From: Alienimonas californiensis
Lineage (GTDB): Bacteria > Planctomycetota > Planctomycetia > Planctomycetales > Planctomycetaceae
Reading direction: 5' to 3'
DNA: 64,000 nucleotides
NCBI RefSeq assembly: GCF_007743815.1
Contig: NZ_CP036265.1
Coordinates: forward strand, 124,001 to 188,000
Shown here piece by piece: positions 1-64,000 of this stretch. The notes below the pieces were generated by a model. The model saw nothing but the letters and a program-made list of their open reading frames with translations, had not been told where the DNA came from and made no database searches. The first letter of the stretch is position 1. Each line of letters starts with the position of its first letter. The position numbers were made by a program, and so were the translations under genes.

Positions 1-1052
1 GCTTTGCGGACCTTGACGGCGGGTTCGTCGGCGGCAGCGCGGCCGTAGTTCTGCGGCACGTCGACGTTCCGCAGAAACTCCGCGGCCTCCTCCGGCGGAA
101 CTGGGTTGATATAGAACCCGCTGCCCCACTCGAATCCGGCGACCCGCGTCAGCCGCGGGAACACCTCCAGATGCCAGCGATAGTGCGGCAGTTCCGGCGT
201 GTCGAACGGGGCCGTGTGCAACACGTAGTTGTACGGCGGGTCGTCCAGGGCCAGCTCGAGCTTCGACAGCGTGGTCTTCAACACCCGGGCCAGCGAGGCG
301 ATCTGGGCGTCGGAGCTCGTCTCGTAGTGACTGGCGTGGTGCTTGGGGATGATCCAGGTTTCAAAGGGGAACCGGGAGGCGAACGGGCAGACGGCGGCGT
401 AGTCCGCGGTCTCCAGCACGACCCGCTCCCGGGAGTCCAGCTCCTGATCCAGCATGTCCTGATAGACGCACCGGCCGCGGTAGTTATAGAACTCCAGGGC
501 GCCGGTCATCTCCTCCCACACGCTGATCGGCACCACGCTGGTGACGATGAGTTGGCTGTGGGCGTGCTCCAGGCTGGCGCCGGCCAGGGCCCCCTTGTTC
601 TTGAAGATCAGGGCGTGCACCAGCCGCACGTCCCGTTTGAGGTCCAGCAGGCGGTCCTTGTAGGCGCCGAGCACCTCGCGGACGTTGTCGACCGGCAGGC
701 GGGCGAGGCTTTCCTCGTAGTGCGGGCACTCAATGACGACCTCGTGGGCGCCGACGCCGGTCATCGTGTCGTACAGGCCCACGCCCCGCTTCTTTAATTC
801 CTCGTCGGTCCGCAGTGCGGGGAACTTGTTCGGCACGACCCGCACCCGCCAGCCGGGGCCGTTGGGGGCGCTGTCGGAGGAGCGGAACGCCAGAATTTCC
901 GGCGGGGTCAGGCCCTCGTTCCCCTCGGCGAAGGGGTCGAGGCGGTCGGAGGCGAGGCGGAACACCGGCTCGTGATGCACCGGCCGCTTGGCGCGGTCCG
1001 GGGCGATGATGACCCACCGGCCGGTCACGGGGTCCTTGCGCAGGTCGCTCAT
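1..1052 (-). CDS. galT: Galactose-1-phosphate uridylyltransferase (partial, C-terminus beyond window)
   Basis: This reads as a GalT of the HIT superfamily, which exchanges UMP between UDP-glucose and galactose-1-phosphate in the cytosolic Leloir pathway. The frame opens with ATG at 1052 ([18 protein letters not shown], the usual GalT opening) and stays open to base 1, giving about 350 residues; the stop lies outside the window. The nucleotidyl-transfer motif HAHSQ is near residue 162, preceded by [13 protein letters not shown], and a metal-site-like [11 protein letters not shown] segment follows. The gene is downstream of a GH57 glycosidase and glgA on the same strand, which suggests a shared role in hexose and glycogen turnover. 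The family call is firm. Strict galactose specificity is inferred, because close relatives act on other sugar phosphates. Confidence 0.9.
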
Positions 1053-1082
1053 AGTCTTAACGCGGTTTGTAGGAAGGCGGGA

Positions 1083-1150
1083 GGGGCGAGGCGGACGGCG
1101 TAAGTCAGGAGCGACGGGGGGCGAAGCGCCGACGCCTTGCGCCTCGCCCC
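1083..1150. repeat. Intergenic inverted repeat between the GH57 gene and galT
   Basis: Arms at 1083-1101 and 1132-1150 are 19 bases each and complementary except at two positions, enclosing a GC-rich loop. The structure lies just after the GH57 stop and about 30 bases before the galT start (minus strand). There is no T-run, so it is either a processing or attenuation hairpin or a copy of a repetitive extragenic palindrome. Confidence 0.5.
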
Positions 1151-1163
1151 CGGTATGCTTACC

Positions 1164-3389
1164 TCACGCCTGCCAGCGTTCGCGTTCGAAATCGGCGTTG
1201 GGGCACTCCAAACGGATGCTGCCCTCGCGGGGGGCGCGGTCCTCGCTGGATTCGCCGCGGACCGCCTCCACCGCGAAATGCACCGGGTCGCCCGGCTCCA
1301 CGCCGAGGTCCGCCAGCGGCACGGTCAACTCGAAGATCCGGTCCAGCCCGACCCGCGGGTCGGCGCTCTTCACCGCTTTGCCCCCGCGGATCACCTTGGC
1401 GACGGGCGTGCCGTCGCCGAGGTCAGTGACGCGAATCTCCACGCCCTCCGGGTCCTGGAACCGCACCCGCAGGGCGTCCAGACCGGCGAGGTCGTCGGCG
1501 GCGCGGTCGTTCGTGTCCACCCGCAGGCAGAAGCGGCCTCCGCCGTCCTCCACCGTGCCGGGGGTCAGGTCGAAGCCGAACAGCGCCTCCTGAATCAGCC
1601 CGTCCGTGACGATGGCCATCGTGCCGCGGTCGTTGCCGGGGGCGTACTTGCCGGCGCTGACCCACTCGAAATAGGTGGGTCGCCCGTTGGGGGTGGCGCT
1701 GACGAAGCCGGTGGGCAGCGTGTGCGTCTGCTTGGGCTCCGCGTTCGTGATGGGCACGTCGAGGTTCGCCGGCGGATCGCCGCCGAGCAGCTTATAGACG
1801 TTCCGCAGGTGCCGGCGGAACAGGTCGTCGAACAGGTCGTCCTGCCCGCTGCTGCGGTCGTCGCCGTACCACCAGAACCAGTCGGAACCCTCGGCGATAT
1901 ACAGTTCCTCCCAGGCCTTCTTCACCGCCTCGGGGTCGGCGTCCTCGGCCTCCGCGGCCTTGAGGTATTCGCGGGTTTCGTGCAGGCGGTCCCAGCCGTC
2001 GCGGTCCTCCTTGTGGCCGATCCAGATATAGAAGTCGTGATTAATCCACGACCCGGCGAACAGCCGGTCGACGCGGTCGGTCGGCGGGTTTTCCTTGATA
2101 TGGTCGGAGACCCGGACCGGGTTGATGGTCGAGTGGGCGACGCATTCCCGGTAGAGCGTCCGCAGGAAGCCGACGCCGCCGTCCGGGTAATATTCCCAGC
2201 AGTTCTCGCCGTCGAGGACAACCGGCACCAGCGCCGGCCGGCCGCCGTTGGCCTCTTCGACCGCCCGGCGGATGCCGTCCACCTTGCCCAGCAGGTCGTG
2301 GGCGGCGGCGTGGGGGTCCATCCGCTGATAATTAAATCCGATGCCGTCGCTCATCGCGTGATCGCGGAAGACGGCCCGCAAGGGTTCGCCGTTCGGCAGC
2401 GTGGCGTTGAGGTCCCAGGGGCGGAACAGCTTGTCGGGGTTCTTGAGATGCCCCCGGCCGTCGCGGCTGACCAGCCCGTTGGTGCTGTGGGCGAGGATCT
2501 CCTCGTCCGTGGCGATCCAGGGCACGCCGGCGGCGGCGATCTCCGCCAGAATCGCCTGCGACACGCTACCCTCGCTGGGCCACATGCCGGCCGGCGGGGC
2601 GCCGAACTGCTCCGTGTGATATTCCACGCCGCGGCGGATCTGCTCCCGGGCGTCCTCCTCGTACCGCTCCAGATATTGCGGCAGCGGACAGCCGGGCATC
2701 GCCTCGTGGGCGCTCTCCTTATTCCATAGCAGCGGCAGAATCGGGTGGTACATCGGCGTGGTGGTCAGGTCCACCTGCCCGCCCTCGGACAGCTCCTTAT
2801 GGATCGGGATCACCTCCGCGACCAACTCCCGCTGCCGCTTGAAGAACCATTCCTTCTCGGACTCCGTCCAGTGACGGCCCTTCTCGCGGAACTCGCGGAG
2901 GTCGTCGTCCCGTTCAAAAACGAGTTCGTGCACCCAGGTGAGGTTGCTCCAGATCTGGAGGTCGCGCACGTCCCGCTCGGTGAAGCGGCGGGCGGCGTCC
3001 TCGGCGCTGCTGCGGCCGAACCCGCGGAGCTCGTGCAGCTCCCGGTAGCGGGCGTGGGGACGCACCATCGTCTCCGCGTTTGCCATGAAGAAGTTGTCCA
3101 TCAGGTACGCCGCGTCGCCGGCGCCCAGCCCGTCGGCCGGCATCTTCGAGACGTCCAGGTGGCGGTCGCTGCGACCCTCGACGTACTGGTTAATTTGAAC
3201 CAGCAGGCTCGGCACGAGGTTGATCGCGCAACGGAACTCCGGCACCTCTTTAATGTGCAGAGCCATCCCCAGATAGTCCTTGGTGCAGTGCAGGCGAACC
3301 CAGGGCATGGGGTTCTCGCGGGCGACGTCGTCCGGGTAATACGGCTGGTGCTGATGCCAGACGAACGCCAGTTGCGCGGGAGCCGTCAT
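1164..3389 (-). CDS. Glycoside hydrolase family 57 protein (alpha-amylase/glucanotransferase type)
   Basis: This 741-residue protein has GH57 hallmarks. An N-terminal WHQHQPYY motif (residues 11-18) matches conserved region 1. [11 protein letters not shown] near residue 270 carries the likely catalytic glutamate, and IATDEEIL near 292 carries the likely catalytic aspartate. A later [14 protein letters not shown] segment is typical of the large GH57 subgroup. The last 170 residues look like a beta-rich C-terminal domain. GH57 enzymes cleave or rearrange alpha-glucans. Lying between glgA and galT on the same strand, this one most likely processes glycogen or maltodextrin. There is no signal peptide, so it is probably cytoplasmic. 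The exact activity (amylase, 4-alpha-glucanotransferase or branching) cannot be set from sequence alone. The start is ATG with no clear Shine-Dalgarno site. Confidence 0.88.
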
Positions 3390-3480
3390 CGTGAGAGGGG
3401 GGTCTAAACGCGGCGGGGACGTGGGGGACGACGGACGTATCGCGGCCGGGCCGCGGGAAGGCGGGTCGGACTCGAACGAC

Positions 3481-4998
3481 TCAGGCGACGGCGTGACGCG
3501 CGGCGGCGGAGCGGTAGAGCTGAACGTACTCGGCGGCGGAGGCGTCCCAGGAGTGGTCGGCGGCCATCCCGGTTTGAACGAGCTGTGCCCAGACGTCCGG
3601 CGTTTTGCGGTAGCAGTCCACCGCCCGGCGGACGGTCTCCGCCAACGCCGTGGGGACCGGCTGGTCGAACACGAAGCCGTTGGCGGCGCCGCTTTTCAGG
3701 TTCTCCGGGGAGGCGTCGACGACGGTGTCGGCCAGCCCGCCGACGGCGTGCACGACCGGGACCGTGCCGTAGGCCAGCGAATACATCTGGTTCAGCCCGC
3801 AGGGTTCGTACAGGCTGGGCATCAGGTAGGCGTCGCAGCCGGCCTCGATGCGGTGGGCCAGGCCGTTGTCGAAGCCGACGAAGCCGGCCACCTGCCCCGG
3901 ATACTGGTTCGACAGGTGCCGCACGAAGCCTTCGTAGCGAGGATCGCCGGTGCCGAGGAACGCGAACTGGGCGCCGGTCGCCATCAACTCCTCGGCGCAG
4001 CCGGCGATCAGGTCGAACCCCTTCTGATCGGTCATGCGGGAGATCATGCCGAACAGCGGCGAGCCCGGCTCGCCCGACTCGGGGACTTCCAGCTTCAGTT
4101 CGTTTCGCAGGGCCTCCTTGCAGGCGGCCTTCCCCTCCGCGACGTTCGCGGCGGTGTAGTTCATGGCGAGGTACGGATCGGCCGCCGGGCTCCACTCCGC
4201 CGGATCCACGCCGTTGAGCACGCCGGACAGATCGGCGCCGCGATTAATCAGCGCCCCCTCCAAGCCGTAGCCCAGCGCGTCGGTCCGGATCTCTTCGGCG
4301 TAGGTGGGCGAGACGGTGGTCACTTTATCCGCCGCGACGATGCCCGCTTTGAGCAGGTTGAGCCGGCCGTGGTGCTCCAACTGGGTGTAGTGGAAGCGCT
4401 CCCAGTTCAGGCCGGTCCGCCGCATGTCCCAGTGGGGGAAACTGCCCTGGAAGGCGAGGTTGTGAATCGTGAAGACGCTGCCGGTCTCCTCGAAGCCGGG
4501 CGTGCCGAGGTAGTCGTCGGCGAGCATCGCGGGGACCAGCCCGGTCTGCCAGTCGTTGGCGTGCACGCACTGCGGCCGCAGGGCGAGGACCTTGGCCAGT
4601 TCGAGGGCGGCCCGGCTGAAGAAGATGAAGCGCTCCGCGTTGTCCTCGTAATCGCCGGCCGGGTCGCCGTAGAGGCCGGGGCGGTCGAAGTAGTCCGGCT
4701 GATCGACGAACAGCACGCGGACCTCCCGGCGTTCGCCGTCCGGGCCGGGGGCCGGCAGGACGTCCCACCCGCTGCCGGCCTTCACCGTGCGATCGCCCAG
4801 CCGCACCGACAGCTTGGGGCCGTCGAGGCTCCGCGGCGGCCGGCGGTTCTTCGTCTGCACCTGAACGTGGTGCGGCAACACGAGGGAGACGTCGTGTCCC
4901 GCGGCGGCCAGGGCCTTGGCCAACGCGGTGGAGACGTCCGCCAATCCGCCGGTTTTGCTGTACGGAACGGCCTCGCTGCTGATGAGGAGGAGGCGCAT
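3481..4998 (-). CDS. glgA: Glycogen synthase (ADP-glucose), GT5 family
   Basis: GlgA transfers glucose from ADP-glucose to the growing alpha-1,4-glucan chain in the cytosol. The 505-residue length is normal for bacterial GlgA. The N-terminus [20 protein letters not shown] holds the KTGGL ADP-glucose-binding motif at residues 15-19. The C-terminal Rossmann domain carries [19 protein letters not shown] near residue 397, with the EX7E-type nucleotide-sugar site. A glgA-GH57-galT order on the minus strand supports a glycogen/sugar cluster. The start ATG at 4998 is fixed by the conserved opening. The 261 bases upstream are shared with the divergent potassium channel gene and should hold both promoters. 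Confidence 0.95.
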
Positions 4999-5259
4999 CG
5001 GACGGACGGTCTCGGCAGGCGGGGGGGGAGCGGCCCCCGTCCGCGGCGGGCGGCGGGACCGGCAAGCCTAGCCCAAAGCACGCGACTTGTCAGCGAATCG
5101 CCCCGTCGCCGCTCCGCGGCGAACCGTCGCCGGGCGATCCCCCCGGATGCGGGCGGGCGCCTCCCCCGTGTCGTTCGGTCGCACCCCGGCGACACCCTAG
5201 GGGCCTCGCACGCTGCCGTTTCGGTCCCCTCCCTTCTTTCCCCCGTCCGCCCCGCTCCC

Positions 5260-5955
5260 GTGTACAAGTTCGCCTCGGCGTTCGGCCTGTTCGCCAGCTT
5301 CTTTCTGTTCGGAGGCGTGTGGATGGGGCTGATTTCGGTCATCCCGCAGGGGATGCCGCGAGACGCCGCCACCTGCGGCATCGGCCTGCTGTTCAGCGGA
5401 ACGTTCCTCTATCTGCTGCTCTCCCGGTTGCGGAACCTTTACGCCGGCCGGGGGCGGTTCTGGGTCGAGGCGGCGATGGCCGCGGCGAACCTCGCCCTGC
5501 TGCTGGCCGCCTTCGCCACGATTTATAAGATCTACGGCACCAGCGCGGAGACCGACTCCGCCAGCTATATCGCCAACAGCACGACGACGCCGGAAACGAA
5601 GGTCACGACCTTCGGCGACGCCCTGTACTACTCCGTCGTCACCTTCACGACGCTGGGCTACGGCGATTTGCAGCCGCGCGGCGTGCTGCGGTTCATGGCC
5701 TGTCTGGAGACGTTCGTGGGCTATCTGGTGCTCGGCATCTTGGCGTCGACGGTGGCCGATCTCGTGCAGGAATGGGCCCGGGCGACGGTCGAGGAGGGCG
5801 ACAGCGGCGTGCAGACGGGGCTGGTCGGGAATCAGAAGGCGGAGAACCAGGAGGACGGCTTCCAGCGTTCCTCAGACGACGACAACGACAGCGACGCCAG
5901 CGATGGCGACGGCGAGGGCCGCGACGACTCCTCCCGTCCCTCCGGCGGGGACTGA
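5260..5955 (+). CDS. Potassium channel (ion-transport pore domain) with acidic tail
   Basis: This membrane protein of 231 residues carries the potassium selectivity filter TTLGYGD at about residues 130-136, within the pore helix YYSVVTFTTLGYGDLQP. Hydrophobic segments lie near residues 4-26, 36-53 and 66-88 before the pore, with one at 143-170 after it, so the architecture is larger than a simple two-helix channel. No voltage-sensor arginine repeat is evident. The last 50 residues are strongly acidic and serine/aspartate-rich, with no RCK or cyclic-nucleotide domain. The GTG start at 5260 is chosen because it directly precedes the first membrane helix. The reading frame is open far upstream, but there it is only antisense to glgA. 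The physiological role is inferred to be potassium flux. Confidence 0.85.
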   Translation: MYKFASAFGLFASFFLFGGVWMGLISVIPQGMPRDAATCGIGLLFSGTFLYLLLSRLRNLYAGRGRFWVEAAMAAANLALLLAAFATIYKIYGTSAETDSASYIANSTTTPETKVTTFGDALYYSVVTFTTLGYGDLQPRGVLRFMACLETFVGYLVLGILASTVADLVQEWARATVEEGDSGVQTGLVGNQKAENQEDGFQRSSDDDNDSDASDGDGEGRDDSSRPSGGD

Positions 5956-5972
5956 CGCCGCGCGGCCGCCGC

Positions 5973-6647
5973 TCAGGGGGCGGACGCCCCCTGCTCGTCG
6001 GGCTCTTCCAGTAGGTAGCAGGTCAGCGAGCGGGCGCCGTGGGCGCCGATGACGAGGGACTGCTCGATGTCCGCCGTTTTACTGGGGCCGGAGACGAACA
6101 TGCCGAAGCCCCCGCGGCCGAACTTCTGCCGGTGCGACCCGTCGGCGTCCGCCAGCCGGGCATAGGCGCCGTGCATGGTGTGTTCGATCTCGCTCGCCGG
6201 GACGACCAGCACGAGGTGCTGGGCCAGCACGCACAGCCCGCGGTGATCGGAGTGCGAGAAGTCCAACCAGACGGCCGCGTTCTCCGCCACTCCGAACAAC
6301 CCGCCGAACACGGCCACGTCGACCCCGGCCAATTCGTGGACGTCCGGCACGGCGCCGAGGCCCTCCGTCGTCTCGCCCACGCCCTCCACCAGCGAGACCG
6401 TCTGTTTCGCTTCGCTCCAGACCGGCGACTGCTTGAGGTGAGCCTGAGCCGCCGCGGCGTCCGGGACTCGCACCGAGACGCCGCCCACCGTCTTCAACGC
6501 CTCCTCGAACTGGGCGAGCGGGTCGTCGTACCGGATCCAGCTCTCCGCGGAGAGGTCCGGCAGTTCGACCGCTTCGAGCAACTGCCCGCGGAGCTTCTTG
6601 AACAGGGCGGCGCGGGAGTCGGAGGCAGGCGAGGCGGGGGCGATCAT
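5973..6647 (-). CDS. lutC: Lactate utilization protein C (LUD domain)
   Basis: LutC is the third subunit of the LutABC system that oxidises L-lactate to pyruvate. The 224-residue protein has the LUD (DUF162/YkgG) fold, with conserved VFGGLFGVAENAAVWLDFS and the family signature GPSKTADIEQSLVIGAHG near residue 187. It is the last gene of a lutA-lutB-lutC run on the minus strand, 43 bases after lutB. Catalytic details of this subunit are not evident from sequence. The start is ATG at 6647, which keeps a normal family length. Confidence 0.9.
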   Translation of the reverse strand: MIAPASPASDSRAALFKKLRGQLLEAVELPDLSAESWIRYDDPLAQFEEALKTVGGVSVRVPDAAAAQAHLKQSPVWSEAKQTVSLVEGVGETTEGLGAVPDVHELAGVDVAVFGGLFGVAENAAVWLDFSHSDHRGLCVLAQHLVLVVPASEIEHTMHGAYARLADADGSHRQKFGRGGFGMFVSGPSKTADIEQSLVIGAHGARSLTCYLLEEPDEQGASAP

Positions 6648-6690
6648 GGGGAGGGCAGCGGGAAGGACGGACGGCGAGGGGTCGCGGGGT

Positions 6691-8160
6691 CTATTTCGGA
6701 TCGCCTGGCGACGACGCCTCCTGTTTCAGTTCGTCCCGCCACATCTGCTTGAAGCTCTTCGGCGGGGCCGGCGGGAGGTCGCGGCCGACGCCCCAGGGGT
6801 TGAGCCGGTTGTAGATCGCCGCCCGCGGCAGCACGGGGAGGGCCTTGCGGGCCAGTCGGCCGGCGACGCCGAACAGCTTGGGGGAGTTCAGCAACTTGCC
6901 CGCCGCCTTCATCCCGATCCGCTTGCCCCACGGCAGCAGGCCGCGGTCGCCGACGGTCTTGCGGAGCGCCAATAACTGATGGTGCAGCGGGATCTTCACC
7001 GGGCAGACGTCCGTGCAACTCCCGCACAGGCTGCAGGCGAACGGCAGCGACCCGTGGGCGTCGCCGGCCTCGCCCTCGCGGGGCTCGACGCCCTCGCCCT
7101 GCTCCGACTCGCGGACGATCCGCGGCGTGAGGGCGTGCAGCGGGTTCAGCACGCTGCCGATCGGGCCGGGGACCGTCGCGGCGTAGCTGTGCCCGCCGCT
7201 GCGGCGGTAGACCGGGCAGGTGTTCATGCAGGCCCCGCAACGGATGCAGTTGAGCACGTCGCGGAACTGCGGGTCGTTCGCCAAATCGCTGCGGCCGTTG
7301 TCCACCAGCACAATGTGCAGCTCCCCACCCGGCCGGGGGCCGTGGAAGTGACTGGTATAAGTTGTGATCGGCTGGCCGGTCGCGCTGCGGGCCAGCAATC
7401 GCAGATAGATCGCGAGGTCCGCCGCCCGGGGCACCAATTTTTCGATGCCGGTGCAGGCGATGTGCAACCGCGGCAGGCTCGTGCCGAGGTCCGCGTTGCC
7501 CTCGTTGGTGCAGACGACGAACCCGCCGGTCTCCGCGACGAGGAAGTTCACGCCAGTGATGCTGGCCTCCGCCCCCAGGAACTTTTCGCGGAGGTGCTGG
7601 CGGGCGGCCTCGGTGAGGTAGGCCGGGTCCGCGTTGCCGGATTCGGTGCCGATTTTGTCGTGGAACGTTTCGGAGACGTCCTCCCGCTTCAGGTGAATCG
7701 CCGGCAGCACGATGTGGCTGGGCGTCTCTTCACGCAGTTGGACGATCCGCTCGCCGAGGTCGGTGTCCGTGACGTCGATCCCGTGCTTGATGAGGTACGG
7801 GTTGAGGTGCACCTCCTCGGTGAGCATCGATTTCGATTTGGTGATCTTTTTCACCCCCGCGTCCCGCAGGATGCCGAGGACGATGCGGTTGTGCTCCTCC
7901 GCGTCGGCGGCCCAGTGGACTTTCGCCCCCAGGGCGGTTGCGTTTTTCTCGAACTCCTCGAGGTAGTCCGGCCAGCGGGAGATCGCGTGCCGTTTGACCT
8001 GGCTGGCGAGCTCCCGCAAACGCTCCCACTCCGGCACGGAGTGGACCTGCCGGTCGCGTTTCTGACGCACGAACCAGAGCGATTCGTCGTGCCAGTGGGC
8101 GCGGGCGTCGTCGGCGACGAAGGCGCGGGCGCGGTCGGGATGTTCGGCGGTTTTGGTCAT
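6691..8160 (-). CDS. lutB: Lactate utilization iron-sulfur protein B
   Basis: LutB is the iron-sulfur electron-transfer subunit of the LutABC lactate-oxidising complex. The 489-residue protein has an N-terminal LUD domain followed by two 4Fe-4S clusters: CIRCGACMNTCP at about residue 305 and CSLCGSCTDVCP at about 375. A C-terminal region with a typical LutB tail (FKQMWRDE) follows. Conserved SKSMLTEEVHLNPYLIKHGI segments match the family. It sits between lutA (52 bases upstream) and lutC. It is likely cytoplasmic, passing electrons to the respiratory chain. The glycolate-oxidase-type alternative is unlikely because all three Lut subunits occur together. Confidence 0.93.
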   Translation of the reverse strand: MTKTAEHPDRARAFVADDARAHWHDESLWFVRQKRDRQVHSVPEWERLRELASQVKRHAISRWPDYLEEFEKNATALGAKVHWAADAEEHNRIVLGILRDAGVKKITKSKSMLTEEVHLNPYLIKHGIDVTDTDLGERIVQLREETPSHIVLPAIHLKREDVSETFHDKIGTESGNADPAYLTEAARQHLREKFLGAEASITGVNFLVAETGGFVVCTNEGNADLGTSLPRLHIACTGIEKLVPRAADLAIYLRLLARSATGQPITTYTSHFHGPRPGGELHIVLVDNGRSDLANDPQFRDVLNCIRCGACMNTCPVYRRSGGHSYAATVPGPIGSVLNPLHALTPRIVRESEQGEGVEPREGEAGDAHGSLPFACSLCGSCTDVCPVKIPLHHQLLALRKTVGDRGLLPWGKRIGMKAAGKLLNSPKLFGVAGRLARKALPVLPRAAIYNRLNPWGVGRDLPPAPPKSFKQMWRDELKQEASSPGDPK

Positions 8161-8212
8161 GGCAATCGATGAGGGCGAGCGTCTGGAAGCAACCGCGAAC
8201 GGCGGACCGTCG

Positions 8213-8974
8213 TCACGGCTCCCGCGTGGCCTCCTCCAGTACTTCGGCGACGTGCAGGACCCGGGTGGTCTGGTCGCCGCCGCGGCGGAGCACGCCTTCG
8301 AGGTGCATCAGGCAGCTCATGTCCGGGCTGACCAGCGCCTCCGTGCCGGCCTGCCGGTAATCGGCGACCTTATCCTTACCCATCATCACGCTGACGGCCT
8401 CCTCCTGCACCGCAAAGGTCCCGCCGAACCCGCAGCACTCGTCCGGGCGCTCCGGCTCGGCGAAGGTCAGGCCCTCCAGGTTCGTCAGCAGGGAACGGAC
8501 TTTGTCGAACGGCGCCACGTTCCGTTCGCTGCCGCTGCCCAGCCGCAACTCCCGCAGGCCGTGACAGCCGTTGTGCAGGCCGATCTTGTGTGGGAACCGC
8601 CCCGCCGGGCTGCCGACTTTCAGCACGTCGGTGAGGAACTCGCAGAACTCGTACGTCTTGGCCTGCAGTTCCTCGTAGCCCGGATGCCCCTCCAGGAACG
8701 GAGCGTAATGATTGCGCACCATGGAGGTGCAGGACCCGCTGGGGCAAACGACCGCGTCGAACCCGCTGAGGGCCTTGAGGTTCGTCTCCGCCAGCGGCTG
8801 CGATTCGTGCGGCAGCCCGGCGTTGGCCATCGGCTGACCGCAGCAGACCTGTCCCTCGGGGTACTCCAGATGCAGGTCCGGCCCGCCGAATCGCCGCAAC
8901 ACCCGCACCGCGGCCGCCCCCACGCGGGGATAGAACTGGTCGATGTAACAGGGGATGAACAGGCCGACGCGCAC
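8213..8974 (-). CDS. lutA: Lactate utilization protein A (CCG-domain iron-sulfur subunit)
   Basis: LutA is the first gene of the lutABC operon. The 253-residue protein contains two CCG cysteine-rich domains, one with VCCGQPMANAG near residue 42 and one with DECCGFGGTFAV near residue 178. These domains bind non-cubane iron-sulfur clusters in LutA, GlpC and HdrB-type proteins. The GTG start at 8974 (VRVGLFIPCYIDQFYP) is chosen because family members begin exactly there. The frame extends further upstream, but that part has no family similarity. The operon promoter should lie in the 176 bases between this gene and the divergent nucleotidyltransferase gene. Confidence 0.92.
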   Translation of the reverse strand: MRVGLFIPCYIDQFYPRVGAAAVRVLRRFGGPDLHLEYPEGQVCCGQPMANAGLPHESQPLAETNLKALSGFDAVVCPSGSCTSMVRNHYAPFLEGHPGYEELQAKTYEFCEFLTDVLKVGSPAGRFPHKIGLHNGCHGLRELRLGSGSERNVAPFDKVRSLLTNLEGLTFAEPERPDECCGFGGTFAVQEEAVSVMMGKDKVADYRQAGTEALVSPDMSCLMHLEGVLRRGGDQTTRVLHVAEVLEEATREP

Positions 8975-9150
8975 GGGGGCCGTTCTCTCGAAAGGGGACG
9001 GGATTCGGATCGACCCGGGATCATACGAACGCCGCCCGGCCCGTGCAGTCCGCCGAGACGACGCGGGGAGCGTGCCGGGGGAGCGGCCGGCGTTACGATG
9101 GTGCCGTAACCGGCCGTTCGCGGCGCTCTCCCCCCGGTGAGACGGCAGAA

Positions 9151-9651
9151 ATGCCTGAGCACGGACCGTCACCCTTGAGTTTGTACGACGAATTCTTCGC
9201 AGCGGTCACGGCACTGGAAGCGGCGGGCGTCCCCTACTGCGTAATCGGCGGGCTGGCGGTTTCCCTGTGGGCGCGACCGCGGGCGACGGAGGACATCGAC
9301 CTCTTGACCCTCCCGGAAACGGTCGACGACGCGGCCGAAGTGATCGAGTCGCTCGGCTACTTCGAGAGCGCCCAGCCGTGGACCTTTTCGGCCAGCGGCA
9401 TCACGCTGCGGCGGTTCATGAAAACCGCGGGGGAGGACTACCTGATTCTCGACCTGATGTTCCGCGACTCAGCCGACTACCGGGCGATCGTAGCGAATGC
9501 GGAGCAGCGCCGGCAGCCGGCGGGCGTCGTTCGGGTGATCTCCCGCGGCGACCTGATCGCCATGAAGCGAGCCGCCGGCCGTCCGCAGGATCTGGCCGAC
9601 GTCGCCGCCCTCGAAGCCCTCCAAGACGACTCCGAAGAGGCAACGTGGTGA
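9151..9651 (+). CDS. Nucleotidyltransferase-fold protein (AbiEii/DUF6036-like)
   Basis: The 166-residue protein resembles the minimal nucleotidyltransferase superfamily. A GGLAVSLWARPRATEDIDLL stretch (about residues 33-52) gives the glycine-rich loop and a DID metal-binding pair. A second acidic segment (YLILDLMFRD) follows, and the C-terminal helix includes DLIAMKRAAGRPQDLADV, typical of AbiEii-like and DUF6036 proteins. Members transfer nucleotides to proteins or tRNA, and several act as toxins in toxin-antitoxin pairs. The ATG at 9151 is preferred to the upstream GTG because the domain starts soon after it. Its stop overlaps the next ORF by four bases, so the two may form a functional pair. 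The substrate is unknown. Confidence 0.7.
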   Translation: MPEHGPSPLSLYDEFFAAVTALEAAGVPYCVIGGLAVSLWARPRATEDIDLLTLPETVDDAAEVIESLGYFESAQPWTFSASGITLRRFMKTAGEDYLILDLMFRDSADYRAIVANAEQRRQPAGVVRVISRGDLIAMKRAAGRPQDLADVAALEALQDDSEEATW

Positions 9652-9947
9652 CCAGTGCCTCACGCCCCCCGCAGACGGACAATTGGGCGAACCGGCTTCC
9701 CCCGGCGGCGGACCCGATCCGCTCGGCCGCGCGGCTGCGGGAGTTTTTCCGCCGGCTTCGCCCGGATTTGGCGGTCGCCCCGCCCGCCCCGCCGGTCGAC
9801 GGCGCCGCTCATCCCACTCTGGAACGCCGGCCCCGCCCGCCTTGGGTTCCAGCCCCGCCGCCGCATCTCGATCCGGACCGCAGCGCCGAGGAACGTCAGG
9901 CGGCCGTGGCCGCCCTGCTTGCGGAACGCAGCACCGGCTCGCCCTGA
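9648..9947 (+). CDS. Small proline/arginine-rich protein, overlapping partner of the nucleotidyltransferase
   Basis: A GTG at 9648 opens a 99-residue frame whose first codon overlaps the stop of the upstream nucleotidyltransferase gene (GTGA). This arrangement is typical of translational coupling. The protein is rich in proline and arginine ([23 protein letters not shown]) and ends in a short helix ([16 protein letters not shown]). No family was recognised and no membrane or signal segment is seen. It could be a partner or antitoxin of the upstream protein, or a chance open frame in GC-rich DNA. Confidence 0.45.
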
Positions 9948-10023
9948 ACCTCGCGGAGAGCGTAGTGGCGGGGCGGCCGCCGAAGCTCCACAATCGACCC
10001 GCCTCGAACTTCGGAGAGCCCCC

Positions 10024-11754
10024 TTGCGCCGCCTCGCCCTCGCCCTGCTGTTCCTCACCTCCGGCGGGGTCGCCGTCGGCGCTCCGCAGCCGCCGTCCGA
10101 GGAGCTTCGCTCCGACGCCGCACAGCCCGCGGCACAGTCGGAGGGGGAGGCGGCGGACCGGCCGAACATTCTGTTCGCCTTCGCGGACGATTGGGGCCGT
10201 TACGCCGGCGCCTACGCCGCCCTCGACGGCGACGCCCGCAACGACCTGTCCAAAGCGACCGGCTTCGCCACGCCGAACTTCGATCAGATCGCGGGCAACG
10301 GCGTCCTCTTCACCCACGCCTACGTCAACGCCCCCAGTTGCACGCCCTGCCGCAGTTCCCTGCTGACCGGCCGGCCGTTCTACACGACCGGATTGGGCGC
10401 GATCCTCAACGGGGCGCAGTGGGACGGCTCCATCAAGAGCTACCCCGAAGCCCTGGAGGAGGGCGGCTACTTCGTCGGGCAGACCTACAAGGTCTGGAGC
10501 CCCGGCACCCCGAACGACGCCCCCATCGGCGGCAACCGCACCGCCTACGAGAAGGCCGGCGGACGGTTTAACGGATTCTCCAAGATCGTCTCCAAGGCCA
10601 ACGACCCCGACGCCGCCGGTACGGAGTTGTACAAAGAAGTCCTCGACAACTTCACCGCCTTCCTGAAGGACGCGGAGGACTCCGGCAAGCCGTGGCACTA
10701 CTGGTTCGGGCCCACCAACGTGCACCGCACCTGGGCGCAGGGCAGCGGCAAGAAAATCTGGGGCATCGAACCGGACAGCCTGAAGGGCAAGATGCCGCCC
10801 TTCCTGCCGGACGTCCCGGAGGTGCGGCAGGACTTCGCCGATTACCTCGGCGAGGTGATGGCCTTCGACAACGCCCTTGGCGTGCTGCTGAAGGAGCTGA
10901 AAGACCGCGGCGAGCTGGAGAACACCGTGATCGCCGTCAGCGGGGACCACGGCGCCCCCGGCTTCCCCCGCGGGAAAACGAACCTGTACGACTTCGGCGT
11001 CGCGGTCCCGTTGGCGATCGCCGGGCCGGGCGTCTCCGCGGGGCTGGACGCCAACGGGCGGGTCGTCACGGACTTCGTCACCCTGCCGGACCTCGCCCCC
11101 ACGTTCTTGGACATCGCCGGCGTGCCGCTGCCGGAGGGCATGACCGCCCACAGCCTGGCGCCGGTCCTCGTCACCGATGAGGAAGACCGCGTGGACGAGG
11201 CCCGCGACGCGGCGTTCTTCGGCCGGGAACGGCACGTCGCCAGCGCCCGCGAGGGCTACCTGCCCTATCCCCAGCGCGGCATTCGCACCGACGACTACCT
11301 CTACATCCGCAACTTCGCCCCGGACCGCTGGCCGCAGGGCACCGCCCCCGGCTACGGCCTACCGGGCGAGATGCCGGACGAGCGGGCCCTCAACAGCAAC
11401 ACCCGGGCCGCCTTCCCCGACGTCGACGCCGGCCCCACCAAGGCGTGGACGATCCTGCACCGCGACGACAACGAGGCGACGAAGCGGGCCTTCGAACTCG
11501 GCTACCTGCGGCGCCCCGGCGAGGAGCTGTACGCCATCGCGGAGGACCCCCACCAGATGAAGAACCTCGCCGACGATCCCGCCCACGCGCAGGCGAAGGC
11601 GGAGTTGTCCGCGCGGCTGATGGAGCATCTGAAGGCCAACGGCGATCCGCGGGTCACCGGGGACGGTTCGACTTTCGATAAGCCGCCCTTCGCCGCTCAA
11701 GAGGGCTACGAACGGCTGCAGAATGGCGGGATGAAGCGGTCCGGCGGCGGCTGA
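10024..11754 (+). CDS. Secreted formylglycine-dependent sulfatase
   Basis: This is a type I sulfatase of the alkaline phosphatase superfamily, which removes sulfate esters from polysaccharides or related substrates. From the TTG start at 10024 the protein has 576 residues and a signal peptide ([15 protein letters not shown]), and a GGAGAG site lies about eight bases upstream. [12 protein letters not shown] supplies the metal-binding aspartates. [12 protein letters not shown] holds the C-x-P-x-R formylglycine motif, with the modified cysteine at about residue 106. [19 protein letters not shown] is the second metal-site motif. Such sulfatases are abundant in Planctomycetota that degrade sulfated algal glycans. 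No maturase or glycan operon is adjacent, so the substrate is unknown. Confidence 0.9.
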
Positions 11755-11921
11755 GTTCCGCCGCGGCGGGGCGTTCGGAGGCGGTTCGCGGAGGCTCTCG
11801 TCAGGTTCCCGCGGACAAGCCGGCCGTGATTTGCGTAGAGTAGTCGCCGACCCCTTCGCAGCTTGCCGCCCCGCCCCTCTCGCATCCGCGGGCGCGGCGG
11901 CGCCCACGGACCGGACCCATC

Positions 11922-14084
11922 GTGACGGACACTCTGTTTTCGCTCGCCGCGGCCGCCCCGCCGCTCGGCGTCGCCGCCCCGCTCGCCGCGTTCTCGCTGA
12001 GCGGGCTGTTCGCCAAATTGCTCAGCCTGCTGTGGGTCGCCCTGGGGCTGGGGCTGGTCATCTTCTTTCACGAACTCGGCCACTTCGCCGTCGCCAAGTG
12101 GTGCGGGGTGCGGGTGGAGCGGTTCAGCATCGGCTTCGGGCCGGTGTTGTTCTCCAAGACCCGCGGGGAGACGGAGTACGCGCTGTCCGCGTTCCCGCTG
12201 GGCGGCTACGTCAAGATGCTGGGCCAGGACGACATCGACCCCTCCCAGCTGACCAGCGACGAGATCGCCGAGGACCCGCGCAGCTACAGCGCCAAGCCGG
12301 TCTGGCAGCGGATGGCGATCATCAGCGCCGGGGTGACGATGAACCTGATCACCGCGGTGGTGTTTTTCGCGGTTGCCCTGTGGCTGGGCATGCAGGCGCC
12401 GTCGGCGGTCGTCGGTCAGGTGACGACCGGCGGGCCGGCCTGGACCGCGGGTGTGGAGCCGGGCGACATCCTGCGGAACGTGGGCGGGCGGAAGGTAATC
12501 ACCTTCAACGATGTGGCCCTCGCCACCGCCCTCTCCTGGGGCGACACCCTGCCGCTGCGGGGCTACCGGGCGGACGGAACCCGCTTCGAGTTGGAACTCG
12601 ACCCGGACGACTCCGGCACCCGCCGCACCGCGGGCTTTGCGCCCTCCCTAGGCCTGACGCTGGGAACGCTCTCGGCCGAGAGCAAGTCGGCCGTGCACCC
12701 GACCTCCCCCGCCGCCGCCGTCGCGGACCGCGTGCGGCCGGGCGACGAACTGATCGCCGCCCGGGTCCTCCCCGCCCCCGCACCGCCCGCCGACGGCGAC
12801 GCCGAAGAGGGTGAAGACGGCGCCGCCGAACCGGCCGCGACGGAGGCCGTGCCGCTGACCTCGTTCATCAACTACTCCGCGGTCGTCGGGGCGGCGGCGG
12901 ATCGGCCGATTGAGTTCACCCTCCGCCGTCCGGACGCGGACGATCCTGACGCGACGGGCGAGACGTTCTCCGTCACCGTCGGCCCCACGCCGGTGCGGTC
13001 CCTGGGCCTGCGGGTTTCGCCTCAGCCGATCGCCGCCATCCGGGCCGGCTCCCCCGCCGAGGCCGCCGGGCTGCGGGTCGGCGACGAACTGTCGAAGGTC
13101 GACGGCCGGGACGTGGGGCTGGACCTCGACCCGCTGCGGCTGCCGAACGCGTTCTTCGAGCGGGCCGGCGAGGCGGTGCCGGTGGAGGTCGTGCGGACCG
13201 GCGAGGACGGCGGGCCGTCCGTCGTCAAGCTGACGATCACCCCCGACGCCCGCCCGGGCTGGATCTCCCGCCCCTCTGCCCCCACCGAACCGCTGGACGT
13301 GCCGGCCCTGGGCGCCGCGTTCCACCTCAACCCGGTCATCACGGAAGTCACGCCCGGCGGCCCCGCGGACCGGGCCGGCCTGAAGGCGAACGACAAGATC
13401 GTCGCCGCCACCTTCACCGCCCCCAAGCCCGCCGCCGGCGAAGAGGGCCGCGAGGCGATCAAAATCCCCTTCGAGAACGAGAAGGTGGAGGACTGGAACC
13501 CGTTCGCCTACGTGTTCACCCTCGCCCAGGAACTGCCGGAGGACACGCTCACGTTGACGGTAAAACGCGACGGGACGCAGCAGACCGTCACGCTGACGCC
13601 GGCCCCCGCCGACGACTGGTACTTCCCCACCCGCGGCTTCCTCCTGCCGCGCGAGTTGATCGAACGGCGGAGCGATTCCGCCGCCGACGCCCTCCGCGAC
13701 GGCCTCCGCGAGACCCGCACCGTCGTGGAGCAGATGTACCTCACGCTCGGCAGCCTGCTGACCGGCCGGCTGAGCATTAAAAACCTTCGCGGCCCGCCGG
13801 GGATTATCTCTGAGGGGATGCGGATCGCCGACAACGGGCCGGCGGACTTCCTGCACTTCCTGGGGTTCCTCAGCGTAAACCTGGCGGTGCTGAACTTCCT
13901 GCCGATCCCCGTGCTGGACGGCGGCCACATGGTCTGGCTGATGTGGGAGGCCGTCACCCGCAAGAAGCCCAGCGAGGGCCTGGTAATCGGCGCCGCCTAC
14001 GTCGGGCTGGGGATGATCGTGCTGTTGATGCTCACGGTGATTTACCTGGACATCTTCGAGCACAACGTCTTCGGCTGGGGCTGA
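11922..14084 (+). CDS. rseP: RseP-family site-2 membrane metalloprotease with four PDZ-like domains
   Basis: Site-2 proteases of the M50 family cut transmembrane anti-sigma factors or remnant signal peptides inside the membrane. The zinc motif HELGH is at residues 50-54, inside the first membrane helix. The LDGGH third ligand site lies near residue 665, inside the C-terminal helices (NFLPIPVLDGGHMVW). At 720 residues the protein is far longer than the roughly 450 of E. coli RseP. The extra length is periplasmic and contains four PDZ-like segments, with GDxL/I-type cores near residues 185, 270, 390 and 490. The start is GTG at 11922. Adjacent genes do not include a sigma/anti-sigma pair, so the substrate is unknown. 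Confidence 0.9.
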   Translation: MTDTLFSLAAAAPPLGVAAPLAAFSLSGLFAKLLSLLWVALGLGLVIFFHELGHFAVAKWCGVRVERFSIGFGPVLFSKTRGETEYALSAFPLGGYVKMLGQDDIDPSQLTSDEIAEDPRSYSAKPVWQRMAIISAGVTMNLITAVVFFAVALWLGMQAPSAVVGQVTTGGPAWTAGVEPGDILRNVGGRKVITFNDVALATALSWGDTLPLRGYRADGTRFELELDPDDSGTRRTAGFAPSLGLTLGTLSAESKSAVHPTSPAAAVADRVRPGDELIAARVLPAPAPPADGDAEEGEDGAAEPAATEAVPLTSFINYSAVVGAAADRPIEFTLRRPDADDPDATGETFSVTVGPTPVRSLGLRVSPQPIAAIRAGSPAEAAGLRVGDELSKVDGRDVGLDLDPLRLPNAFFERAGEAVPVEVVRTGEDGGPSVVKLTITPDARPGWISRPSAPTEPLDVPALGAAFHLNPVITEVTPGGPADRAGLKANDKIVAATFTAPKPAAGEEGREAIKIPFENEKVEDWNPFAYVFTLAQELPEDTLTLTVKRDGTQQTVTLTPAPADDWYFPTRGFLLPRELIERRSDSAADALRDGLRETRTVVEQMYLTLGSLLTGRLSIKNLRGPPGIISEGMRIADNGPADFLHFLGFLSVNLAVLNFLPIPVLDGGHMVWLMWEAVTRKKPSEGLVIGAAYVGLGMIVLLMLTVIYLDIFEHNVFGWG

Positions 14085-14130
14085 GAAGTCCCCGAGGGTT
14101 CGAGGCGACCTTCTCGCTCCGAACGTTCGC

Positions 14131-14177
14131 TTGCGGTTTCGCGGGGCCCCTCAGCAGTCGGGCCCGCGAAACCGCAA
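14131..14177. terminator. Bidirectional hairpin between convergent genes
   Basis: An 18-base arm at 14160-14177 pairs with 14131-14149 with a single bulged base, and the loop is about ten bases. It lies between the end of rseP (+) and the end of the secreted-protein gene (-), so it could end both transcripts. Its core (cgcttgcggtttcgcg) resembles a smaller hairpin at 63608-63621, which suggests a dispersed repeat family. Confidence 0.6.
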
Positions 14178-14189
14178 ACGGTCGCCCCG

Positions 14190-14900
14190 TTACCGCCCGC
14201 TGGCGGGGGTGATCTGGCCGCTCATCATCACTTTCAATTTGCCGGTGGGCCGGGCGCCGACCGGCAGGTTCAGGCGGACCATCAGCAGGCCGGTTTCGTC
14301 GGCGGTGCGTTCGATCTCCCCGCCGGCGCCGAGGGTGAACACCTTCGGTTTGTCCTTCTCGTTGCCGCGGTTTCCGGTCCGGCCGCCCCGGGCCGCGGCG
14401 GCGGCGGCGTTCGGATCGACGTAGGCGCCGATCAGGGCGCCCAGCGGGGCGTCGGAGATCAGCCCCGCGGCGACATCGCCGGGCGGCAGACCGTCGACCG
14501 TCGAGCTGCCGGTCATCGAGATCCGGTAGGAGCCCGCCGCCGCCAAACGAAAGGCGGCGCCCTCGCGGACCTGGGCGACCGGCTGCCATTCCGTGGAGGC
14601 GTCGATCGTCAGCACGGTCTCGCCGGCACTGAGCACGTCGTTCTGCAACTCCTTGAGCTTCGCTTCCAGGGCGGCGTTGTCCGGGACCACCTTCTTGACC
14701 GTTTCCAGCAGGGCCATCGCCGCGCCGGGATCGCCGGCCTTCTCGTACTCCGTCGCCAGATCGACCGCTCCGCGGACGTATTCGGTCTGCAGCTTCTCCG
14801 CCTTGGTGTTCAGGGCCGCGGTGTTCTGGGCGAACGCCGGCGGCAGCGAGGGCACGAGGAGGAGGGCGACGGCGAGGGCCGTCAGGCGGGCGGCGGACAT
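14190..14900 (-). CDS. Secreted protein of unknown function with N-terminal helical repeat
   Basis: The 236-residue protein has a clear signal peptide (ALAVALLLVPSLPPAFAQ). A helical segment follows, resembling a tetratricopeptide-like repeat (EYEKAGDPGAAMALLETVKK, residues about 50-70). The second half is beta-rich (ETVLTIDASTEWQPVAQVRE, GSYRISMTGSS) and ends with LLMVRLNLPVGARPTGKLKV, reminiscent of the sugar-binding LecA/PA-IL-type or related jelly-roll domains. That resemblance is by eye only. The product is likely periplasmic. It is convergent with rseP and divergent from deoC. No enzymatic motif is visible. Confidence 0.65.
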   Translation of the reverse strand: MSAARLTALAVALLLVPSLPPAFAQNTAALNTKAEKLQTEYVRGAVDLATEYEKAGDPGAAMALLETVKKVVPDNAALEAKLKELQNDVLSAGETVLTIDASTEWQPVAQVREGAAFRLAAAGSYRISMTGSSTVDGLPPGDVAAGLISDAPLGALIGAYVDPNAAAAAARGGRTGNRGNEKDKPKVFTLGAGGEIERTADETGLLMVRLNLPVGARPTGKLKVMMSGQITPASGR

Positions 14901-15013
14901 CGGTCGGGGCGCAGGGGTTTGGAAACGGGGCGAACCGCCCGAGCGTAGCCGCCCCCCCGCCCCCGCCGCGAGCGGGCACGGCGGGGGCGGCCGGGGGCCG
15001 CTACGATCGCGGC

Positions 15014-15760
15014 ATGGTTCCCTTCGACTCCTCCCAACCGGACTGGACGCTGCCTGACCTCGCCGGGTTGATCGACCATGCCCTGCTGGCGCCCACGCTG
15101 ACCGCCGCGGACTACGACCGCGGCTGCGACCTCGCCGCGGCCTATCAGGTCGCCAGCGTGTGCGTCTCCCCGCATAAAATCGCCGACGTCGCCCGCCGGC
15201 TCCGCGGGACCGGGGTGAAGGTCGGCACGGTGATCGGCTTCCCCCACGGCCTGCACGCCTCGGCGATCAAAGCCGCCGAGGCCCGCACGGCGCTGGCCGA
15301 CGGGGCCGTCGAACTGGACATGGTCGTCAACGTCTCCCGCATTAAAACCGGCGATTGGGACTACGTCTCCCGCGATATCGCCGCCGTCACCGCCGCGGCC
15401 CGCGAGGCGGGGGCGAAGACGAAGGTGATCTTCGAAACCGGCCATCTGACCGACCCGGAGAAGATTAAATTGTGCGAACTCTGCGGCGTCGCCGGGGCGG
15501 ACTGGGTGAAGACCAGCACCGGCTTCGGCCCCGGCGGGGCGACCGATCACGACCTCAACCTGATGCGGCAACACGCCCCGCCGGGCGTGCAGGTGAAGGC
15601 CAGCGGCGGGATCAAGACGCTGGACCGGCTGCTGGAAGTGCGGGCGCTGGGCGTGACCCGGGCCGGGATGAGCGGCACCGCCGCCGTGCTTGGCGAAGCC
15701 TGCGACCGCCTCGGCCTGCCCCGGCGGTGGAGCGAGCCCGCGACCGACGGCGCCTACTGA
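15014..15760 (+). CDS. deoC: Deoxyribose-phosphate aldolase
   Basis: DeoC splits 2-deoxy-D-ribose 5-phosphate into glyceraldehyde 3-phosphate and acetaldehyde in nucleoside catabolism. The 248-residue TIM-barrel protein contains LIDHALLAPTLT at the start. The Schiff-base lysine is in VKTSTGF at residue 166. The second lysine motif, VQVKASGGIKT, is near residue 197. VIGFPHG and ELDMVVNVSRIKTGDW are further family signatures. The start is ATG at 15014. A cluster of three perfect hairpins directly follows the gene. No other nucleoside-salvage gene is adjacent. Confidence 0.95.
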   Translation: MVPFDSSQPDWTLPDLAGLIDHALLAPTLTAADYDRGCDLAAAYQVASVCVSPHKIADVARRLRGTGVKVGTVIGFPHGLHASAIKAAEARTALADGAVELDMVVNVSRIKTGDWDYVSRDIAAVTAAAREAGAKTKVIFETGHLTDPEKIKLCELCGVAGADWVKTSTGFGPGGATDHDLNLMRQHAPPGVQVKASGGIKTLDRLLEVRALGVTRAGMSGTAAVLGEACDRLGLPRRWSEPATDGAY

Positions 15761-15777
15761 TCGGATGCGCCGTCTCT

Positions 15778-15865
15778 CGGGGCGACGCTCTGCGTCGCCC
15801 CGCAGGGGCCGCGGAGCGTCCGGCCGCTCCGCGGCCCGTGCGTCCCGACGCAGAGCGTCGGGACG
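15778..15865. repeat. Three consecutive perfect hairpins (REP-like cluster)
   Basis: Three back-to-back perfect inverted repeats fill 88 bases after deoC. They are 15778-15802 (11-base stem, 3-base loop), 15806-15837 (13-base stem, 6-base loop) and 15841-15865 (11-base stem, 3-base loop). Hairpins 1 and 3 share the core gacgc-loop-gcgtc. The cluster may stop or stabilise the deoC transcript, and its structure is typical of repetitive extragenic palindromes. It has no T-tract. Confidence 0.8.
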
Positions 15866-15900
15866 AGTATGGAAGACACCCCTCGCCCCTCCTCCCGAAG

Positions 15901-16218
15901 ATGACGCACCCCGTGACCCCGGACGGCCGGTACTTCGTCGTCCGCGGCCGGCTGTGGCGGCGGTCGGACCCGTCGCTGCCGGAGGAGCGCCGGCAGGAGT
16001 TGGTGAATGAATTGATGGCCGCCCGCCGGGCCGTCGGCACCGCCAAGCGGGCCGACGACGCCGAGGCCCTCCGAGCCGCCCGGGCTGCGGTGGACGCGGC
16101 GAAGACGAACCTCGGCGAACGCGGCCCGGTCTGGTGGACGGACGGCGCCCCGGACCTCAACCGGCACATGGCGAAGAACACGCCGTACGCCGACTGGTTC
16201 GCCGCCTTGGACGTCTGA
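15901..16218 (+). CDS. Small conserved protein with WW tail motif, function unknown
   Basis: The 105-residue product begins with ATG at 15901. It has an N-terminal YFVVRGRLWRRSDPSLPEE segment, a central alanine-rich helix (residues about 35-70) and a highly conserved-looking tail, GERGPVWWTDGAP followed by NTPYADWF. I recall small hypothetical proteins with the same layout in many bacteria, but no function is known to me. There is no signal peptide or membrane helix. It lies 15 bases before the PLP-dependent decarboxylase gene, so the two are probably cotranscribed. Confidence 0.75.
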   Translation: MTHPVTPDGRYFVVRGRLWRRSDPSLPEERRQELVNELMAARRAVGTAKRADDAEALRAARAAVDAAKTNLGERGPVWWTDGAPDLNRHMAKNTPYADWFAALDV

Positions 16219-16233
16219 TCGTACCGTGCGCCG

Positions 16234-17769
16234 ATGCCCCCCACGCCCGCCCTGAATTCCTCATCCGCCGCCCTCGCCGCCGCCCGCGGCCGCATCGCCC
16301 CGGCCTACGACGCGGGGCTGTTTCGGGAGTCCGGCCACGCCGCCTGCGACGCCCTCGCTGATCACCTCGCCCGCAGCCTGGCGAACGAGGGGCCGGTGCT
16401 GAACTGGCACGCCCCGGCCGACAACGTCGCCGCCGCGGCCGCCGCGCTGCGGGGGGAGCCGGCGGGGTCCCCCGACGACATCGCCGGCCGGGTGCGGGGG
16501 TTGATCGAAACGGCGCTCAGTCGCGGGCAAAACCTGCATTCGCCGCGGTATATCGGCCATCAGGTGCCGGCCAGCGTGCCGATCGCCGGGCTGTTCGACG
16601 CCGTCGGCAGCGTGACGAACCAGCCCATGGCGATCTACGAGATGGGCCCCTTCGTCAGCGCCGCGGAGGAGGCCTGCGTGGCGGCGCTGGGGGCGAAGCT
16701 CGGTTACGCCCCCGGCACGTTCGCCGGCTTCGTCACCCACGGCGGGAGCCTCGCCAATACGACCTGCCTGCTGACCGCCCGCAACGTTTTATTCAAAGAG
16801 TGCTGGGAAAACGGCGTTCCCCGCACCGGCCCGGCGCCCGTGATCGTCGCCCACGGGGAGAGCCACTACTGCATGGCCCGGGCCGCCGGCCTGCTGGGGC
16901 TGGGTACCCGGCAGGTCGTCAAAGCGGCGCTGAACGATCGCCGGCAGATCGACCCGGTCCGGCTGGACGAGACGCTAACCGGCCTGCGGGCGGAGGGCGT
17001 GCCGATCGTGGCCGTCGCCGCCGGAGCCTGCGCCACGCCGGTGGGGGCGTTCGACGATCTGAACGCCGTCGCGGACGTCTGCGAGAAACACCACGTCTGG
17101 CTGCACGTCGACGCCGCCCACGGCGGGGCCGCGGCGTTCTCGCCGAAGCACCGGCACCTGTTAGACGGCGTCGAGCGGGCGGACAGCGTCATCTGGGACG
17201 CCCACAAAATGCTGTTTGTCCCCGCCCTGTGCGCGTTCGTCTTCTATAAGAACCGGGAGCATCGGTTCGAGGCCTTCCGGCAGGACGCCCCCTATTTATT
17301 CGACCCCTCCGACCCCGGCCTGGCGGAGCACGACAGCGGGATGAAAACGCTCGAATGCACCAAGCGGGCCGCCGCCTTGGGGCTGTGGGGCACGTGGGCG
17401 ACCTTCGGCGAAGGGTTGTTCCGCGACCTCGTCGACGTGACCTTCGCCCTCGCCCGCAGTCTCTATGAGAAGCTGTCCGCCGCGGAGGACTTCGAACCGC
17501 TCAACGATCCGCAGTGCAACATCGTCGCCTTCCGGCATGTACCGGACTTTTTAAAGGACGCCGACGACGCGACGCTCGGGCGGTTTCAGCACGATCTGCG
17601 GCGGGACCTCGTGCGGAGCGGGCGATTTTATATCGTCCCCACCGCGAAGGACGGCGTGCCGGCGCTGCGGTGCACGGTGATGAACCCGCTGACGACGGAG
17701 GCTCATCTGGACGAATTAATGAACGAACTGCGGACCCGCGGCCGGCGGCTGGGAGGACACGATGAATAG
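16234..17769 (+). CDS. Group II pyridoxal-phosphate-dependent decarboxylase
   Basis: The 511-residue protein belongs to the group II PLP decarboxylases (glutamate, aromatic amino acid, diaminobutyrate and cysteine-sulfinate enzymes). Conserved parts include HSPRYIGHQVPASVP near residue 108, THGGSLANTTCLL near 169, HVDAAHGGAA near 290 and the PLP lysine in WDAHKMLF at residue 325. The overall pattern is closest to diaminobutyrate or sulfinoalanine-type decarboxylases, but the substrate cannot be assigned. The 3' end overlaps the start of the AAA ATPase gene by eight bases, with a GGGAGGA site inside the decarboxylase frame, which points to translational coupling. The start is ATG at 16234. Confidence 0.85.
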   Translation: MPPTPALNSSSAALAAARGRIAPAYDAGLFRESGHAACDALADHLARSLANEGPVLNWHAPADNVAAAAAALRGEPAGSPDDIAGRVRGLIETALSRGQNLHSPRYIGHQVPASVPIAGLFDAVGSVTNQPMAIYEMGPFVSAAEEACVAALGAKLGYAPGTFAGFVTHGGSLANTTCLLTARNVLFKECWENGVPRTGPAPVIVAHGESHYCMARAAGLLGLGTRQVVKAALNDRRQIDPVRLDETLTGLRAEGVPIVAVAAGACATPVGAFDDLNAVADVCEKHHVWLHVDAAHGGAAAFSPKHRHLLDGVERADSVIWDAHKMLFVPALCAFVFYKNREHRFEAFRQDAPYLFDPSDPGLAEHDSGMKTLECTKRAAALGLWGTWATFGEGLFRDLVDVTFALARSLYEKLSAAEDFEPLNDPQCNIVAFRHVPDFLKDADDATLGRFQHDLRRDLVRSGRFYIVPTAKDGVPALRCTVMNPLTTEAHLDELMNELRTRGRRLGGHDE

Positions 17770-19270
17770 CGTCACGCTCGCGACGGCAGATGATTCGACA
17801 TGGATCGCCGCGGTGGCGATCGTCGGCGCCGGCTTGGCGATCGGGCTGCCGGCGGTGTTTTGGGAGAAGTGGAATCGGGGCTGGCGGCCGTTCGTCTCCG
17901 GGGCGGTGCGGCGGGCGCTGGGCGGGGAGGCGCATGCGATGCGGGCGGTGTCGCGGTCGCTGCCGAAGTTTCGGCTGGTCGATCTGCACCGGGCCGCGGA
18001 CCACGTCGCCGCCCGGGTCGCCGCGGAGCGGATCCCGGGGTCCGAACCGCAGGTGCTGGACCGGCAGGAGCCGTTCGATCTGGCGACCGTGCTGAGCGGC
18101 CGGACATGGCAGAACATGCCCTCGCCGATTGTGCCCTCCCCCCGCACCGCCCGGCCGATCGGCCGCGACGCCGACGGGCCGATCGAGGAACTGCTGCCGG
18201 ACGACTGCTTCTGGATCCTCCCCGCCCCGGCCCCCGGAACCGGCGGGGGGCGCCACGGGCCGGCCGTGCTACGGGTGCGGGCCTCCCACGAGTACGGCAA
18301 GCCGCAGGCGATCGTGGAGGCCGCCGCCGACAGCTTCGACGCCGCCGCGGCCCTGCTGGATGCGGTTGAGGAACGCTCCGTTTCGCACAGCGTCTACCGC
18401 GGGGCTCTGCTGGAGTTCCAGCATCAGGGCTCCTACGACGACGACGGCGAATACCGCGGCGGCGGGGAGCCGGAACTCAACTTCAAGCACCGCACCGCAT
18501 TGAAAGCGGAGGACATCGTCCTCGACCCGGAAACCCTGCCGGTGCTCAACCGCAACCTCGTCGAACATCACCGCCGGCACGCGGACCTCAAACGGCTCGG
18601 GCTGCCGTTGTCGAAGGGGCTGCTGTTCCACGGCCCGCCGGGCACCGGCAAGACCTATACCTGCCGCTATCTGGTCGGCACATTGCCGGAGGTGACCACG
18701 TTCGTCGTCGCCGGGCAGAGCCTGCATCAGGTCAAAAGCGTCTGCGGGCTGGCGAAGCTGTATGAACCAAGTCTGGTGATCCTGGAGGACGTGGACCTGG
18801 TGTTCACGGAGCGGGAGATGAACCCGCACACCAGCGCCCTGGGCGACTTGATGGACGAAATGGACGGCTTCCGACCGGACGAGGCCGTCAGTTTCATCCT
18901 CACCACGAACGCGCTCGAGCGGGTGGAGCGGGCGATTAAAGATCGCCCGGGGCGGATCGGGCAGTGCGTGTATTTCGGACCGCCGAATAAGGAGCTGCGG
19001 GCCCGGTATCTCGTTCAATACCTCAAGCGGTTCGACGCGACGGCCCTGGACGTACCGCAGTTGGCGGAGGACAGCCGCGGGGCGTCGCAGGCGTTTTTGA
19101 AGGAGTGGATCGCCCGGGCGGCACTGTTCGCATTGGAAGACGAGAGCCGACGGACGGTCGAACCGCTGCCGTTGACGATGACGGACTTCGAGGAGGCCCG
19201 GTCCGAACTGACCCGCAGCGGCGAACGCAGCGGGGCGATCGTGGGCTTCGGTGGGTTGTCGGCGGGGTGA
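17762..19270 (+). CDS. Membrane-anchored AAA+ ATPase
   Basis: This 502-residue protein has one N-terminal membrane helix (about residues 13-33, IAAVAIVGAGLAIGLPAVF), an uncharacterised middle region and a C-terminal AAA+ module. Walker A GPPGTGKT is at residues 291-298 and Walker B VILEDVD at about 339-345. A sensor-1-like ILTTNALE and an arginine-finger region DRPGRIGQ follow. The layout resembles membrane-linked AAA proteins of the FtsH/BCS1/proteasomal type, but without a metalloprotease HEXXH motif. The start ATG is supported by a GGGAGGA ribosome site four bases upstream. A hairpin at 19281-19313 follows. The cellular target is unknown; coupling to the decarboxylase gene is the only contextual clue. 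Confidence 0.8.
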   Translation: MNSVTLATADDSTWIAAVAIVGAGLAIGLPAVFWEKWNRGWRPFVSGAVRRALGGEAHAMRAVSRSLPKFRLVDLHRAADHVAARVAAERIPGSEPQVLDRQEPFDLATVLSGRTWQNMPSPIVPSPRTARPIGRDADGPIEELLPDDCFWILPAPAPGTGGGRHGPAVLRVRASHEYGKPQAIVEAAADSFDAAAALLDAVEERSVSHSVYRGALLEFQHQGSYDDDGEYRGGGEPELNFKHRTALKAEDIVLDPETLPVLNRNLVEHHRRHADLKRLGLPLSKGLLFHGPPGTGKTYTCRYLVGTLPEVTTFVVAGQSLHQVKSVCGLAKLYEPSLVILEDVDLVFTEREMNPHTSALGDLMDEMDGFRPDEAVSFILTTNALERVERAIKDRPGRIGQCVYFGPPNKELRARYLVQYLKRFDATALDVPQLAEDSRGASQAFLKEWIARAALFALEDESRRTVEPLPLTMTDFEEARSELTRSGERSGAIVGFGGLSAG

Positions 19271-19280
19271 GCGGACGCGA

Positions 19281-19313
19281 AGCGTCCCGGACCCTCCAAG
19301 GGTCCGGGACGCT
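19281..19313. repeat. Hairpin, copy 1 of a dispersed repeat (15-base stem)
   Basis: A perfect inverted repeat with 15-base arms and a 3-base loop (cca) starts ten bases after the AAA ATPase stop codon. The same 15-base arms occur at 31651-31683 after fumC, where only the loop differs (cga). It probably acts as a transcription terminator or mRNA stabiliser. The identical arms at two loci make it a repeated element rather than a chance hairpin. No T-run follows. Confidence 0.85.
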
Positions 19314-19400
19314 GCCGATCACTGGTTGCGGCCGCGTGCCCTCGCTGACGCTTCGGGTTAGTGTTCGGCGGCCCGCTCCCCGTCTTGAAGGTTCGTCCCG

Positions 19401-20258
19401 ATGAAGCTCGCCACCCTCCACACCGCCCGCGGGCCGCGGGTCGTCGCCATGACCGACGACGACCGGCACGTCGATCTGAACCTGGTCGATTCCTCTCTGC
19501 CGACCTCCTTGCGGGCCCTACTGGCGTTGGAGGGCGGGCTGACGCGGGCCGCCGCGGCGCTGGCGAACGCCCCCGACGAGGCCGTCGCGGAAGGCAAGCT
19601 GCTGGCCCCGATTCCAGACCCCGGCAAGGTGATCTGCATCGGGCTGAACTACCGCGACCACGCCGAGGAGACGAACAGCCCGATCCCCTCGGAGCCGGTC
19701 GTGTTCGGCAAGTTCGGCAACACGATCCGCGGCCCGGAGGCCACCGTCACGCTGCCGGCGGTCTCGGAGCAGGTCGATTACGAGGCGGAACTGGTCGTCG
19801 TGATTGGCCGCACGGGCAAGAACGTCGCCGAGGCGGACGCGATGAACCACGTCGCCGGGTATATGAACGGCAACGACGTCAGCGCCCGCGACTGGCAGAA
19901 GGGCCGGCCCGGCGAGCAGTGGTTGCTGGGCAAGACGCCGGACGGTTTCGCCCCCACCGGGCCGTTCCTGCTCTCCGCTGACGAAGCCGGCGACCCGCAC
20001 GACTGGCCGGTCAAGCTGGAGTTGAACGGCCGGACGATGCAGGACGGCAGCACCGCGGACTTCCTGTTCACCCTGCCGCAGATCGTCGCCCACCTGACGA
20101 AGATCATGACGCTGGAGCCCGGCGACCTCATCTTCACCGGCACCCCGGCGGGCGTGGGGGCGGCCCGCAAACCGCCGGCTTGGATCACCGACGGCAGCGA
20201 GACCGCCGTCACCATCGGCCCGCTGGGCACGCTGCGGACGCGCTTCGTCGCGGAGTGA
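19401..20258 (+). CDS. Fumarylacetoacetate hydrolase family protein
   Basis: The 285-residue protein matches the FAH family of metal-dependent enzymes acting on 1,3-diketone or 2-oxo-acid substrates (acylpyruvases, ureidoglycolate lyase, 2-oxo-hepta-diene-dioate hydratase and decarboxylase). GKVICIGLNYRDHAEE, VFGKFGNTIRGP, the metal-binding DYEAELVVVIG (glutamates near residues 128 and 130), GYMNGNDVSARDWQ and FTGTPAGVGAARKPP are all present. The start is ATG at 19401. The neighbours do not form an aromatic-degradation operon, so the substrate is unknown; ureidoglycolate lyase or acylpyruvase are the most common annotations. Confidence 0.9.
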   Translation: MKLATLHTARGPRVVAMTDDDRHVDLNLVDSSLPTSLRALLALEGGLTRAAAALANAPDEAVAEGKLLAPIPDPGKVICIGLNYRDHAEETNSPIPSEPVVFGKFGNTIRGPEATVTLPAVSEQVDYEAELVVVIGRTGKNVAEADAMNHVAGYMNGNDVSARDWQKGRPGEQWLLGKTPDGFAPTGPFLLSADEAGDPHDWPVKLELNGRTMQDGSTADFLFTLPQIVAHLTKIMTLEPGDLIFTGTPAGVGAARKPPAWITDGSETAVTIGPLGTLRTRFVAE

Positions 20259-20350
20259 ATCGGCGAACGCGGGGAACCCGGCGACCGGCGTTGCCCCGCG
20301 GCCCGCTGCGCCGCTACGACCCGGGCTCTGCCTTCTTCCCGGGACTCCCG

Positions 20351-21172
20351 ATGCGCTTCGCCCCGTTTGTCGCCCTGTTGCTTGCGGCGCCGCTGAACCT
20401 TTCGGCGCAGGAGTTTCGGGTGTACACGACGGTCTCGGACGTCTCCGGGGACCGGCCGATCGAGCTGTCGCGGAGCCTCACGCTGTTCCACGCCGGGCAG
20501 GCGTGGGACCACGTGGTGGAGGCGGGCGAGGTGGTGCGATTCGACCCCGCGGACGCGGAGTTCGTGATCCTCGACACCCGCCGCGATCTGGCCTGCACGG
20601 TCAAGTTGGAGGAGGTCTCCCGGATCATCAACGTCGGTCGGAAAGAGACGGAGAAGTACGTCGCGGAGCTGCGCGAGTCCCCCGCCCCGGACAGCGCCGC
20701 CCTGACGACCAGCCTCGCCTTCCAACTGACGCCCCGGTACGCGATCGACGCCGACGAAGGGTCTCGCAGAACCCGATTCGTCGGCGGCCCGCTGACCTAC
20801 GAGGTCTCCCACGCCCAGCCGGGCCGGCCGTCGATCTCGGCGGCGTACTGGGACTACGCCGACTGGACCGGCCAGCTGAACTACGCCCTGGACCCCGGCA
20901 AGTTGTTCCCGGACGTCCGCCGCCCGGTTCACGAGGCCCTGCGGGAGCGGGGCGTCGTGCCGCAGCGGGTGGAAGTGCTGCTCACGGACGCCGGCGGCGT
21001 GCCGACGAAGCGCCTGGCCGCGGAACACAGCTTTCAGGAACAGCTCGGCCAGCGGGACCGGGAGTTGATTTCCCGCTGGCGGGAGCGGCTGGCCTCGCCG
21101 AAGACGCGGCGGGTCACCTTCGCCAAATATCAGCAGCTCACGCTCGGCGGCGTGCCGCAGGCGGCCCGCTGA
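20351..21172 (+). CDS. Secreted protein of unknown function
   Basis: The 273-residue product starts at ATG 20351 with a signal peptide (MRFAPFVALLLAAPLNLSAQ). The mature part opens with EFRVYTTVSDVSG and contains FHAGQAWDHVVEAGEVVRFD and LDTRRDLACTVKLEEV, features of a beta-rich periplasmic or surface protein. The middle region has a helical stretch and a conserved-looking LTPRYAIDADEG. No catalytic motif or known domain was recognised. The gene is 92 bases after the FAH-family gene. It may be part of the same transcript or independent. A strong hairpin follows at 21185-21206. Confidence 0.65.
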   Translation: MRFAPFVALLLAAPLNLSAQEFRVYTTVSDVSGDRPIELSRSLTLFHAGQAWDHVVEAGEVVRFDPADAEFVILDTRRDLACTVKLEEVSRIINVGRKETEKYVAELRESPAPDSAALTTSLAFQLTPRYAIDADEGSRRTRFVGGPLTYEVSHAQPGRPSISAAYWDYADWTGQLNYALDPGKLFPDVRRPVHEALRERGVVPQRVEVLLTDAGGVPTKRLAAEHSFQEQLGQRDRELISRWRERLASPKTRRVTFAKYQQLTLGGVPQAAR

Positions 21173-21184
21173 CCGCCCGGGTCT

Positions 21185-21206
21185 CCCGCCGCCGCGCAGC
21201 GGCGGG
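21185..21206. terminator. GC-rich hairpin after the secreted-protein gene
   Basis: A perfect 8-base stem with a 6-base loop starts 13 bases after the stop codon. There is no T-tract, so termination is plausible but not certain. Confidence 0.45.
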
Positions 21207-21256
21207 CGCCCTCGGGTGAGCGGCGCGCGGCGGCGTGTTAGGATGAGCGGCCGGGG

Positions 21257-23488
21257 ATGGCCCGGGGTCGTTCGCCGTTTTTCGTACCCGCCTGCCGCGT
21301 GTCTCCACTTCTGTATCTGGCCGGCATCGTCGCGGTGGGCGTGGCGGCCCAGTGGACCGCGTGGCGCCTGCGATTGCCGGCGATTTTGTTGCTGTTGGCC
21401 GCCGGGTTCGCCTTCGGCCGCGTGCCGGTCGGCGATCCCGTCGAGGGGGTGACGGAGGGAGCCGCCGAGGCCGTCGCCGCCGGCGACCGCAATCCCGGCC
21501 AGGCCGGCCGAATCGGTCCCGCGGACGACCTGCTGACGAGCGACGGGGCCACGGACGACGGGTCGGTCGAGGACGCGGACCCCGGCTCCGCCGGCCAGGT
21601 GGAGGAGAGCGATCCCGGCGACGACCCGTTGCAGGGACGGGGCGGCGGCGCCGTCATCCCGGAGCGGTTGCTCACCCCCGCGGTGGCGCTGGCGGTGGCG
21701 GTGATCCTGTTCGAGGGCGGCCTGAGCCTGAAGTTCCGCGAACTGCGGGAGATTGGCTCCGCCGCCCTGGGCCTGTGCACCGCCGGGGCTGCCGTCACTG
21801 GGGTGCTGGCGGCGATCGCGGCGAAGCTCCTCGTGTTCGACACCTGGCAACTCGCGATATTGGCAGGCTCGATCTTCACCGTGACCGGGCCGACGGTCAT
21901 CATCCCCCTGCTCCGGCAGATCCGCCCGAACGGCCGCGTCGGGGCGGTGGCGAAGTGGGAGGGCATCGTGATCGACCCGGTCGGCGCCGTGCTGGCCGTG
22001 CTGGCGTTCGAGGGGATCGTGCTGACGGCCGGCGCCGCCTCGATCGTGATCCCGCTGACGATCGCCAAGGTGGTTCTGATCGGCGGGCTGTTGGGCGCCG
22101 GGCTGGCCTGGATGCTGTCGGTCCTGTTCCAGCGGCACTGGGTGCCGGACTACCTGCAGAACCCGGTCGCCCTGGGCACGGTGCTGCTCGCCTTCGCCGC
22201 CTCCAACGCCCTACAAAGCGAGAGCGGGCTGGTGACGGTCACGGTGATGGGCGTGTGGCTGGCGAACCAGGAGCGGTTCAACATCGAGCCGCTGGTCGAG
22301 TTCAAGGAGAACCTCGGCGTCCTGCTGATCAGCGTGCTGTTCGTGGTGCTGGCCGGTCAGTTGGAGCCGCAAAGCATTCTGGATCTGGGCTGGGGGGCGT
22401 TGGCGTTCATCGCCTTCCTGGTGCTGGTCGTGCGGCCGGCGGCGGTTTTCCTGGGCACGCTGTTCAGCCCGCTGTCGCTTTCGGAGAAGACTTTCCTAGC
22501 CTGGCTGGCGCCGCGGGGCATCGTGGCGGCGGCGGTGGCGAGCGTGTTCGCCCTGGAGTTGCGACACGACGCGGAGGAAGCCATCGAACGCTCCTATGCC
22601 GCCGGGGTCACGGACGCAGCCGCCATTGCGGAGCGGGAGTGGTGGGAAGGTCTCCTGGAGGACAGTGCCCGGCTCGTCCCGCTGACGTTCTCCGTGATCA
22701 GCGCCTCGGTCGCCCTGTACGGCCTGACCGCCGGCCCCTTCGCCCGCCGGCTGGGGCTGGCGGTCGCGAACCCGCAGGGCGTGCTGTTCCTGGGCGGCTC
22801 CCCGCTGGTCCGGGCGATCGCCGTCGCCCTGCAGGAGAAGGGCTTCACCGTGCGGCTGATCGACTCCAACCGCCGCAACGTCTCCGCCGCCCGGTTGGAG
22901 GGCCTCGACACGCTGCACGGCAACGTGCTGTCCGAGAAGATCACCGACCGCGTCGACCCCTCCGGCCTCGGCCGGGTCCTGGCGATGACCCCCAACGACG
23001 AGGTGAACAGCCTCGCGGCCCAGAATTTCGCCACCCTGTTCGGCCGCAGCGGGTGTTATCAGCTGTGCCCGCACCCGGCGGAGGGGGCGAGAAAGGGCGA
23101 GGGCGGCGCCGAACGCCCGCACGGCCGGGCGCTGTTCCGGGAGGGCGTGACCTATAAATTGCTGCAGGAACTCTACGAACGCGGCGCCCGGGTCAAGGAG
23201 ACCCGCATCACCCAGGAGTTCGACTACCCCGCCTTCCTGCGGATGAACGGGGCGGAAGCGGTGGTGCTATTCCGTCTGACCGGCCCGGCGGACGCTCGGA
23301 CGCTGCGGGTGAACACCGCGAACGTGAAGCTGGAGCCGACGCCCGGCGACACGCTGCTCTCCCTGGTGCCCCCCGACACCGGCGAACCGCCGGCCCGCGA
23401 GGCCGTCTCCGCCGGTACCGGCCTGGAAGGCGAACTGGACGACGACGACAGCCGCCTGGGCCTCGAACCCCCTCAACTGAGGGGCTGA
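21257..23488 (+). CDS. CPA1-type sodium/proton antiporter with C-terminal nucleotide-binding region
   Basis: The 743-residue membrane protein looks like a cation:proton antiporter of the CPA1 type. It has helices such as RLPAILLLLAAGFAFG, VALAVAVILFEGGLSLKF, IFTVTGPTVIIPLL (near residue 211), a conserved WEGIVIDPVGAVLAVLAFEG acidic site and TFLAWLAPRGIVAAAVASVF. The C-terminal 220 residues carry a RCK/TrkA-N-like Rossmann start (GVLFLGGSPLVRAIAVALQE, then RLIDSNRRN and MTPNDEVNSLAAQ). Between the first and second helix blocks an acidic, glycine-rich stretch of about 75 residues (positions 58-135) has no membrane character. A start at GTG 21299 is possible and removes 14 residues. The gene is followed by a small hairpin at 23469-23484 that covers the stop codon. 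Confidence 0.88.
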   Translation: MARGRSPFFVPACRVSPLLYLAGIVAVGVAAQWTAWRLRLPAILLLLAAGFAFGRVPVGDPVEGVTEGAAEAVAAGDRNPGQAGRIGPADDLLTSDGATDDGSVEDADPGSAGQVEESDPGDDPLQGRGGGAVIPERLLTPAVALAVAVILFEGGLSLKFRELREIGSAALGLCTAGAAVTGVLAAIAAKLLVFDTWQLAILAGSIFTVTGPTVIIPLLRQIRPNGRVGAVAKWEGIVIDPVGAVLAVLAFEGIVLTAGAASIVIPLTIAKVVLIGGLLGAGLAWMLSVLFQRHWVPDYLQNPVALGTVLLAFAASNALQSESGLVTVTVMGVWLANQERFNIEPLVEFKENLGVLLISVLFVVLAGQLEPQSILDLGWGALAFIAFLVLVVRPAAVFLGTLFSPLSLSEKTFLAWLAPRGIVAAAVASVFALELRHDAEEAIERSYAAGVTDAAAIAEREWWEGLLEDSARLVPLTFSVISASVALYGLTAGPFARRLGLAVANPQGVLFLGGSPLVRAIAVALQEKGFTVRLIDSNRRNVSAARLEGLDTLHGNVLSEKITDRVDPSGLGRVLAMTPNDEVNSLAAQNFATLFGRSGCYQLCPHPAEGARKGEGGAERPHGRALFREGVTYKLLQELYERGARVKETRITQEFDYPAFLRMNGAEAVVLFRLTGPADARTLRVNTANVKLEPTPGDTLLSLVPPDTGEPPAREAVSAGTGLEGELDDDDSRLGLEPPQLRG

Positions 23489-23536
23489 CCGGTCACACGA
23501 CCGGTCGGACTTCCGGTCGGACTTTCGGTCGCCGCC
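23489..23536. repeat. Phased 12-bp direct repeats upstream of the feo operon
   Basis: Four consecutive 12-base units start at 23489, 23501, 23513 and 23525. Units 2 and 3 are identical (ccggtcggactt). Unit 1 keeps ccggtc, and unit 4 is tcggtcgccgcc. The palindrome gaccggtc occurs at 23487-23494 and 23499-23506, one unit apart. The array is about 100 bases before the first feoA start and could be a regulator-binding or promoter-structure element. Confidence 0.6.
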
Positions 23537-23636
23537 CGCGCTGGCGGGACGGCGTCCCGGATGGACGACGCCCCGGCCGCATCGTAAAGTGGCCGTGTTG
23601 AGATTCCGTCTCACCCCCTCCCGCCCGCGACGCTCC

Positions 23637-23942
23637 ATGCCGCTCGCTCCCGTTTCCGCGCCCGGCGACTCCGACCACGTCCCCTGCCCGACCGCCCAGG
23701 CGCTGGCGGACGGGACGCTGATCCCGCTCGATCTGCTCCGCACCGGCGAGAGCGGCACCGTGGCGGAGATCCTCGGCGACGCCCCCGCGGTGCATCGTCT
23801 GGAAGAGTTGGGCCTGCGGATCGGCGCCGCCGTCAGCGTGCTGCGGGAGGGCCCGCCCGCCCTGCTGGCGCTGGGTTCGCAGCGGTTCTGCTTCCGGCCC
23901 GACTCCGGGACGATGGTGCTGGTCGCGCTGGCGCCGGCGTGA
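23637..23942 (+). CDS. feoA: FeoA-domain protein 1
   Basis: The first of two FeoA-domain proteins of the ferrous iron operon. From ATG 23637 it has 101 residues: a disordered N-terminus, then the SH3-like FeoA core (LDLLRTGESGTVAEILGD, LEELGLRIGAAVSVLREG, GSQRFCFRPDSGTMVLV). FeoA is a small cytosolic partner of the FeoB transporter. The upstream GTG at 23589 would add 16 residues that have no family similarity, so ATG 23637 is preferred. The gene overlaps the next FeoA gene by four bases. Confidence 0.85.
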   Translation: MPLAPVSAPGDSDHVPCPTAQALADGTLIPLDLLRTGESGTVAEILGDAPAVHRLEELGLRIGAAVSVLREGPPALLALGSQRFCFRPDSGTMVLVALAPA

Positions 23943-24220
23943 ACGATCAACTCGCCCCCGGCAAACGACCCGACGACGGTTCGCCGCCCACCGAACTCAC
24001 CCTCGCCGCGTTGCCCGCCGGTCGCCCGGCCCGCATTTTGGACGTCCTCGGCGAGGACGCCCTCGCCGCCCGGCTGATGGAGATGGGCCTGATTCCCGGG
24101 GAGACCGTCGTCTTTCACCGGGCCGCCCCGCTGGGCGATCCGCTGGAGTTCTCCGTGTGCGGCTATCGCATCTCCCTGCGGAAAAGCGAGGCGGCCCGCG
24201 TGACCGTCGCGCCGGATTGA
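23939..24220 (+). CDS. feoA: FeoA-domain protein 2
   Basis: A second FeoA domain starts with GTG at 23939, overlapping the previous stop by four bases. The 93-residue product contains [38 protein letters not shown] and GDPLEFSVCGYRISLRKSEA, the classical FeoA pattern. This copy is closer to the consensus than the first. Many operons have a single FeoA, so two copies in tandem are a mild oddity and may bind each other or FeoB separately. The gene is 46 bases before feoB. Confidence 0.9.
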   Translation: MNDQLAPGKRPDDGSPPTELTLAALPAGRPARILDVLGEDALAARLMEMGLIPGETVVFHRAAPLGDPLEFSVCGYRISLRKSEAARVTVAPD

Positions 24221-24266
24221 ACCGTCGCGCCGGACTGCCCCCCCGCCCCGCCCCACCGAGCCGCCC

Positions 24267-26558
24267 GTGACGCCCCCCGCGCCGACTGCCGTCCCCGCCC
24301 CGCCGCCCGGCCCCGCGACTGTTCCCCGCAGTCGGGGGTCGAAGGTTGCGCCGGTGCGGCCGCTGGTCGTGGCGCTGGTGGGCAACCCGAACACCGGCAA
24401 GAGCACGCTGTTCAACGCCCTGTGCGGCGCGCGGGCCCGCACCGGCAACTTTCCGGGCGTGACGGTTGAGAAGAAGGTCGGCCGGTTGAAGCTGCCCCTC
24501 GACGGGGTCGCCGCCGACCGGGCGGCTGAGGTGATCGACCTGCCCGGCACCTACAGCCTCTCGCCCCGCAGCGCCGACGAGATGGTCTCCGTCGACGTGC
24601 TGCTGGGCGACGCCGGCGGGGGCGCCCTCCGCACGCCCCGGCCGGACGCGGTCGTCTGCGTGGTGGACGCCTCGAACCTGCACCGCAACCTGTACCTCGT
24701 CTCGCAGGTGTTGGAGCTGGGCCTGCCGGTCGTGATCGCGTTGAACATGGGCGACGTCGCCCGGCTCCGCGGGACGACGATCGACGTGCCCGCCCTGTCG
24801 CAGAAGCTGGGCGTGCCGGTGATCCCCACGGAGGCCCACCGCCGCCGCGGGCTGAACGAACTGAGAGCCGCGATCGTCGCCGCCGCGGCCGGCCCGGCGC
24901 CGCAGCCGGTACGGTCCCTGCCGGACGCCGTCTCGGAGGAGGCGGACGTCCTGGACGGCTGGCTGGCCGAGCACGGTTGCCCGGACGTGCCCGCCTACCT
25001 GCGGGAACGCATGCTGCTGGACGTGGGCGGACAGGTGGTCGAACGCTACCGCGGCCGCTGCACGGGCGATCTGCCGGCCCATCTGGGCGGCGTCCGGGCA
25101 CGCCTCGCCGAGGCCGGCTGCCGGGTGCCCGCGGTGGAGGCCGCCGGCCGCTACGGCTGGGCCCGGGAGATGCTGAACGGCACGGTCGAAACCGCCGTCG
25201 AACCGGCCGCCACCGCCAGCGACAAGATCGACCGCTTCCTCACCCACCGGGTCTGGGGCCTGCTGACCTTCGCCGTGCTGATGTTCCTGGTGTTCCAGGC
25301 GATCTTCAGTTGGGCCGGCCCCTTCATGGACGCCATCGGCGAGGGCCAGGGCTGGCTGACCGGGCTCGTCCAGGACGCCATGCCCCCGGGGGCGTTCCGC
25401 AGCCTGATCATCGACGGCGTGATCGCCGGCGTCGGCGGGGTGCTGATCTTCCTGCCCCAGATCGTGATCCTGTTCTTGGCGATCGCGGTGCTGGAGGACT
25501 GCGGCTACATGGCCCGGGCGGCCTTCCTGATGGACCGCCTGATGAGCCGGCTGGGCCTGTCCGGCAAGAGCTTCGTGCCGCTGATGAGCTCCTTCGCCTG
25601 CGCCGTGCCCGGCGTGATGGCGACCCGGGTGATCGAGAACCGCCGCGACCGCATGGTCACGATCCTCGTCGCCCCGTTGATGAGCTGCTCCGCCCGGCTG
25701 CCGGTCTATCTATTGCTGATCGGGGCGTTCGTCCCGGCGACGGCGTATCTCGGCGGGCTGGTCGAGTTGCAGGGGCTCGTGCTGTTCGGGATCACCTCGC
25801 TGGGGGCGCTGGTGGCGATTCCGGTCGCCTGGCTGCTGCGGAAGACTTGGTTCAAGGGGGAGACGCCGCCGTTCGTGATGGAACTGCCGCCCTACCGCTG
25901 GCCCTCGCTGCGGAACGTCGCCCTGCGGGTCTACGACCGCGGCAAGGCGTTCGTGACGCGGGCCGGTACGCTGATCTTCGCCGCCACCGTGCTGGTCTGG
26001 GCCGCGGGCTACTTCCCCGGCGACCACACCGAACTGCACGCCGTGCAGGCTCAGATTGAATCTGAGTCGGCGGAGGCCGAACCGGACGAGACGGTGCTGG
26101 AAGCCCTCGAACTGCGGCGCCGCCGGCTCAGTTCCGACCTGATCGAAGCCAGCGTGCTCGGCCGCACCGGGCACGCGATCGAACCGGTCGTCAAACCGCT
26201 GGGTTGGGACTGGCGGATCGGCGTGGGCGCCCTGGCGAGCTTCCCGGCCCGGGAGGTGATCATTGCCACCCTGGGCACGATCTACAGCCTCGGCGGGGAC
26301 GTGGACGAAACCGACGACGGCCTCCGCGACGCGCTCCGCCGCAGCGAGTGGCCGGACGGCGACCCGGTATATACGTTGCCGGTGGCCCTGTCGGTGATGG
26401 TCTTCTTCGCCCTCTGCGCCCAGTGCGCGGCGACGTTGATGGTCATTAAACGGGAGACGAACAGCTGGCGCTGGCCGTTGTTCACCTTCGTCTATATGAC
26501 CGCGCTGGCATATATTGGAGCGCTGCTCACCTATCAGATTGGTTCGCGACTCTTTTAA
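24267..26558 (+). CDS. feoB: Ferrous iron transport protein B
   Basis: FeoB is the inner-membrane Fe(II) permease with an N-terminal G-protein domain. The 763-residue protein (GTG start) has the G1 motif GNPNTGKST near residue 39, a G2/G3 region (TGNFPGVTVEKKVG, DLPGTYSLSPRS) and a CVVDASNLHRNLYL segment. Gate helices follow, with characteristic LPQIVILFLAIAVLEDCGYM and SFACAVPGVMATRVIENRRD. The G4 NKxD motif appears altered: the corresponding segment reads ALNMGDVARLRG, as in many FeoB proteins. The gene follows two feoA genes and precedes a Cys-rich peptide gene, the common Feo arrangement. Confidence 0.96.
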   Translation: MTPPAPTAVPAPPPGPATVPRSRGSKVAPVRPLVVALVGNPNTGKSTLFNALCGARARTGNFPGVTVEKKVGRLKLPLDGVAADRAAEVIDLPGTYSLSPRSADEMVSVDVLLGDAGGGALRTPRPDAVVCVVDASNLHRNLYLVSQVLELGLPVVIALNMGDVARLRGTTIDVPALSQKLGVPVIPTEAHRRRGLNELRAAIVAAAAGPAPQPVRSLPDAVSEEADVLDGWLAEHGCPDVPAYLRERMLLDVGGQVVERYRGRCTGDLPAHLGGVRARLAEAGCRVPAVEAAGRYGWAREMLNGTVETAVEPAATASDKIDRFLTHRVWGLLTFAVLMFLVFQAIFSWAGPFMDAIGEGQGWLTGLVQDAMPPGAFRSLIIDGVIAGVGGVLIFLPQIVILFLAIAVLEDCGYMARAAFLMDRLMSRLGLSGKSFVPLMSSFACAVPGVMATRVIENRRDRMVTILVAPLMSCSARLPVYLLLIGAFVPATAYLGGLVELQGLVLFGITSLGALVAIPVAWLLRKTWFKGETPPFVMELPPYRWPSLRNVALRVYDRGKAFVTRAGTLIFAATVLVWAAGYFPGDHTELHAVQAQIESESAEAEPDETVLEALELRRRRLSSDLIEASVLGRTGHAIEPVVKPLGWDWRIGVGALASFPAREVIIATLGTIYSLGGDVDETDDGLRDALRRSEWPDGDPVYTLPVALSVMVFFALCAQCAATLMVIKRETNSWRWPLFTFVYMTALAYIGALLTYQIGSRLF

Positions 26559-26570
26559 AGGGTTCCGACA

Positions 26571-26765
26571 ATGAACTTCGACCCGCAACTGATCGCCGCC
26601 CTGCTCTGCGTCGCCGCAGCCGCCGCGGAGGTCGGCCGGCGGGCCTGGAAGCTGACGCAATCCGGCGGGGAGAAAGGGTGCGGCTCCGGCTGCGGGAGTT
26701 GCCCCGCGGCGAAGGTTTCGAACGGCCCGACGGTCGTCTCGCTGAATCTGCCGCCGCGCCGCTGA
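26571..26765 (+). CDS. FeoB-associated Cys-rich membrane protein
   Basis: This 64-residue peptide starts with a membrane helix (LIAALLCVAAAAAEVG) and ends in a cysteine-rich tail, GCGSGCGSCPAAK, as in the small proteins found beside feoB in many phyla. They are thought to support FeoB assembly or iron handling. The gene is 12 bases downstream of feoB in the same operon. Too little sequence remains for a finer call, but the context makes the assignment good. Confidence 0.85.
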   Translation: MNFDPQLIAALLCVAAAAAEVGRRAWKLTQSGGEKGCGSGCGSCPAAKVSNGPTVVSLNLPPRR

Positions 26766-26776
26766 CGCGCCGCCTT

Positions 26777-27532
26777 TCAACACGGCCAGAGCGGTTCCCC
26801 GACCGGCTGCGGCTCCGGGTCCGGCAGCGCGGCGGACAGCACGTCCCGCAACACGGCGACCGCGGCGTCGGGGTCCCTCGGCACCAGGATCGTATTGGGA
26901 TCGAGGCGGCCCTCCGCGGCGTCCTCCCGCTTGATCCACAGGGCCGGCGGGGAGCGGAGGTCCCGCGTCCCCGGCTCCCACGGCTCAATCGACAAGGGGA
27001 AGTCCGGTTCCAGCGCCGAGGCGAGCCGGTTGAGGGAGGCCACGTCGTCTGTCCGCATCCCCACGCGCAGCGGTCGGTCGAGGAGCGGTTCCCGAAGCCG
27101 TTGCAGGGGAACCCGGGAAGCCTTCCAGTCCCCCGCCACCTCGCACGCCGGGTCCAACACGAACCGACGCCACCAGAGACCGGGATGCGGAACCGTCAGC
27201 CGTTCGTCGTCGAGGGACTCCTCGCCGAACAGGATCAGGTCCAGATCAATCGACCGCGGCCCCCAATGGACCGTGCGTTCCCGGCCCGCCGCCGTTTCGA
27301 GGTCCTGCAACGCGGCCAACAGCTCGTGCGGGGAGAGCGTCGTCTCCAGCGTCGCCGCGGCGTTCAGGAATTCCCCGCCGGCGTTCGCTCCCACGGCCGG
27401 GGTGCGATAGGCCCGGCTGGCGGCGGTTACCGTCACGCCCCGCCTGTCGTGCAGGCCCCGCAGCGCGGCCTCGAACGTGGCCCGCACGTCGCCGGTGTTG
27501 CCGCCGAGGGCGATCAGGGCCGGGACGTTCAT
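26777..27532 (-). CDS. folK: HPPK (6-hydroxymethyl-dihydropterin pyrophosphokinase) with C-terminal extension
   Basis: FolK transfers pyrophosphate from ATP to 6-hydroxymethyl-7,8-dihydropterin in folate biosynthesis. The N-terminal 165 residues contain the expected ALGGNTGD, YRTPAVG, FLNAAATLET, and the signature GPRSIDLDLILFG near residue 90, followed by LTVPHPGLWWRRFVLDPACE. The protein is 251 residues, compared with about 160 in E. coli. The last 85 residues (LRVGMRTDDVASLNRL onward) are not part of the HPPK core and their role is unknown. No folP or folB is adjacent. The gene converges with the feo operon and lies 60 bases downstream of the pilin gene on the same strand. Confidence 0.88.
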   Translation of the reverse strand: MNVPALIALGGNTGDVRATFEAALRGLHDRRGVTVTAASRAYRTPAVGANAGGEFLNAAATLETTLSPHELLAALQDLETAAGRERTVHWGPRSIDLDLILFGEESLDDERLTVPHPGLWWRRFVLDPACEVAGDWKASRVPLQRLREPLLDRPLRVGMRTDDVASLNRLASALEPDFPLSIEPWEPGTRDLRSPPALWIKREDAAEGRLDPNTILVPRDPDAAVAVLRDVLSAALPDPEPQPVGEPLWPC

Positions 27533-27592
27533 GTTTGCAGAATAACGAACCGGCTCCCCCCCGACCCGTCGGCGCTCAGAACCCAGCGGCGC

Positions 27593-27820
27593 TCAGAAGC
27601 CGGCGGCGTCCAACTCTGATTTCGCATTGGCGAACAGCCCGCCGGCGGTTCCGCCGACCACCCCGACCGTGCCGAAGATGGTGGCCAGGATCAGCGCCAG
27701 CATCACCGCGTATTCGACGGACGTGGGGCCGTCCTCCGAACGCAAGAACCGCCGGACCGCGGCGAGCGCCGTCGCCCGCCGCGCGGCGGCCGGCGGTTGG
27801 GGGGGGAAGACGGGGGTCAT
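27593..27820 (-). CDS. Flp-family type IVb prepilin
   Basis: The 75-residue product carries the Flp pilin motif G-x4-E-Y in EDGPTSVEYAVMLALILATI, at about residues 29-48, followed by a hydrophobic helix. The prepilin peptidase of Tad systems cleaves after the glycine. The charged leader is longer than usual (about 30 residues) and includes a proline-rich stretch. No tad assembly genes are nearby, so the pilus machinery must be encoded elsewhere. Similar orphan Flp genes are common in Planctomycetota. Confidence 0.8.
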   Translation of the reverse strand: MTPVFPPQPPAAARRATALAAVRRFLRSEDGPTSVEYAVMLALILATIFGTVGVVGGTAGGLFANAKSELDAAGF

Positions 27821-28076
27821 GGCTGGCTGGTGCGGGGGAGACCCGGCAGACGACGGGGGAGTCTCCTGAACCGTAGGTCATTCCCGGGCCGAACCTGCCG
27901 GAACCGGTGCCGCCGGCTCCGAACGAGCTTCCCCAGGACGGCGGCGGCGTTAGAATCCGTTCGTTCCCCCCGGGTTGACGATCGCGCCGCGCGACCGTGA
28001 TCCCGTTCGGCCCCGCCGCGGGCACGGTAGGAGGGTTTTTTCCGCAACGATTTCCAGCACACAGGCGTCCGGGTTC

Positions 28077-28295
28077 ATGGCGAAAGAGGAGGCGATTGAG
28101 ATGTCCGGCGAAGTGGCCGAGGCGCTCGCCAATACCCAGTTCCGCGTGAAGCTGGACAACGGCCACATGGTGATGGCCCACGTCGCGGGGAAAATGCGCA
28201 AACACTTCATCCGGATCGTGCCGGGCGACCGCGTGCTGGTGGCGGTCAGCCCCTACGACTTCAACCGCGGCCGCATCGTTTACCGCGAGCGGTAG
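28077..28295 (+). CDS. infA: Translation initiation factor IF-1
   Basis: IF-1 binds the ribosomal A site during initiation. The 72-residue OB-fold protein ([20 protein letters not shown]) keeps the signature segments [38 protein letters not shown] and GRIVYRE. Length and sequence are fully standard. ATG at 28077 is set by the family. The gene stands alone, with a 256-base upstream region shared with the divergent pilin gene. No ribosomal-protein operon is adjacent. Confidence 0.95.
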
Positions 28296-28410
28296 GCGTT
28301 TCCCGCGAACGATCAACCCCGGCGGCTGATTCGACCGAGAACGGTCGAACCCCGCTTTCGCCGTCGCCGCCCGGGCGACGCGTCCCGCGCTTCGTCTGGA
28401 TCGCCCACGG

Positions 28411-28881
28411 ATGGCCGACGCCCCCGCCCCCGCCGTCACCCTGTTCACCGACGGCGCCTGCCGCGGCAACCCCGGCCCCGGCGGCTGGTCCTTCATCCTG
28501 CGCCATGACGCCTCCGGCAAGGAGAAGGAAGGCAGCGGCGGCGAGGCCCTCACCACCAACAACCGCATGGAGCTGTCCGGCGTGATCGAGGGACTCAAGT
28601 CCCTGAACACGCGGACTCGGGTCGACGTGGTGACGGACAGCACCTACGTCGCAAAGGGCAGCGCCGAGTGGATGTCCGGCTGGAAGAAGAACGGCTGGCG
28701 CCGTCGCGTGAAGGGCAAAGGCTGGGGCGAGGTGAAGAACGTCGACCTCTGGCAGGAGCTGGACGGTCTGCTGGCCGCCCACGACGTGACCTTCAGCGTG
28801 GTCCGCGGCCACAGCGGTCACGCGGAGAACGAACGCTGCGACGAACTCGCCGTCGCCGCCGCGAAGAGCTTTCAGAAGTAG
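28411..28881 (+). CDS. rnhA: Ribonuclease HI
   Basis: RNase HI cuts the RNA strand of RNA-DNA hybrids. The 156-residue protein has the four catalytic acidic residues in the usual places: D14 (FTDGACRGNPGPGGW), E54 (NNRMELSG), D76 (VTDSTYV) and D144 (ERCDELAV), plus the H134 of VRGHSGHAEN. A basic handle region (GWRRRVKGKGWGEVKN) is also present. It follows infA by 115 bases on the same strand. A large intergenic repeat begins directly after the stop codon. Confidence 0.95.
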   Translation: MADAPAPAVTLFTDGACRGNPGPGGWSFILRHDASGKEKEGSGGEALTTNNRMELSGVIEGLKSLNTRTRVDVVTDSTYVAKGSAEWMSGWKKNGWRRRVKGKGWGEVKNVDLWQELDGLLAAHDVTFSVVRGHSGHAENERCDELAVAAAKSFQK

Positions 28882-28885
28882 TATT

Positions 28886-29058
28886 TCTCCCCTCGCCCCC
28901 TTCTGGGGGAGAGGGGTCGGGGGTGAGGGGGCTGTGATTCCCGCGCGAGGTCCACGGTCCACCGCGCTTTCCCGTCGGTCTGTCCCTGCGGAGAGCGGGA
29001 ACGGGTGAACCGTTCGTCACCCTCACCCCCAGCCCCTCTCCCTCAAGGGAGAGGGGAG
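28886..29058. repeat. Dispersed palindromic element, copy A (about 173 bp)
   Basis: This stretch between rnhA and hemB begins and ends with GC-rich hairpins (ctcccctcgccccc/gggggagagggg and cccctctccctcaaggga/gagggg). Their inner flanks, gggggtgaggg and ccctcaccccc, are complementary to each other, so the whole block is an imperfect long inverted repeat. A second copy in opposite orientation lies at 59747-59927, and both share the inner segment gggtgaaccgt. It has no coding potential and looks like a small mobile or REP-type element. Confidence 0.8.
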
Positions 29059-29076
29059 CAAAAATACCGCCCCCGC

Positions 29077-31633
<2,557 letters not shown>

Positions 31634-31650
31634 CGGATCGGTCAAAGAGA

Positions 31651-31683
31651 AGCGTCCCGGACCCTCGAAGGGTCCGGGACGCT
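31651..31683. repeat. Hairpin, copy 2 of a dispersed repeat (15-base stem)
   Basis: This has the same 15-base perfect arms as the hairpin at 19281-19313, here with loop cga. It starts 17 bases after the fumC stop and 28 bases before the convergent small lipoprotein gene ends. It may serve both genes as a terminator. The identity of the arms to the other copy is exact. Confidence 0.85.
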
Positions 31684-31711
31684 GGGCGACTCGGGGCGGC
31701 CGGCCGGCGGC

Positions 31712-31996
31712 TCAGCGAGCGTTCGCGAGCACAAGGTTCTCCCGCTCCGCCGCCTCATACTGGTACGGCTGATCCACCTCGCTGCAGCGGGCGTCAACGG
31801 CGGCGACCAGGCGGGCGGTCGACCCGTCGAGGTCCGCCAGCGGGACCGAGTGGCAGCCGACGCTCCCGAGGGAGGCGGCGGCGAGGACGAGTAACGTCAG
31901 CGTGTCCCGACAAAGCCGCGTCATGCGGCCGGATTGCGGGGCGGGCTCTCCGAACCCGCATCCCTGCGTGGCGGCAGTGAGGTTCGGATAAGACAT
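31712..31996 (-). CDS. Small putative lipoprotein of unknown function
   Basis: From ATG 31996 the product is 94 residues; from the internal ATG 31924 it is 70. A GGAGGA site lies eight bases before ATG 31996. The only signal-like segment (MTRLCRDTLTLLVLAAASLG, ending SVGC) begins at the second ATG. If 31924 is the start, the protein would be a small lipoprotein with a slightly atypical lipobox. If 31996 is used, an extra 24 residues precede it. The mature tail (PLADLDGSTARLVAAVDARC, then YQYEAAERENLVLANAR) has no recognised family. About 292 bases upstream, to the clpS stop, hold no other gene that I can see. Confidence 0.5.
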   Translation of the reverse strand: MSYPNLTAATQGCGFGEPAPQSGRMTRLCRDTLTLLVLAAASLGSVGCHSVPLADLDGSTARLVAAVDARCSEVDQPYQYEAAERENLVLANAR

Positions 31997-32288
31997 CGGA
32001 CGGTTCCTCCGTGGGGGATGTGTGGCGTCAACTCCGTGACGGAACTGTGGTTTTGCGAACGGCGTGCCAAACGTCGTTCTGAACGCCCCCTCAGGGCTTT
32101 CCCGTGAGATCGCGGGAAGCGAGGCAATCTGGCGAAGAAGGAGCCCGGGCGATTTTCCGGCCGAGCTATCGGGCCATTCCCCGGTGGTGCGGGCGCGACC
32201 GACTGGGCCGGTCGCCCGGCCGTCACTTCGGGAACGAAGCGTTGTCAGGGCGCCGATTGCCGGGCGACCGGGGCAGCCCGCGTCGCTC

Positions 32289-32723
32289 TCAGTCCGGGTC
32301 GATCGGCTCGATCGTGACCTGCAGCGGGATGGTGACCGGCGGCTTGTTGTAGTTGTCCGGTCCGAACTCGCGAATCTGGTCCCGCTTCAGTTCGGCGACC
32401 TCCAGCGGGCCGGTCCAGACGGCGGCCCGGCCCGTCTTGTCGATCTTGTCCGTCAGCCGCTCCGCGTCCTCCTTCGTGTGGGCGCACACGGCCCGCAGCA
32501 CGTCGACGAGGTAGCTGAAGGTGTGATCCTCGTCGTTCTCGACGATGACGGCGTACCGCGGGTTGCGGTGCGGCTTCGTCTTCCGTTTGGTCTTGGGCTC
32601 CGCGACCGCGGTCCCGGTGGCGGCGCCGCCCCCCAGGGTGTCGAAGTCCGGGACGTCGAAACTCACGCCGCCGGGCTCGAACTCGGGGGCGTCGGTGTCG
32701 TGCGGGTCGGCAGTTTCGGGCAT
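32289..32723 (-). CDS. clpS: ATP-dependent Clp protease adaptor ClpS
   Basis: ClpS delivers N-degron substrates to the ClpAP protease. The 144-residue protein has a 55-residue acidic, low-complexity N-terminus. The ClpS fold follows: RYAVIVENDEDHTFSYLVDV, LRAVCAHTKEDAERLTDKID and GRAAVWTGPLEVAELKRDQI. The conserved NDxxT-type substrate pocket is present as NDEDHTF. The E. coli protein is about 106 residues, so the N-terminal tail is longer here. No clpA is adjacent. ATG at 32723 is chosen over the upstream ORF start because it begins just before the tail. Confidence 0.9.
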   Translation of the reverse strand: MPETADPHDTDAPEFEPGGVSFDVPDFDTLGGGAATGTAVAEPKTKRKTKPHRNPRYAVIVENDEDHTFSYLVDVLRAVCAHTKEDAERLTDKIDKTGRAAVWTGPLEVAELKRDQIREFGPDNYNKPPVTIPLQVTIEPIDPD

Positions 32724-32958
32724 CGTCGGGTTCGGACCGATCCGTCGGGGCAGCGGAGAAGCGAGCGGCGGCCAACGCGGGACGGCGGGCGGCGGATCCC
32801 CGCGGACGGCCGGGGGCGATGCTAGGCTGCCGGCGGGGCCGGTCAAGGCGGCCGGCCCGGCGCCCGGCCGCTTTCGGGGGCGCTGTCGCGGCGGCTAGTC
32901 TGGTCCGTCCGGCAGTATGGCCCCTGCCGGCGTTTCCACTCCCCTCCGCTCGGTTCCC

Positions 32959-33996
32959 ATGGTTCGGTTCCTGCTCCCGCTGGCGCTCGCCCTGCTGACC
33001 GGCTGCTCCGCGGAGGCCGCTCCGCCCCGGGAAGCCACGCCCGCCGAGGTCCCCGCCGACACGGCCCGCGCCCACGCCGCCAACCGGCTGCTGGCCCGCA
33101 CGATGAACCTCGCCAACGCCTTGGAGGCCCCGCGGGAGGGCGAATGGGGCTACACGATCACGGCGGAGGATCTCGACGCAATCAAAGAGGCCGGCTTCAC
33201 CGCCGTGCGGGTTCCGGTCAAGTGGAGCGCCCACGCCGCGAAGGAGGCCCCCTACACGATCGACCCGGCGTTCTTCGCCCGCATCGACGAGGTGCTGAAC
33301 CAGGCCCTCGACCGCAAGCTGGCTGTCGTGCTGAACGTGCACCATTACGAGGAGATCCACAAAGATCCCTCCGACGCCCACTTCGACCGCCTGACCGGCC
33401 TGTGGCAGCAGATCGCGACCCGCTACCAGAACCGCCCGCCGGCACTGGTGTTCGAACTGCTGAACGAACCCAGCTACGACCTGTCCACGGAGCGTTGGAG
33501 CGAAAAGCTGCCGGAGGTTCTCGCCGCGGTGCGGGAGACGAACCCGACCCGAGCGGTGATGATCGGCCCGGGGCGGTGGAACCAGATTTCGGAGTTGGAC
33601 GACCTCGTCCTGCCGGCGGACCCGGATCTGATCCTCACCGTGCACTGCTACGAACCGCACGGCTTCACCCACCAGGGAGCTCACTGGGACCCGAACCCGC
33701 CGCCGATCGGCCGCACGTTTCCCCAAGCGGGCGAGGAGGCGGAGATCCGGGCGCTGTTCGACCGCTGCGAGGCGTACGCGACGGCCCGCAACCGGCCGGT
33801 GTTCGTGGGCGAGTTCGGCGTCATCCGCCACGCGCCGATGGAGGAACGCGCCCGCTGGACGCGGTTCATGCGGACGGAATACGAGCAGCGCGGCTGGAGT
33901 TGGGGCTACTGGGGCCTCGCCGCGGAGTTCCCCGCCTACGACCCGGAACGGGGCATCTGGCTGGAACCGATCAAGGCGGCGCTGCTGGGCGACTGA
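32959..33996 (+). CDS. GH5-family glycosidase (cellulase-like) lipoprotein
   Basis: The 345-residue protein is a retaining glycosidase of the GH5 clan. The acid/base glutamate is in FELLNEPS at E170, and the nucleophile glutamate in FVGEFGVI at E285. Further GH5 motifs are GFTAVRVPVKW, VVLNVHHYEE and TVHCYEPHGFTHQ. The N-terminus MVRFLLPLALALLTGCSAEA is a lipoprotein signal with an LTGC lipobox, so the enzyme is probably anchored to a membrane and faces the periplasm or outside. The ATG at 32959 is preferred to an upstream ATG at 32917. The substrate is likely a beta-glucan or mannan but is not determined. Confidence 0.9.
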   Translation: MVRFLLPLALALLTGCSAEAAPPREATPAEVPADTARAHAANRLLARTMNLANALEAPREGEWGYTITAEDLDAIKEAGFTAVRVPVKWSAHAAKEAPYTIDPAFFARIDEVLNQALDRKLAVVLNVHHYEEIHKDPSDAHFDRLTGLWQQIATRYQNRPPALVFELLNEPSYDLSTERWSEKLPEVLAAVRETNPTRAVMIGPGRWNQISELDDLVLPADPDLILTVHCYEPHGFTHQGAHWDPNPPPIGRTFPQAGEEAEIRALFDRCEAYATARNRPVFVGEFGVIRHAPMEERARWTRFMRTEYEQRGWSWGYWGLAAEFPAYDPERGIWLEPIKAALLGD

Positions 33997-34061
33997 GTTG
34001 CTGGGCGACTGAACCGGCGCCGGTTCCCCCCGGTCATCTTGCCTCGGTCACCTTGCCCCAG

Positions 34062-34796
34062 TCAGGTCGCGACCAGAATCGCGGCGTAGGCGGCGGCGCC
34101 GAGGAGGAAGGCCCAGAAGCGGCTCTGGCGTTCGGCGGGCAGTTCCTCCTTGAAGGTGTTGAGCAGCACCCCGCCGATCAGGAAGCCCAGCGCCGCGTCT
34201 ACCGCGACGGCCGACAGCGGTGCGAACGTCCCCACCGCCCAGCCGATCGGCGGCGCCGCGGCCACCAGCCAGCGGCCGTACTTCGGATAGAGCGCGGGGT
34301 GGTGGGTCTGCAGGCCTTGATCGTTCACCAGAAAATGCAGGGCGATCGCGCAGGCGAACAGGACCAGGGACCGCACCGAGGCGTCCTCCCGGTCCACCAG
34401 CAGCACGCCGAACAACAGGTTGTAGGCGGCGTAGGAGCCGACGTGCAGCCAGAATACGGCGGCCGGCGGTCGCTTGCCCTCGCCTCGCTGCTGCTCCTCG
34501 CCCGCCGACCGGACGGCGAGCCGTTCCAGTCCGTAGAAGCAGGCGAGTCCCAGCAGGGCGACGAGATATCCGCCGTGATCCGCCGCCCACCAGGATTCTC
34601 CCGCCGCCCGGGCGAGGGCGGCGTGCACCTCCGCCAGTTCCGGCAGGAGATGCACCATGGCGTACGCCACCGCCACGCCCCCGGCGAGGCTCAGCCACCG
34701 ACTGCGCGGCAGGCGGTCCAGGAACCGCAGCCGACCGCCGAGCAAGTGCACCGCCGCCAGTCCGCAGGCGACGGCGAGGGAGGCGGGGGAAATCAT
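34062..34796 (-). CDS. Multi-pass membrane protein, ZIP-like
   Basis: The 244-residue protein has about eight hydrophobic segments, including SLAGGVAVAYAMVHLLPEL, GGYLVALLGLACFYGLERL, VFWLHVGSYAAYNLLFGVLL and VALDAALGFLIGGVLL-type helices near the C-terminus. The VAYAMVHLLPELAE segment recalls the histidine-bearing helix of ZIP metal transporters, and HFLVNDQGLQTHHPALY adds further histidines. The similarity is by eye. It could be a divalent-metal transporter or an uncharacterised integral protein. It is divergent from the DUF4142 gene (195 bases between them) and converges with the GH5 gene. Confidence 0.55.
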   Translation of the reverse strand: MISPASLAVACGLAAVHLLGGRLRFLDRLPRSRWLSLAGGVAVAYAMVHLLPELAEVHAALARAAGESWWAADHGGYLVALLGLACFYGLERLAVRSAGEEQQRGEGKRPPAAVFWLHVGSYAAYNLLFGVLLVDREDASVRSLVLFACAIALHFLVNDQGLQTHHPALYPKYGRWLVAAAPPIGWAVGTFAPLSAVAVDAALGFLIGGVLLNTFKEELPAERQSRFWAFLLGAAAYAAILVAT

Positions 34797-34991
34797 CCGG
34801 GGCTCTTCCGGGGGGGATACGGGGGCTCCATCCCAACGCGCCGCCCCCGTCCCGCCCACCGCCCGATCCCGGCGCCGCCGTGCGGGAAGAGCCCCGTGCC
34901 CCGGCCGAGGTCGGTCCGTCAGGCTGTTCGGGCTCCGCTGGTTCGGGTCTCGGACCGGCGACCGCTTCCCCTCACGAAACGAACCGCCCCC

Positions 34992-35939
34992 ATGTTCCGT
35001 CCCGTCGCTCGTTCCCTCTCCGCCGCGCTCGCCGCGGGGCTCTGCTGCGCCCCTGCCCTCGCCGCCCCCCAGGAGCGGGAGGCGCGGGACCGACCCGAGG
35101 CGCGGGCCGCCGCCGGTCAGACCGCCGCCGTGCCGGACCGGCAGATCCTGTCGTTCCTGACGCCGATGAACCGCATGGAGGTCGACCTCAGCAAGTTCGC
35201 CGCCGAGCGGGCCGTCACCCCCGAGGTGAAGGAGTACGCGAAGCAGATGGTCGCCGACCACGAGAAGCTGGCCAGCGACCTACAACGCGCCGCCCGCCGT
35301 TCGGACGCCCACGGCGCCCTCACCCCGGAGCAGCGCCGCCGGGCCGAAGCCCCGCTGCGAAACGACGGCCCGGTGACGGAGGAGGGGGCCGAGGAAATTG
35401 AAGAGGCCCGCGAGGAACGGGCCGAGGTGCGGGAGGAAGCCCGCGAACGGATGCGCGAACAGCGGGAAGAGGTGCGTGAGGAGCGGGTGAACTCGCTGGG
35501 CGACGCCGTGGACGAGGCCGTCCAGGACGCCCGCGAATTGGGCGACCGCGCCCGCCAGACCGGCCGTCAGGTGCGGACCGAAGCCCGCGAGGGCGCCGCG
35601 GACCTCGCCCGCCGGGCCGACCGGGAGTTGAATGAAGAACAGCCCGCCCGCGGCATGAACCGCGGCCGCGGCGCGGTCAACCTGCGGACCGAAGCGATGG
35701 CGAAGGCCCACGCCGACGTGAAAGAGGCCCTCGGCCGGCAACAGGGCAAGTCCTTCGACATGGCCTACCTCAACCAGCAGTGGCTCGCCCACATTCACAT
35801 GCACTCCGCCGTCCAGGTCGCCGCCGACCACGCCGGCCCGGAACTGAAAACCGTGCTGGACGACGCCGAGAAGACCATCCAGGGCCACCTCGAGCGGACC
35901 CGCGAACTGGCGATGAAGGTCGACCAGATGGAGGATTGA
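34992..35939 (+). CDS. Secreted DUF4142-type protein with coiled-coil insert
   Basis: The 315-residue protein has a signal peptide (LSAALAAGLCCAPALAA). Two halves of a DUF4142-like fold follow: ILSFLTPMNRMEVDLSKFAA with VKEYAKQMVADHEKLASDL at residues about 53-100, and FDMAYLNQQWLAHIHMHSAV with LKTVLDDAEKTIQGHL at about 255-305. Between them lies a charged helix-rich insert of roughly 110 residues (for example EEAREERAEVREEARERMRE). DUF4142 proteins are four-helix, ferritin-like extracytoplasmic proteins of unclear function. The insert is unusual in charge and likely coiled-coil. A perfect palindrome at 35969-36004 follows. Confidence 0.75.
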   Translation: MFRPVARSLSAALAAGLCCAPALAAPQEREARDRPEARAAAGQTAAVPDRQILSFLTPMNRMEVDLSKFAAERAVTPEVKEYAKQMVADHEKLASDLQRAARRSDAHGALTPEQRRRAEAPLRNDGPVTEEGAEEIEEAREERAEVREEARERMREQREEVREERVNSLGDAVDEAVQDARELGDRARQTGRQVRTEAREGAADLARRADRELNEEQPARGMNRGRGAVNLRTEAMAKAHADVKEALGRQQGKSFDMAYLNQQWLAHIHMHSAVQVAADHAGPELKTVLDDAEKTIQGHLERTRELAMKVDQMED

Positions 35940-35968
35940 GGAGGATTAGAATCCACATCGCAAGAGTT

Positions 35969-36004
35969 CAAGAACCAAAGGAGCTCGAGCTCCTTTGGTT
36001 CTTG
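35969..36004. terminator. 36-bp perfect palindrome between convergent genes
   Basis: An uninterrupted perfect palindrome of 36 bases with AT-richer outer arms (caagaaccaaagg...cctttggttcttg) lies between the DUF4142 gene (+) and metH (-). Each strand ends its hairpin with a TTCTTG-type tail, so it can act as a bidirectional terminator. Its base composition differs clearly from the surrounding 70% GC. Confidence 0.75.
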
Positions 36005-36020
36005 TATTCCTGGGCCCTGG

Positions 36021-39000
36021 TTATTCCGAACTCGACGGATCGTATCCCAAGTTCGGGGCGAGCCACTTCTCCACCTCGGCGACCGTCTTCCCGCAGCGGG
36101 CGGCGTAGCTTTCGATCTGGTCCTTCGTCACCCGGTCGACGCTGAAATAGCGGGCGTCCGGGTGGGCGAAGTACAGGCCGCTCACGCTGCTGGCCGGCCA
36201 CATGGCGAAGCCTTCGGTGAGAGTCATGCCGGCGTTGCGCTCGACGTCCAGCAGGTCCCACAACTCCGTTTTGAGGGTGTGGTCCGGGCAGGCCGGATAG
36301 CCGAACGCCGGGCGGATGCCGCGGTATTTCTCGGCGATCATTTCGTCGCTCGACAGCCCCTCGGCTTTGCCGAAGCCCCAGTCCTCGCGGGCCTGTTTGT
36401 GCAGGAGTTCGGCGAAGGCTTCGGCGCAACGGTCGGCGAGGGCCTTGACCATGATGGCGCGGTAGTCGTCCCCGCCTTTTTCCAGGGCGAGCGCGTGCTC
36501 GTCCGCCCCGTGGCCGGAGGTCACGGCGAAGGCCCCGACGTAGTCCTTCACCCCGCTGCCGACCGGGGCGACGTAATCCGCGAGGCTGCGGAAGTCCTTC
36601 TGCCCCCGCCGCTCCCACTGTTGGCGGAGCATCGGGAACCGCAGGCGCTCCTCGGCGCGGTCGTCGTTCGTATAGAGCACGAGATCGTCCCCGTCGCTGG
36701 CGGCCGGGAAGAAGCCGTACACCCCGCGGGCGCGGAGCACGTCGTCCTTCAGCAGGCGTTCCAGTTCGTCCTTGCCGTCCTGGAACAGCTCGCGGGCCTG
36801 CTCGCCGACGACGTCGTCCTGCAAGATGCGGGGGTATTTCCCGTGCAGGTCCCAGGACATAAAGAACGGGGACCAGTCGATATACTCCGCGATCTCCCGC
36901 AGCGGGTAATTGTCGAGGACCTTCAGCCCCGTGAAGGCGGGCTTGGGCGCCTCGACGGCCTGCCAGTCCGTCTGGAAGCGACGCTCCAGCGCCTCGGCGT
37001 AGGGCACGAGGTTCTTCTCCTGCCGGTTGACGAAGGCTTCGCGGTGCCGCTCCTGGGCCTCGGCGTTCTCCGCCTGCAACTGTTTGAGTTTGTCCGAGTC
37101 GAGCATTTTCTCGACCACCGGGACCGACAGGCTGGCGTCGCCGACCCACACCACCGGCGCCCCGTCGTAGTGCGGGGCGATCTTGACCGCGGTGTGGCGG
37201 GGGCTGGTGGTCGCCCCGCCGATCAACAGCGGGGTCGTCAGCCCGCGGCGCTGCATCTCCCGGGCGACGCCGGTCATCTCCTCCAAACTCGGCGTAATCA
37301 GGCCGGAGAGACCGATAATGTGCGCCCCGCATTTGGCGGCTTCGTCGAGGATCTTGTCGGCCGGCACCATCACGCCGAGGTCCACGACCTCAAAGTTATT
37401 GCACCGCAGCACGACGGCGACGATATTCTTGCCGATGTCGTGCACGTCCCCCTTCACCGTGGCGATCAGCACGGTGCCGCGGGTGCTCTTGGCCTCTTCG
37501 AGGGAGGCGACCTCGCCGCGCTCCGCCGCCAGGCGGGCCATTTCTTCCTTCTCCGCCTCCATATAGGGGGTGAGGTAGGCGACGGCCCGCTTCATCACGC
37601 GGGCGCTTTTAACGACCTGCGGGAGAAACATCTTGCCGGCGCCGAAGAGCTCGCCGACGACGCTCATGCCGTCCATCAGCGGGCCCTGGATCACGTTCAG
37701 CGGCCGGTCCAATTTCTGGCGGGCCTCCTCGGTGTCCTCCTCGATAAAGTCGGTGATCCCCCTCAGCAGGGCGTGCTCGATCCGCTTCTCGACGGGGGCC
37801 TCCCGCCACTTCAGCTTGTCCGCGTCGTCGGTTTTGCCCTTCGCCTTAACGGTCTCGCCGAACTCGATCAGGCGGTCGGTCGCCTCCGGGTTGCGGTTGA
37901 ACAGCACGTCCTCGACGAGGTCCCGCAGCTTCGGATCGATCTCCTCGTAAACCTCCAACTGCCCGGCGTTGACGATGCCCATATCGAGCCCAGCGGCGAT
38001 CGCGTGATACAGGAAGCAGGCGTTGATCGCCTCCCGCACCGGGTCGTTGCCGCGGAAGCCGAACGACACGTTGCTCACCCCGCCGCTGGTCTTGGCGCCG
38101 GGGCAACGCCTTTTAATCTCGCGGACGGCGTCGAAGAACTCGACGGCGTAATTCGCGTGCTCTTCCATCCCCGTGCCGACGGTGAGGATGTTGGGGTCGA
38201 AGATAATATCCGTCGGGTCCCAGCCGGCTCCGTCGACCAGCAGTTTGTAGGCCCGCTCGCAAATCTCGACCTTGCGGTCGCACTCGGTGGCCTGGCCTTC
38301 TTCGTCGAAGGCCATCACCACCGCCGCGGCGCCGTAGCGCCGCAGCAGGCGGGCCTGCTTGAGGAACTCCTCCTCGCCGCCTTTCAGGCTGATCGAGTTG
38401 ACGACCGGCTTGCCCTGGACGCACTTCAGACCGGCTTCGAGCACCTTCCAGTCGGAGGAGTCGATCATCACCGGCACCGCGGCGACGTCCGGCTCCGCGG
38501 AGAGCAGGTTGAGGAACCGGGTCATCGCCTCCGGCCCGTCGATCAGGCCCTCGTCGAGGTTGACGTCGATCAGGTTCGCCCCGCCCTCGACCTGCTGCCG
38601 GGCGACGGAGACGGCCTCGTCGTAGTCGTCGTTTTTAATCAGCCGGGCGAAGCGCTTGGAGCCGGTGACGTTGGTCCGTTCGCCGACCATCTGGAAGCCG
38701 CTGTCCTCCTTGATTACGACCCGTTCCAGCCCGGCGTAGGTGCTGAACCGCGGGACGTCGGGGATGCGACGGGGCTTGATGCCCTTGGTTTTGCGGGCGA
38801 TTTCGGCGATGAACTCCGGCGTGGTGCCGCAGCACCCGCCGACGATATTCACCCACCCGCTCTCGGCGAAGTTCTGAACGATGTCGCTGAACTCGCCGGC
38901 GGAGGCGTCGAAGCCGCCCATGCCGTCCGGCATACCGGCGTTCGGATAGAGGCTGACGTGGCGGTCGGCGAGCTCCGACAGCGTCTCCGCATACGGCCGA

Positions 39001-39773
39001 ATCTGCTTCGGCCCCAGCGCGCAGTTCATCCCGACCGACAGGCTCGGGAAGTGCTTCACGCTGGCGTAGAAGGCTTCGAGGCTCTGAGCCGTCAGCGTGC
39101 GGCCGCCCTCGAACACCGTGCCGGAGATCATCACCGGCACCTCATCCGGGCTCATGCCGCGCTCGTCGAACACCCCGCTGATCGCGAACAGGCACGCCTT
39201 CATATTGAGGGTGTCGAAGCTCGTCTCCGGCAGCAATAAATCGACGCCCCCGTCCAGCAGGCCGCGGACCTGCTCGGCGTAGCTCTCGGCGACCTGATCG
39301 AAGGTGAACAGCCGGTGACCGGGGTTCTCCGCGTCCTGCGACATGGAGAGGGTCACCTTCGTCGGGCCGATGCTGCCGGCGACGAAGCGGGGTTTGGCCG
39401 GGTTCTTCTTCGTGAACTCGTCGGCGACGCCGCGGGCCAATTCGGCGGCGGACTTGTTCAGTTCATACGTCAGTTCGGCGAGGCCGAACTCCTCCATGCT
39501 GACCGAGGCCGCGTTGAACGTGTCCGTCTCGATAATATCGCTGCCGGCCTCCAGATACTGGGCGTGAATGCCGCGGATCAGCTCCGGCTGGGTGAGGACG
39601 AGAACGTCGTTCGCGTTCTTCAGGTCGATCGGGTGATCTTTAAAGCGTTTCCCGCGGTAATCCGCCTCCGTCGGCCCGGCGCCCATGATGAGCGAGCCCA
39701 TCGCCCCGTCGAGCAGCAGGATACGGTCCGCGAGGTGATTGCGGAGCAGGTCGGAGCGGCGTTCGGTCGGCAC
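36021..39773 (-). CDS. metH: Cobalamin-dependent methionine synthase
   Basis: MetH transfers a methyl group from methyl-tetrahydrofolate to homocysteine by way of cobalamin. The 1250-residue protein has all four modules. The homocysteine domain carries zinc cysteines in GMNCALGP near residue 248 and [10 protein letters not shown] near 311. The folate domain contains [17 protein letters not shown]. The B12 domain has [14 protein letters not shown] with its histidine near residue 778. The C-terminal AdoMet reactivation domain has [13 protein letters not shown] and [16 protein letters not shown]. Length is close to the E. coli enzyme. The start is GTG at 39773. It is downstream of metF on the same strand. 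Confidence 0.97.
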
Positions 39774-39880
39774 GGCGCGGGCGGGTTGGATCAGTCGACG
39801 ACTCGGAGAATCGACGTCCGCCTCGGGGGGCGGGCGTCGACGGGCGCCGCGAACGGCGGGGGGAGTGTAGGCGCGGGCGG

Positions 39881-39898
39881 CCCGGCGCGAACGCCGGG
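39881..39898. repeat. Small perfect hairpin between metF and metH
   Basis: A 7-base perfect stem with a CGAA loop lies 23 bases after the metF stop on the minus strand. A second imperfect 11-base stem (one G-T pair) lies nearby, around 39819-39846. They might attenuate readthrough into metH. No cobalamin-riboswitch motif was recognised in this 147-base gap. Confidence 0.35.
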
Positions 39899-39920
39899 CG
39901 TTCCCGGGAGGCCCGTCGCC

Positions 39921-40808
39921 TCAGGCGCGGACCGGGGCGAGGTTCATGCCGTCGAGGATCTGCTCCGTCGCGGCGGCCTTGTTCAGCACGTAGAAGTGCA
40001 TACCGGGCACGCCCTCCTCCATCAGTCCGCGGCACTGGTTCACGGCCCAGTCCACGCCGATCTCGAACTGCCCGACGGGGTCGTCCTTCACCGCCTCCAG
40101 CGCGGCGGAGAACTTCCTCGGGAAGGTCGAGCCGCACATCGCGGTGATCCGCTTGATGCGGGCGAAGTCCGTCACGGGCATTACGCCGGGGACGATCGGG
40201 ACGTCGACGCCGATTTCGCCGCAGGCGTCGCGGAACCGCAGGAAGTGGTCGTTCTCGAAAAACAACTGGGTGAAGACGGCGTCCGCCCCGGCGTCGACCT
40301 TGCGTTTGAGGTTGGCGAGGTCGGTTTCGGGGTCGCCGCACTCCGGGTGCTTCTCTGGGTAGCCGGCGACGCCGACGCCGAACTCCGGGAACCGCTCCCG
40401 CACGAAGGCGACCAGTTCGTTGGCGTAGCGGAACCCGCCGGCGGGCGGCTGCCAGGGGGCGTCGTCCGGGCCGCCCTCGGGCAGATCGCCGCGGAGGGCC
40501 ATGATGTTCGAGACGCCGGCCTCCTGCGCCGCGTCGAGCCATTCGGCCATGTCCCCGGTCGCGCTGCCCACGCAGGTGAAGTGGGCGGTGACGTTCTGAC
40601 CGAAGTCGGATTTCAGTTCGCGGCACCAGTCGAGGGTGCGATCGCGGGTACTGCCGCCGGCGCCGTACGTGCAGCTGACGAACGCCGGGTCGTACTCCGC
40701 CAGCCGGGCCAGTTCGACGCGGAGGGCCTCGTCGCCGGCCGGCGTTTTCGGGGGGAACATTTCAAACGACAGGCCGAAGCGGTCGGCGTAGACGTCGGAC
40801 AGATGCAT
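39921..40808 (-). CDS. metF: 5,10-methylenetetrahydrofolate reductase
   Basis: MetF makes the 5-methyl-tetrahydrofolate used by MetH. The 295-residue TIM-barrel flavoprotein shows FGLSFEMFPPKTPAG, FVSCTYGAGGSTRDRT, HFTCVGSATGDMAEWL, IMALRGDLPEG, VAGYPEKHPE and FTQLFFENDHF, with the folate and FAD contacts of the family. It is the first gene of the methyl-cycle pair and precedes metH by 147 bases. The ATG at 40808 is supported by the MHLSDVYADRFGLSFE opening. The upstream 356 bases are shared with the divergent ahcY. Confidence 0.95.
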   Translation of the reverse strand: MHLSDVYADRFGLSFEMFPPKTPAGDEALRVELARLAEYDPAFVSCTYGAGGSTRDRTLDWCRELKSDFGQNVTAHFTCVGSATGDMAEWLDAAQEAGVSNIMALRGDLPEGGPDDAPWQPPAGGFRYANELVAFVRERFPEFGVGVAGYPEKHPECGDPETDLANLKRKVDAGADAVFTQLFFENDHFLRFRDACGEIGVDVPIVPGVMPVTDFARIKRITAMCGSTFPRKFSAALEAVKDDPVGQFEIGVDWAVNQCRGLMEEGVPGMHFYVLNKAAATEQILDGMNLAPVRA

Positions 40809-41164
40809 GCGCGGCGGGCGACCGGAGAGAGCGACGGGAGCGGGCGGGGCGGCACGCCGGGGCGGGAAGCGGCGGCGAATCAGGGGGACCGCGGCGGAGC
40901 GACGCCGGTTCACCAAGGGCGTTGGCGGCTCGGGGAGGCCCCGGACCTGCGGCGAGGCCGGAGTCGCCCGGCAGCGTAAGCGACCGGCGCCCCGCCCGAC
41001 GACCGCGCAAAACGGGTTTGCCCCGATGGTCGGCACATTTTACGCTCTCTCCCTGATTGCCGGAACCGGACCGGTGAAGTTCTGCTCGCGCGTCCGGTCA
41101 GCGCCGGACCCGCCGCGCCCTTCGGCCGGCTCCCCTCCCCTCGTTTTCGTCGCCTGTGCCGCCC
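40809..41164. promoter_or_regulatory. Divergent metF/ahcY promoter region
   Basis: This 356-base gene-free gap separates two genes of the activated methyl cycle and must hold both promoters. A possible plus-strand promoter for ahcY is TTGCCC at 41018-41023, a 17-base spacer and TACGCT at 41041-41046. I looked for SAH, SAM and cobalamin riboswitch motifs and did not recognise any, though short hairpins occur around 41066-41098. Confidence 0.4.
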
Positions 41165-42535
41165 ATGACCGCCGCCGCTGCCACTGAAGTTCTGCCCTAC
41201 AAGGTGGCGAACGTGTCCGAGGAGCAGTTCGAGCACCTGGCCGCCCTGGGCCGCCGGGAGATCGAACTGGCCGAGGTCGAGATGCCCGGCCTGATGTCGC
41301 TGCGGGAGAAATACGCCGGCCAGAAGCCGCTGGCCGGCGCCCGCATCGCCGGGTGTCTGCACATGACGATCCAGACGGCGGTCCTGATCGAGACCCTCAT
41401 CGAGCTGGGCGCGGAGATCCGCTGGAGCTCCTGCAACATCTTCTCCACCCAGAATCACGCGGCGATCGCGTTGGCGAAGATCGGGATCCCGATCTTCGCC
41501 TGGAAGGGCGAGACGGAGGAGGAGTTCAACTGGTGCATCGAGCAGACGATCTTCTTCCCGTCCAAGGACGGCGGCGAACCGAAGCCGCTGAACATGATCC
41601 TCGACGACGGCGGGGACCTCACCAAGCTGGTCCACGACGCCTACCCGGAGCTGCTGGAGGACATCCGCGGCCTCACCGAGGAGACCACCACCGGCGTGCA
41701 CCGCCTGCACCAGATGCACCGGGCCGGCAAGCTCGGCTGCCCGGCGATCAACGTCAACGACTCGGTCACCAAAAGTAAGTTCGACAACCTCTACGGCTGC
41801 CGCGAGAGCCTCGCCGACGGCATCAAGCGGGCCACCGACGTGATGGTCGCCGGCAAGGTCTGCGTGGTCTGCGGCTTCGGCGACGTCGGCAAGGGCTCCG
41901 CCGACGCCCTCAAGGGCCTCGGCGCCCGCGTCATCGTCACCGAGATCGACCCCATCTGCGCCCTGCAGGCCGCGATGGAAGGCTACGAGGTCACCACCCT
42001 CGAAGATTGCTGCGAAGAGGCGGACATCTTCGTCACCGCCACCGGCTGCGACGACGTCATCCGGGGCGAACATATCGACCGGATGAAGCACAACGCGATC
42101 ATCTGCAACATCGGGCACTTCGACAGCGAGATTCAGGTCGCCTACCTGAACAAGCACAAGGAGGTCACCAGGGAGCGCCTCAAGAAGGACAGCGACGAGG
42201 GCGGCCCGGTCGACCGCTACACCTACCCGGACGGCACCAGCCGCATCGTGCTGGCCGAGGGCCGTCTGGTGAACCTCGGCTGCGCCACCGGCCACCCCTC
42301 CTTCGTGATGAGCAACAGCTTCACGAACCAGGTCGTCGCCCAGCTCGCCCTGTGGCAGAACCCGGACGAGTGGGGCGTCGACGTGCATGTCCTGCCCAAG
42401 GAACTGGACGAAGAGGTCGCCCGCCTGCACCTGGACAAGATCGGCGTGAAGCTCACCAAGCTCACCCCGGAGCAGGCCGAGAACCTCGGCATCCCGCAGA
42501 ACGGCCCGTTCAAGCCCGACTACTACCGGTATTGA
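41165..42535 (+). CDS. ahcY: Adenosylhomocysteinase
   Basis: AhcY hydrolyses S-adenosylhomocysteine to adenosine and homocysteine, closing the methyl cycle with MetH. From ATG 41165 the protein has 456 residues (a GTG nine bases earlier is also in frame). Signatures are [41 protein letters not shown], the NAD-binding [15 protein letters not shown] near residue 238, and [14 protein letters not shown]. The C-terminal PFKPDYYRY is the standard ending that reaches into the neighbouring subunit's active site. It is divergent from metF. Two hairpins follow the stop codon. Confidence 0.97.
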
Positions 42536-42542
42536 GTCGTCC

Positions 42543-42605
42543 CCCGGCCGTCGGCCGGGCGTGCGATCGTTTTCCAGCGCCCCGAACGCCCAAGCGTCCG
42601 GGGCG
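42543..42605 (+). terminator. Double-hairpin terminator after ahcY
   Basis: A 7-base perfect hairpin (42543-42559) is followed by a 12-base stem with one mismatch (42578-42605, loop ccaa) and then a tcgttctt tail. Together they form a plausible Rho-independent terminator for ahcY. They end seven bases before the stop of the convergent DUF4058 gene. Confidence 0.65.
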
Positions 42606-42611
42606 TCGTTC

Positions 42612-43436
42612 TTACGTCACGTGATCTTTCAGCAGGTCCGTCGCCCAGGCGGCGGCGTCCGGCGGGAGCGGCGGCGCAATGCGGGCGAGGTCGGCGTAGA
42701 GGTTCCGACGCCGGAACGGCCCGTCGTCATAGGCTCGATCGAACGCGGCCTGCAGATCCAACGCGATCGGCGGGGTGTCCGCCTCCAGCGGGATCGAAAT
42801 GCGCGGCAACGGGTTGCGCAGCGGGATGGGGTACACCTCGTACCGGTTCGGAATGTCCCCGCGGGCGACGCAGGCGTGGTAGGCCGCGTCCCGAAGGACT
42901 TGCGCCCGATCGTCGTCCGGTAACGCCGTCGTTGGCTGACCGGCCCGTAGCAAATCGACTTCGATGAGGTGCTGTCGGGTCCCCAGAACGTCGTGCTGCT
43001 TGGCGAGGTAGCTGTCCCTCCCGGGTCCGCGGGCCTTGTTGCTGGGCGAAAGGATTTCCAGCACGGCCACGACGCGTTCCTGTCCCCCGGCTCGCGACCT
43101 GATCTCCACGAAGCGCTCGCGGTGCGGGTCGTGATCCGCCACCACGACCACCGGAGCCGTCGCGGCAGCCACCAGCGTCGCGTCCCCGGCTCCCGGCCCG
43201 TCAGACGGGGCGTCAGGCTGCGCCGGCGCCGACTCGCGCCGCAGCACGTTTGCATCCGGCTCGACGTTTCGCCCGCCGGGGCCGATCCAGACTCGTTCGT
43301 CAGCCGAGGCGAGATACCCCTCCGGAAGCGTCCGCTGCAGCTGACTCATGACGGCGGTGATCAACGCCCCATGCAGCGCCGGGAATTGGCCAGGATCTTC
43401 CAGAAATGGATCCATTCCGGGGAACGGCGAGGGCAT
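42612..43436 (-). CDS. DUF4058 family protein
   Basis: The 274-residue protein opens with [20 protein letters not shown], the diagnostic start of DUF4058 proteins, which are frequent in Cyanobacteria and Planctomycetota. It continues with [50 protein letters not shown] and [10 protein letters not shown], and ends with a pattern of [15 protein letters not shown]. The EILSPSNK-like part has the layout of a restriction-endonuclease (PD-(D/E)XK or DUF820-like) fold, but a catalytic role is not established. There is no signal peptide. The function is unknown. Confidence 0.85.
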
Positions 43437-43570
43437 CGGCGGGAGCTCCTGACGGAGAACGTGCGGGAAGGCGCAAGGACATTCTACCCGGCCCCGCGAT
43501 CGGTCGCCGGGGGCGAGGCGTGCCGGTAAACTCTGCCCGTTCGCCCCGTTCCGTACTTTGTGGCTTGCCG

Positions 43571-44524
43571 ATGTCCGCTCCCAATCGCCGCACGCTCCTC
43601 AAATCCGCCCTCGGCGCCGCCGCGGCGACCGCCGGCGTCGCGGCGTTCGCCCCCCGCCCCGCCCGGGCCGATCACCACGGCGACAAGAAGAGCGGCAAGC
43701 CCTTCGACATCTCCCTCGCCCAGTGGTCCTTCCACAAAGCGCTCGGTGCGAACGAGTTCTCCAACCTGGAGTTCCCCGCGGAGACCAAGAAGCTGGGCAT
43801 CTCCGCCGTGGAGTACGTCAACCGCTTCTTCAAGAACACCTCCGACGAGTACCTCACGGAGCTGAAGGGCCGCTGCGAGGACGAGGGCGTCACCAGCGTC
43901 CTGATCATGGTCGACGGCGAGGGCCAGCTCGGCGCCGCCGACGAGGCGGAGCGGAAGAAGTCCGTCAAAAACCACGAGAAGTGGCTGAAAAGCGCCCAGG
44001 CGCTGGGCTGCCACTCGATCCGCGTGAACGCCGGCAGCAGCGGAACCTTCACGGAGCAGATGGAGCGGGCCGCCGACGGCCTGCGTCAGCTCTGCGAGTT
44101 GGCCGACGGCTACGACCAGAACGTCATCGTGGAGAACCACGGCGGCCTGAGCTCCAACGCCGGCTGGCTGGCCGGGGTGATGGAGCTGTGCGACCACCCC
44201 CGCGTCGGCACGCTGCCGGACTTCGGCAACTTCCGCATCAACGGCGAGCGGACCTTCGACCCGTACAAGGGCGTGCGGATCCTCACGCCCTACGCCAAGG
44301 GCATGTCCGCCAAGAGCTACGACTTCCCCGAACCGGCTCCCTCCACCATCACTGAGGGCCGCGGGCTGAAGTTCGACCTCGTCACGATGTGCAAGATCGT
44401 CACCGACGCCGGCTACCACGGCTACATCGGCGTGGAATACGAGGGCGGCAAGCTGAGCGAGCGGGACGGGATCGTCCGCACCCGCGAGATCCTCGAAGCC
44501 GCCCGCGAGCAGCTTTCGGCGTGA
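43571..44524 (+). CDS. Tat-exported xylose-isomerase-like TIM barrel protein
   Basis: The 317-residue protein starts with a twin-arginine signal ([20 protein letters not shown]). A sugar phosphate isomerase/epimerase (AP endonuclease 2-like) barrel follows: [63 protein letters not shown] and YIGVEYEGG. The glutamates, histidine and aspartate of these strands are typical metal ligands. Such Tat-dependent isomerase-like proteins are common in Planctomycetota, but their substrates are mostly unknown. Its stop overlaps the start of the MutS-like gene by four bases (GTGA), so the two are translationally coupled. Confidence 0.85.
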
Positions 44525-46473
44525 GCGTCGCCGCGAGCGCCCCGAGCCCCCCGCCCGCCCCGATCGCTTCGACTGCCGCCCCGCCGGACTCCGCCCCCGC
44601 CCCGCCGTCCCCGGCCCGACCGGGGGGGGCGGCGGCGGACCCGGCAGCGGTGCATGCCGCGGCGAAGACGGAGCGGCAGGCCGCCGTCGATCGCTGGCGC
44701 CGGTGGGACGACCGTCTCTCCGCCGGCCGCGGCGTCGTCTTTCTCGCCGCCGTCGCCGTCGCGATCGGTTGGGCGACGGGATCGTGGACCGGATGGTGGC
44801 TGCTGGGTCCGGCGGTCGCCTTCGCGGCACTCTGCCTGATCCACGAGGGCGTCGCGTCGAAACAGGCGTTTGCCGCCCGAGCCGTCACCCACCACGACCA
44901 CGCCCGGCTGCGGATCGGCGGCGGGCTGGTCCCCGACGCGGACGCCGGCGCCGATCTGCTCCCCCCGGACCGGCCGCACGCCGCGGACCTGGATCTGTTC
45001 GGGGAGGCCGGGCTGTTCCGTCAACTGTCCTGCGCCCGCACCGCCGGCGGCCGGGCGACCTTGGCAGGCTGGTTGCTCGCCCCCGCCGAGCCGGACGAAG
45101 TGCGCACCCGGCAGCGGGCCGCGGAGGCACTGGCCGGCGAGGTGCGGCTCCGCGAACGCCTCGCCCTGCTGCCCGGCGATCCGCCGGCGCCGCCGGGCGA
45201 TCCCGTCGCGATCGTCCCCCCGCGGCCGTTGCCGGCGGGGGTGCGACTCGCCGCCCTCGTGCTGGGGGCGGCCGCGGTGTTCGGGCTGGGCTGGTGGCTG
45301 ATCGCCGCCGGTTCGGTCGGCATCCTGCTGGCGGCGGCGGGCGGACAGGGGGCGTTGCAGTACGTCTTTCGCGACCGCGTGACCGCGGCGGGGGACTATT
45401 CCGAACGCACCGGGGGCGGCCTCACGTTGCTGGCCGGCGTCCTGCGGCTGCTGGAGCGCTGCGAGCCCCCCGCCCCCGCTGTCGCAGTGCTGAGGGACTC
45501 GTTGAACGATCAGGAGACCGGGGAGACGCCCTCCGAGGCGGTCGCCCGGCTGGCCTCGATCGCCCGGCGATTGGAGACGAGCCGGAACAATCAGTTTGTC
45601 GCGGTGGCCTCCGCCGTGTTCGCCCTGCCGCTGTTCCACGCCCACGCGATCGCCCGCTGGGCGGAGACGCACGGCGGCCGTCTGTCCGACTGGGCCGCCG
45701 CCGCCGGCCGGTTCGAGGCGCTGCTGTCGCTGGCCCGCTGGCGGTTCGAGCGCCCGGCGTTCGTCGTGCCGCGGTATTCGTCAGAAAGCGGCGCCGCCCG
45801 GTTCGTCGCCACGGGGCTCGGGCACCCCCTGCTCCCGCAAGCCGACTGCATCCGCAACGACGTGGCCCTCGCCGTCGGCGCCCCCTCCGACGGCTCGACG
45901 CATGAGGATTCGTCCCCCGGCGCCCCCGCCCTGCTGTTGGTCAGCGGGTCGAACATGTCCGGCAAGAGCACGCTGCTGCGGGCAGTGGGCGTGAACGCCA
46001 CGCTCGCCGGCGCCGGGGCAGCGGTCTGCGCGACCTCGCTGTCGCTGGCCCCCTGTCGGGTGCGGAGCGTGATGCGGGTCACGGACAGTCTGGCGGACGG
46101 CAAAAGCCTGTTCTTCGAGAGCGTCCGCCGTCTGGCCGGCGTGCTGGACGACGCGGCCGCGGCCGGGCCGCCGGTCCTGTTCCTATTGGACGAAATCCTG
46201 CAGGGCACGAACTCCGCCGACCGCCGCATCGGCGCCGAGGCCGTGGTCCGCACCCTGCTGGACCGCGGCGCCTTCGGGTTGGTGACGACGCACGACCTCG
46301 CCCTGACGGAGCTGGCCGACGACCTCGGCACCCGGGCGGCGAACGTGCACTTCCGCGACCACCTCGCCGACGGCCGCATGACCTTCGACCACCGCCTGCG
46401 GCCGGGCGTGGTCCCGCGGAGCAACGCCCTAGAGCTGATGCGCCTGGTCGGCATCGTCCCCCGGGAGGGATAG
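44521..46473 (+). CDS. Membrane-spanning MutS-family ATPase
   Basis: The 650-residue protein ends in a MutS-type ATPase domain, with Walker [13 protein letters not shown] near residue 474 and Walker [18 protein letters not shown] near 553. [16 protein letters not shown] motif follows. The middle ([33 protein letters not shown]) matches the core of the MutS-related group that has no mismatch-binding domain. There is a proline/alanine-rich start, and two hydrophobic pairs (around residues 76-115 and 240-275) make it a probable membrane protein. It is not the classical repair MutS; its role is unknown. The GTG at 44521 overlaps the previous gene's stop codon. Confidence 0.85.
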
Positions 46474-46506
46474 CGCGAACCGCAGACGGTGGTGGCGGAT
46501 TTCGCT

Positions 46507-46540
46507 TCGTGAGCCCGGAGCGCAAGCTCCGGGCTCACGA
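46507..46540. terminator. Hairpin between convergent genes (15-base stem)
   Basis: A perfect stem of 15 bases with a gcaa loop lies between the MutS-like gene (+) and a small membrane protein gene (-). The sequence gagcccggagc/gctccgggctc gives the pattern of a planctomycete extragenic palindrome. It could stop transcription from both sides. Confidence 0.65.
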
Positions 46541-46553
46541 TCGACTGGCCGCG

Positions 46554-46832
46554 TCAGTGGGAGCCGACCTCGGCGGCTCGCAGGACGCCGACCACGCCGA
46601 CGCCGATCCAGAACACGTTCAGCAGCGTGTAGGCCCAGTCCTTCTTCAGGATCGCGCACCAGGAGAGCAGGACGGCGTCGACGGTGTTGAACGCCCAGAC
46701 GAACAGGAACGGACTCTCCGGGCCCAGCCAACTGACCAGTGAGAAACTGAAGATCCGCATCAGGACCCCCGTCATCTCGACGGCTCGAATATTGCGTTCC
46801 ACCAAAGCGTTCAGGCGGCGGAGGGGAGACAT
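46554..46832 (-). CDS. Small membrane protein of unknown function
   Basis: From ATG 46832 the 92-residue product has a basic N-terminus (MSPLRRLNALVERNIRAVEM) and three hydrophobic segments: TGVLMRIFSFSLVSWLG, FLFVWAFNTVDAVLLSWCAI and YTLLNVFWIGVGVVGVL. The second and third give an inner-membrane hairpin. The pattern recalls the small uncharacterised CBU_0592-type integral membrane proteins, by eye only. It lies between a hairpin and the PepSY gene and converges with the MutS-like gene. Confidence 0.55.
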   Translation of the reverse strand: MSPLRRLNALVERNIRAVEMTGVLMRIFSFSLVSWLGPESPFLFVWAFNTVDAVLLSWCAILKKDWAYTLLNVFWIGVGVVGVLRAAEVGSH

Positions 46833-46997
46833 ACCGGGGTCGTGCGACGCACGTCGTGGGAGGGGCGAACCAGAGTGAGCAGAAGATGTATACCCCTTCT
46901 GCCGTCCGTCACCGCTCCCGCCGTCGCCGCATGAGCGAACGAGCCGCAAATAGACGGTTCTACGGCGGTCTCACCCTCGGTCGGGCGCCGCAGCCGT

Positions 46998-48467
46998 TCA
47001 GTGGCCTCGCGCCGCGCGACGCCGGCTGAGGGACCATTCGCACAGCGCGACCAGCGCCGCGGAAAGTCCGAACGCCGGCAGGAGCACGCAGAGCAGCGCG
47101 ATTCCGCCCCAGAGCCAAACCGGAACGGCCTCCGCGGAGGTGTCGCGGGGGAAGCCGGTCCGCCCGGCGGGCCGCCGCTTCCACCACATCCATAGGCCCG
47201 TGACGGGCAGCGCGACCAGCGCCACGCAGGCGATCAGCCACAGAACCTTTGACGCCGGGCCGAACACGCTGCCGACGTGCAGCGGGTAGGCCCAGGTGTG
47301 CCACCAGTAGCGTTCGTTGTCCGCGAGGTCCTCGTGCCCGAACGCGTCGCCGGTGTGCCGGTGCAATTTGAAGCCGGTCGAATTCATCGCCCCGTAGGTG
47401 CCGCGGGCGTAGTCGTTGATCGCCGACACCTCGTAATGGGCCCCGGGCTCGTGCGGGATGGAGATGGTCACGTCGCGGGCGGGGTCGAACGCCCGCGCCT
47501 CCGCCACGGCCTGCCCGAACGTGAACCTCGGGGCGGCGTCCTCTTCGGCGGTCTCGCCGGGCGGCGGATCGTCGGCGGTCGGCGCCGTTGCGGCGAAGAG
47601 CGGCGCGCTGACGACGTGAAACGACTTGCCCCAGACAAGCGTGTAAAAGAGGCCCGTCACGAAGATCGTCATGCAGACCGGCCAGAGGTAGATCCCCGTC
47701 AGGGCGTGCAGATCGCGCAGCCGGGTGTAGGGCTTGGCCGACCACCGCGCCTTCCAGACGCCCCGCACCTTCTCCTTGCGGCGGGGCCACCAGAGGTAGG
47801 CGCCCGTCAGAAACAGGACGATCGTCCAGCAGGTCGCCAGTTCGACGACGATCCGTCCGGGGGTCCCGGCAAACAGTGTGCGGTGGATCTCCAGGACGAC
47901 GCGGAAAAATCCGCTGAGCTTCTGCGGCCCGCCGGAGACGGCCTGCACCTCCGCGGTGGAGGGATGGACATAGACCGTGGTCCCCCGGCCCCGGCGGCCC
48001 CCGCCGCCCTCGCCGGCGTCGGCTTCGCTGTCCGCCGCGTCGGTCGCGGACGGGCGGGGCTCCATCTTCACCTCGACCGTCCGCCGGGCGTCGGCGTGCC
48101 AGGTCAGGCCGGTGGCCCGCTGCTCGGGCAGGGCGGCTTCGGCGGCGTCGACGATCGCCTGGGCGGCGGCCGGCTCGCCCCCCGCCGTCGACTCCGCGGC
48201 GAATAGCTGCTCGCGATTGGCGACGTCGCCGATCTCCGCGGCGAACAGATAGATCCCGCCGGTCAGCGCCGCCACAATTACGATCGGGGCGACGAACAGC
48301 CCGGCGTAGAAGTGCCAGCGCCAGATCACGCGGAACAGCGTCTGCCCCGGCCGGGCGAGCCGCGGCTGCGTTTCCCGCCCCGGGGCGACCGGCCGGGGGA
48401 CGGCCGGTCCGGGGGCGACCGGGCGGGGGACGTCGGCGGTCGGTGACTCAGCGAGCAGACGGCTCAT
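46998..48467 (-). CDS. PepSY-associated transmembrane protein
   Basis: This 489-residue protein is of the PepSY-TM (PiuB-like) group, often induced under iron limitation. A helix at residues about 45-75 (IWRWHFYAGLFVAPIVIVAALTGG, including the conserved WRWHFYAG) is followed by an extracytoplasmic PepSY-type part. A helix pair near 205-275 contains ALTGIYLWPVCMTIFVTGLF, and C-terminal helices near 395-470 complete the layout. Iron or heme-related reduction is a common guess for the family, not proven. It lies 108 bases after the DUF1559/lipoprotein pair on the same strand; a hairpin separates them. Confidence 0.82.
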   Translation of the reverse strand: MSRLLAESPTADVPRPVAPGPAVPRPVAPGRETQPRLARPGQTLFRVIWRWHFYAGLFVAPIVIVAALTGGIYLFAAEIGDVANREQLFAAESTAGGEPAAAQAIVDAAEAALPEQRATGLTWHADARRTVEVKMEPRPSATDAADSEADAGEGGGGRRGRGTTVYVHPSTAEVQAVSGGPQKLSGFFRVVLEIHRTLFAGTPGRIVVELATCWTIVLFLTGAYLWWPRRKEKVRGVWKARWSAKPYTRLRDLHALTGIYLWPVCMTIFVTGLFYTLVWGKSFHVVSAPLFAATAPTADDPPPGETAEEDAAPRFTFGQAVAEARAFDPARDVTISIPHEPGAHYEVSAINDYARGTYGAMNSTGFKLHRHTGDAFGHEDLADNERYWWHTWAYPLHVGSVFGPASKVLWLIACVALVALPVTGLWMWWKRRPAGRTGFPRDTSAEAVPVWLWGGIALLCVLLPAFGLSAALVALCEWSLSRRRAARGH

Positions 48468-48543
48468 CGCAAGCCTCAGGGGAAGACGACCGCACGGGCG
48501 GCGGGGCGGCAGGCGACGCCCCCCGCGAGGGATGGGAGAACAC

Positions 48544-48567
48544 GGCGCCCCGGGCGAACGGGGCGCC
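48544..48567 (-). terminator. Hairpin after the lipoprotein gene
   Basis: A perfect 9-base stem with a 6-base loop lies just after the lipoprotein stop on the minus strand, 77 bases before the PepSY start. It has no T-tract. It could end the DUF1559-lipoprotein transcript or only reduce readthrough into the PepSY gene. Confidence 0.45.
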
Positions 48568-48575
48568 GGGGAGGC

Positions 48576-49073
48576 TCAGCGGGTGGGCTCGTCCGGCGGG
48601 GCCTGGGGCCGGCCCGGCTTGGTAACGATCTTCACCCCGTCGATCCGAAGGGGGTCGAGTTCCTCCCGTCCCGCCTCGACGGCGACCGTCCACTGCGACT
48701 CACGGACTTCGTCGTAGGCGCCGCCGAGCTGGTCCGGCGAACCCAACACCGACGGGTCCTTCCGCCAGACGAGGGTGACGTCGTAGGTTCCCGGCGGCGC
48801 CCCGTCGCCCTGCTCGTAGGTCTGCAGGACGAACGTGCCGTCGGCGTCCACCTTGCCCCACGGCTTGGACTTACGAACGTCGATCGGCCCGCCCTGGGGA
48901 TACAGGGTCAGCACCGCGTTCTCCGGAACCTCGCCGTTGATCAGCACGGCGCCGCGGACCGGCTGGGTTTCGACCTGCCAGTCCTCGCGGCCGGAGCACC
49001 CGACCAGCCCCAGCGCCGCGACGCAGCAGGCCCGGGAGAGGAACCGCGTGCCTGGGAAGTGAAACGACGCCAT
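48576..49073 (-). CDS. Small lipoprotein with carboxypeptidase-regulatory-like fold
   Basis: The 165-residue product starts at ATG 49073, overlapping the DUF1559 stop codon (ATGA). It has a lipoprotein signal (SRACCVAALGLVGCSG). Its mature part VRGAVLINGEVPENAVLTLY, GKVDADGTFVLQTYEQGDGA and PPGTYDVTLVW follows the beta-sandwich pattern of carboxypeptidase regulatory-like domains. In Planctomycetota such lipoproteins very often pair with DUF1559 prepilin-like proteins, as here. The function is unknown; a cell-surface structural role is likely. Confidence 0.8.
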   Translation of the reverse strand: MASFHFPGTRFLSRACCVAALGLVGCSGREDWQVETQPVRGAVLINGEVPENAVLTLYPQGGPIDVRKSKPWGKVDADGTFVLQTYEQGDGAPPGTYDVTLVWRKDPSVLGSPDQLGGAYDEVRESQWTVAVEAGREELDPLRIDGVKIVTKPGRPQAPPDEPTR

Positions 49074-49987
49074 CAGAAGCCCTCCTCGACTTCGCGGCCG
49101 TTGATGGAGCTGCGGGCGGAGACGGCGTCGTAGGAGACGGATTCGCTCATGAACTGAACGGAGCCGTCCGCCATCAGCAGGTTCACGCCGCCGGAGTGGA
49201 AGGAGTACGGCGCCCCGAACCAGTTGGCCACGTTGACGACCCGGTCGCCCGTGGACCAGAGGATGTCGAAGTCGCCCGGCTCGTTCCAGACGATCGCCTG
49301 CGTGAACCACCACCCGGCGTTCGCATGCGAGACCCAGGGGTCCTTCGCCCGGCCGTAGGTCCACGGCGGGAGACCGCCGTTCATCGTCGGGTTCTCGCGA
49401 TCCTCGACGTACAGCGAGGAGCGGCCGGCCGCCTCGTAGACCATGCAGGTGTTCGTCGTGCCGTCGAGGATGTCGGCGATCCGGTGCGGATCGCCGTCGA
49501 ACAGGGAGGCGTGGTTCGCCCAGTCGGAGGCGTTCCGCAGCACGGAGTAGTCCGTGGTCTGCCAGCCGTTGTCGGGCAGCGTATTCCCGGCCGACGGGTT
49601 GGAGGGGCACGAGTAATACTCGGGCATCAGCGTCTTCAGGTCCTCGTTCGCCGGGTCGTCCCAGGGGACGCTGTAGTCGTAGTTCCTGGCGAGATTCGCT
49701 TGGTCGGCCTGCGGCAGGATCGCCACGGCCCAGTTCGCCGTGTTGCTGGTCCAGGTCAGCGGGAAGTAGCGGTAGGTGTCGTGGTAGTTATGCATGGCCA
49801 GCCCAATCTGCTTGAGATTGTTGCCGCACTGCATCTTGCGGGCGGCTTCGCGGGCCTGCTGGACGGCGGGCAGCAGCAGACTGACCAGGATCGCGATCAC
49901 CGCGATCACCACCAGCAATTCGATCAGCGTGAAGCCGACGCGACGTGGGCTCCGGGAAGGTGACGACAGACGGGAGGACGGAGGCAT
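49073..49987 (-). CDS. DUF1559 prepilin-like secreted protein
   Basis: This 304-residue protein has the hallmark layout of DUF1559. The N-terminal prepilin signal is [20 protein letters not shown]. It is followed by [20 protein letters not shown] and [15 protein letters not shown]. The C-terminal H-x9-DG motif is [17 protein letters not shown]. These proteins are hugely expanded in Planctomycetota and resemble type II secretion pseudopilins. The ATG at 49987 is used, giving a normal leader. It is cotranscribed with the following small lipoprotein gene (ATGA overlap). The gene has a 328-base upstream region with a palindrome. Confidence 0.92.
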
Positions 49988-50315
49988 CCGAGGACAGTCT
50001 CGAGGTGGATAGGGGGCGACAATCCAGCCTGTGAATCTGACGACCGCCCCGCGCTCGGGGCGACCAGCGGTCGGCCGACTTTTGAGATCGCGTCTCAACG
50101 AGAGTGACTATGATGGCCCGCGGGGGTTTTCGCAACCAGTCCTGCGAAAGTTCTCCGCCGCCCGCCGCCCGGCCGGCGTGCTGGGAGGCTGAGAGGCGTC
50201 TGAGCAGTGCACGGACGTCTCCGGTGCCGCCTCGCCGGCGATCAGAGAAGCTGCGTTGGTCGCCTGCGGCCCGGCATCGTGCTGCGGAAGGGCGAACCAA
50301 CCCCGCGGCCGGAGA
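49988..50315. promoter_or_regulatory. Regulatory region with TTGAGA-N5-TCTCAA palindrome
   Basis: This 328-base gap is upstream of the DUF1559 gene (minus strand) and downstream of hxlR. The perfect palindrome at 50082-50098 has two six-base arms around five bases, about 95 bases before the DUF1559 start. It could be a regulator operator. Otherwise the gap shows no gene that I can support. Confidence 0.4.
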
Positions 50316-50717
50316 TCACCGGCCGGGGGCGACTTCTTCGTCCTGGCCGCCGCCGGCCTCTTCGACGGCGCCGGGCGGGGCGGGATCGAGCGGCCCTCCC
50401 TTTCGCTCCGCCCACGTCAACAGGGCGTCCAATGCGGGGCAGAGGGACTGTCCCCACTCGGTCAGCCGATACTCCACCTTCGGGGGGACCTGCGGGTAGA
50501 CCGTTCTCGACACGAGCCCATCCGCTTCCAGTCGGCGTAATTGCTGGGCCAGCATCTTCTGCGAGATCCCCGGGACGAGTCGCTCGAGATCCGAGTAACG
50601 TCGCACCTTGCCGCCGAACAACTGGAACAGAATCACCAGTTTCCAACGCCCCCCGAGCAACTGAAAGGCCTCCTCCACCCCCGCCGCGGCCGTCTCGGGC
50701 GTATAGGCCTTACGCAT
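50316..50717 (-). CDS. HxlR-family transcriptional regulator
   Basis: HxlR regulators are winged-helix DNA-binding proteins that respond to reactive electrophiles, quinones or other stresses. The 133-residue protein contains EAFQLLGGRWKLVILFQLFG, VRRYSDLERLVPGISQKMLA, QQLRRLEADGLVSRTVYPQV and PKVEYRLTEWGQSL, a full family match. It ends in a low-complexity acidic tail. It is transcribed divergently from a SnoaL-like gene and an SDR gene. By analogy it probably controls them from the 102-base gap between. The start is ATG at 50717. Confidence 0.93.
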   Translation of the reverse strand: MRKAYTPETAAAGVEEAFQLLGGRWKLVILFQLFGGKVRRYSDLERLVPGISQKMLAQQLRRLEADGLVSRTVYPQVPPKVEYRLTEWGQSLCPALDALLTWAERKGGPLDPAPPGAVEEAGGGQDEEVAPGR

Positions 50718-50819
50718 TTGTGGGTCGCTTACTTTTTAGTGCGTTCTTGAGGATCGGCCAGCCTAGGCGAGGATCTCCGCATCGCCAACTTCGGCCCGCT
50801 TTCCTCGGAGCGCAACGCC
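50718..50819. promoter_or_regulatory. Divergent hxlR / SnoaL-SDR promoter region
   Basis: A 102-base gap with an AT-rich patch (cttactttttagtgcgttct at 50728-50747) unlike the surrounding GC-rich DNA. HxlR proteins usually bind such sites between themselves and the divergent target. No exact palindrome was confirmed. Confidence 0.4.
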
Positions 50820-51146
50820 ATGCACGTCCCCCTGCCCGACCCGGTCGCCGCCTTTTTTAAGGCGAGCAACGGCTCCGTCCCGTTCGAGCCGGAACGCTGC
50901 TTCGGCGAGGACGCCGTCGTCCAGGACGAGCGCCAGACGCACCGGGGCCATGTGGCCATCGGCGTCTGGCTGCGGGAGGCGCAACGCGCAACCCCCTACA
51001 CCGTGGAGCCGCTGGAGGTCGTTCAACAGGACGCCGGTCTCGCCGTCCGCACCCGGGTCGCGGGCGCCTTCCCCGGGAGTCCGCTCGAACTCGATCACGT
51101 CTTCCGCCTGACCGGCGACCGCATTGCCTCCCTGGAGATCGGGTGA
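50820..51146 (+). CDS. SnoaL-like (NTF2-fold) protein
   Basis: The 108-residue protein has the small cone-shaped SnoaL/NTF2 layout. It opens with a helix, [15 protein letters not shown], followed by [48 protein letters not shown] and [13 protein letters not shown]. Such proteins can be isomerases, dehydratases or ligand-binding chaperones. A GGAG site lies nine bases before the ATG. Its stop overlaps the start of the following SDR gene (TGATG), and both lie opposite hxlR. The substrate is unknown. Confidence 0.85.
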
Positions 51147-51925
51147 TGTCGTTCGATCTGGAACTCGCGGGACGGCGGGCGCTGGTCACCGCCGGGACCA
51201 AGGGCATCGGTGCCGCCACGGTCGCCCTCTTCCGTGAACTCGGCGCCCGGACGCTCACCACCGCACGGGCGCGGCCGGATCACGTTCCGGCGGAGTGGTT
51301 CGTCGCGGCGGATCTCACCACCGCCGCCGGCTGCGACGCGGTGGTCAAAGCGGTTGAGGAGCGACTCGGCGGGGTGGACGTCCTCGTGCACGTCCTGGGC
51401 GGCTCGTCGGCGCCGGCGGGCGGCTTCGCGGCCCTCAACGACGACGCCTGGCTCGACGAGTTTCGCCTGAACCTGTTCCCCGCCGTGCGGCTGGACCGGG
51501 CGCTGCTGCCCGGGATGTTGGAACGGGGTTCGGGCGTGGTCGTGCACGTCACGTCGATCCAGAATCGCCTCCCCCTGCCGGAATCCACGACGGCCTACGC
51601 CGCGGCGAAGGCGGCGCTGTCCACCTACAGCAAGAGCCTGTCGAAGGAAGCGGCGCCGCGGGGCGTCCGCGTCGTTCGCGTCTCGCCCGGCTGGGTCGAA
51701 ACGGAAGCCTCCGTCGCACTGACCGAACGGCTCGCGGAGCAGGCCGGCGTCGACCTCGAAGGCGGACGGCGCATCATCATGGACTCGCTCGGCGGGATTC
51801 CGCTCGGGCGTCCCGCCCAGCCCGCGGAGGTGGCGAACCTCATCGCGTTCCTAGCCTCGCCCCGAGCGGCTTCGATCACCGGAACGGAGTACGTGATCGA
51901 CGGCGGGACCGTCCCCGTCGCGTGA
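51146..51925 (+). CDS. Short-chain dehydrogenase/reductase
   Basis: This 259-residue SDR has the nucleotide-binding [10 protein letters not shown] loop near the N-terminus, a catalytic serine at about S137 (VTSIQNR), tyrosine Y151 and lysine K155 (YAAAK), and a C-terminal [18 protein letters not shown] typical of SDRs such as FabG or 3-hydroxy-type oxidoreductases. The usual TGxxxGxG loop reads TAGTKGIG, a small change. The start is ATG at 51146 (a GTG three bases earlier is in frame). The gene is coupled to the SnoaL-like gene and probably regulated by HxlR. The substrate is unknown. Confidence 0.92.
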
Positions 51926-51973
51926 CCCGGCGGCGCAGACACTCCGGGACGTTCGCCCCCGGGGACCGCCGCC

Positions 51974-53353
51974 TCAGCGCGCCGCCGTGCCGGCCAGCGT
52001 CGTGAGCAGCCAGATGCCCACGCCGTAGTAGAGGATCACCCCGGTCACGTCCATCACCGCGGTGATGAGGGGGGTGCTCATCAGGGCCGGGTCGGCGCCC
52101 ATCTTTTTGCTCGCCAGCGGCAACAGGGAGCCGCAGACGGTGCCGATCACGACCACTACGAACACCGTGCCGGCGACCATCAGGCTCTCGTTGGAGCCCA
52201 ACTCGAACCACAGATACCCGCTGAGATAGCCGATCAGCGCCAGCAGGAAGCCCAACGTGCCGCCGACCAGCAGTTCACGGGCGGCCAGCCTCCACGGGCC
52301 GGTCCCCTGCTCCCCCAAGGCGATCGCCCGGATGATCAGCGCCGCCGACTGGCTGCCGGCGTTGCCGCCGGCGGCCAACACCAGCGGGAGGAACAGCACC
52401 AGCCAGACGTGCGCCTCGCTGACTTCCTCGAACCGCTGCAACACCTGCGCGGTCGCCAGGGCGACCAGCGAGAGGAACATCAGCCACTTGCCGCGCTTCC
52501 ACGCCAGTTCCAGCACGCCGGTTTCGGCGTAGCTGTCGGCCAACGGCTCGACGCCGCCCATCCGCAGCACGTCCTCCTCCGCCTCCTGCCGGACGACGTC
52601 CATCGCGTCGTCGTGGGTGACGATGCCGACCAGTCGGTTCGCCTCGTCGACCACCGGCAGGGCGAGCAGGTCGTACCGCATCACCTGGGCGGCGACCTTC
52701 TCCTGGTCGTCGTCCACGCGGGCGCTGATCACGTCCCGCCGCATCAACTCGCCGACCGTGCGCTCCGGCCGGGCCAGCACGAGGTCCCGCAGCGAGACGA
52801 ACCCGTCCAGCCGCCGGTCCGGGCCGAGGACGTAGATGTAGTACAGCGTCTCGGCGTCCGGGGCCTGCTTGCGGAGGGCGGTGAGGGCCTCGGCGACGGT
52901 CGCCTGCTCCGTGAGGCTGGCGTACTCCGTGGTCATGATCGACCCGGCGGACTCCTCCGGGTAGGCCAGCAGCCGGCGGACGTCCGCCCGGTCCGCCTGG
53001 GCCATCAGCGGGAGCAGACTCTCCACCCGCACCGGATCGAGCCGGGAGAGCAGGTCCGCCCGGTCGTCGGAGCTCATCTCCCCGACGAGCTTGCTGAGCC
53101 GCTCCTTGCCGATCGCCTCGACCAGCTCCACCTGCCGGTGCAGGGAGAGGAACTCGAAGATCTCCACCTGCCGCGGGAGCGCACAGTGCGAGAGCACCCG
53201 CCAGACGGTTTCGTCCTCCAGTTCGGCCAGCAACTCGGCCAACGCGGCGGGGTGCAGCTCCTCGCAGAACGCCTTGAGCCCGTCCGCGTCACCCTCTTCC
53301 AGCATCAGGCGCAGATCCGGCCCGAGCAGGTAGTTGATGACGGCGGTGGGCAT
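51974..53353 (-). CDS. mgtE: Magnesium transporter MgtE
   Basis: The 459-residue protein matches MgtE. The N-terminal helical domain is present (LHPAALAELLAELEDETVWR, EFLSLHRQVELVEAIGKERL, LSKLVGEMSSDDRADLLSRL). Two CBS domains follow (EYASLTEQATVAEALTALRK, RDVISARVDDDQEKVAAQVM). The membrane part has five helices, starting with WLVLFLPLVLAAGGNAGSQS, which holds the conserved GGNAGSQS motif, and later ALMSTPLITAVMDVTGVILY. It forms a dimeric Mg2+ channel gated by intracellular magnesium. No M-box riboswitch was recognised upstream, where the rpsI terminator lies. Confidence 0.95.
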   Translation of the reverse strand: MPTAVINYLLGPDLRLMLEEGDADGLKAFCEELHPAALAELLAELEDETVWRVLSHCALPRQVEIFEFLSLHRQVELVEAIGKERLSKLVGEMSSDDRADLLSRLDPVRVESLLPLMAQADRADVRRLLAYPEESAGSIMTTEYASLTEQATVAEALTALRKQAPDAETLYYIYVLGPDRRLDGFVSLRDLVLARPERTVGELMRRDVISARVDDDQEKVAAQVMRYDLLALPVVDEANRLVGIVTHDDAMDVVRQEAEEDVLRMGGVEPLADSYAETGVLELAWKRGKWLMFLSLVALATAQVLQRFEEVSEAHVWLVLFLPLVLAAGGNAGSQSAALIIRAIALGEQGTGPWRLAARELLVGGTLGFLLALIGYLSGYLWFELGSNESLMVAGTVFVVVVIGTVCGSLLPLASKKMGADPALMSTPLITAVMDVTGVILYYGVGIWLLTTLAGTAAR

Positions 53354-53363
53354 GGGCAGTCCG

Positions 53364-53400
53364 AAAAAAGAACGCCGGAGCCTCGCGAGGCCCCGGCGTT
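53364..53400 (-). terminator. Rho-independent terminator for rpsI
   Basis: On the minus strand, 27 bases after the rpsI stop, a GC-rich hairpin with about 13-base arms (aacgccggggcctcg/cgaggctccggcgtt, one mismatch) is followed by cttttttc. This is the most typical intrinsic terminator in the window. Confidence 0.9.
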
Positions 53401-53427
53401 ACCACGTGAAACAAATCCTCCGGCGGA

Positions 53428-54348
53428 TCACCGCTTGGAGAACTGGAAGCTCTTCCGGGCCTTCTTGCGGCCGTACTTCTTCCGTTCGACGGCCCGCTCG
53501 TCGCGGGTGAGGTAGCCGCCGTGGTGCAGCGTGCCGTGCAGGTTCGGGTCCTTGGCCTGCAACGCCCGGGCGATGCCGAGCACGATGGCGCCGGCCTGGC
53601 CGGTGCTGCCGCCGCCTTCGACGCGAACCCACACGTCGACGTTGCCGGCCATCTCCGTCCGCTCGAGCGGGGCGCGAATCGACTCCACGTCGCGGACGAA
53701 GCTGAAGTAGTCGTCCAGGTCGCGGCCGTTCACGCTGAACTGGCCGGTGCCGTCGGAGATGCGGACGCGGGCCACGCTGGTCTTGCGACGGCCGGTGCCC
53801 ATCGCGGTGCCGAAGCGGTCGATCGAGCCGCGGATCATGCTCTCCGGCGGCGGGGCGATGTCCTCGGGGGCGCGGCCGCCGCCGATGGTCAGACCCATAT
53901 CCTCGGCGTAGCTCTCGCCGGTCGCATCGGGGCCCATCTCGTCCGGGGAGGCGGCGCCGACCTCGGCGCCGGTGGTCGGCTCGTCGCCCACCGGCTCAGC
54001 GGCCTGATCGGCGGCGGCGAGATCGCCCTGCGGAACGTCCACCTGAATGTCGGCGGCGCCCGCGGTGGCGCCGGCGTCGACGTTGGCGGAATCGACTAGC
54101 GGAGCGGTCTGACCGCTCTCGGTGCCGCCGGAGTTGCCGGTCGCGGCATCAGAAGCGCCGCGCGGGCCGGAGGTCCCGTCGGACGCAACCTTCGTCTCGT
54201 CGACCGGGTTGTTCTCGTCGGTCCCGGGCACGTCCGCGGCGGTCGTCTCGCTGCTCGGGCCCTTCGGCACGCCGTCCATCGGCGCCGGGGACGCCGAGGG
54301 GGTCTGCGAGGGGGCGTCCGGATCGGGCGTGTCGGCGTCGTTCGGCAT
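53428..54348 (-). CDS. rpsI: 30S ribosomal protein S9 with a 183-residue acidic N-terminal extension
   Basis: The C-terminal 123 residues (from GTGRRKTSVARVRISDGTGQ to KKARKSFQFSKR) are a normal S9, including the basic tail that reaches the P-site tRNA. They are preceded by about 183 residues that are low in complexity and rich in aspartate, glutamate, alanine and proline (for example DADTPDPDAPSQTPSASP). The reading frame is open through this whole stretch and starts at ATG 54348, 94 bases after rplM, as expected for an rplM-rpsI operon. An internal start near MIRGS would give an S9 of about 137 residues, but it would leave roughly 600 bases without a gene. A strong terminator follows. Confidence 0.9.
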   Translation of the reverse strand: MPNDADTPDPDAPSQTPSASPAPMDGVPKGPSSETTAADVPGTDENNPVDETKVASDGTSGPRGASDAATGNSGGTESGQTAPLVDSANVDAGATAGAADIQVDVPQGDLAAADQAAEPVGDEPTTGAEVGAASPDEMGPDATGESYAEDMGLTIGGGRAPEDIAPPPESMIRGSIDRFGTAMGTGRRKTSVARVRISDGTGQFSVNGRDLDDYFSFVRDVESIRAPLERTEMAGNVDVWVRVEGGGSTGQAGAIVLGIARALQAKDPNLHGTLHHGGYLTRDERAVERKKYGRKKARKSFQFSKR

Positions 54349-54442
54349 GAGCGAGGGTCCCGCGCGGCGGGCGAAGGTCAGCGGGGGAGAAGCGAGGAGA
54401 AGCGGGACCGGGGAGCGTCAGCCCCCGAAGCGGCCGGGAGAT

Positions 54443-54943
54443 TCAGCGGGTGCGGGAGGGCATCAGGTAGCCGGGGAACTCCCCGGGCTGCTGGGCCTGA
54501 TGGCCGTGATCCGGGCCGACGACCAGCTTGAGCTTCTTGATCATCTGCCGGCCCAGCTTGTTCTTGGGCAGCATCCGACGAACGGCCTCGTGCAGGATCA
54601 TCTCCGGCTTGCGGGCGTGCAGCCGCTCGGCGGACTCGACGGTGCGGCCGCCGGGATAACCGCTGTAGCGGTCGTACTCCTTCTGGAGCCACTTCTTGGA
54701 GAAGTTCGCGATGGATTCGTGCTCCATCTTCTTCCCGCCGAAGGCGACCCGCTCCACGTTGGTGACGACGACGTAGTCGCCGTTATCCACGTGCGGGGTG
54801 TAGCTCGGCTTGTGCTTGCCCATGAGCACCATGGCGATCCCGGTCGCCAGACGACCGACGATCTGCCCGTCGGCGTCCACGGTGACCCACTGCGGGTCCG
54901 CGGCTTCCTTGGGAAGCTGGGTGCATTTCTGGAGGATGGGCAT
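54443..54943 (-). CDS. rplM: 50S ribosomal protein L13
   Basis: L13 is an early-assembly protein of the 50S subunit. From ATG 54943 the protein has 166 residues. Family motifs include WVTVDADGQIVGRLATGIAM, LMGKHKPSYTPHVDNGDYVV, NVERVAFGGKKME and HEAVRRMLPKNKLGRQMIKK. The frame is open a further 51 codons upstream, but the added part is not conserved, so this start is preferred. L13 precedes S9 in the operon, as in most bacteria. Confidence 0.95.
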   Translation of the reverse strand: MPILQKCTQLPKEAADPQWVTVDADGQIVGRLATGIAMVLMGKHKPSYTPHVDNGDYVVVTNVERVAFGGKKMEHESIANFSKKWLQKEYDRYSGYPGGRTVESAERLHARKPEMILHEAVRRMLPKNKLGRQMIKKLKLVVGPDHGHQAQQPGEFPGYLMPSRTR

Positions 54944-55125
54944 CGACGCCGCCTGCTGAACACGCCCGGGGGGGCGAGGGAAGAACAAGAAGTCGCGGTT
55001 GCGTCCCGCACGGGACGATCCGCCCCGATTCACCGAAGGCAGGGCGCCGCCGGCAAGGGGGTCGGGCACGATAGACGCGCGTCGCCCGCGGTTCAACGCT
55101 GGGAGGATAACTCTCGCTGAGTCAT

Positions 55126-55213
55126 GGCGAGCGGCGGGCGTCCGCCCCCCGTGTGAGCGTCCTGGCGATCGTCCGGGTTTGAGGACACGGAGGGCTCACG
55201 CCCGCCGCTCGCC
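55126..55213. repeat. Inverted repeat (16-base arms) between rplM and flgL
   Basis: Arms ggcgagcggcgggcgt (55126-55141) and its exact complement (55198-55213) enclose 56 bases containing ccgccccccgtgt and other short inverted pieces. The left part resembles 59053-59081 (ggcgagcggcggggcgtcag...ccccccgtg), so this is one member of a dispersed repeat family. It lies just after the flgL stop and may end that transcript. Confidence 0.75.
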
Positions 55214-55219
55214 CTACTC

Positions 55220-57214
55220 CTACAGGAAGTTGATCAGCGACAGCTGGTTCGCCTGGGCGGTCAGGCGGAGGGTCGCCTCGTAGGCGGTCTGCAGCGCCGT
55301 GATGCGGCTGAACACCTCCGCGAGGTCCGCGTCCAGCACCATCGAGAGGTCTTCGCGCAACTGGAGCTCCTCGTCCACCAGCCGATCCGTCTGCTGCGAG
55401 ACCCGCTGATGACGCACGCCGGAGGCGGCCCGCACGGCGGTGGCGCGGGCCTGCTCCACGTCCAGCAGGTCGCCCAGCGGGTGCAGGGCGACGTCGTCGC
55501 CGGCCCGCAGACCGGCTTCCAACCGGCTCAGCAGGTCCGGCAGGCCGCCGGTGCGGCGGGGGTGGTCGATGGAACCGGAGATCGCGTCCCCGGGCGCCGC
55601 CGGTCCTGACGACGACGGGCCCGCCAGCCCCAGGCCGACGGAGAGTTCCGACTCCGCCACCGTCAGCGGCCCGGCCACCGCGGGCAGCACGGGGACCTGC
55701 GCGTCGGCCAACGTCAGACCGTTGCCCGGAGCGCCGAAGCTGGCCGTCAGCACGCCGGGGTCCACGGCGTTGATCGCGGCGAGCACGTCTTCCAACGTCT
55801 CCGCCCCCGAAAGGTCCACGCTCACGTCGGTGCCGTCGCGGCGGGTGATCACCAGCGGGCCGGGGCCGTCCGGCAGCGGGCCGGTCGGGATCCCCGCCCC
55901 GCCGTTCAGTTCGTCCAGCCGGGTGGAGGCCGGCAGGGTGGAGACGCCGAGGTCCCGCGCCGAGGTGGCGCCGTTCTCCCCGATCGAGAAGTCCACGCCG
56001 CTGACCCGCCCGCGGATCACGATCCCCGTGCCGTCTTCGTTGAGGTCGGCGAGGACGTGCACGCCGGCGGCCTCGGTTTGCAGCTTGATCGCGGCCAACG
56101 CCTCGCCGACGGTCGTCGCGGAGGAAAGATCCACCGTCGCCGTCACGTCTCCCTGGACGATCTGCAGGCCGCCCGCCACGTCCACCCCCGCCCCGCCGTT
56201 CAGGGCCGTCAAGGGAGTGTGCTTCGTGACCCGCGGAGCCAGCCCCCCGCCCTCGAGCACGCCGGGGGCGACGGGCGCCGGATTCGGCACGAGCCGCAGG
56301 TCCCGGGCGAACCGGCCGCCGTTCACGTCGGCGATCGTGACCGCCGCCGCCGGGTCCCCGCCGGGGTTCACGGCGAACGACAGCCCGTCGCCGGCCGCGG
56401 AGACGTTCACGTTCAACCCCGGCGGCCCGGCGCCGAAGGCCGCTTCCAGCCGGGTCTTCAGGTCGCCGATCGTGCGGGCGCCGGCGAGGTCGACCGTCTG
56501 CGAGGCGAGGTTGCCCAGCCCGTCGTCCAGGCTCACCGTCAGTTCGCCCGGCGTGACCCCGGCGCCGCCGTGCAGGGCGGACAGCGGCGTGTCCAGGGTG
56601 AGGGCCGGCGAGAGCGGGCGGCTCTCGGCGGGGGTGAGCACCTGCAACGCCGCGTGTCCGTTCACCGCGGTGTCGATCGGGCTGTGGTCGCCGATCAGTC
56701 CGGGGATGCCGCCCAGGTCGCCGGTATACAGCGTCTTCCCGCCGCCCAGATCCGCGAAGGGCGAGCCGGTCGGGTTGGAGCCGCCGAACAGCGACCGGCC
56801 GCGGAAGGTACGGTTGCCCTCCAGGATGATGCTCTGCCGCAGGGCGGCGACCTCGTCCGCCAGCGCGTTCTTCTCCGCCTGCGAGGATTGCGCCCCGATG
56901 CCGGACTGCAACAGCGTGCGGGCCTTCGTCGCGGCGTCGCCGAACGTGGCGAGGCCCACGTCGGCGGCGGCGAGCTGGCTGCTCGCGACGGCGAGTTGCT
57001 CCTGCAGGGCCGTGTTCCGCTCCACGTTCCGCTGCATCAGCCCGGCCTTGATGGCCCCGGCCGGGTCCTCGCTGCCCACGGCGATCCGCACGCCGGTGGC
57101 GGCCATGTCCTGCAGGCGGATGGACTCCGCGTTGATCTTGTTCAGCGAGGCGCCGAGCCGCTGAAACTGGAACGTCTCCGGCGTACGGCCGGGGAGAACC
57201 GGGCTGACGGGCAT
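55220..57214 (-). CDS. flgL: Flagellar hook-associated protein FlgL (with flagellin-IN-type repeats)
   Basis: FlgL (HAP3) links the hook to the filament. The 664-residue protein has a flagellin-type N-terminal helix (LGASLNKINAESIRLQDMAA, RIAVGSEDPAGAIKAGLMQR) and a conserved GNRTFRGRSLFGGSNPTGSP segment. A beta-rich middle carries three repeats of the type DTPLSALHGGAGV, HTPLTALNGGAGV and TRLDELNGGAGI, as in flagellin hook-IN motifs. The C-terminal helix includes AYEATLRLTAQANQLSLINF. FlgL of E. coli is about 317 residues, so the middle is greatly enlarged. It is last in the flagellar run, and an AAGGAGGA ribosome site precedes the ATG. Confidence 0.88.
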   Translation of the reverse strand: MPVSPVLPGRTPETFQFQRLGASLNKINAESIRLQDMAATGVRIAVGSEDPAGAIKAGLMQRNVERNTALQEQLAVASSQLAAADVGLATFGDAATKARTLLQSGIGAQSSQAEKNALADEVAALRQSIILEGNRTFRGRSLFGGSNPTGSPFADLGGGKTLYTGDLGGIPGLIGDHSPIDTAVNGHAALQVLTPAESRPLSPALTLDTPLSALHGGAGVTPGELTVSLDDGLGNLASQTVDLAGARTIGDLKTRLEAAFGAGPPGLNVNVSAAGDGLSFAVNPGGDPAAAVTIADVNGGRFARDLRLVPNPAPVAPGVLEGGGLAPRVTKHTPLTALNGGAGVDVAGGLQIVQGDVTATVDLSSATTVGEALAAIKLQTEAAGVHVLADLNEDGTGIVIRGRVSGVDFSIGENGATSARDLGVSTLPASTRLDELNGGAGIPTGPLPDGPGPLVITRRDGTDVSVDLSGAETLEDVLAAINAVDPGVLTASFGAPGNGLTLADAQVPVLPAVAGPLTVAESELSVGLGLAGPSSSGPAAPGDAISGSIDHPRRTGGLPDLLSRLEAGLRAGDDVALHPLGDLLDVEQARATAVRAASGVRHQRVSQQTDRLVDEELQLREDLSMVLDADLAEVFSRITALQTAYEATLRLTAQANQLSLINFL

Positions 57215-57221
57215 CGTTCAA

Positions 57222-57229
57222 TCCTCCTT
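57222..57229 (-). promoter_or_regulatory. Strong Shine-Dalgarno site of flgL
   Basis: AAGGAGGA on the minus strand lies about seven bases before the flgL ATG at 57214. It is one of few clear ribosome sites in the window and fixes the start. Confidence 0.75.
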
Positions 57230-57300
57230 TCGGTCGTGTCGGGTCTGAGACGGTTTGAAACGGTTGGGAGCGAGGACGGCCGGGGGCGCCGGCCGACCGG

Positions 57301-59001
57301 TCACATGTTGATGAGGGTTTCGAGCAGCGAATCGGTCACGCTGATCACCCGGGCGCTGGCCTGATACTGGCGCTGAAGTTCCATGATGCGGACCGCCTCC
57401 TCGTCCAGGCTCACGCCGCTGAATTGCTCCCGCTGACTGGCGAGGGCGTCCCGGTGAGAGGTGGCCGCCTCGGCGAGGGCCCGCTCGGCGGCGGACCCGC
57501 GGTTCACGGCCCCGACGATCTCCGCGAACCGGCCGTCGATCGTCTTGCCGTTCAGTTCCGCGTTCGCCGAACTCCGCACCGGGCCGGCGAGCGCGTCCGC
57601 CAGCGCCAGGACGTTCGAGTTGTCCCCCGGCCCCCCGCCCCGCCCGACGGCCAGCAACGCCGGGTTCGCCTTCAGCGACGCCGCCAGACCGATCGAGCCG
57701 GCGTCGCGGCCGTCGAAGAAGTGGTTCAGGCCCAGCGACGCCAGCACGCCGGAGTCGTCCTCGCCGAGATGAAACTGTCGGCCGGAGGCCGCCGTCATCG
57801 TCAGTCGGCCCCGCGAGTCCAACCCGGCGGAGACGCCGTCCACCGCGTTCAGCGCCGCGACGAGGTCGTTCAGGGAGGTGTCGTTTCCGTTCAGCCCGTC
57901 GAGGTCGATTGCGATGCGGGTGTCGGTCTCCGCCCCTGTCGCTTGATTCACGACGGTCAGGGTGAAGCCGCCGTGGGCCGGGGGGAACGGCAGTTCGAAG
58001 TAGCTCACCGACGCCGCCAGCGACGCCGCCGGGTCGTCCACGGTGCGGGAGGCGGTGACGTTCGAAAACCCCTCGGTCCCCCGCCCGGCGCTGTGCACGC
58101 GGTTGACCGCTTCGATCAGGCCGGCGGCGAGGCCGTCCAGGTCGTCGAGGAACCCGCCCACGATCCGGTCCGCCCCCTCCAAAACCGCTCCCAGCTCCCC
58201 GCCGCCCTCCAGGGTGGAGTGCGTGCGGCTGGTACGCACCCGCGGCGAGGGCATCCGGAGCGGCGGGTTCTGCGCGTCGATGACCGGCTCGACCAGCTCC
58301 AGGGTCTGGACCGAATCGCCCAGCACGAGCCAGTCGTCGCCGCTGCGCAGTTCGACGGCGCCGAATTTCGTTTCGCGGAACTCCAGCGGGACGATCTCCG
58401 AGAGCCGCTGCATCGCCGCATAACGCTTGTCGCGGATCTGTCCGGCGTCGCTGTTGGCAAACCCGCCGCGTTCCAGCAGGACGATCTGTCGGTTGAGGCT
58501 GTGCACCTCCTCGATCAGGTCGTTCGCCTCCCCCACCAGTTCGCCGGCCCGGGTGGCCAGACCGTCGCTGATGTCGGCGGCGCGTGAGGAGAGACTGCGG
58601 AAGTCCCCCGCCAACGCGGCGCCCTCGTCCAGCAACGATTGCCGCAGGGGGGCGGAATCCGGCTCCGCGACGACCGCCCCGACGGCGGCCGAGAAGTCGG
58701 ACAGGGCCGTCGACAGGTCGCCGTCGGTCAGTTCGCCCAGCACGCGCTCCAGGCCGGCGAACAGCTCCGCCGTCACCCCGCTGCCCGCCGCCCCGGTCGC
58801 CGCGGCGTGCAGCCGGGTTTCCAGGTGCAGGTTGACCGACTGCCGCACCCCGGCCTGCGTCAGACCGGCCGACAGCGACAGCTCTTCCCGGGCGTACCCC
58901 GGCGTCGCGGCGTTCGCCAGGTTGTTCCCGGAGACCGCCAGCCCCGTCGTATAGACGTCCAGCGCGCTGGCGCTCTTCGCGAGCACGGCTGACAGACCCA
59001 T
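57301..59001 (-). CDS. flgK: Flagellar hook-associated protein FlgK
   Basis: FlgK (HAP1) forms the first hook-filament junction. The 566-residue protein opens with the rod/hook family N-terminus (LDVYTTGLAVSGNNLANAAT, PGYAREE). It continues with LFAGLERVLGELTDGDLSTA and LIEEVHSLNRQIVLLE, and closes with GVSLDEEAVRIMELQRQYQA and SARVISVTDSLLETLINM, the typical C-terminal coiled-coil helix. It is located between the flgN-like gene and flgL on the minus strand. Length is normal. The start is ATG at 59001. Confidence 0.94.
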   Translation of the reverse strand: MGLSAVLAKSASALDVYTTGLAVSGNNLANAATPGYAREELSLSAGLTQAGVRQSVNLHLETRLHAAATGAAGSGVTAELFAGLERVLGELTDGDLSTALSDFSAAVGAVVAEPDSAPLRQSLLDEGAALAGDFRSLSSRAADISDGLATRAGELVGEANDLIEEVHSLNRQIVLLERGGFANSDAGQIRDKRYAAMQRLSEIVPLEFRETKFGAVELRSGDDWLVLGDSVQTLELVEPVIDAQNPPLRMPSPRVRTSRTHSTLEGGGELGAVLEGADRIVGGFLDDLDGLAAGLIEAVNRVHSAGRGTEGFSNVTASRTVDDPAASLAASVSYFELPFPPAHGGFTLTVVNQATGAETDTRIAIDLDGLNGNDTSLNDLVAALNAVDGVSAGLDSRGRLTMTAASGRQFHLGEDDSGVLASLGLNHFFDGRDAGSIGLAASLKANPALLAVGRGGGPGDNSNVLALADALAGPVRSSANAELNGKTIDGRFAEIVGAVNRGSAAERALAEAATSHRDALASQREQFSGVSLDEEAVRIMELQRQYQASARVISVTDSLLETLINM

Positions 59002-59052
59002 GCGATTGGCTCAGGCGGGGGGGGAACGGCGGACGGGGAAACGAACGAACGG

Positions 59053-59081
59053 GGCGAGCGGCGGGGCGTCAGCCCCCCGTG
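59053..59081. repeat. Copy of the ggcgagcgg repeat family (single arm)
   Basis: This 29-base segment between flgK and the flgN-like gene is nearly the same as the left part of the inverted repeat at 55126-55213 (one insertion and a few substitutions). Inside it, gggcgtcagcccc folds into a small stem. It marks a dispersed repeat. Confidence 0.6.
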
Positions 59082-59096
59082 CAGAAAAGGGAGTCG

Positions 59097-59630
59097 CTAA
59101 CCGGACAGGTTCAGCAGCGCCCCGCCGCCGGCGGCCTCCGCCCCGCCGCCGGCGGCGTAGGTGACGGACCGCACCCCGCCGCGGGCGATCAGGTCCAGTG
59201 CCTCGGCACAGGCCGCGGCGGAGCGCCGGGCGGAGACCCAGCGGGGCCACAATCGAGTCCGTGTCTCCGAGGCGGACTCCCGCAGACTCTTCACGCGGAA
59301 GACAAGCGCCGGATTGGACGCCGCGAGCACGGCAACGGACTCCGCCCCGGACTGCGTCAGCAGCGCGGTGCGCTCGGCGGCGAGCGACTGCAGGGCGGCC
59401 GTGGCGGCCTCGTAGCGATCGGCGGCGACGGCCATCGCGGGGGCGTCGGCGGCCCGGCCGGCGTTCGACAGCGCCGTGCCGGCGGCGTCCAACTCCCGCC
59501 GCCCCGCGTCCAAGCGGGACAGGTACGCGGACACCGCCCCCGCCCCCACCCGGTCCAGCGGATCGACGGCGGCGCCGGGGCGAACCGACGAATCGGCGGG
59601 CGGGGCGGCAAAGTGGGCGGGCGGCGTCAT
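59097..59630 (-). CDS. FlgN-like helical protein (putative flagellar export chaperone)
   Basis: The 177-residue protein is predicted to be mostly helical (AVSAYLSRLDAGRRELDAAG, DRYEAATAALQSLAAERTAL) and ends with a low-complexity glycine-alanine tail. FlgN, the chaperone for FlgK and FlgL, is of similar size and lies directly before flgK in many genomes. The call rests on that position and helical content, since no diagnostic motif was seen. The start ATG 59630 is preferred to an upstream one at 59669. Confidence 0.5.
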   Translation of the reverse strand: MTPPAHFAAPPADSSVRPGAAVDPLDRVGAGAVSAYLSRLDAGRRELDAAGTALSNAGRAADAPAMAVAADRYEAATAALQSLAAERTALLTQSGAESVAVLAASNPALVFRVKSLRESASETRTRLWPRWVSARRSAAACAEALDLIARGGVRSVTYAAGGGAEAAGGGALLNLSG

Positions 59631-59746
59631 CTCCCGTCGTTTCGACCGGCCCGGCCGGCGAAACCGCACCGACCGGCGGCCGCCCGCACAACCCGCACAG
59701 CCGGAACGGCGAGCCGCTCGGGCGATGTGTCCGCACGCCGGCCACG

Positions 59747-59927
59747 TTTCCCCCCTCTCCCTTGAGAGAGAGGGGCCGGGGGTGAGGGTGTCGCACGGTT
59801 CACCCGCTTCCGCGCTCCCTGCAGTGACGAATCGGGGAGGGACGAGCAGGCGGACCTCGAAGAGCCTTCGGGCGCCGCTGCCCCCTCACCCCCGGCCCCT
59901 CTCCCCCAAAAAGGGGGAGAGGGGAGA
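59747..59927. repeat. Dispersed palindromic element, copy B (about 181 bp), opposite orientation
   Basis: This is the inverted second copy of the block at 28886-29058. Both ends are cccctctc-type hairpins, both have the gggggtgagggt and ccctcaccccc pair, and both contain acggttcaccc (here on the plus strand). The middle has diverged more than the ends. It fills most of the 329-base gap between the flgN-like gene and flgJ. No coding frame is convincing here. Confidence 0.8.
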
Positions 59928-59959
59928 CGGCGGCCGACCCCGTGCGCTCACCGCCCCCT

Positions 59960-60274
59960 CTACTTCAGCCCGGTCTGGTTGCCGAAGGCTTCGTACAGGT
60001 CTTGGGTGAGGGACTTTCCGCTGGTCGCGGCCAGCTGGTCGGCCAGTTCGCCGTCGAGGCGCTCGCGGAAGATCTTGTTCGCCTGCCCGTTGCCGAAGTA
60101 CGGCGTCTCGCCCATGGAGGTCCGCATCGACTTGAGCATCTCCCGGAACAGCGTCCCGGCGACGAACCCGTCGAAGGCCTCGCGGGTGGACAGGTCCTCC
60201 GGCGGCTCCGCCTGCGGGGGTTGCAGGGTGAAGGCGGAAGGTTGCGAGGTCGGTTGAAAGAGCGTCGCCTGCAT
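59960..60274 (-). CDS. flgJ: Flagellar rod-binding protein (FlgJ N-terminal-type, no muramidase domain)
   Basis: The 104-residue protein carries the rod-binding domain: FDGFVAGTLFREMLKSMRTS, ETPYFGNGQANKIFRERLDG and ELADQLAATSGKSLTQDLYE. FlgJ of E. coli adds a C-terminal muramidase domain, which is missing here, as in many non-enteric bacteria, so a separate enzyme must open the peptidoglycan. It lies downstream of flgI by about 90 bases. The ATG at 60274 is preferred to an upstream one at 60337. Confidence 0.85.
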   Translation of the reverse strand: MQATLFQPTSQPSAFTLQPPQAEPPEDLSTREAFDGFVAGTLFREMLKSMRTSMGETPYFGNGQANKIFRERLDGELADQLAATSGKSLTQDLYEAFGNQTGLK

Positions 60275-60361
60275 GGGTCGTTCCGGGTTTCGTTCAAAGT
60301 CCGTCAGATGCGCCTCGCCGCTCTCCCCCCTATTCACTCCCCACCTGCACCCTTCAATCCG

Positions 60362-61429
60362 TCAGCCGCCCTCCACGAACTCCGCGTGCAGTTTGCCGCT
60401 GGCGTGCAGCTCGCGGAGGATGTGGATCACGTCGGCGGTGGGGACGCGGAGTTGATTAAGGGCCTGGAGCAGCGATTCGAGCTGCGGCCGCGGCTGCGGC
60501 TCCGGCTCGCCGAGGGGACGGAAGCCGTTGTTGGCCGCGCCGCGGCCGCCGGGCGGACCGACGTCCACGGTGAGAGTTTTATGGGAGATCGCCACGGGGC
60601 TGAGTTCGACCTCCCCCGTCACGATGATCGTGCCGGTGCGGGCGTTGACGACGACCCGCGGGCGGCTATCCGGCCGCTCCAGCGAGACCGCCAGCAGCAG
60701 CGCCGCGAACCGCACCGGGTCCGGCCGGTAGGCGGGCGGGATGCGAACGGTCACGGCGGCGGGGCCGGCGGCGAGGGCGATCTCGGCGCCGGTCTCGAAG
60801 GCGAACTCGCGGTTCACCGCCCGGGCGACCTCCGTGGCGGCGCCGAACCCGGCGTGGGAGGCGTCTAATTGCAGGGTTACGAACGGCCCCGCCGCGTCGG
60901 CCCCGACGAAGGAGACGTCGAAGTCCTCCTCCAGAATGAGTCCGTTCGGCAGCGCCCCGACCAGCGGGGCGAACGGGTCCTGAATCACGATCGGCCCCGC
61001 GGCGACGCCCACCGCCACGTCCGCCCCGACCTCCGCCAGCCGCAGCGGCGCCGCCAGCAGCCGACCGCCGGCCAAGCTGGAGGCTCCCATCGGGCTGGAG
61101 ACGAAACAGTTCAGCCGCTGCCCCCGCCGGGCGCCGGTCGCGGGCACGGTCGCCTCGATCAGCACGACGGCGACGTTCGCGGCGTCTTTTAATTCGATCG
61201 GATCCAGCACCGGGGCGTCGTGCAGCCGCATGGCGGCGGCGAGGGCCCGCATCGCCGGCAGATTCTTGCCGCCGTCGCCCGTGCCGTCCAAACCGACCAC
61301 CAGCCCCAACCCCGTCAGCCGCACTTCCTTCTGGCCCTCCAACGTGCAGACGTGCTCCAGCCGCACGCCGGCGCCCGCCGGGGCGGCGACGACCAGCAGC
61401 AGGACGGCGATCGGGAGGACGCGGGTCAA
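60362..61429 (-). CDS. flgI: Flagellar P-ring protein FlgI
   Basis: FlgI forms the peptidoglycan-layer ring around the flagellar rod. The 355-residue protein has a signal peptide (LPIAVLLLVVAAPAGAG). Conserved segments are VRLTGLGLVVGLDGTGDGGK, LKDAANVAVVLIEATVPATG, GQRLNCFVSSPMGASSLAGG and VVVNARTGTIIVTGEVELSP, and LLQALNQLRVPTADVIHILR lies at the C-terminus. Length is normal (E. coli about 365). The start is TTG at 61429. Rings in the peptidoglycan imply a Gram-negative-type envelope with a peptidoglycan layer. Confidence 0.94.
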   Translation of the reverse strand: MTRVLPIAVLLLVVAAPAGAGVRLEHVCTLEGQKEVRLTGLGLVVGLDGTGDGGKNLPAMRALAAAMRLHDAPVLDPIELKDAANVAVVLIEATVPATGARRGQRLNCFVSSPMGASSLAGGRLLAAPLRLAEVGADVAVGVAAGPIVIQDPFAPLVGALPNGLILEEDFDVSFVGADAAGPFVTLQLDASHAGFGAATEVARAVNREFAFETGAEIALAAGPAAVTVRIPPAYRPDPVRFAALLLAVSLERPDSRPRVVVNARTGTIIVTGEVELSPVAISHKTLTVDVGPPGGRGAANNGFRPLGEPEPQPRPQLESLLQALNQLRVPTADVIHILRELHASGKLHAEFVEGG

Positions 61430-61472
61430 CGCGGCGAATTGAAGGGTGGGAGAGGTCGGTTGCCGGGAGCGG

Positions 61473-62402
61473 TCAGAACGGCCAGAGCAGGTCGAAGACC
61501 CGGATGCCCCAGGGGCGGGCGGTGCTGCTATAAATCTTGCCTTTGGCCCGCTTTTCGATTTTGAGGTTGGCGACGTCTTCGCTTTGGGCGGTCAGGTCGC
61601 GGTTCACTTTCTGGGCCGCGATCGTGCCGGTGAGGGTGTATTCCCACACGTCCCGGTTGTTGCGGATCTCCTTGCGGGCCTCCAGCACGACGTTGCCGTT
61701 GGGCAGCACGTCCACCACCTCCGCGGCGATGCGATAGCGGACGGCCTCGGTGTCGATGCCGCTGCCGGTCGCCTGGATCCGCACCCCGGATTCAAGGTCG
61801 ACGCTGGGTTCGCCGGTGGCGCTGAGGATCAACCGGCCCGTCGGATCCAGCCGGACGAATTCATTGATGCTGGCCTCCAGCGCGGAATTGCGGCGGCGGT
61901 CGAAGCGGCTCTGCACCGCGACCTCGCTTTTTTCGTCCACCAGCACGGTGATGATGTCGTGCACCGCCAGCGTGCGGGCCTCCGGCAGGGAGATATGAGT
62001 CAGCGAGAGTTCCCGCATCGACTGCGGCGCCCGCCGCCCGCCGGGCCGCACCCCGACGAGCACCGGCCGCGCCGGGGCGACCGCCGGCCCCGGCGCCGGC
62101 CCCGCCAAGGGACCCTGCGGCAGGGCGGCGGGCGAGTCGGACGGGGGGACGGTCAGCCGCGGGTCGATCGCCAGCGGCGCCGGCGCCGGAATGATCTGCG
62201 GCGTCTGCGGGAAGGCGGTCGGCACGATGCTCGGCGATCGCGGGTCGATCGTCGACGGCATGCGGAAGCTCTCCCCCTGCCCCCCGGCGCCCTGCCCGAA
62301 GGCCGTCGGGCACAGGGCCGAGGCGCACAGCAGCGGGCCGACCCCGAGCAGCAGCGCCGCGGAGCGGGACGAACGGACGGCGGAGACGCGGGCGCGGGTC
62401 AT
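61473..62402 (-). CDS. flgH: Flagellar L-ring protein FlgH
   Basis: FlgH builds the outer-membrane ring of the flagellum. The 309-residue protein contains HDIITVLVDEKSEVAVQSRF, the family signature region. Further matching segments are FVRLDPTGRLILSATGEPSV, RYRIAAEVVDVLPNGNVVLE, RKEIRNNRDVWEYTLTGTIA and VNRDLTAQSEDVANLKIEKR. A signal peptide is present, but the usual lipobox is not obvious (LLLGVGPLLCASALCPTAFG), and a proline/alanine-rich linker of about 100 residues precedes the core. The ATG at 62402 overlaps the flgA stop by four bases. L-ring genes indicate an outer membrane. Confidence 0.9.
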   Translation of the reverse strand: MTRARVSAVRSSRSAALLLGVGPLLCASALCPTAFGQGAGGQGESFRMPSTIDPRSPSIVPTAFPQTPQIIPAPAPLAIDPRLTVPPSDSPAALPQGPLAGPAPGPAVAPARPVLVGVRPGGRRAPQSMRELSLTHISLPEARTLAVHDIITVLVDEKSEVAVQSRFDRRRNSALEASINEFVRLDPTGRLILSATGEPSVDLESGVRIQATGSGIDTEAVRYRIAAEVVDVLPNGNVVLEARKEIRNNRDVWEYTLTGTIAAQKVNRDLTAQSEDVANLKIEKRAKGKIYSSTARPWGIRVFDLLWPF

Positions 62403-63577
62403 CGCGGGCCTCCGGCAGGATCGAAATGGGGTGTGGAATCGAACTGGGGCGTCGTGGCGTAGGCCGGGCTCTCGGCGGCTTCGCCGACCAGCACCGCCCG
62501 CCGATTGCCGACCACCCGGGCGTAAATCCGCGTGCGGTCGCCGTAGGCGGGGCCGTCCGGGTCGGACATCGGGATGGTCTGTCCCAGCAGGCCGTTGCGG
62601 GTCGCCTTAAGGTCGCGGGAAACGGTGATCCCGCCGACGCGGCTTTCGACGCGCACCGTCTGATTGGCCCGCACCAGCGGGGTCTGGCGCAGGTCGTCGG
62701 ACTCGACCACGGCGCCGACGGGCAGATCGCGGATCGCCTCCCCGGTGGGCAGGCGCCCGACGAAGTCCGTCGTCGAAGGCCACGGGGCGGTCGGCTGGAC
62801 GGCGCCGGCCAACCGGATCGGGGCGGCGGCGCCGCCGCTGCCGGCGACGGCGGTCTCTGGCCGCCAAGCGACGTGGTCGGCGGTGATCGGGGCGCCGCGG
62901 GGGATCGGCTCGGTCAGCACCGGCACGAGCCGCGGCGGATCGAGCCGCACCGCGGCCTCGACCGTCACCACGTTTTCCAGGCGGTCCAACCAGCGGAGCG
63001 TGACCGTCTGCACGACGCTGGGGGTCGGGGCGAGGCCGCTGAGGTCGCAGCCGTCCGGGCGGTGCCGGGCGAGGATGCGGGCGGCCTCCGGGGCGAGGGC
63101 GACTTCAATCCGCACGCCCTCCACGCCGGCCCGGGCGAGCGCCCGGGAGGCGGCGGCGGTGACGAACTTCTCCCCGTAGGCCCGATCGCCCGGGCTGGCC
63201 GGGCGATTGTCGGCGGGTTCGCCCCCCGTCGTCCGCGGGGCGGAGAGGACGACGGCTTTGGCGCCGGTCAGCATCACGGCGAACCCGCCGGCGAGCGCCC
63301 GGTCGCGAACCGTCGCAGCGGAGAGAGTGGTCGTATTGCCCTCGACGGGGGCGGGCGCCAGCGGCACGGTCCGCAGGCGGGCGGCGGCGGGGGCGTCCGC
63401 GGGGCCGTCCGCGGTCACCTCGGCCACGTCGCCGACGCGCACGACGCTGTCGACGGCCGCGGCCCGGGCCTTCAGCGTCACCGTCACCCCGGCGGGGGCG
63501 GGAGCGCAGCACGCGAGGGCGGCGCAGAGCGTCAGGGCGGCGGCGGTCGTCCTGTTCATCATGCGCGTCAGAGCCAT
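62399..63577 (-). CDS. flgA: Flagellar P-ring assembly protein FlgA
   Basis: FlgA is a periplasmic chaperone for FlgI assembly. The 392-residue protein has a signal peptide (AAALTLCAALACCAPAPAG). The C-terminal SAF/ChapFlgA part has TEPIPRGAPITADHVAWRPE, FVGRLPTGEAIRDLPVGAVV and RVESRVGGITVSRDLKATRN, with the usual GLLGQTIPMSDPDG segment. E. coli FlgA is about 220 residues; the N-terminal half is an extra region of unknown fold. The start is ATG at 63577, with further ATGs five and six codons later. Its stop overlaps the flgH start. Confidence 0.88.
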   Translation of the reverse strand: MALTRMMNRTTAAALTLCAALACCAPAPAGVTVTLKARAAAVDSVVRVGDVAEVTADGPADAPAAARLRTVPLAPAPVEGNTTTLSAATVRDRALAGGFAVMLTGAKAVVLSAPRTTGGEPADNRPASPGDRAYGEKFVTAAASRALARAGVEGVRIEVALAPEAARILARHRPDGCDLSGLAPTPSVVQTVTLRWLDRLENVVTVEAAVRLDPPRLVPVLTEPIPRGAPITADHVAWRPETAVAGSGGAAAPIRLAGAVQPTAPWPSTTDFVGRLPTGEAIRDLPVGAVVESDDLRQTPLVRANQTVRVESRVGGITVSRDLKATRNGLLGQTIPMSDPDGPAYGDRTRIYARVVGNRRAVLVGEAAESPAYATTPQFDSTPHFDPAGGPR

Positions 63578-63607
63578 CGAGACGGGGTGAGGAATCGTCG
63601 TCCGCGA

Positions 63608-63621
63608 GACCGCAAGCGGTC
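63608..63621. repeat. Small hairpin between flgG and flgA (gaccgc/gcggtc)
   Basis: A 6-base perfect stem with an aa loop, in a context (gcgagaccgcaagcggtct) similar to the arm of the hairpin at 14131-14177. It is probably a degenerate member of that repeat family. Confidence 0.4.
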
Positions 63622-63632
63622 TTCAAGCCGGA

Positions 63633-64000
63633 TCAGAACCGCCGCAGGTTGGCGATCTGTTCGAGCATTTTGTCCGCGGCCTGCACGACCTGGGTGTTCA
63701 GTTCGAAGTTCCGCTGCGTCTTGATCAGCCCGACCAGTTCGCGGACCGGCTCGACGTTGGACTGTTCGAGGTAGTTCTGCCGCAGCACGCCGCGGCCCTC
63801 GGTGCCGGGCTGGCCCTCCAGCGGCTGGCCGCTGGCGTCGGTCACGCTGTAGAGGTTCTCGCCGCGGTGGATCAGGCCCTGCGGGTTGACGAACCGGGCG
63901 AGCTGCAACTGCCCGACCTGCTGGGCCTGGTTCTGTCCGGCCTGCAAAACGCTGACCACGCCGTCCGGGGAGATGGACACTTCCAGCGTGTCCGGCGGGA
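63633..64000 (-). CDS. flgG: Flagellar distal rod protein FlgG (partial, N-terminus beyond window)
   Basis: Only the C-terminal 122 residues are present. They end in the diagnostic NYLEQSNVEPVRELVGLIKT and QRNFELNTQVVQAADKMLEQ. The preceding LEVSISPDGVVSVLQAGQNQ, IGxLQLARFVNPQGL-type segment (GQLQLARFVNPQGLIHRGEN) fits FlgG. FlgG forms the distal rod. It is the first flagellar gene in the window, 55 bases upstream of flgA, with which it probably forms an operon. Confidence 0.93.
   Translation of the reverse strand, partial: PPDTLEVSISPDGVVSVLQAGQNQAQQVGQLQLARFVNPQGLIHRGENLYSVTDASGQPLEGQPGTEGRGVLRQNYLEQSNVEPVRELVGLIKTQRNFELNTQVVQAADKMLEQIANLRRF

Follow-up and report, generated by a model that had tools for sequence, protein, structure and literature searches.

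Ribosomal protein S9 (uS9) touches the P-site tRNA and is described as a contact hub in the moving head of the 30S subunit (PMC11711686). Its N terminus is known to be extended in some bacteria: in Cutibacterium acnes, uS9 is reported to carry a 46-residue N-terminal extension lying above the mRNA exit site, the first 39 residues of which are disordered, and the corresponding extension in M. smegmatis is given as 23 aa shorter (PMC10085706). A different ribosomal protein, L27, is reported in Firmicutes to be made with an N-terminal extension of ~10 residues that is cut off by Prp (PMC9405229). Here, we describe the rpsI gene of Alienimonas californiensis, found in a window of 64,000 nucleotides (the whole stretch of DNA that was analyzed), whose S9 product has a long and strongly acidic N-terminal extension, and we follow this extension across the planctomycete family, its class and its phylum.

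The rpsI locus and its coding N-terminal extension

The rpsI gene lies on the minus strand of the window (53428..54348), where the frame from 54348 down to 53428 runs uninterrupted for 306 codons from an ATG to the stop, and encodes a 306-aa protein. This protein is matched by PF00380 at aa 186-306 (E 1.3e-43, 148.8 bits for a cut-off of 22.5) and by NF001099 at aa 182-306 (167.2 bits, cut-off 112), and it is the single PF00380 match in the 5.48-Mb single-contig assembly. The S9 models therefore cover just the last 121-125 residues, in agreement with the sequence-only reading, which had placed a standard S9 at the C-terminal end. This basic core (aa 182-306, with the stop codon; 53428..53805, minus strand) finishes in KSFQFSKR, that is, in the SKR tail ending in Arg expected of bacterial S9. 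The order of rplM and rpsI is also as expected of bacterial S9. Upstream lies rplM, which encodes ribosomal protein L13 (54443..54943, minus strand; 166 aa counted from the ATG chosen; TIGR01066, 154.7 bits), and downstream lies mgtE, encoding a magnesium transporter (51974..53353, minus strand; TIGR00400, 366.5 bits).

The N-terminal extension (aa 1-181; 53806..54348, minus strand) contains 22 D, 12 E, 2 K and 4 R, which gives it a net charge of -28. Its pI is 4.05; that of the S9 core is 10.5 and that of the whole protein 4.56. Since NF001099 puts the start of the core at aa 182 and PF00380 at aa 186, the extension measures 181-185 aa, so the long acidic extension first noticed in the sequence is confirmed with a slight correction to the 183 aa originally given. 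Pfam and NCBIfam return S9 models only, which speaks against a fusion of S9 with a known domain, and the extension alone matches no PDB sequence at E<=10. A tandem-repeat origin was rejected as well, the only array being one of 26 bases with 2.2 copies of a 12-mer. In an AlphaFold model of S9, built with three sequences as input (mean pLDDT 39.5), the distal part of the extension is without secondary structure, at low confidence.

Could the start simply have been called wrongly, as the sequence-only reading had allowed? Translation would then begin near aa 150-182, the upstream frame being open by chance at high G+C. The region is indeed G+C-rich, with a GC of 0.91 at codon position 3 of the extension, and rpsI contains internal ATGs at -44, -31 and -11. 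The coding signature contradicts this alternative. When the extension is compared with that of Alienimonas chondri (L032), the closest named relative in our searches (78% in the best segment, 88% over the alignment), dN/dS is 0.23 (164 of the 181 codons being alignable), and the core gives 0.25; reading the aligned extension DNA in the two alternative frames gives 1.7 and 3.0, codons turned into stops having been dropped. The differences fall 12/15/46 on codon positions 1/2/3. The signature spans the entire extension, dN/dS being 0.17 for codons 1-50, 0.26 for aa 1-140 and, at its lowest, 0.12 for aa 141-181, a region of 41 codons only that runs from a conserved motif (see below) to the core.

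The signature also starts at the called ATG. Codons 1-23 differ 1/2/8 from A. chondri by codon position and codons 24-49 differ 2/2/5; the 48 bases directly upstream of the ATG differ 6/6/8. Coding therefore most likely begins at 54348, and no in-frame ATG, GTG or TTG occurs upstream of this position within the open frame. The spacer between the rplM stop and the rpsI start (54349..54442, minus strand), which lacks an SD-like 4-mer directly ahead of the start, measures 94 bases and fits the long start, just as the sequence-only reading had argued, and three members of the family have no internal start codon of any kind, as detailed below. We therefore rejected a wrong start, which is highly improbable: the extension is real coding sequence with a long start, and bears a coding signature over its whole length.

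A family-wide acidic extension with a conserved module

To survey the planctomycete family, 120 genomes were drawn evenly from a larger group. An S9 match was found in 114 of them. Among the six genomes without a match, two (G111 and G118) are listed as 99% complete. Two of the 114 genomes (G056 and G075), in which a contig end truncates the S9 match, were left out, and 116 loci from the remaining 112 were examined; removing four second copies, one identical protein and five loci cut at contig ends left 106 distinct complete S9 proteins. Each extension was taken to start at the farthest upstream ATG that still follows the rplM stop, overlap with rplM being forbidden; some starts may thus lie too far upstream, and in one member (L065) an earlier ATG was barred by the no-overlap rule.

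In all 106 proteins the extension is negatively charged (net charge -2 to -39) and measures 42-187 aa (median 74.5); the core behind it has a net charge of +8 to +19. The length of the tail varies more than fourfold, the longest three extensions being those of L087 (187 aa), L002 (181 aa) and L003 (177 aa), and the A. californiensis extension, at 181 aa, belongs among them. The negative charge of the extension grows with its length (r -0.88), net charge for the whole protein has a median of +1 and ranges from -25 to +12, and S9 is net acidic in 47 of the 106 members. Between extension and core charge there is a weak trend (Spearman 0.19, p 0.056), of a sign opposite to compensation. The interval between the rplM stop and the ATG (median 78 bases, 13-297, never negative by rule) shows no clear dependence on extension length (Spearman 0.14, p 0.15), and the distance from rplM to the core climbs with extension length with a slope of 3.4, which is partly built in because this distance contains the extension. 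Between residue 15 and the core, 73 of the 106 genes have no ATG, and three (L017, L082 and L115) have no ATG, GTG or TTG.

The acidic S9 extension is a trait of the whole planctomycete family, not an oddity of one genome. Absence of the extension from close relatives, which would have spoken for a wrong start, was looked for, and close relatives carry it. The extension had also been thought unusual, which needs qualifying on two counts, as it is shared by the whole family and as a shorter one has already been published for C. acnes uS9 (PMC10085706). A practical consequence is that gene starts set by trimming to the standard length of S9 would be wrong across the whole planctomycete family.

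These extensions share a common layout, with a hypervariable acidic tail followed by a conserved module of ~35-40 residues near the core. In A. californiensis, the distal low-complexity tail spans aa 1-146 (53911..54348, minus strand). Across the family, the extension minus its last 38 residues consists of 28% D+E, 1.1% K+R and 52% A/P/S/T/G and is almost without aromatics, and simple repeats are seen in some members (L006 and L018). The module displays, in this order, an [E/G]-L-x-[LI]-G motif, a variable linker and, ~20 residues further along than the motif, an IRGK-[IVL]-D-x-x-G block, which runs directly into the core's first strand. In its strict form, xLx[LIF][GS], the motif is present in 99 of the 106 proteins at -28 to -35 from the core, compared with 4.0 on average and at most 9 in shuffles (n=200), and is absent in seven. 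A relaxed form is found in 102, with the consensus P-[EG]-L-[TEDN]-[LI]-G-S. The motif of A. californiensis, G-L-T-I-G (aa 152-156; 53881..53895, minus strand), is located at -30 and conforms to the strict pattern. As for the core-adjacent block, G-8 and G-2 are invariant in the 106 proteins, R-9 occurs in 101, D-5 in 99 and K or R at -7 in 99. In A. californiensis, this block reads I-R-G-S-I-D-R-F-G-T-A-M (aa 172-183; 53800..53835, minus strand; family pattern [VI]RGK[IVL]D[RK]FGxAx), with S replacing K at -7 as in two of the 106. The module is also present in the five loci that are cut at contig ends, and conclusions about it are independent of the rule used for choosing the ATG.

A 42-position profile of the module, made from 16 members hand-picked from the 106, matched S9 in 29 of 30 family genomes and in none of 88 other genomes of the class (E<=1e-3). 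In a sample of the phylum, for which up to 25 first-look candidates were scored per genome, it matched all 17 family genomes and none of 277 others (E<=0.01). Three genomes (G000, G018 and G039) contributed profile rows in both samples, so the independent counts are 26 of 27 and 14 of 14. The one family genome missed, G057, has a divergent version of the module, as seen in L059. No second protein with the module was found. The seven further matches had E values of 0.0018 to 0.083 (limit 0.1; one in G036, the other six outside the family), none of them beside the family S9s, and none appeared at E<=0.01 in the phylum sample among the matches listed. Searched against PDB sequences, the module profile matched no S9 chain.

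Outside the family, we fetched 78 S9 loci, a subset of the S9s found, in which five genomes appear twice. None of the 78 has the RGK block. Before the core, 38 have just 6-14 residues and 27 have at least 16 according to the ATG rule; in the remaining 13 there is no ATG in frame and the start was left unassigned. One family of the same class, f5, resembles the planctomycete family in that 10 of its 12 loci fetched have an acidic extension (33-55 aa, net -3 to -11, with an MSTD or MSTAD start), but it lacks both the LxLG motif and the RGK block; its S9 (L191-L199) is possibly a forerunner of the trait. Extensions without the module also occur in L022 (49 aa, net -5) and, in a more distant family of the phylum, in L136 (37 aa, net -7), the latter implying that S9 acquired or kept such acidic extensions in other parts of the phylum too. 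Judged by these profile searches, the module appears to be unique to the planctomycete family as far as the sampled genomes go, whereas the acidic start of S9 is not.

A separate feature was seen in family f3 (L028-L030 and L207-L209), in which the S9 core is split by an Ala/Pro/Lys-rich insertion of ~60 residues before an SG[YF]LTRDARMKERKK segment. The sequences of the insertion were read in L207-L209, and 16 of 25 f3 genomes have two or more separate PF00380 matches. This insertion is a second, different enlargement of S9 within the class.

A putative acidic arm on the 30S head and its alternatives

The sequence-only reading had suggested that an acidic tail could serve in assembly chaperoning, localization or ribosome hibernation. 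We tentatively propose that the extension forms an acidic arm that is tethered to the 30S head on its mRNA exit side and anchored there through a docking motif. The nearly fixed distance of the motif from the core (28-35 residues) suggests that it binds a partner, the distal part is taken for a disordered arm on account of its variability and composition, and placement at the mRNA exit side follows the position published for the N terminus of C. acnes uS9 (PMC10085706). In such an arrangement, the core-adjacent block would pack against the 30S head, perhaps like the similar residues in mitochondrial S9, and the LxLG motif would dock either on an adjacent surface of the head or on some bound factor. 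The tail itself would remain disordered and stick out from the head over the mRNA exit site; its negative charge could there tune the approach of mRNA 5' ends and of basic proteins. Until assembly, the tail may in addition cancel part of the positive charge of the S9 core. Counting against such an arm are the acidic extensions without a module outside the family, the seven members lacking the strict motif and the failure of G057 to match the profile; in addition, an electrostatic role would be weak for the shortest tails (42 aa, net -2). In a bolder version, which we regard as quite unlikely, the LxLG-RGK module would serve, in this family specifically, as a dedicated site on the 30S head at which a factor of translation or assembly, or else a neighboring ribosomal protein, docks, and the acidic tail would gate the mRNA exit site, acting as a ribosome-borne initiation regulator that makes S9 net acidic in those 47 of the 106 members.

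Eukaryotic ribosomal proteins are neutralized before assembly by dedicated acidic chaperones, and the S9 tail might be a built-in chaperone, neutralizing in cis the basic core and its C-terminal tail until S9 is assembled. The constancy of sign, negative for every extension and positive for every core, would suit this role, as would the growth of charge with length and a whole-protein median close to neutrality at +1. However, whole-protein charge is spread from -25 to +12, more basic cores do not come with more acidic tails (the Spearman trend has the wrong sign), and 38 of the 78 loci outside the family have just 6-14 residues before the core. Neither does it explain the LxLG motif, whose conservation at a nearly fixed distance is not expected of a tail that purely neutralizes charge, and a chaperone in cis seems unlikely. 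The same motif, being short and conserved within a variable region, resembles a possible processing site, and either it or the RGK block could be the recognition site of a pro-peptide that is removed during assembly, for which the processing of L27 by Prp in Firmicutes offers a precedent (PMC9405229). We consider such removal distinctly unlikely, since purifying selection extends into the distal tail (dN/dS 0.17 for codons 1-50) and the L27 cleavage motif, LQ[FL]F'A, is absent on reading from the A. californiensis extension.

The extension might instead have grown neutrally, as a disordered tail that is tolerated, produced by slippage and drift, with the core-adjacent residues alone mattering. 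The wide range of lengths and the simple repeats in some members fit neutral growth, and so does the presence of low-complexity tails on other ribosomal proteins. In the A. californiensis genome, where ten ribosomal proteins were compared for tails (S3 as a 28-aa piece only), S17, L15 and L17 have C-terminal stretches of low complexity beyond their models: ~64 aa in S17 (rpsQ, L190:1364-1774), where the tail is acidic and occurs in both Alienimonas genomes, ~75 aa in L15 (rplO, L190:5691-6347) and ~71 aa in L17 (rplQ, L190:11338-12060). These allow a partly neutral origin, and in two of 13 family genomes searched (G007 and G010) the S17 frames are too short for the S17 tail. Set against this are the acidic sign kept in 106 of 106 extensions with just 1.1% K+R in the distal tail, a dN/dS of 0.26 for aa 1-140, the retention of the motif, and the A. 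californiensis extension itself, which holds just a weak 26-base tandem repeat; neutral growth is an improbable account. Ribosomal protein tails are tolerated in A. californiensis, and keeping across the family is shown for that of S9, the others having been surveyed less widely. L17 appears to contain an internal insertion as well, located before aa 106.

Several other candidates for a link with the S9 tail were tried and discarded. The acidic S17 tail is not a companion, being matched at full length only in the two Alienimonas of 21 genomes, the other 19 matches ending at residues 77-118. An absence of bS21 was rejected as a link, as bS21 is present. A special link between the tail and non-SD initiation is unsupported. 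SD-like signals precede 9 of the 106 family S9 starts, compared with 11.4 in shuffles, which is no enrichment, and the published figures disagree, Planctomycetes being placed among the phyla with few SD genes in one report (PMC5397173), whereas in Table 1 of another SD is found on 48% of mRNAs in the class Planctomycetia and on 47% in Gammaproteobacteria (PMC10783764). A search of the A. californiensis genome for 16S rRNA with RF00177 gave no match, the same search being positive in just 9 of 14 controls. The tethered acidic arm remains the reading we tentatively prefer, and a highly conserved protein such as S9 bearing, family-wide, a long acidic arm with a signature provides a lead on ribosome assembly or mRNA handling.

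Comparison with known S9 and L27 extensions

The 60 of 113 PDB matches listed include no planctomycete ribosome structure, and none came up in the literature listed. Among these PDB matches are S9 chains of 173, 151 and 150 aa (8crx, 5v93 and 32nj, which we take to be from C. acnes, M. tuberculosis and M. smegmatis, respectively) and several long mitochondrial S9s. The core-adjacent block aligns with two mitochondrial chains, 6xyw and 9evs, presumably both plant mitochondrial S9. It resembles alphaproteobacterial and mitochondrial S9 in the pattern x-D-x-x-G-x-A-x-x-T-G-x-R-K just before the core, which reads KLDAQGRAYATGKRK in Azospirillum and QVDETGRAYGTGRRK in the mitochondrial protein (6xyw). 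Of the K-x-D-x-x-G-x-A pattern, A. californiensis has the D, G and A but S for K, a position at which 99 of the 106 family members have K or R. In Azospirillum S9, the one alphaproteobacterium compared, the 41 residues before GKRK contain neither an LxLG motif nor a long acidic tail, and mitochondrial S9 is long, yet the A. californiensis tail does not align with it. We also noted that S9 is matched in four Azospirillum plasmid records (H24-H27, L188), with an rplM-rpsI pair shown for one of them, and in 12 Clostridioides plasmid records.

In the literature searched, which omits most subscription journals, no description of the planctomycete S9 extension was found among the matches listed. In PMC7203096, neither "uS9" nor "protein S9" occurs in 300,000 of the 769,434 characters, and passages of PMC13245402, PMC7560712, PMC7438116, PMC10931766, PMC10618245 and PMC11764897 hold nothing on the N terminus of planctomycete S9.

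Compared with the long L27 of Firmicutes, the planctomycete extension is likewise a lineage-specific addition, bearing a short conserved motif, to a ribosomal protein, but the protein and the motif are different, and that of L27 is reported to have ~10 residues and to be removed by a protease (PMC9405229). There is also a likeness to C. acnes uS9, whose extension is N-terminal too and is described as mostly disordered in that ribosome (PMC10085706). The planctomycete extension reaches up to 187 aa and is strongly acidic. A disordered extension of S9 is in itself already known, the planctomycete one differing from it in its greater maximum length and, as far as the PDB sequences searched show, in its module.
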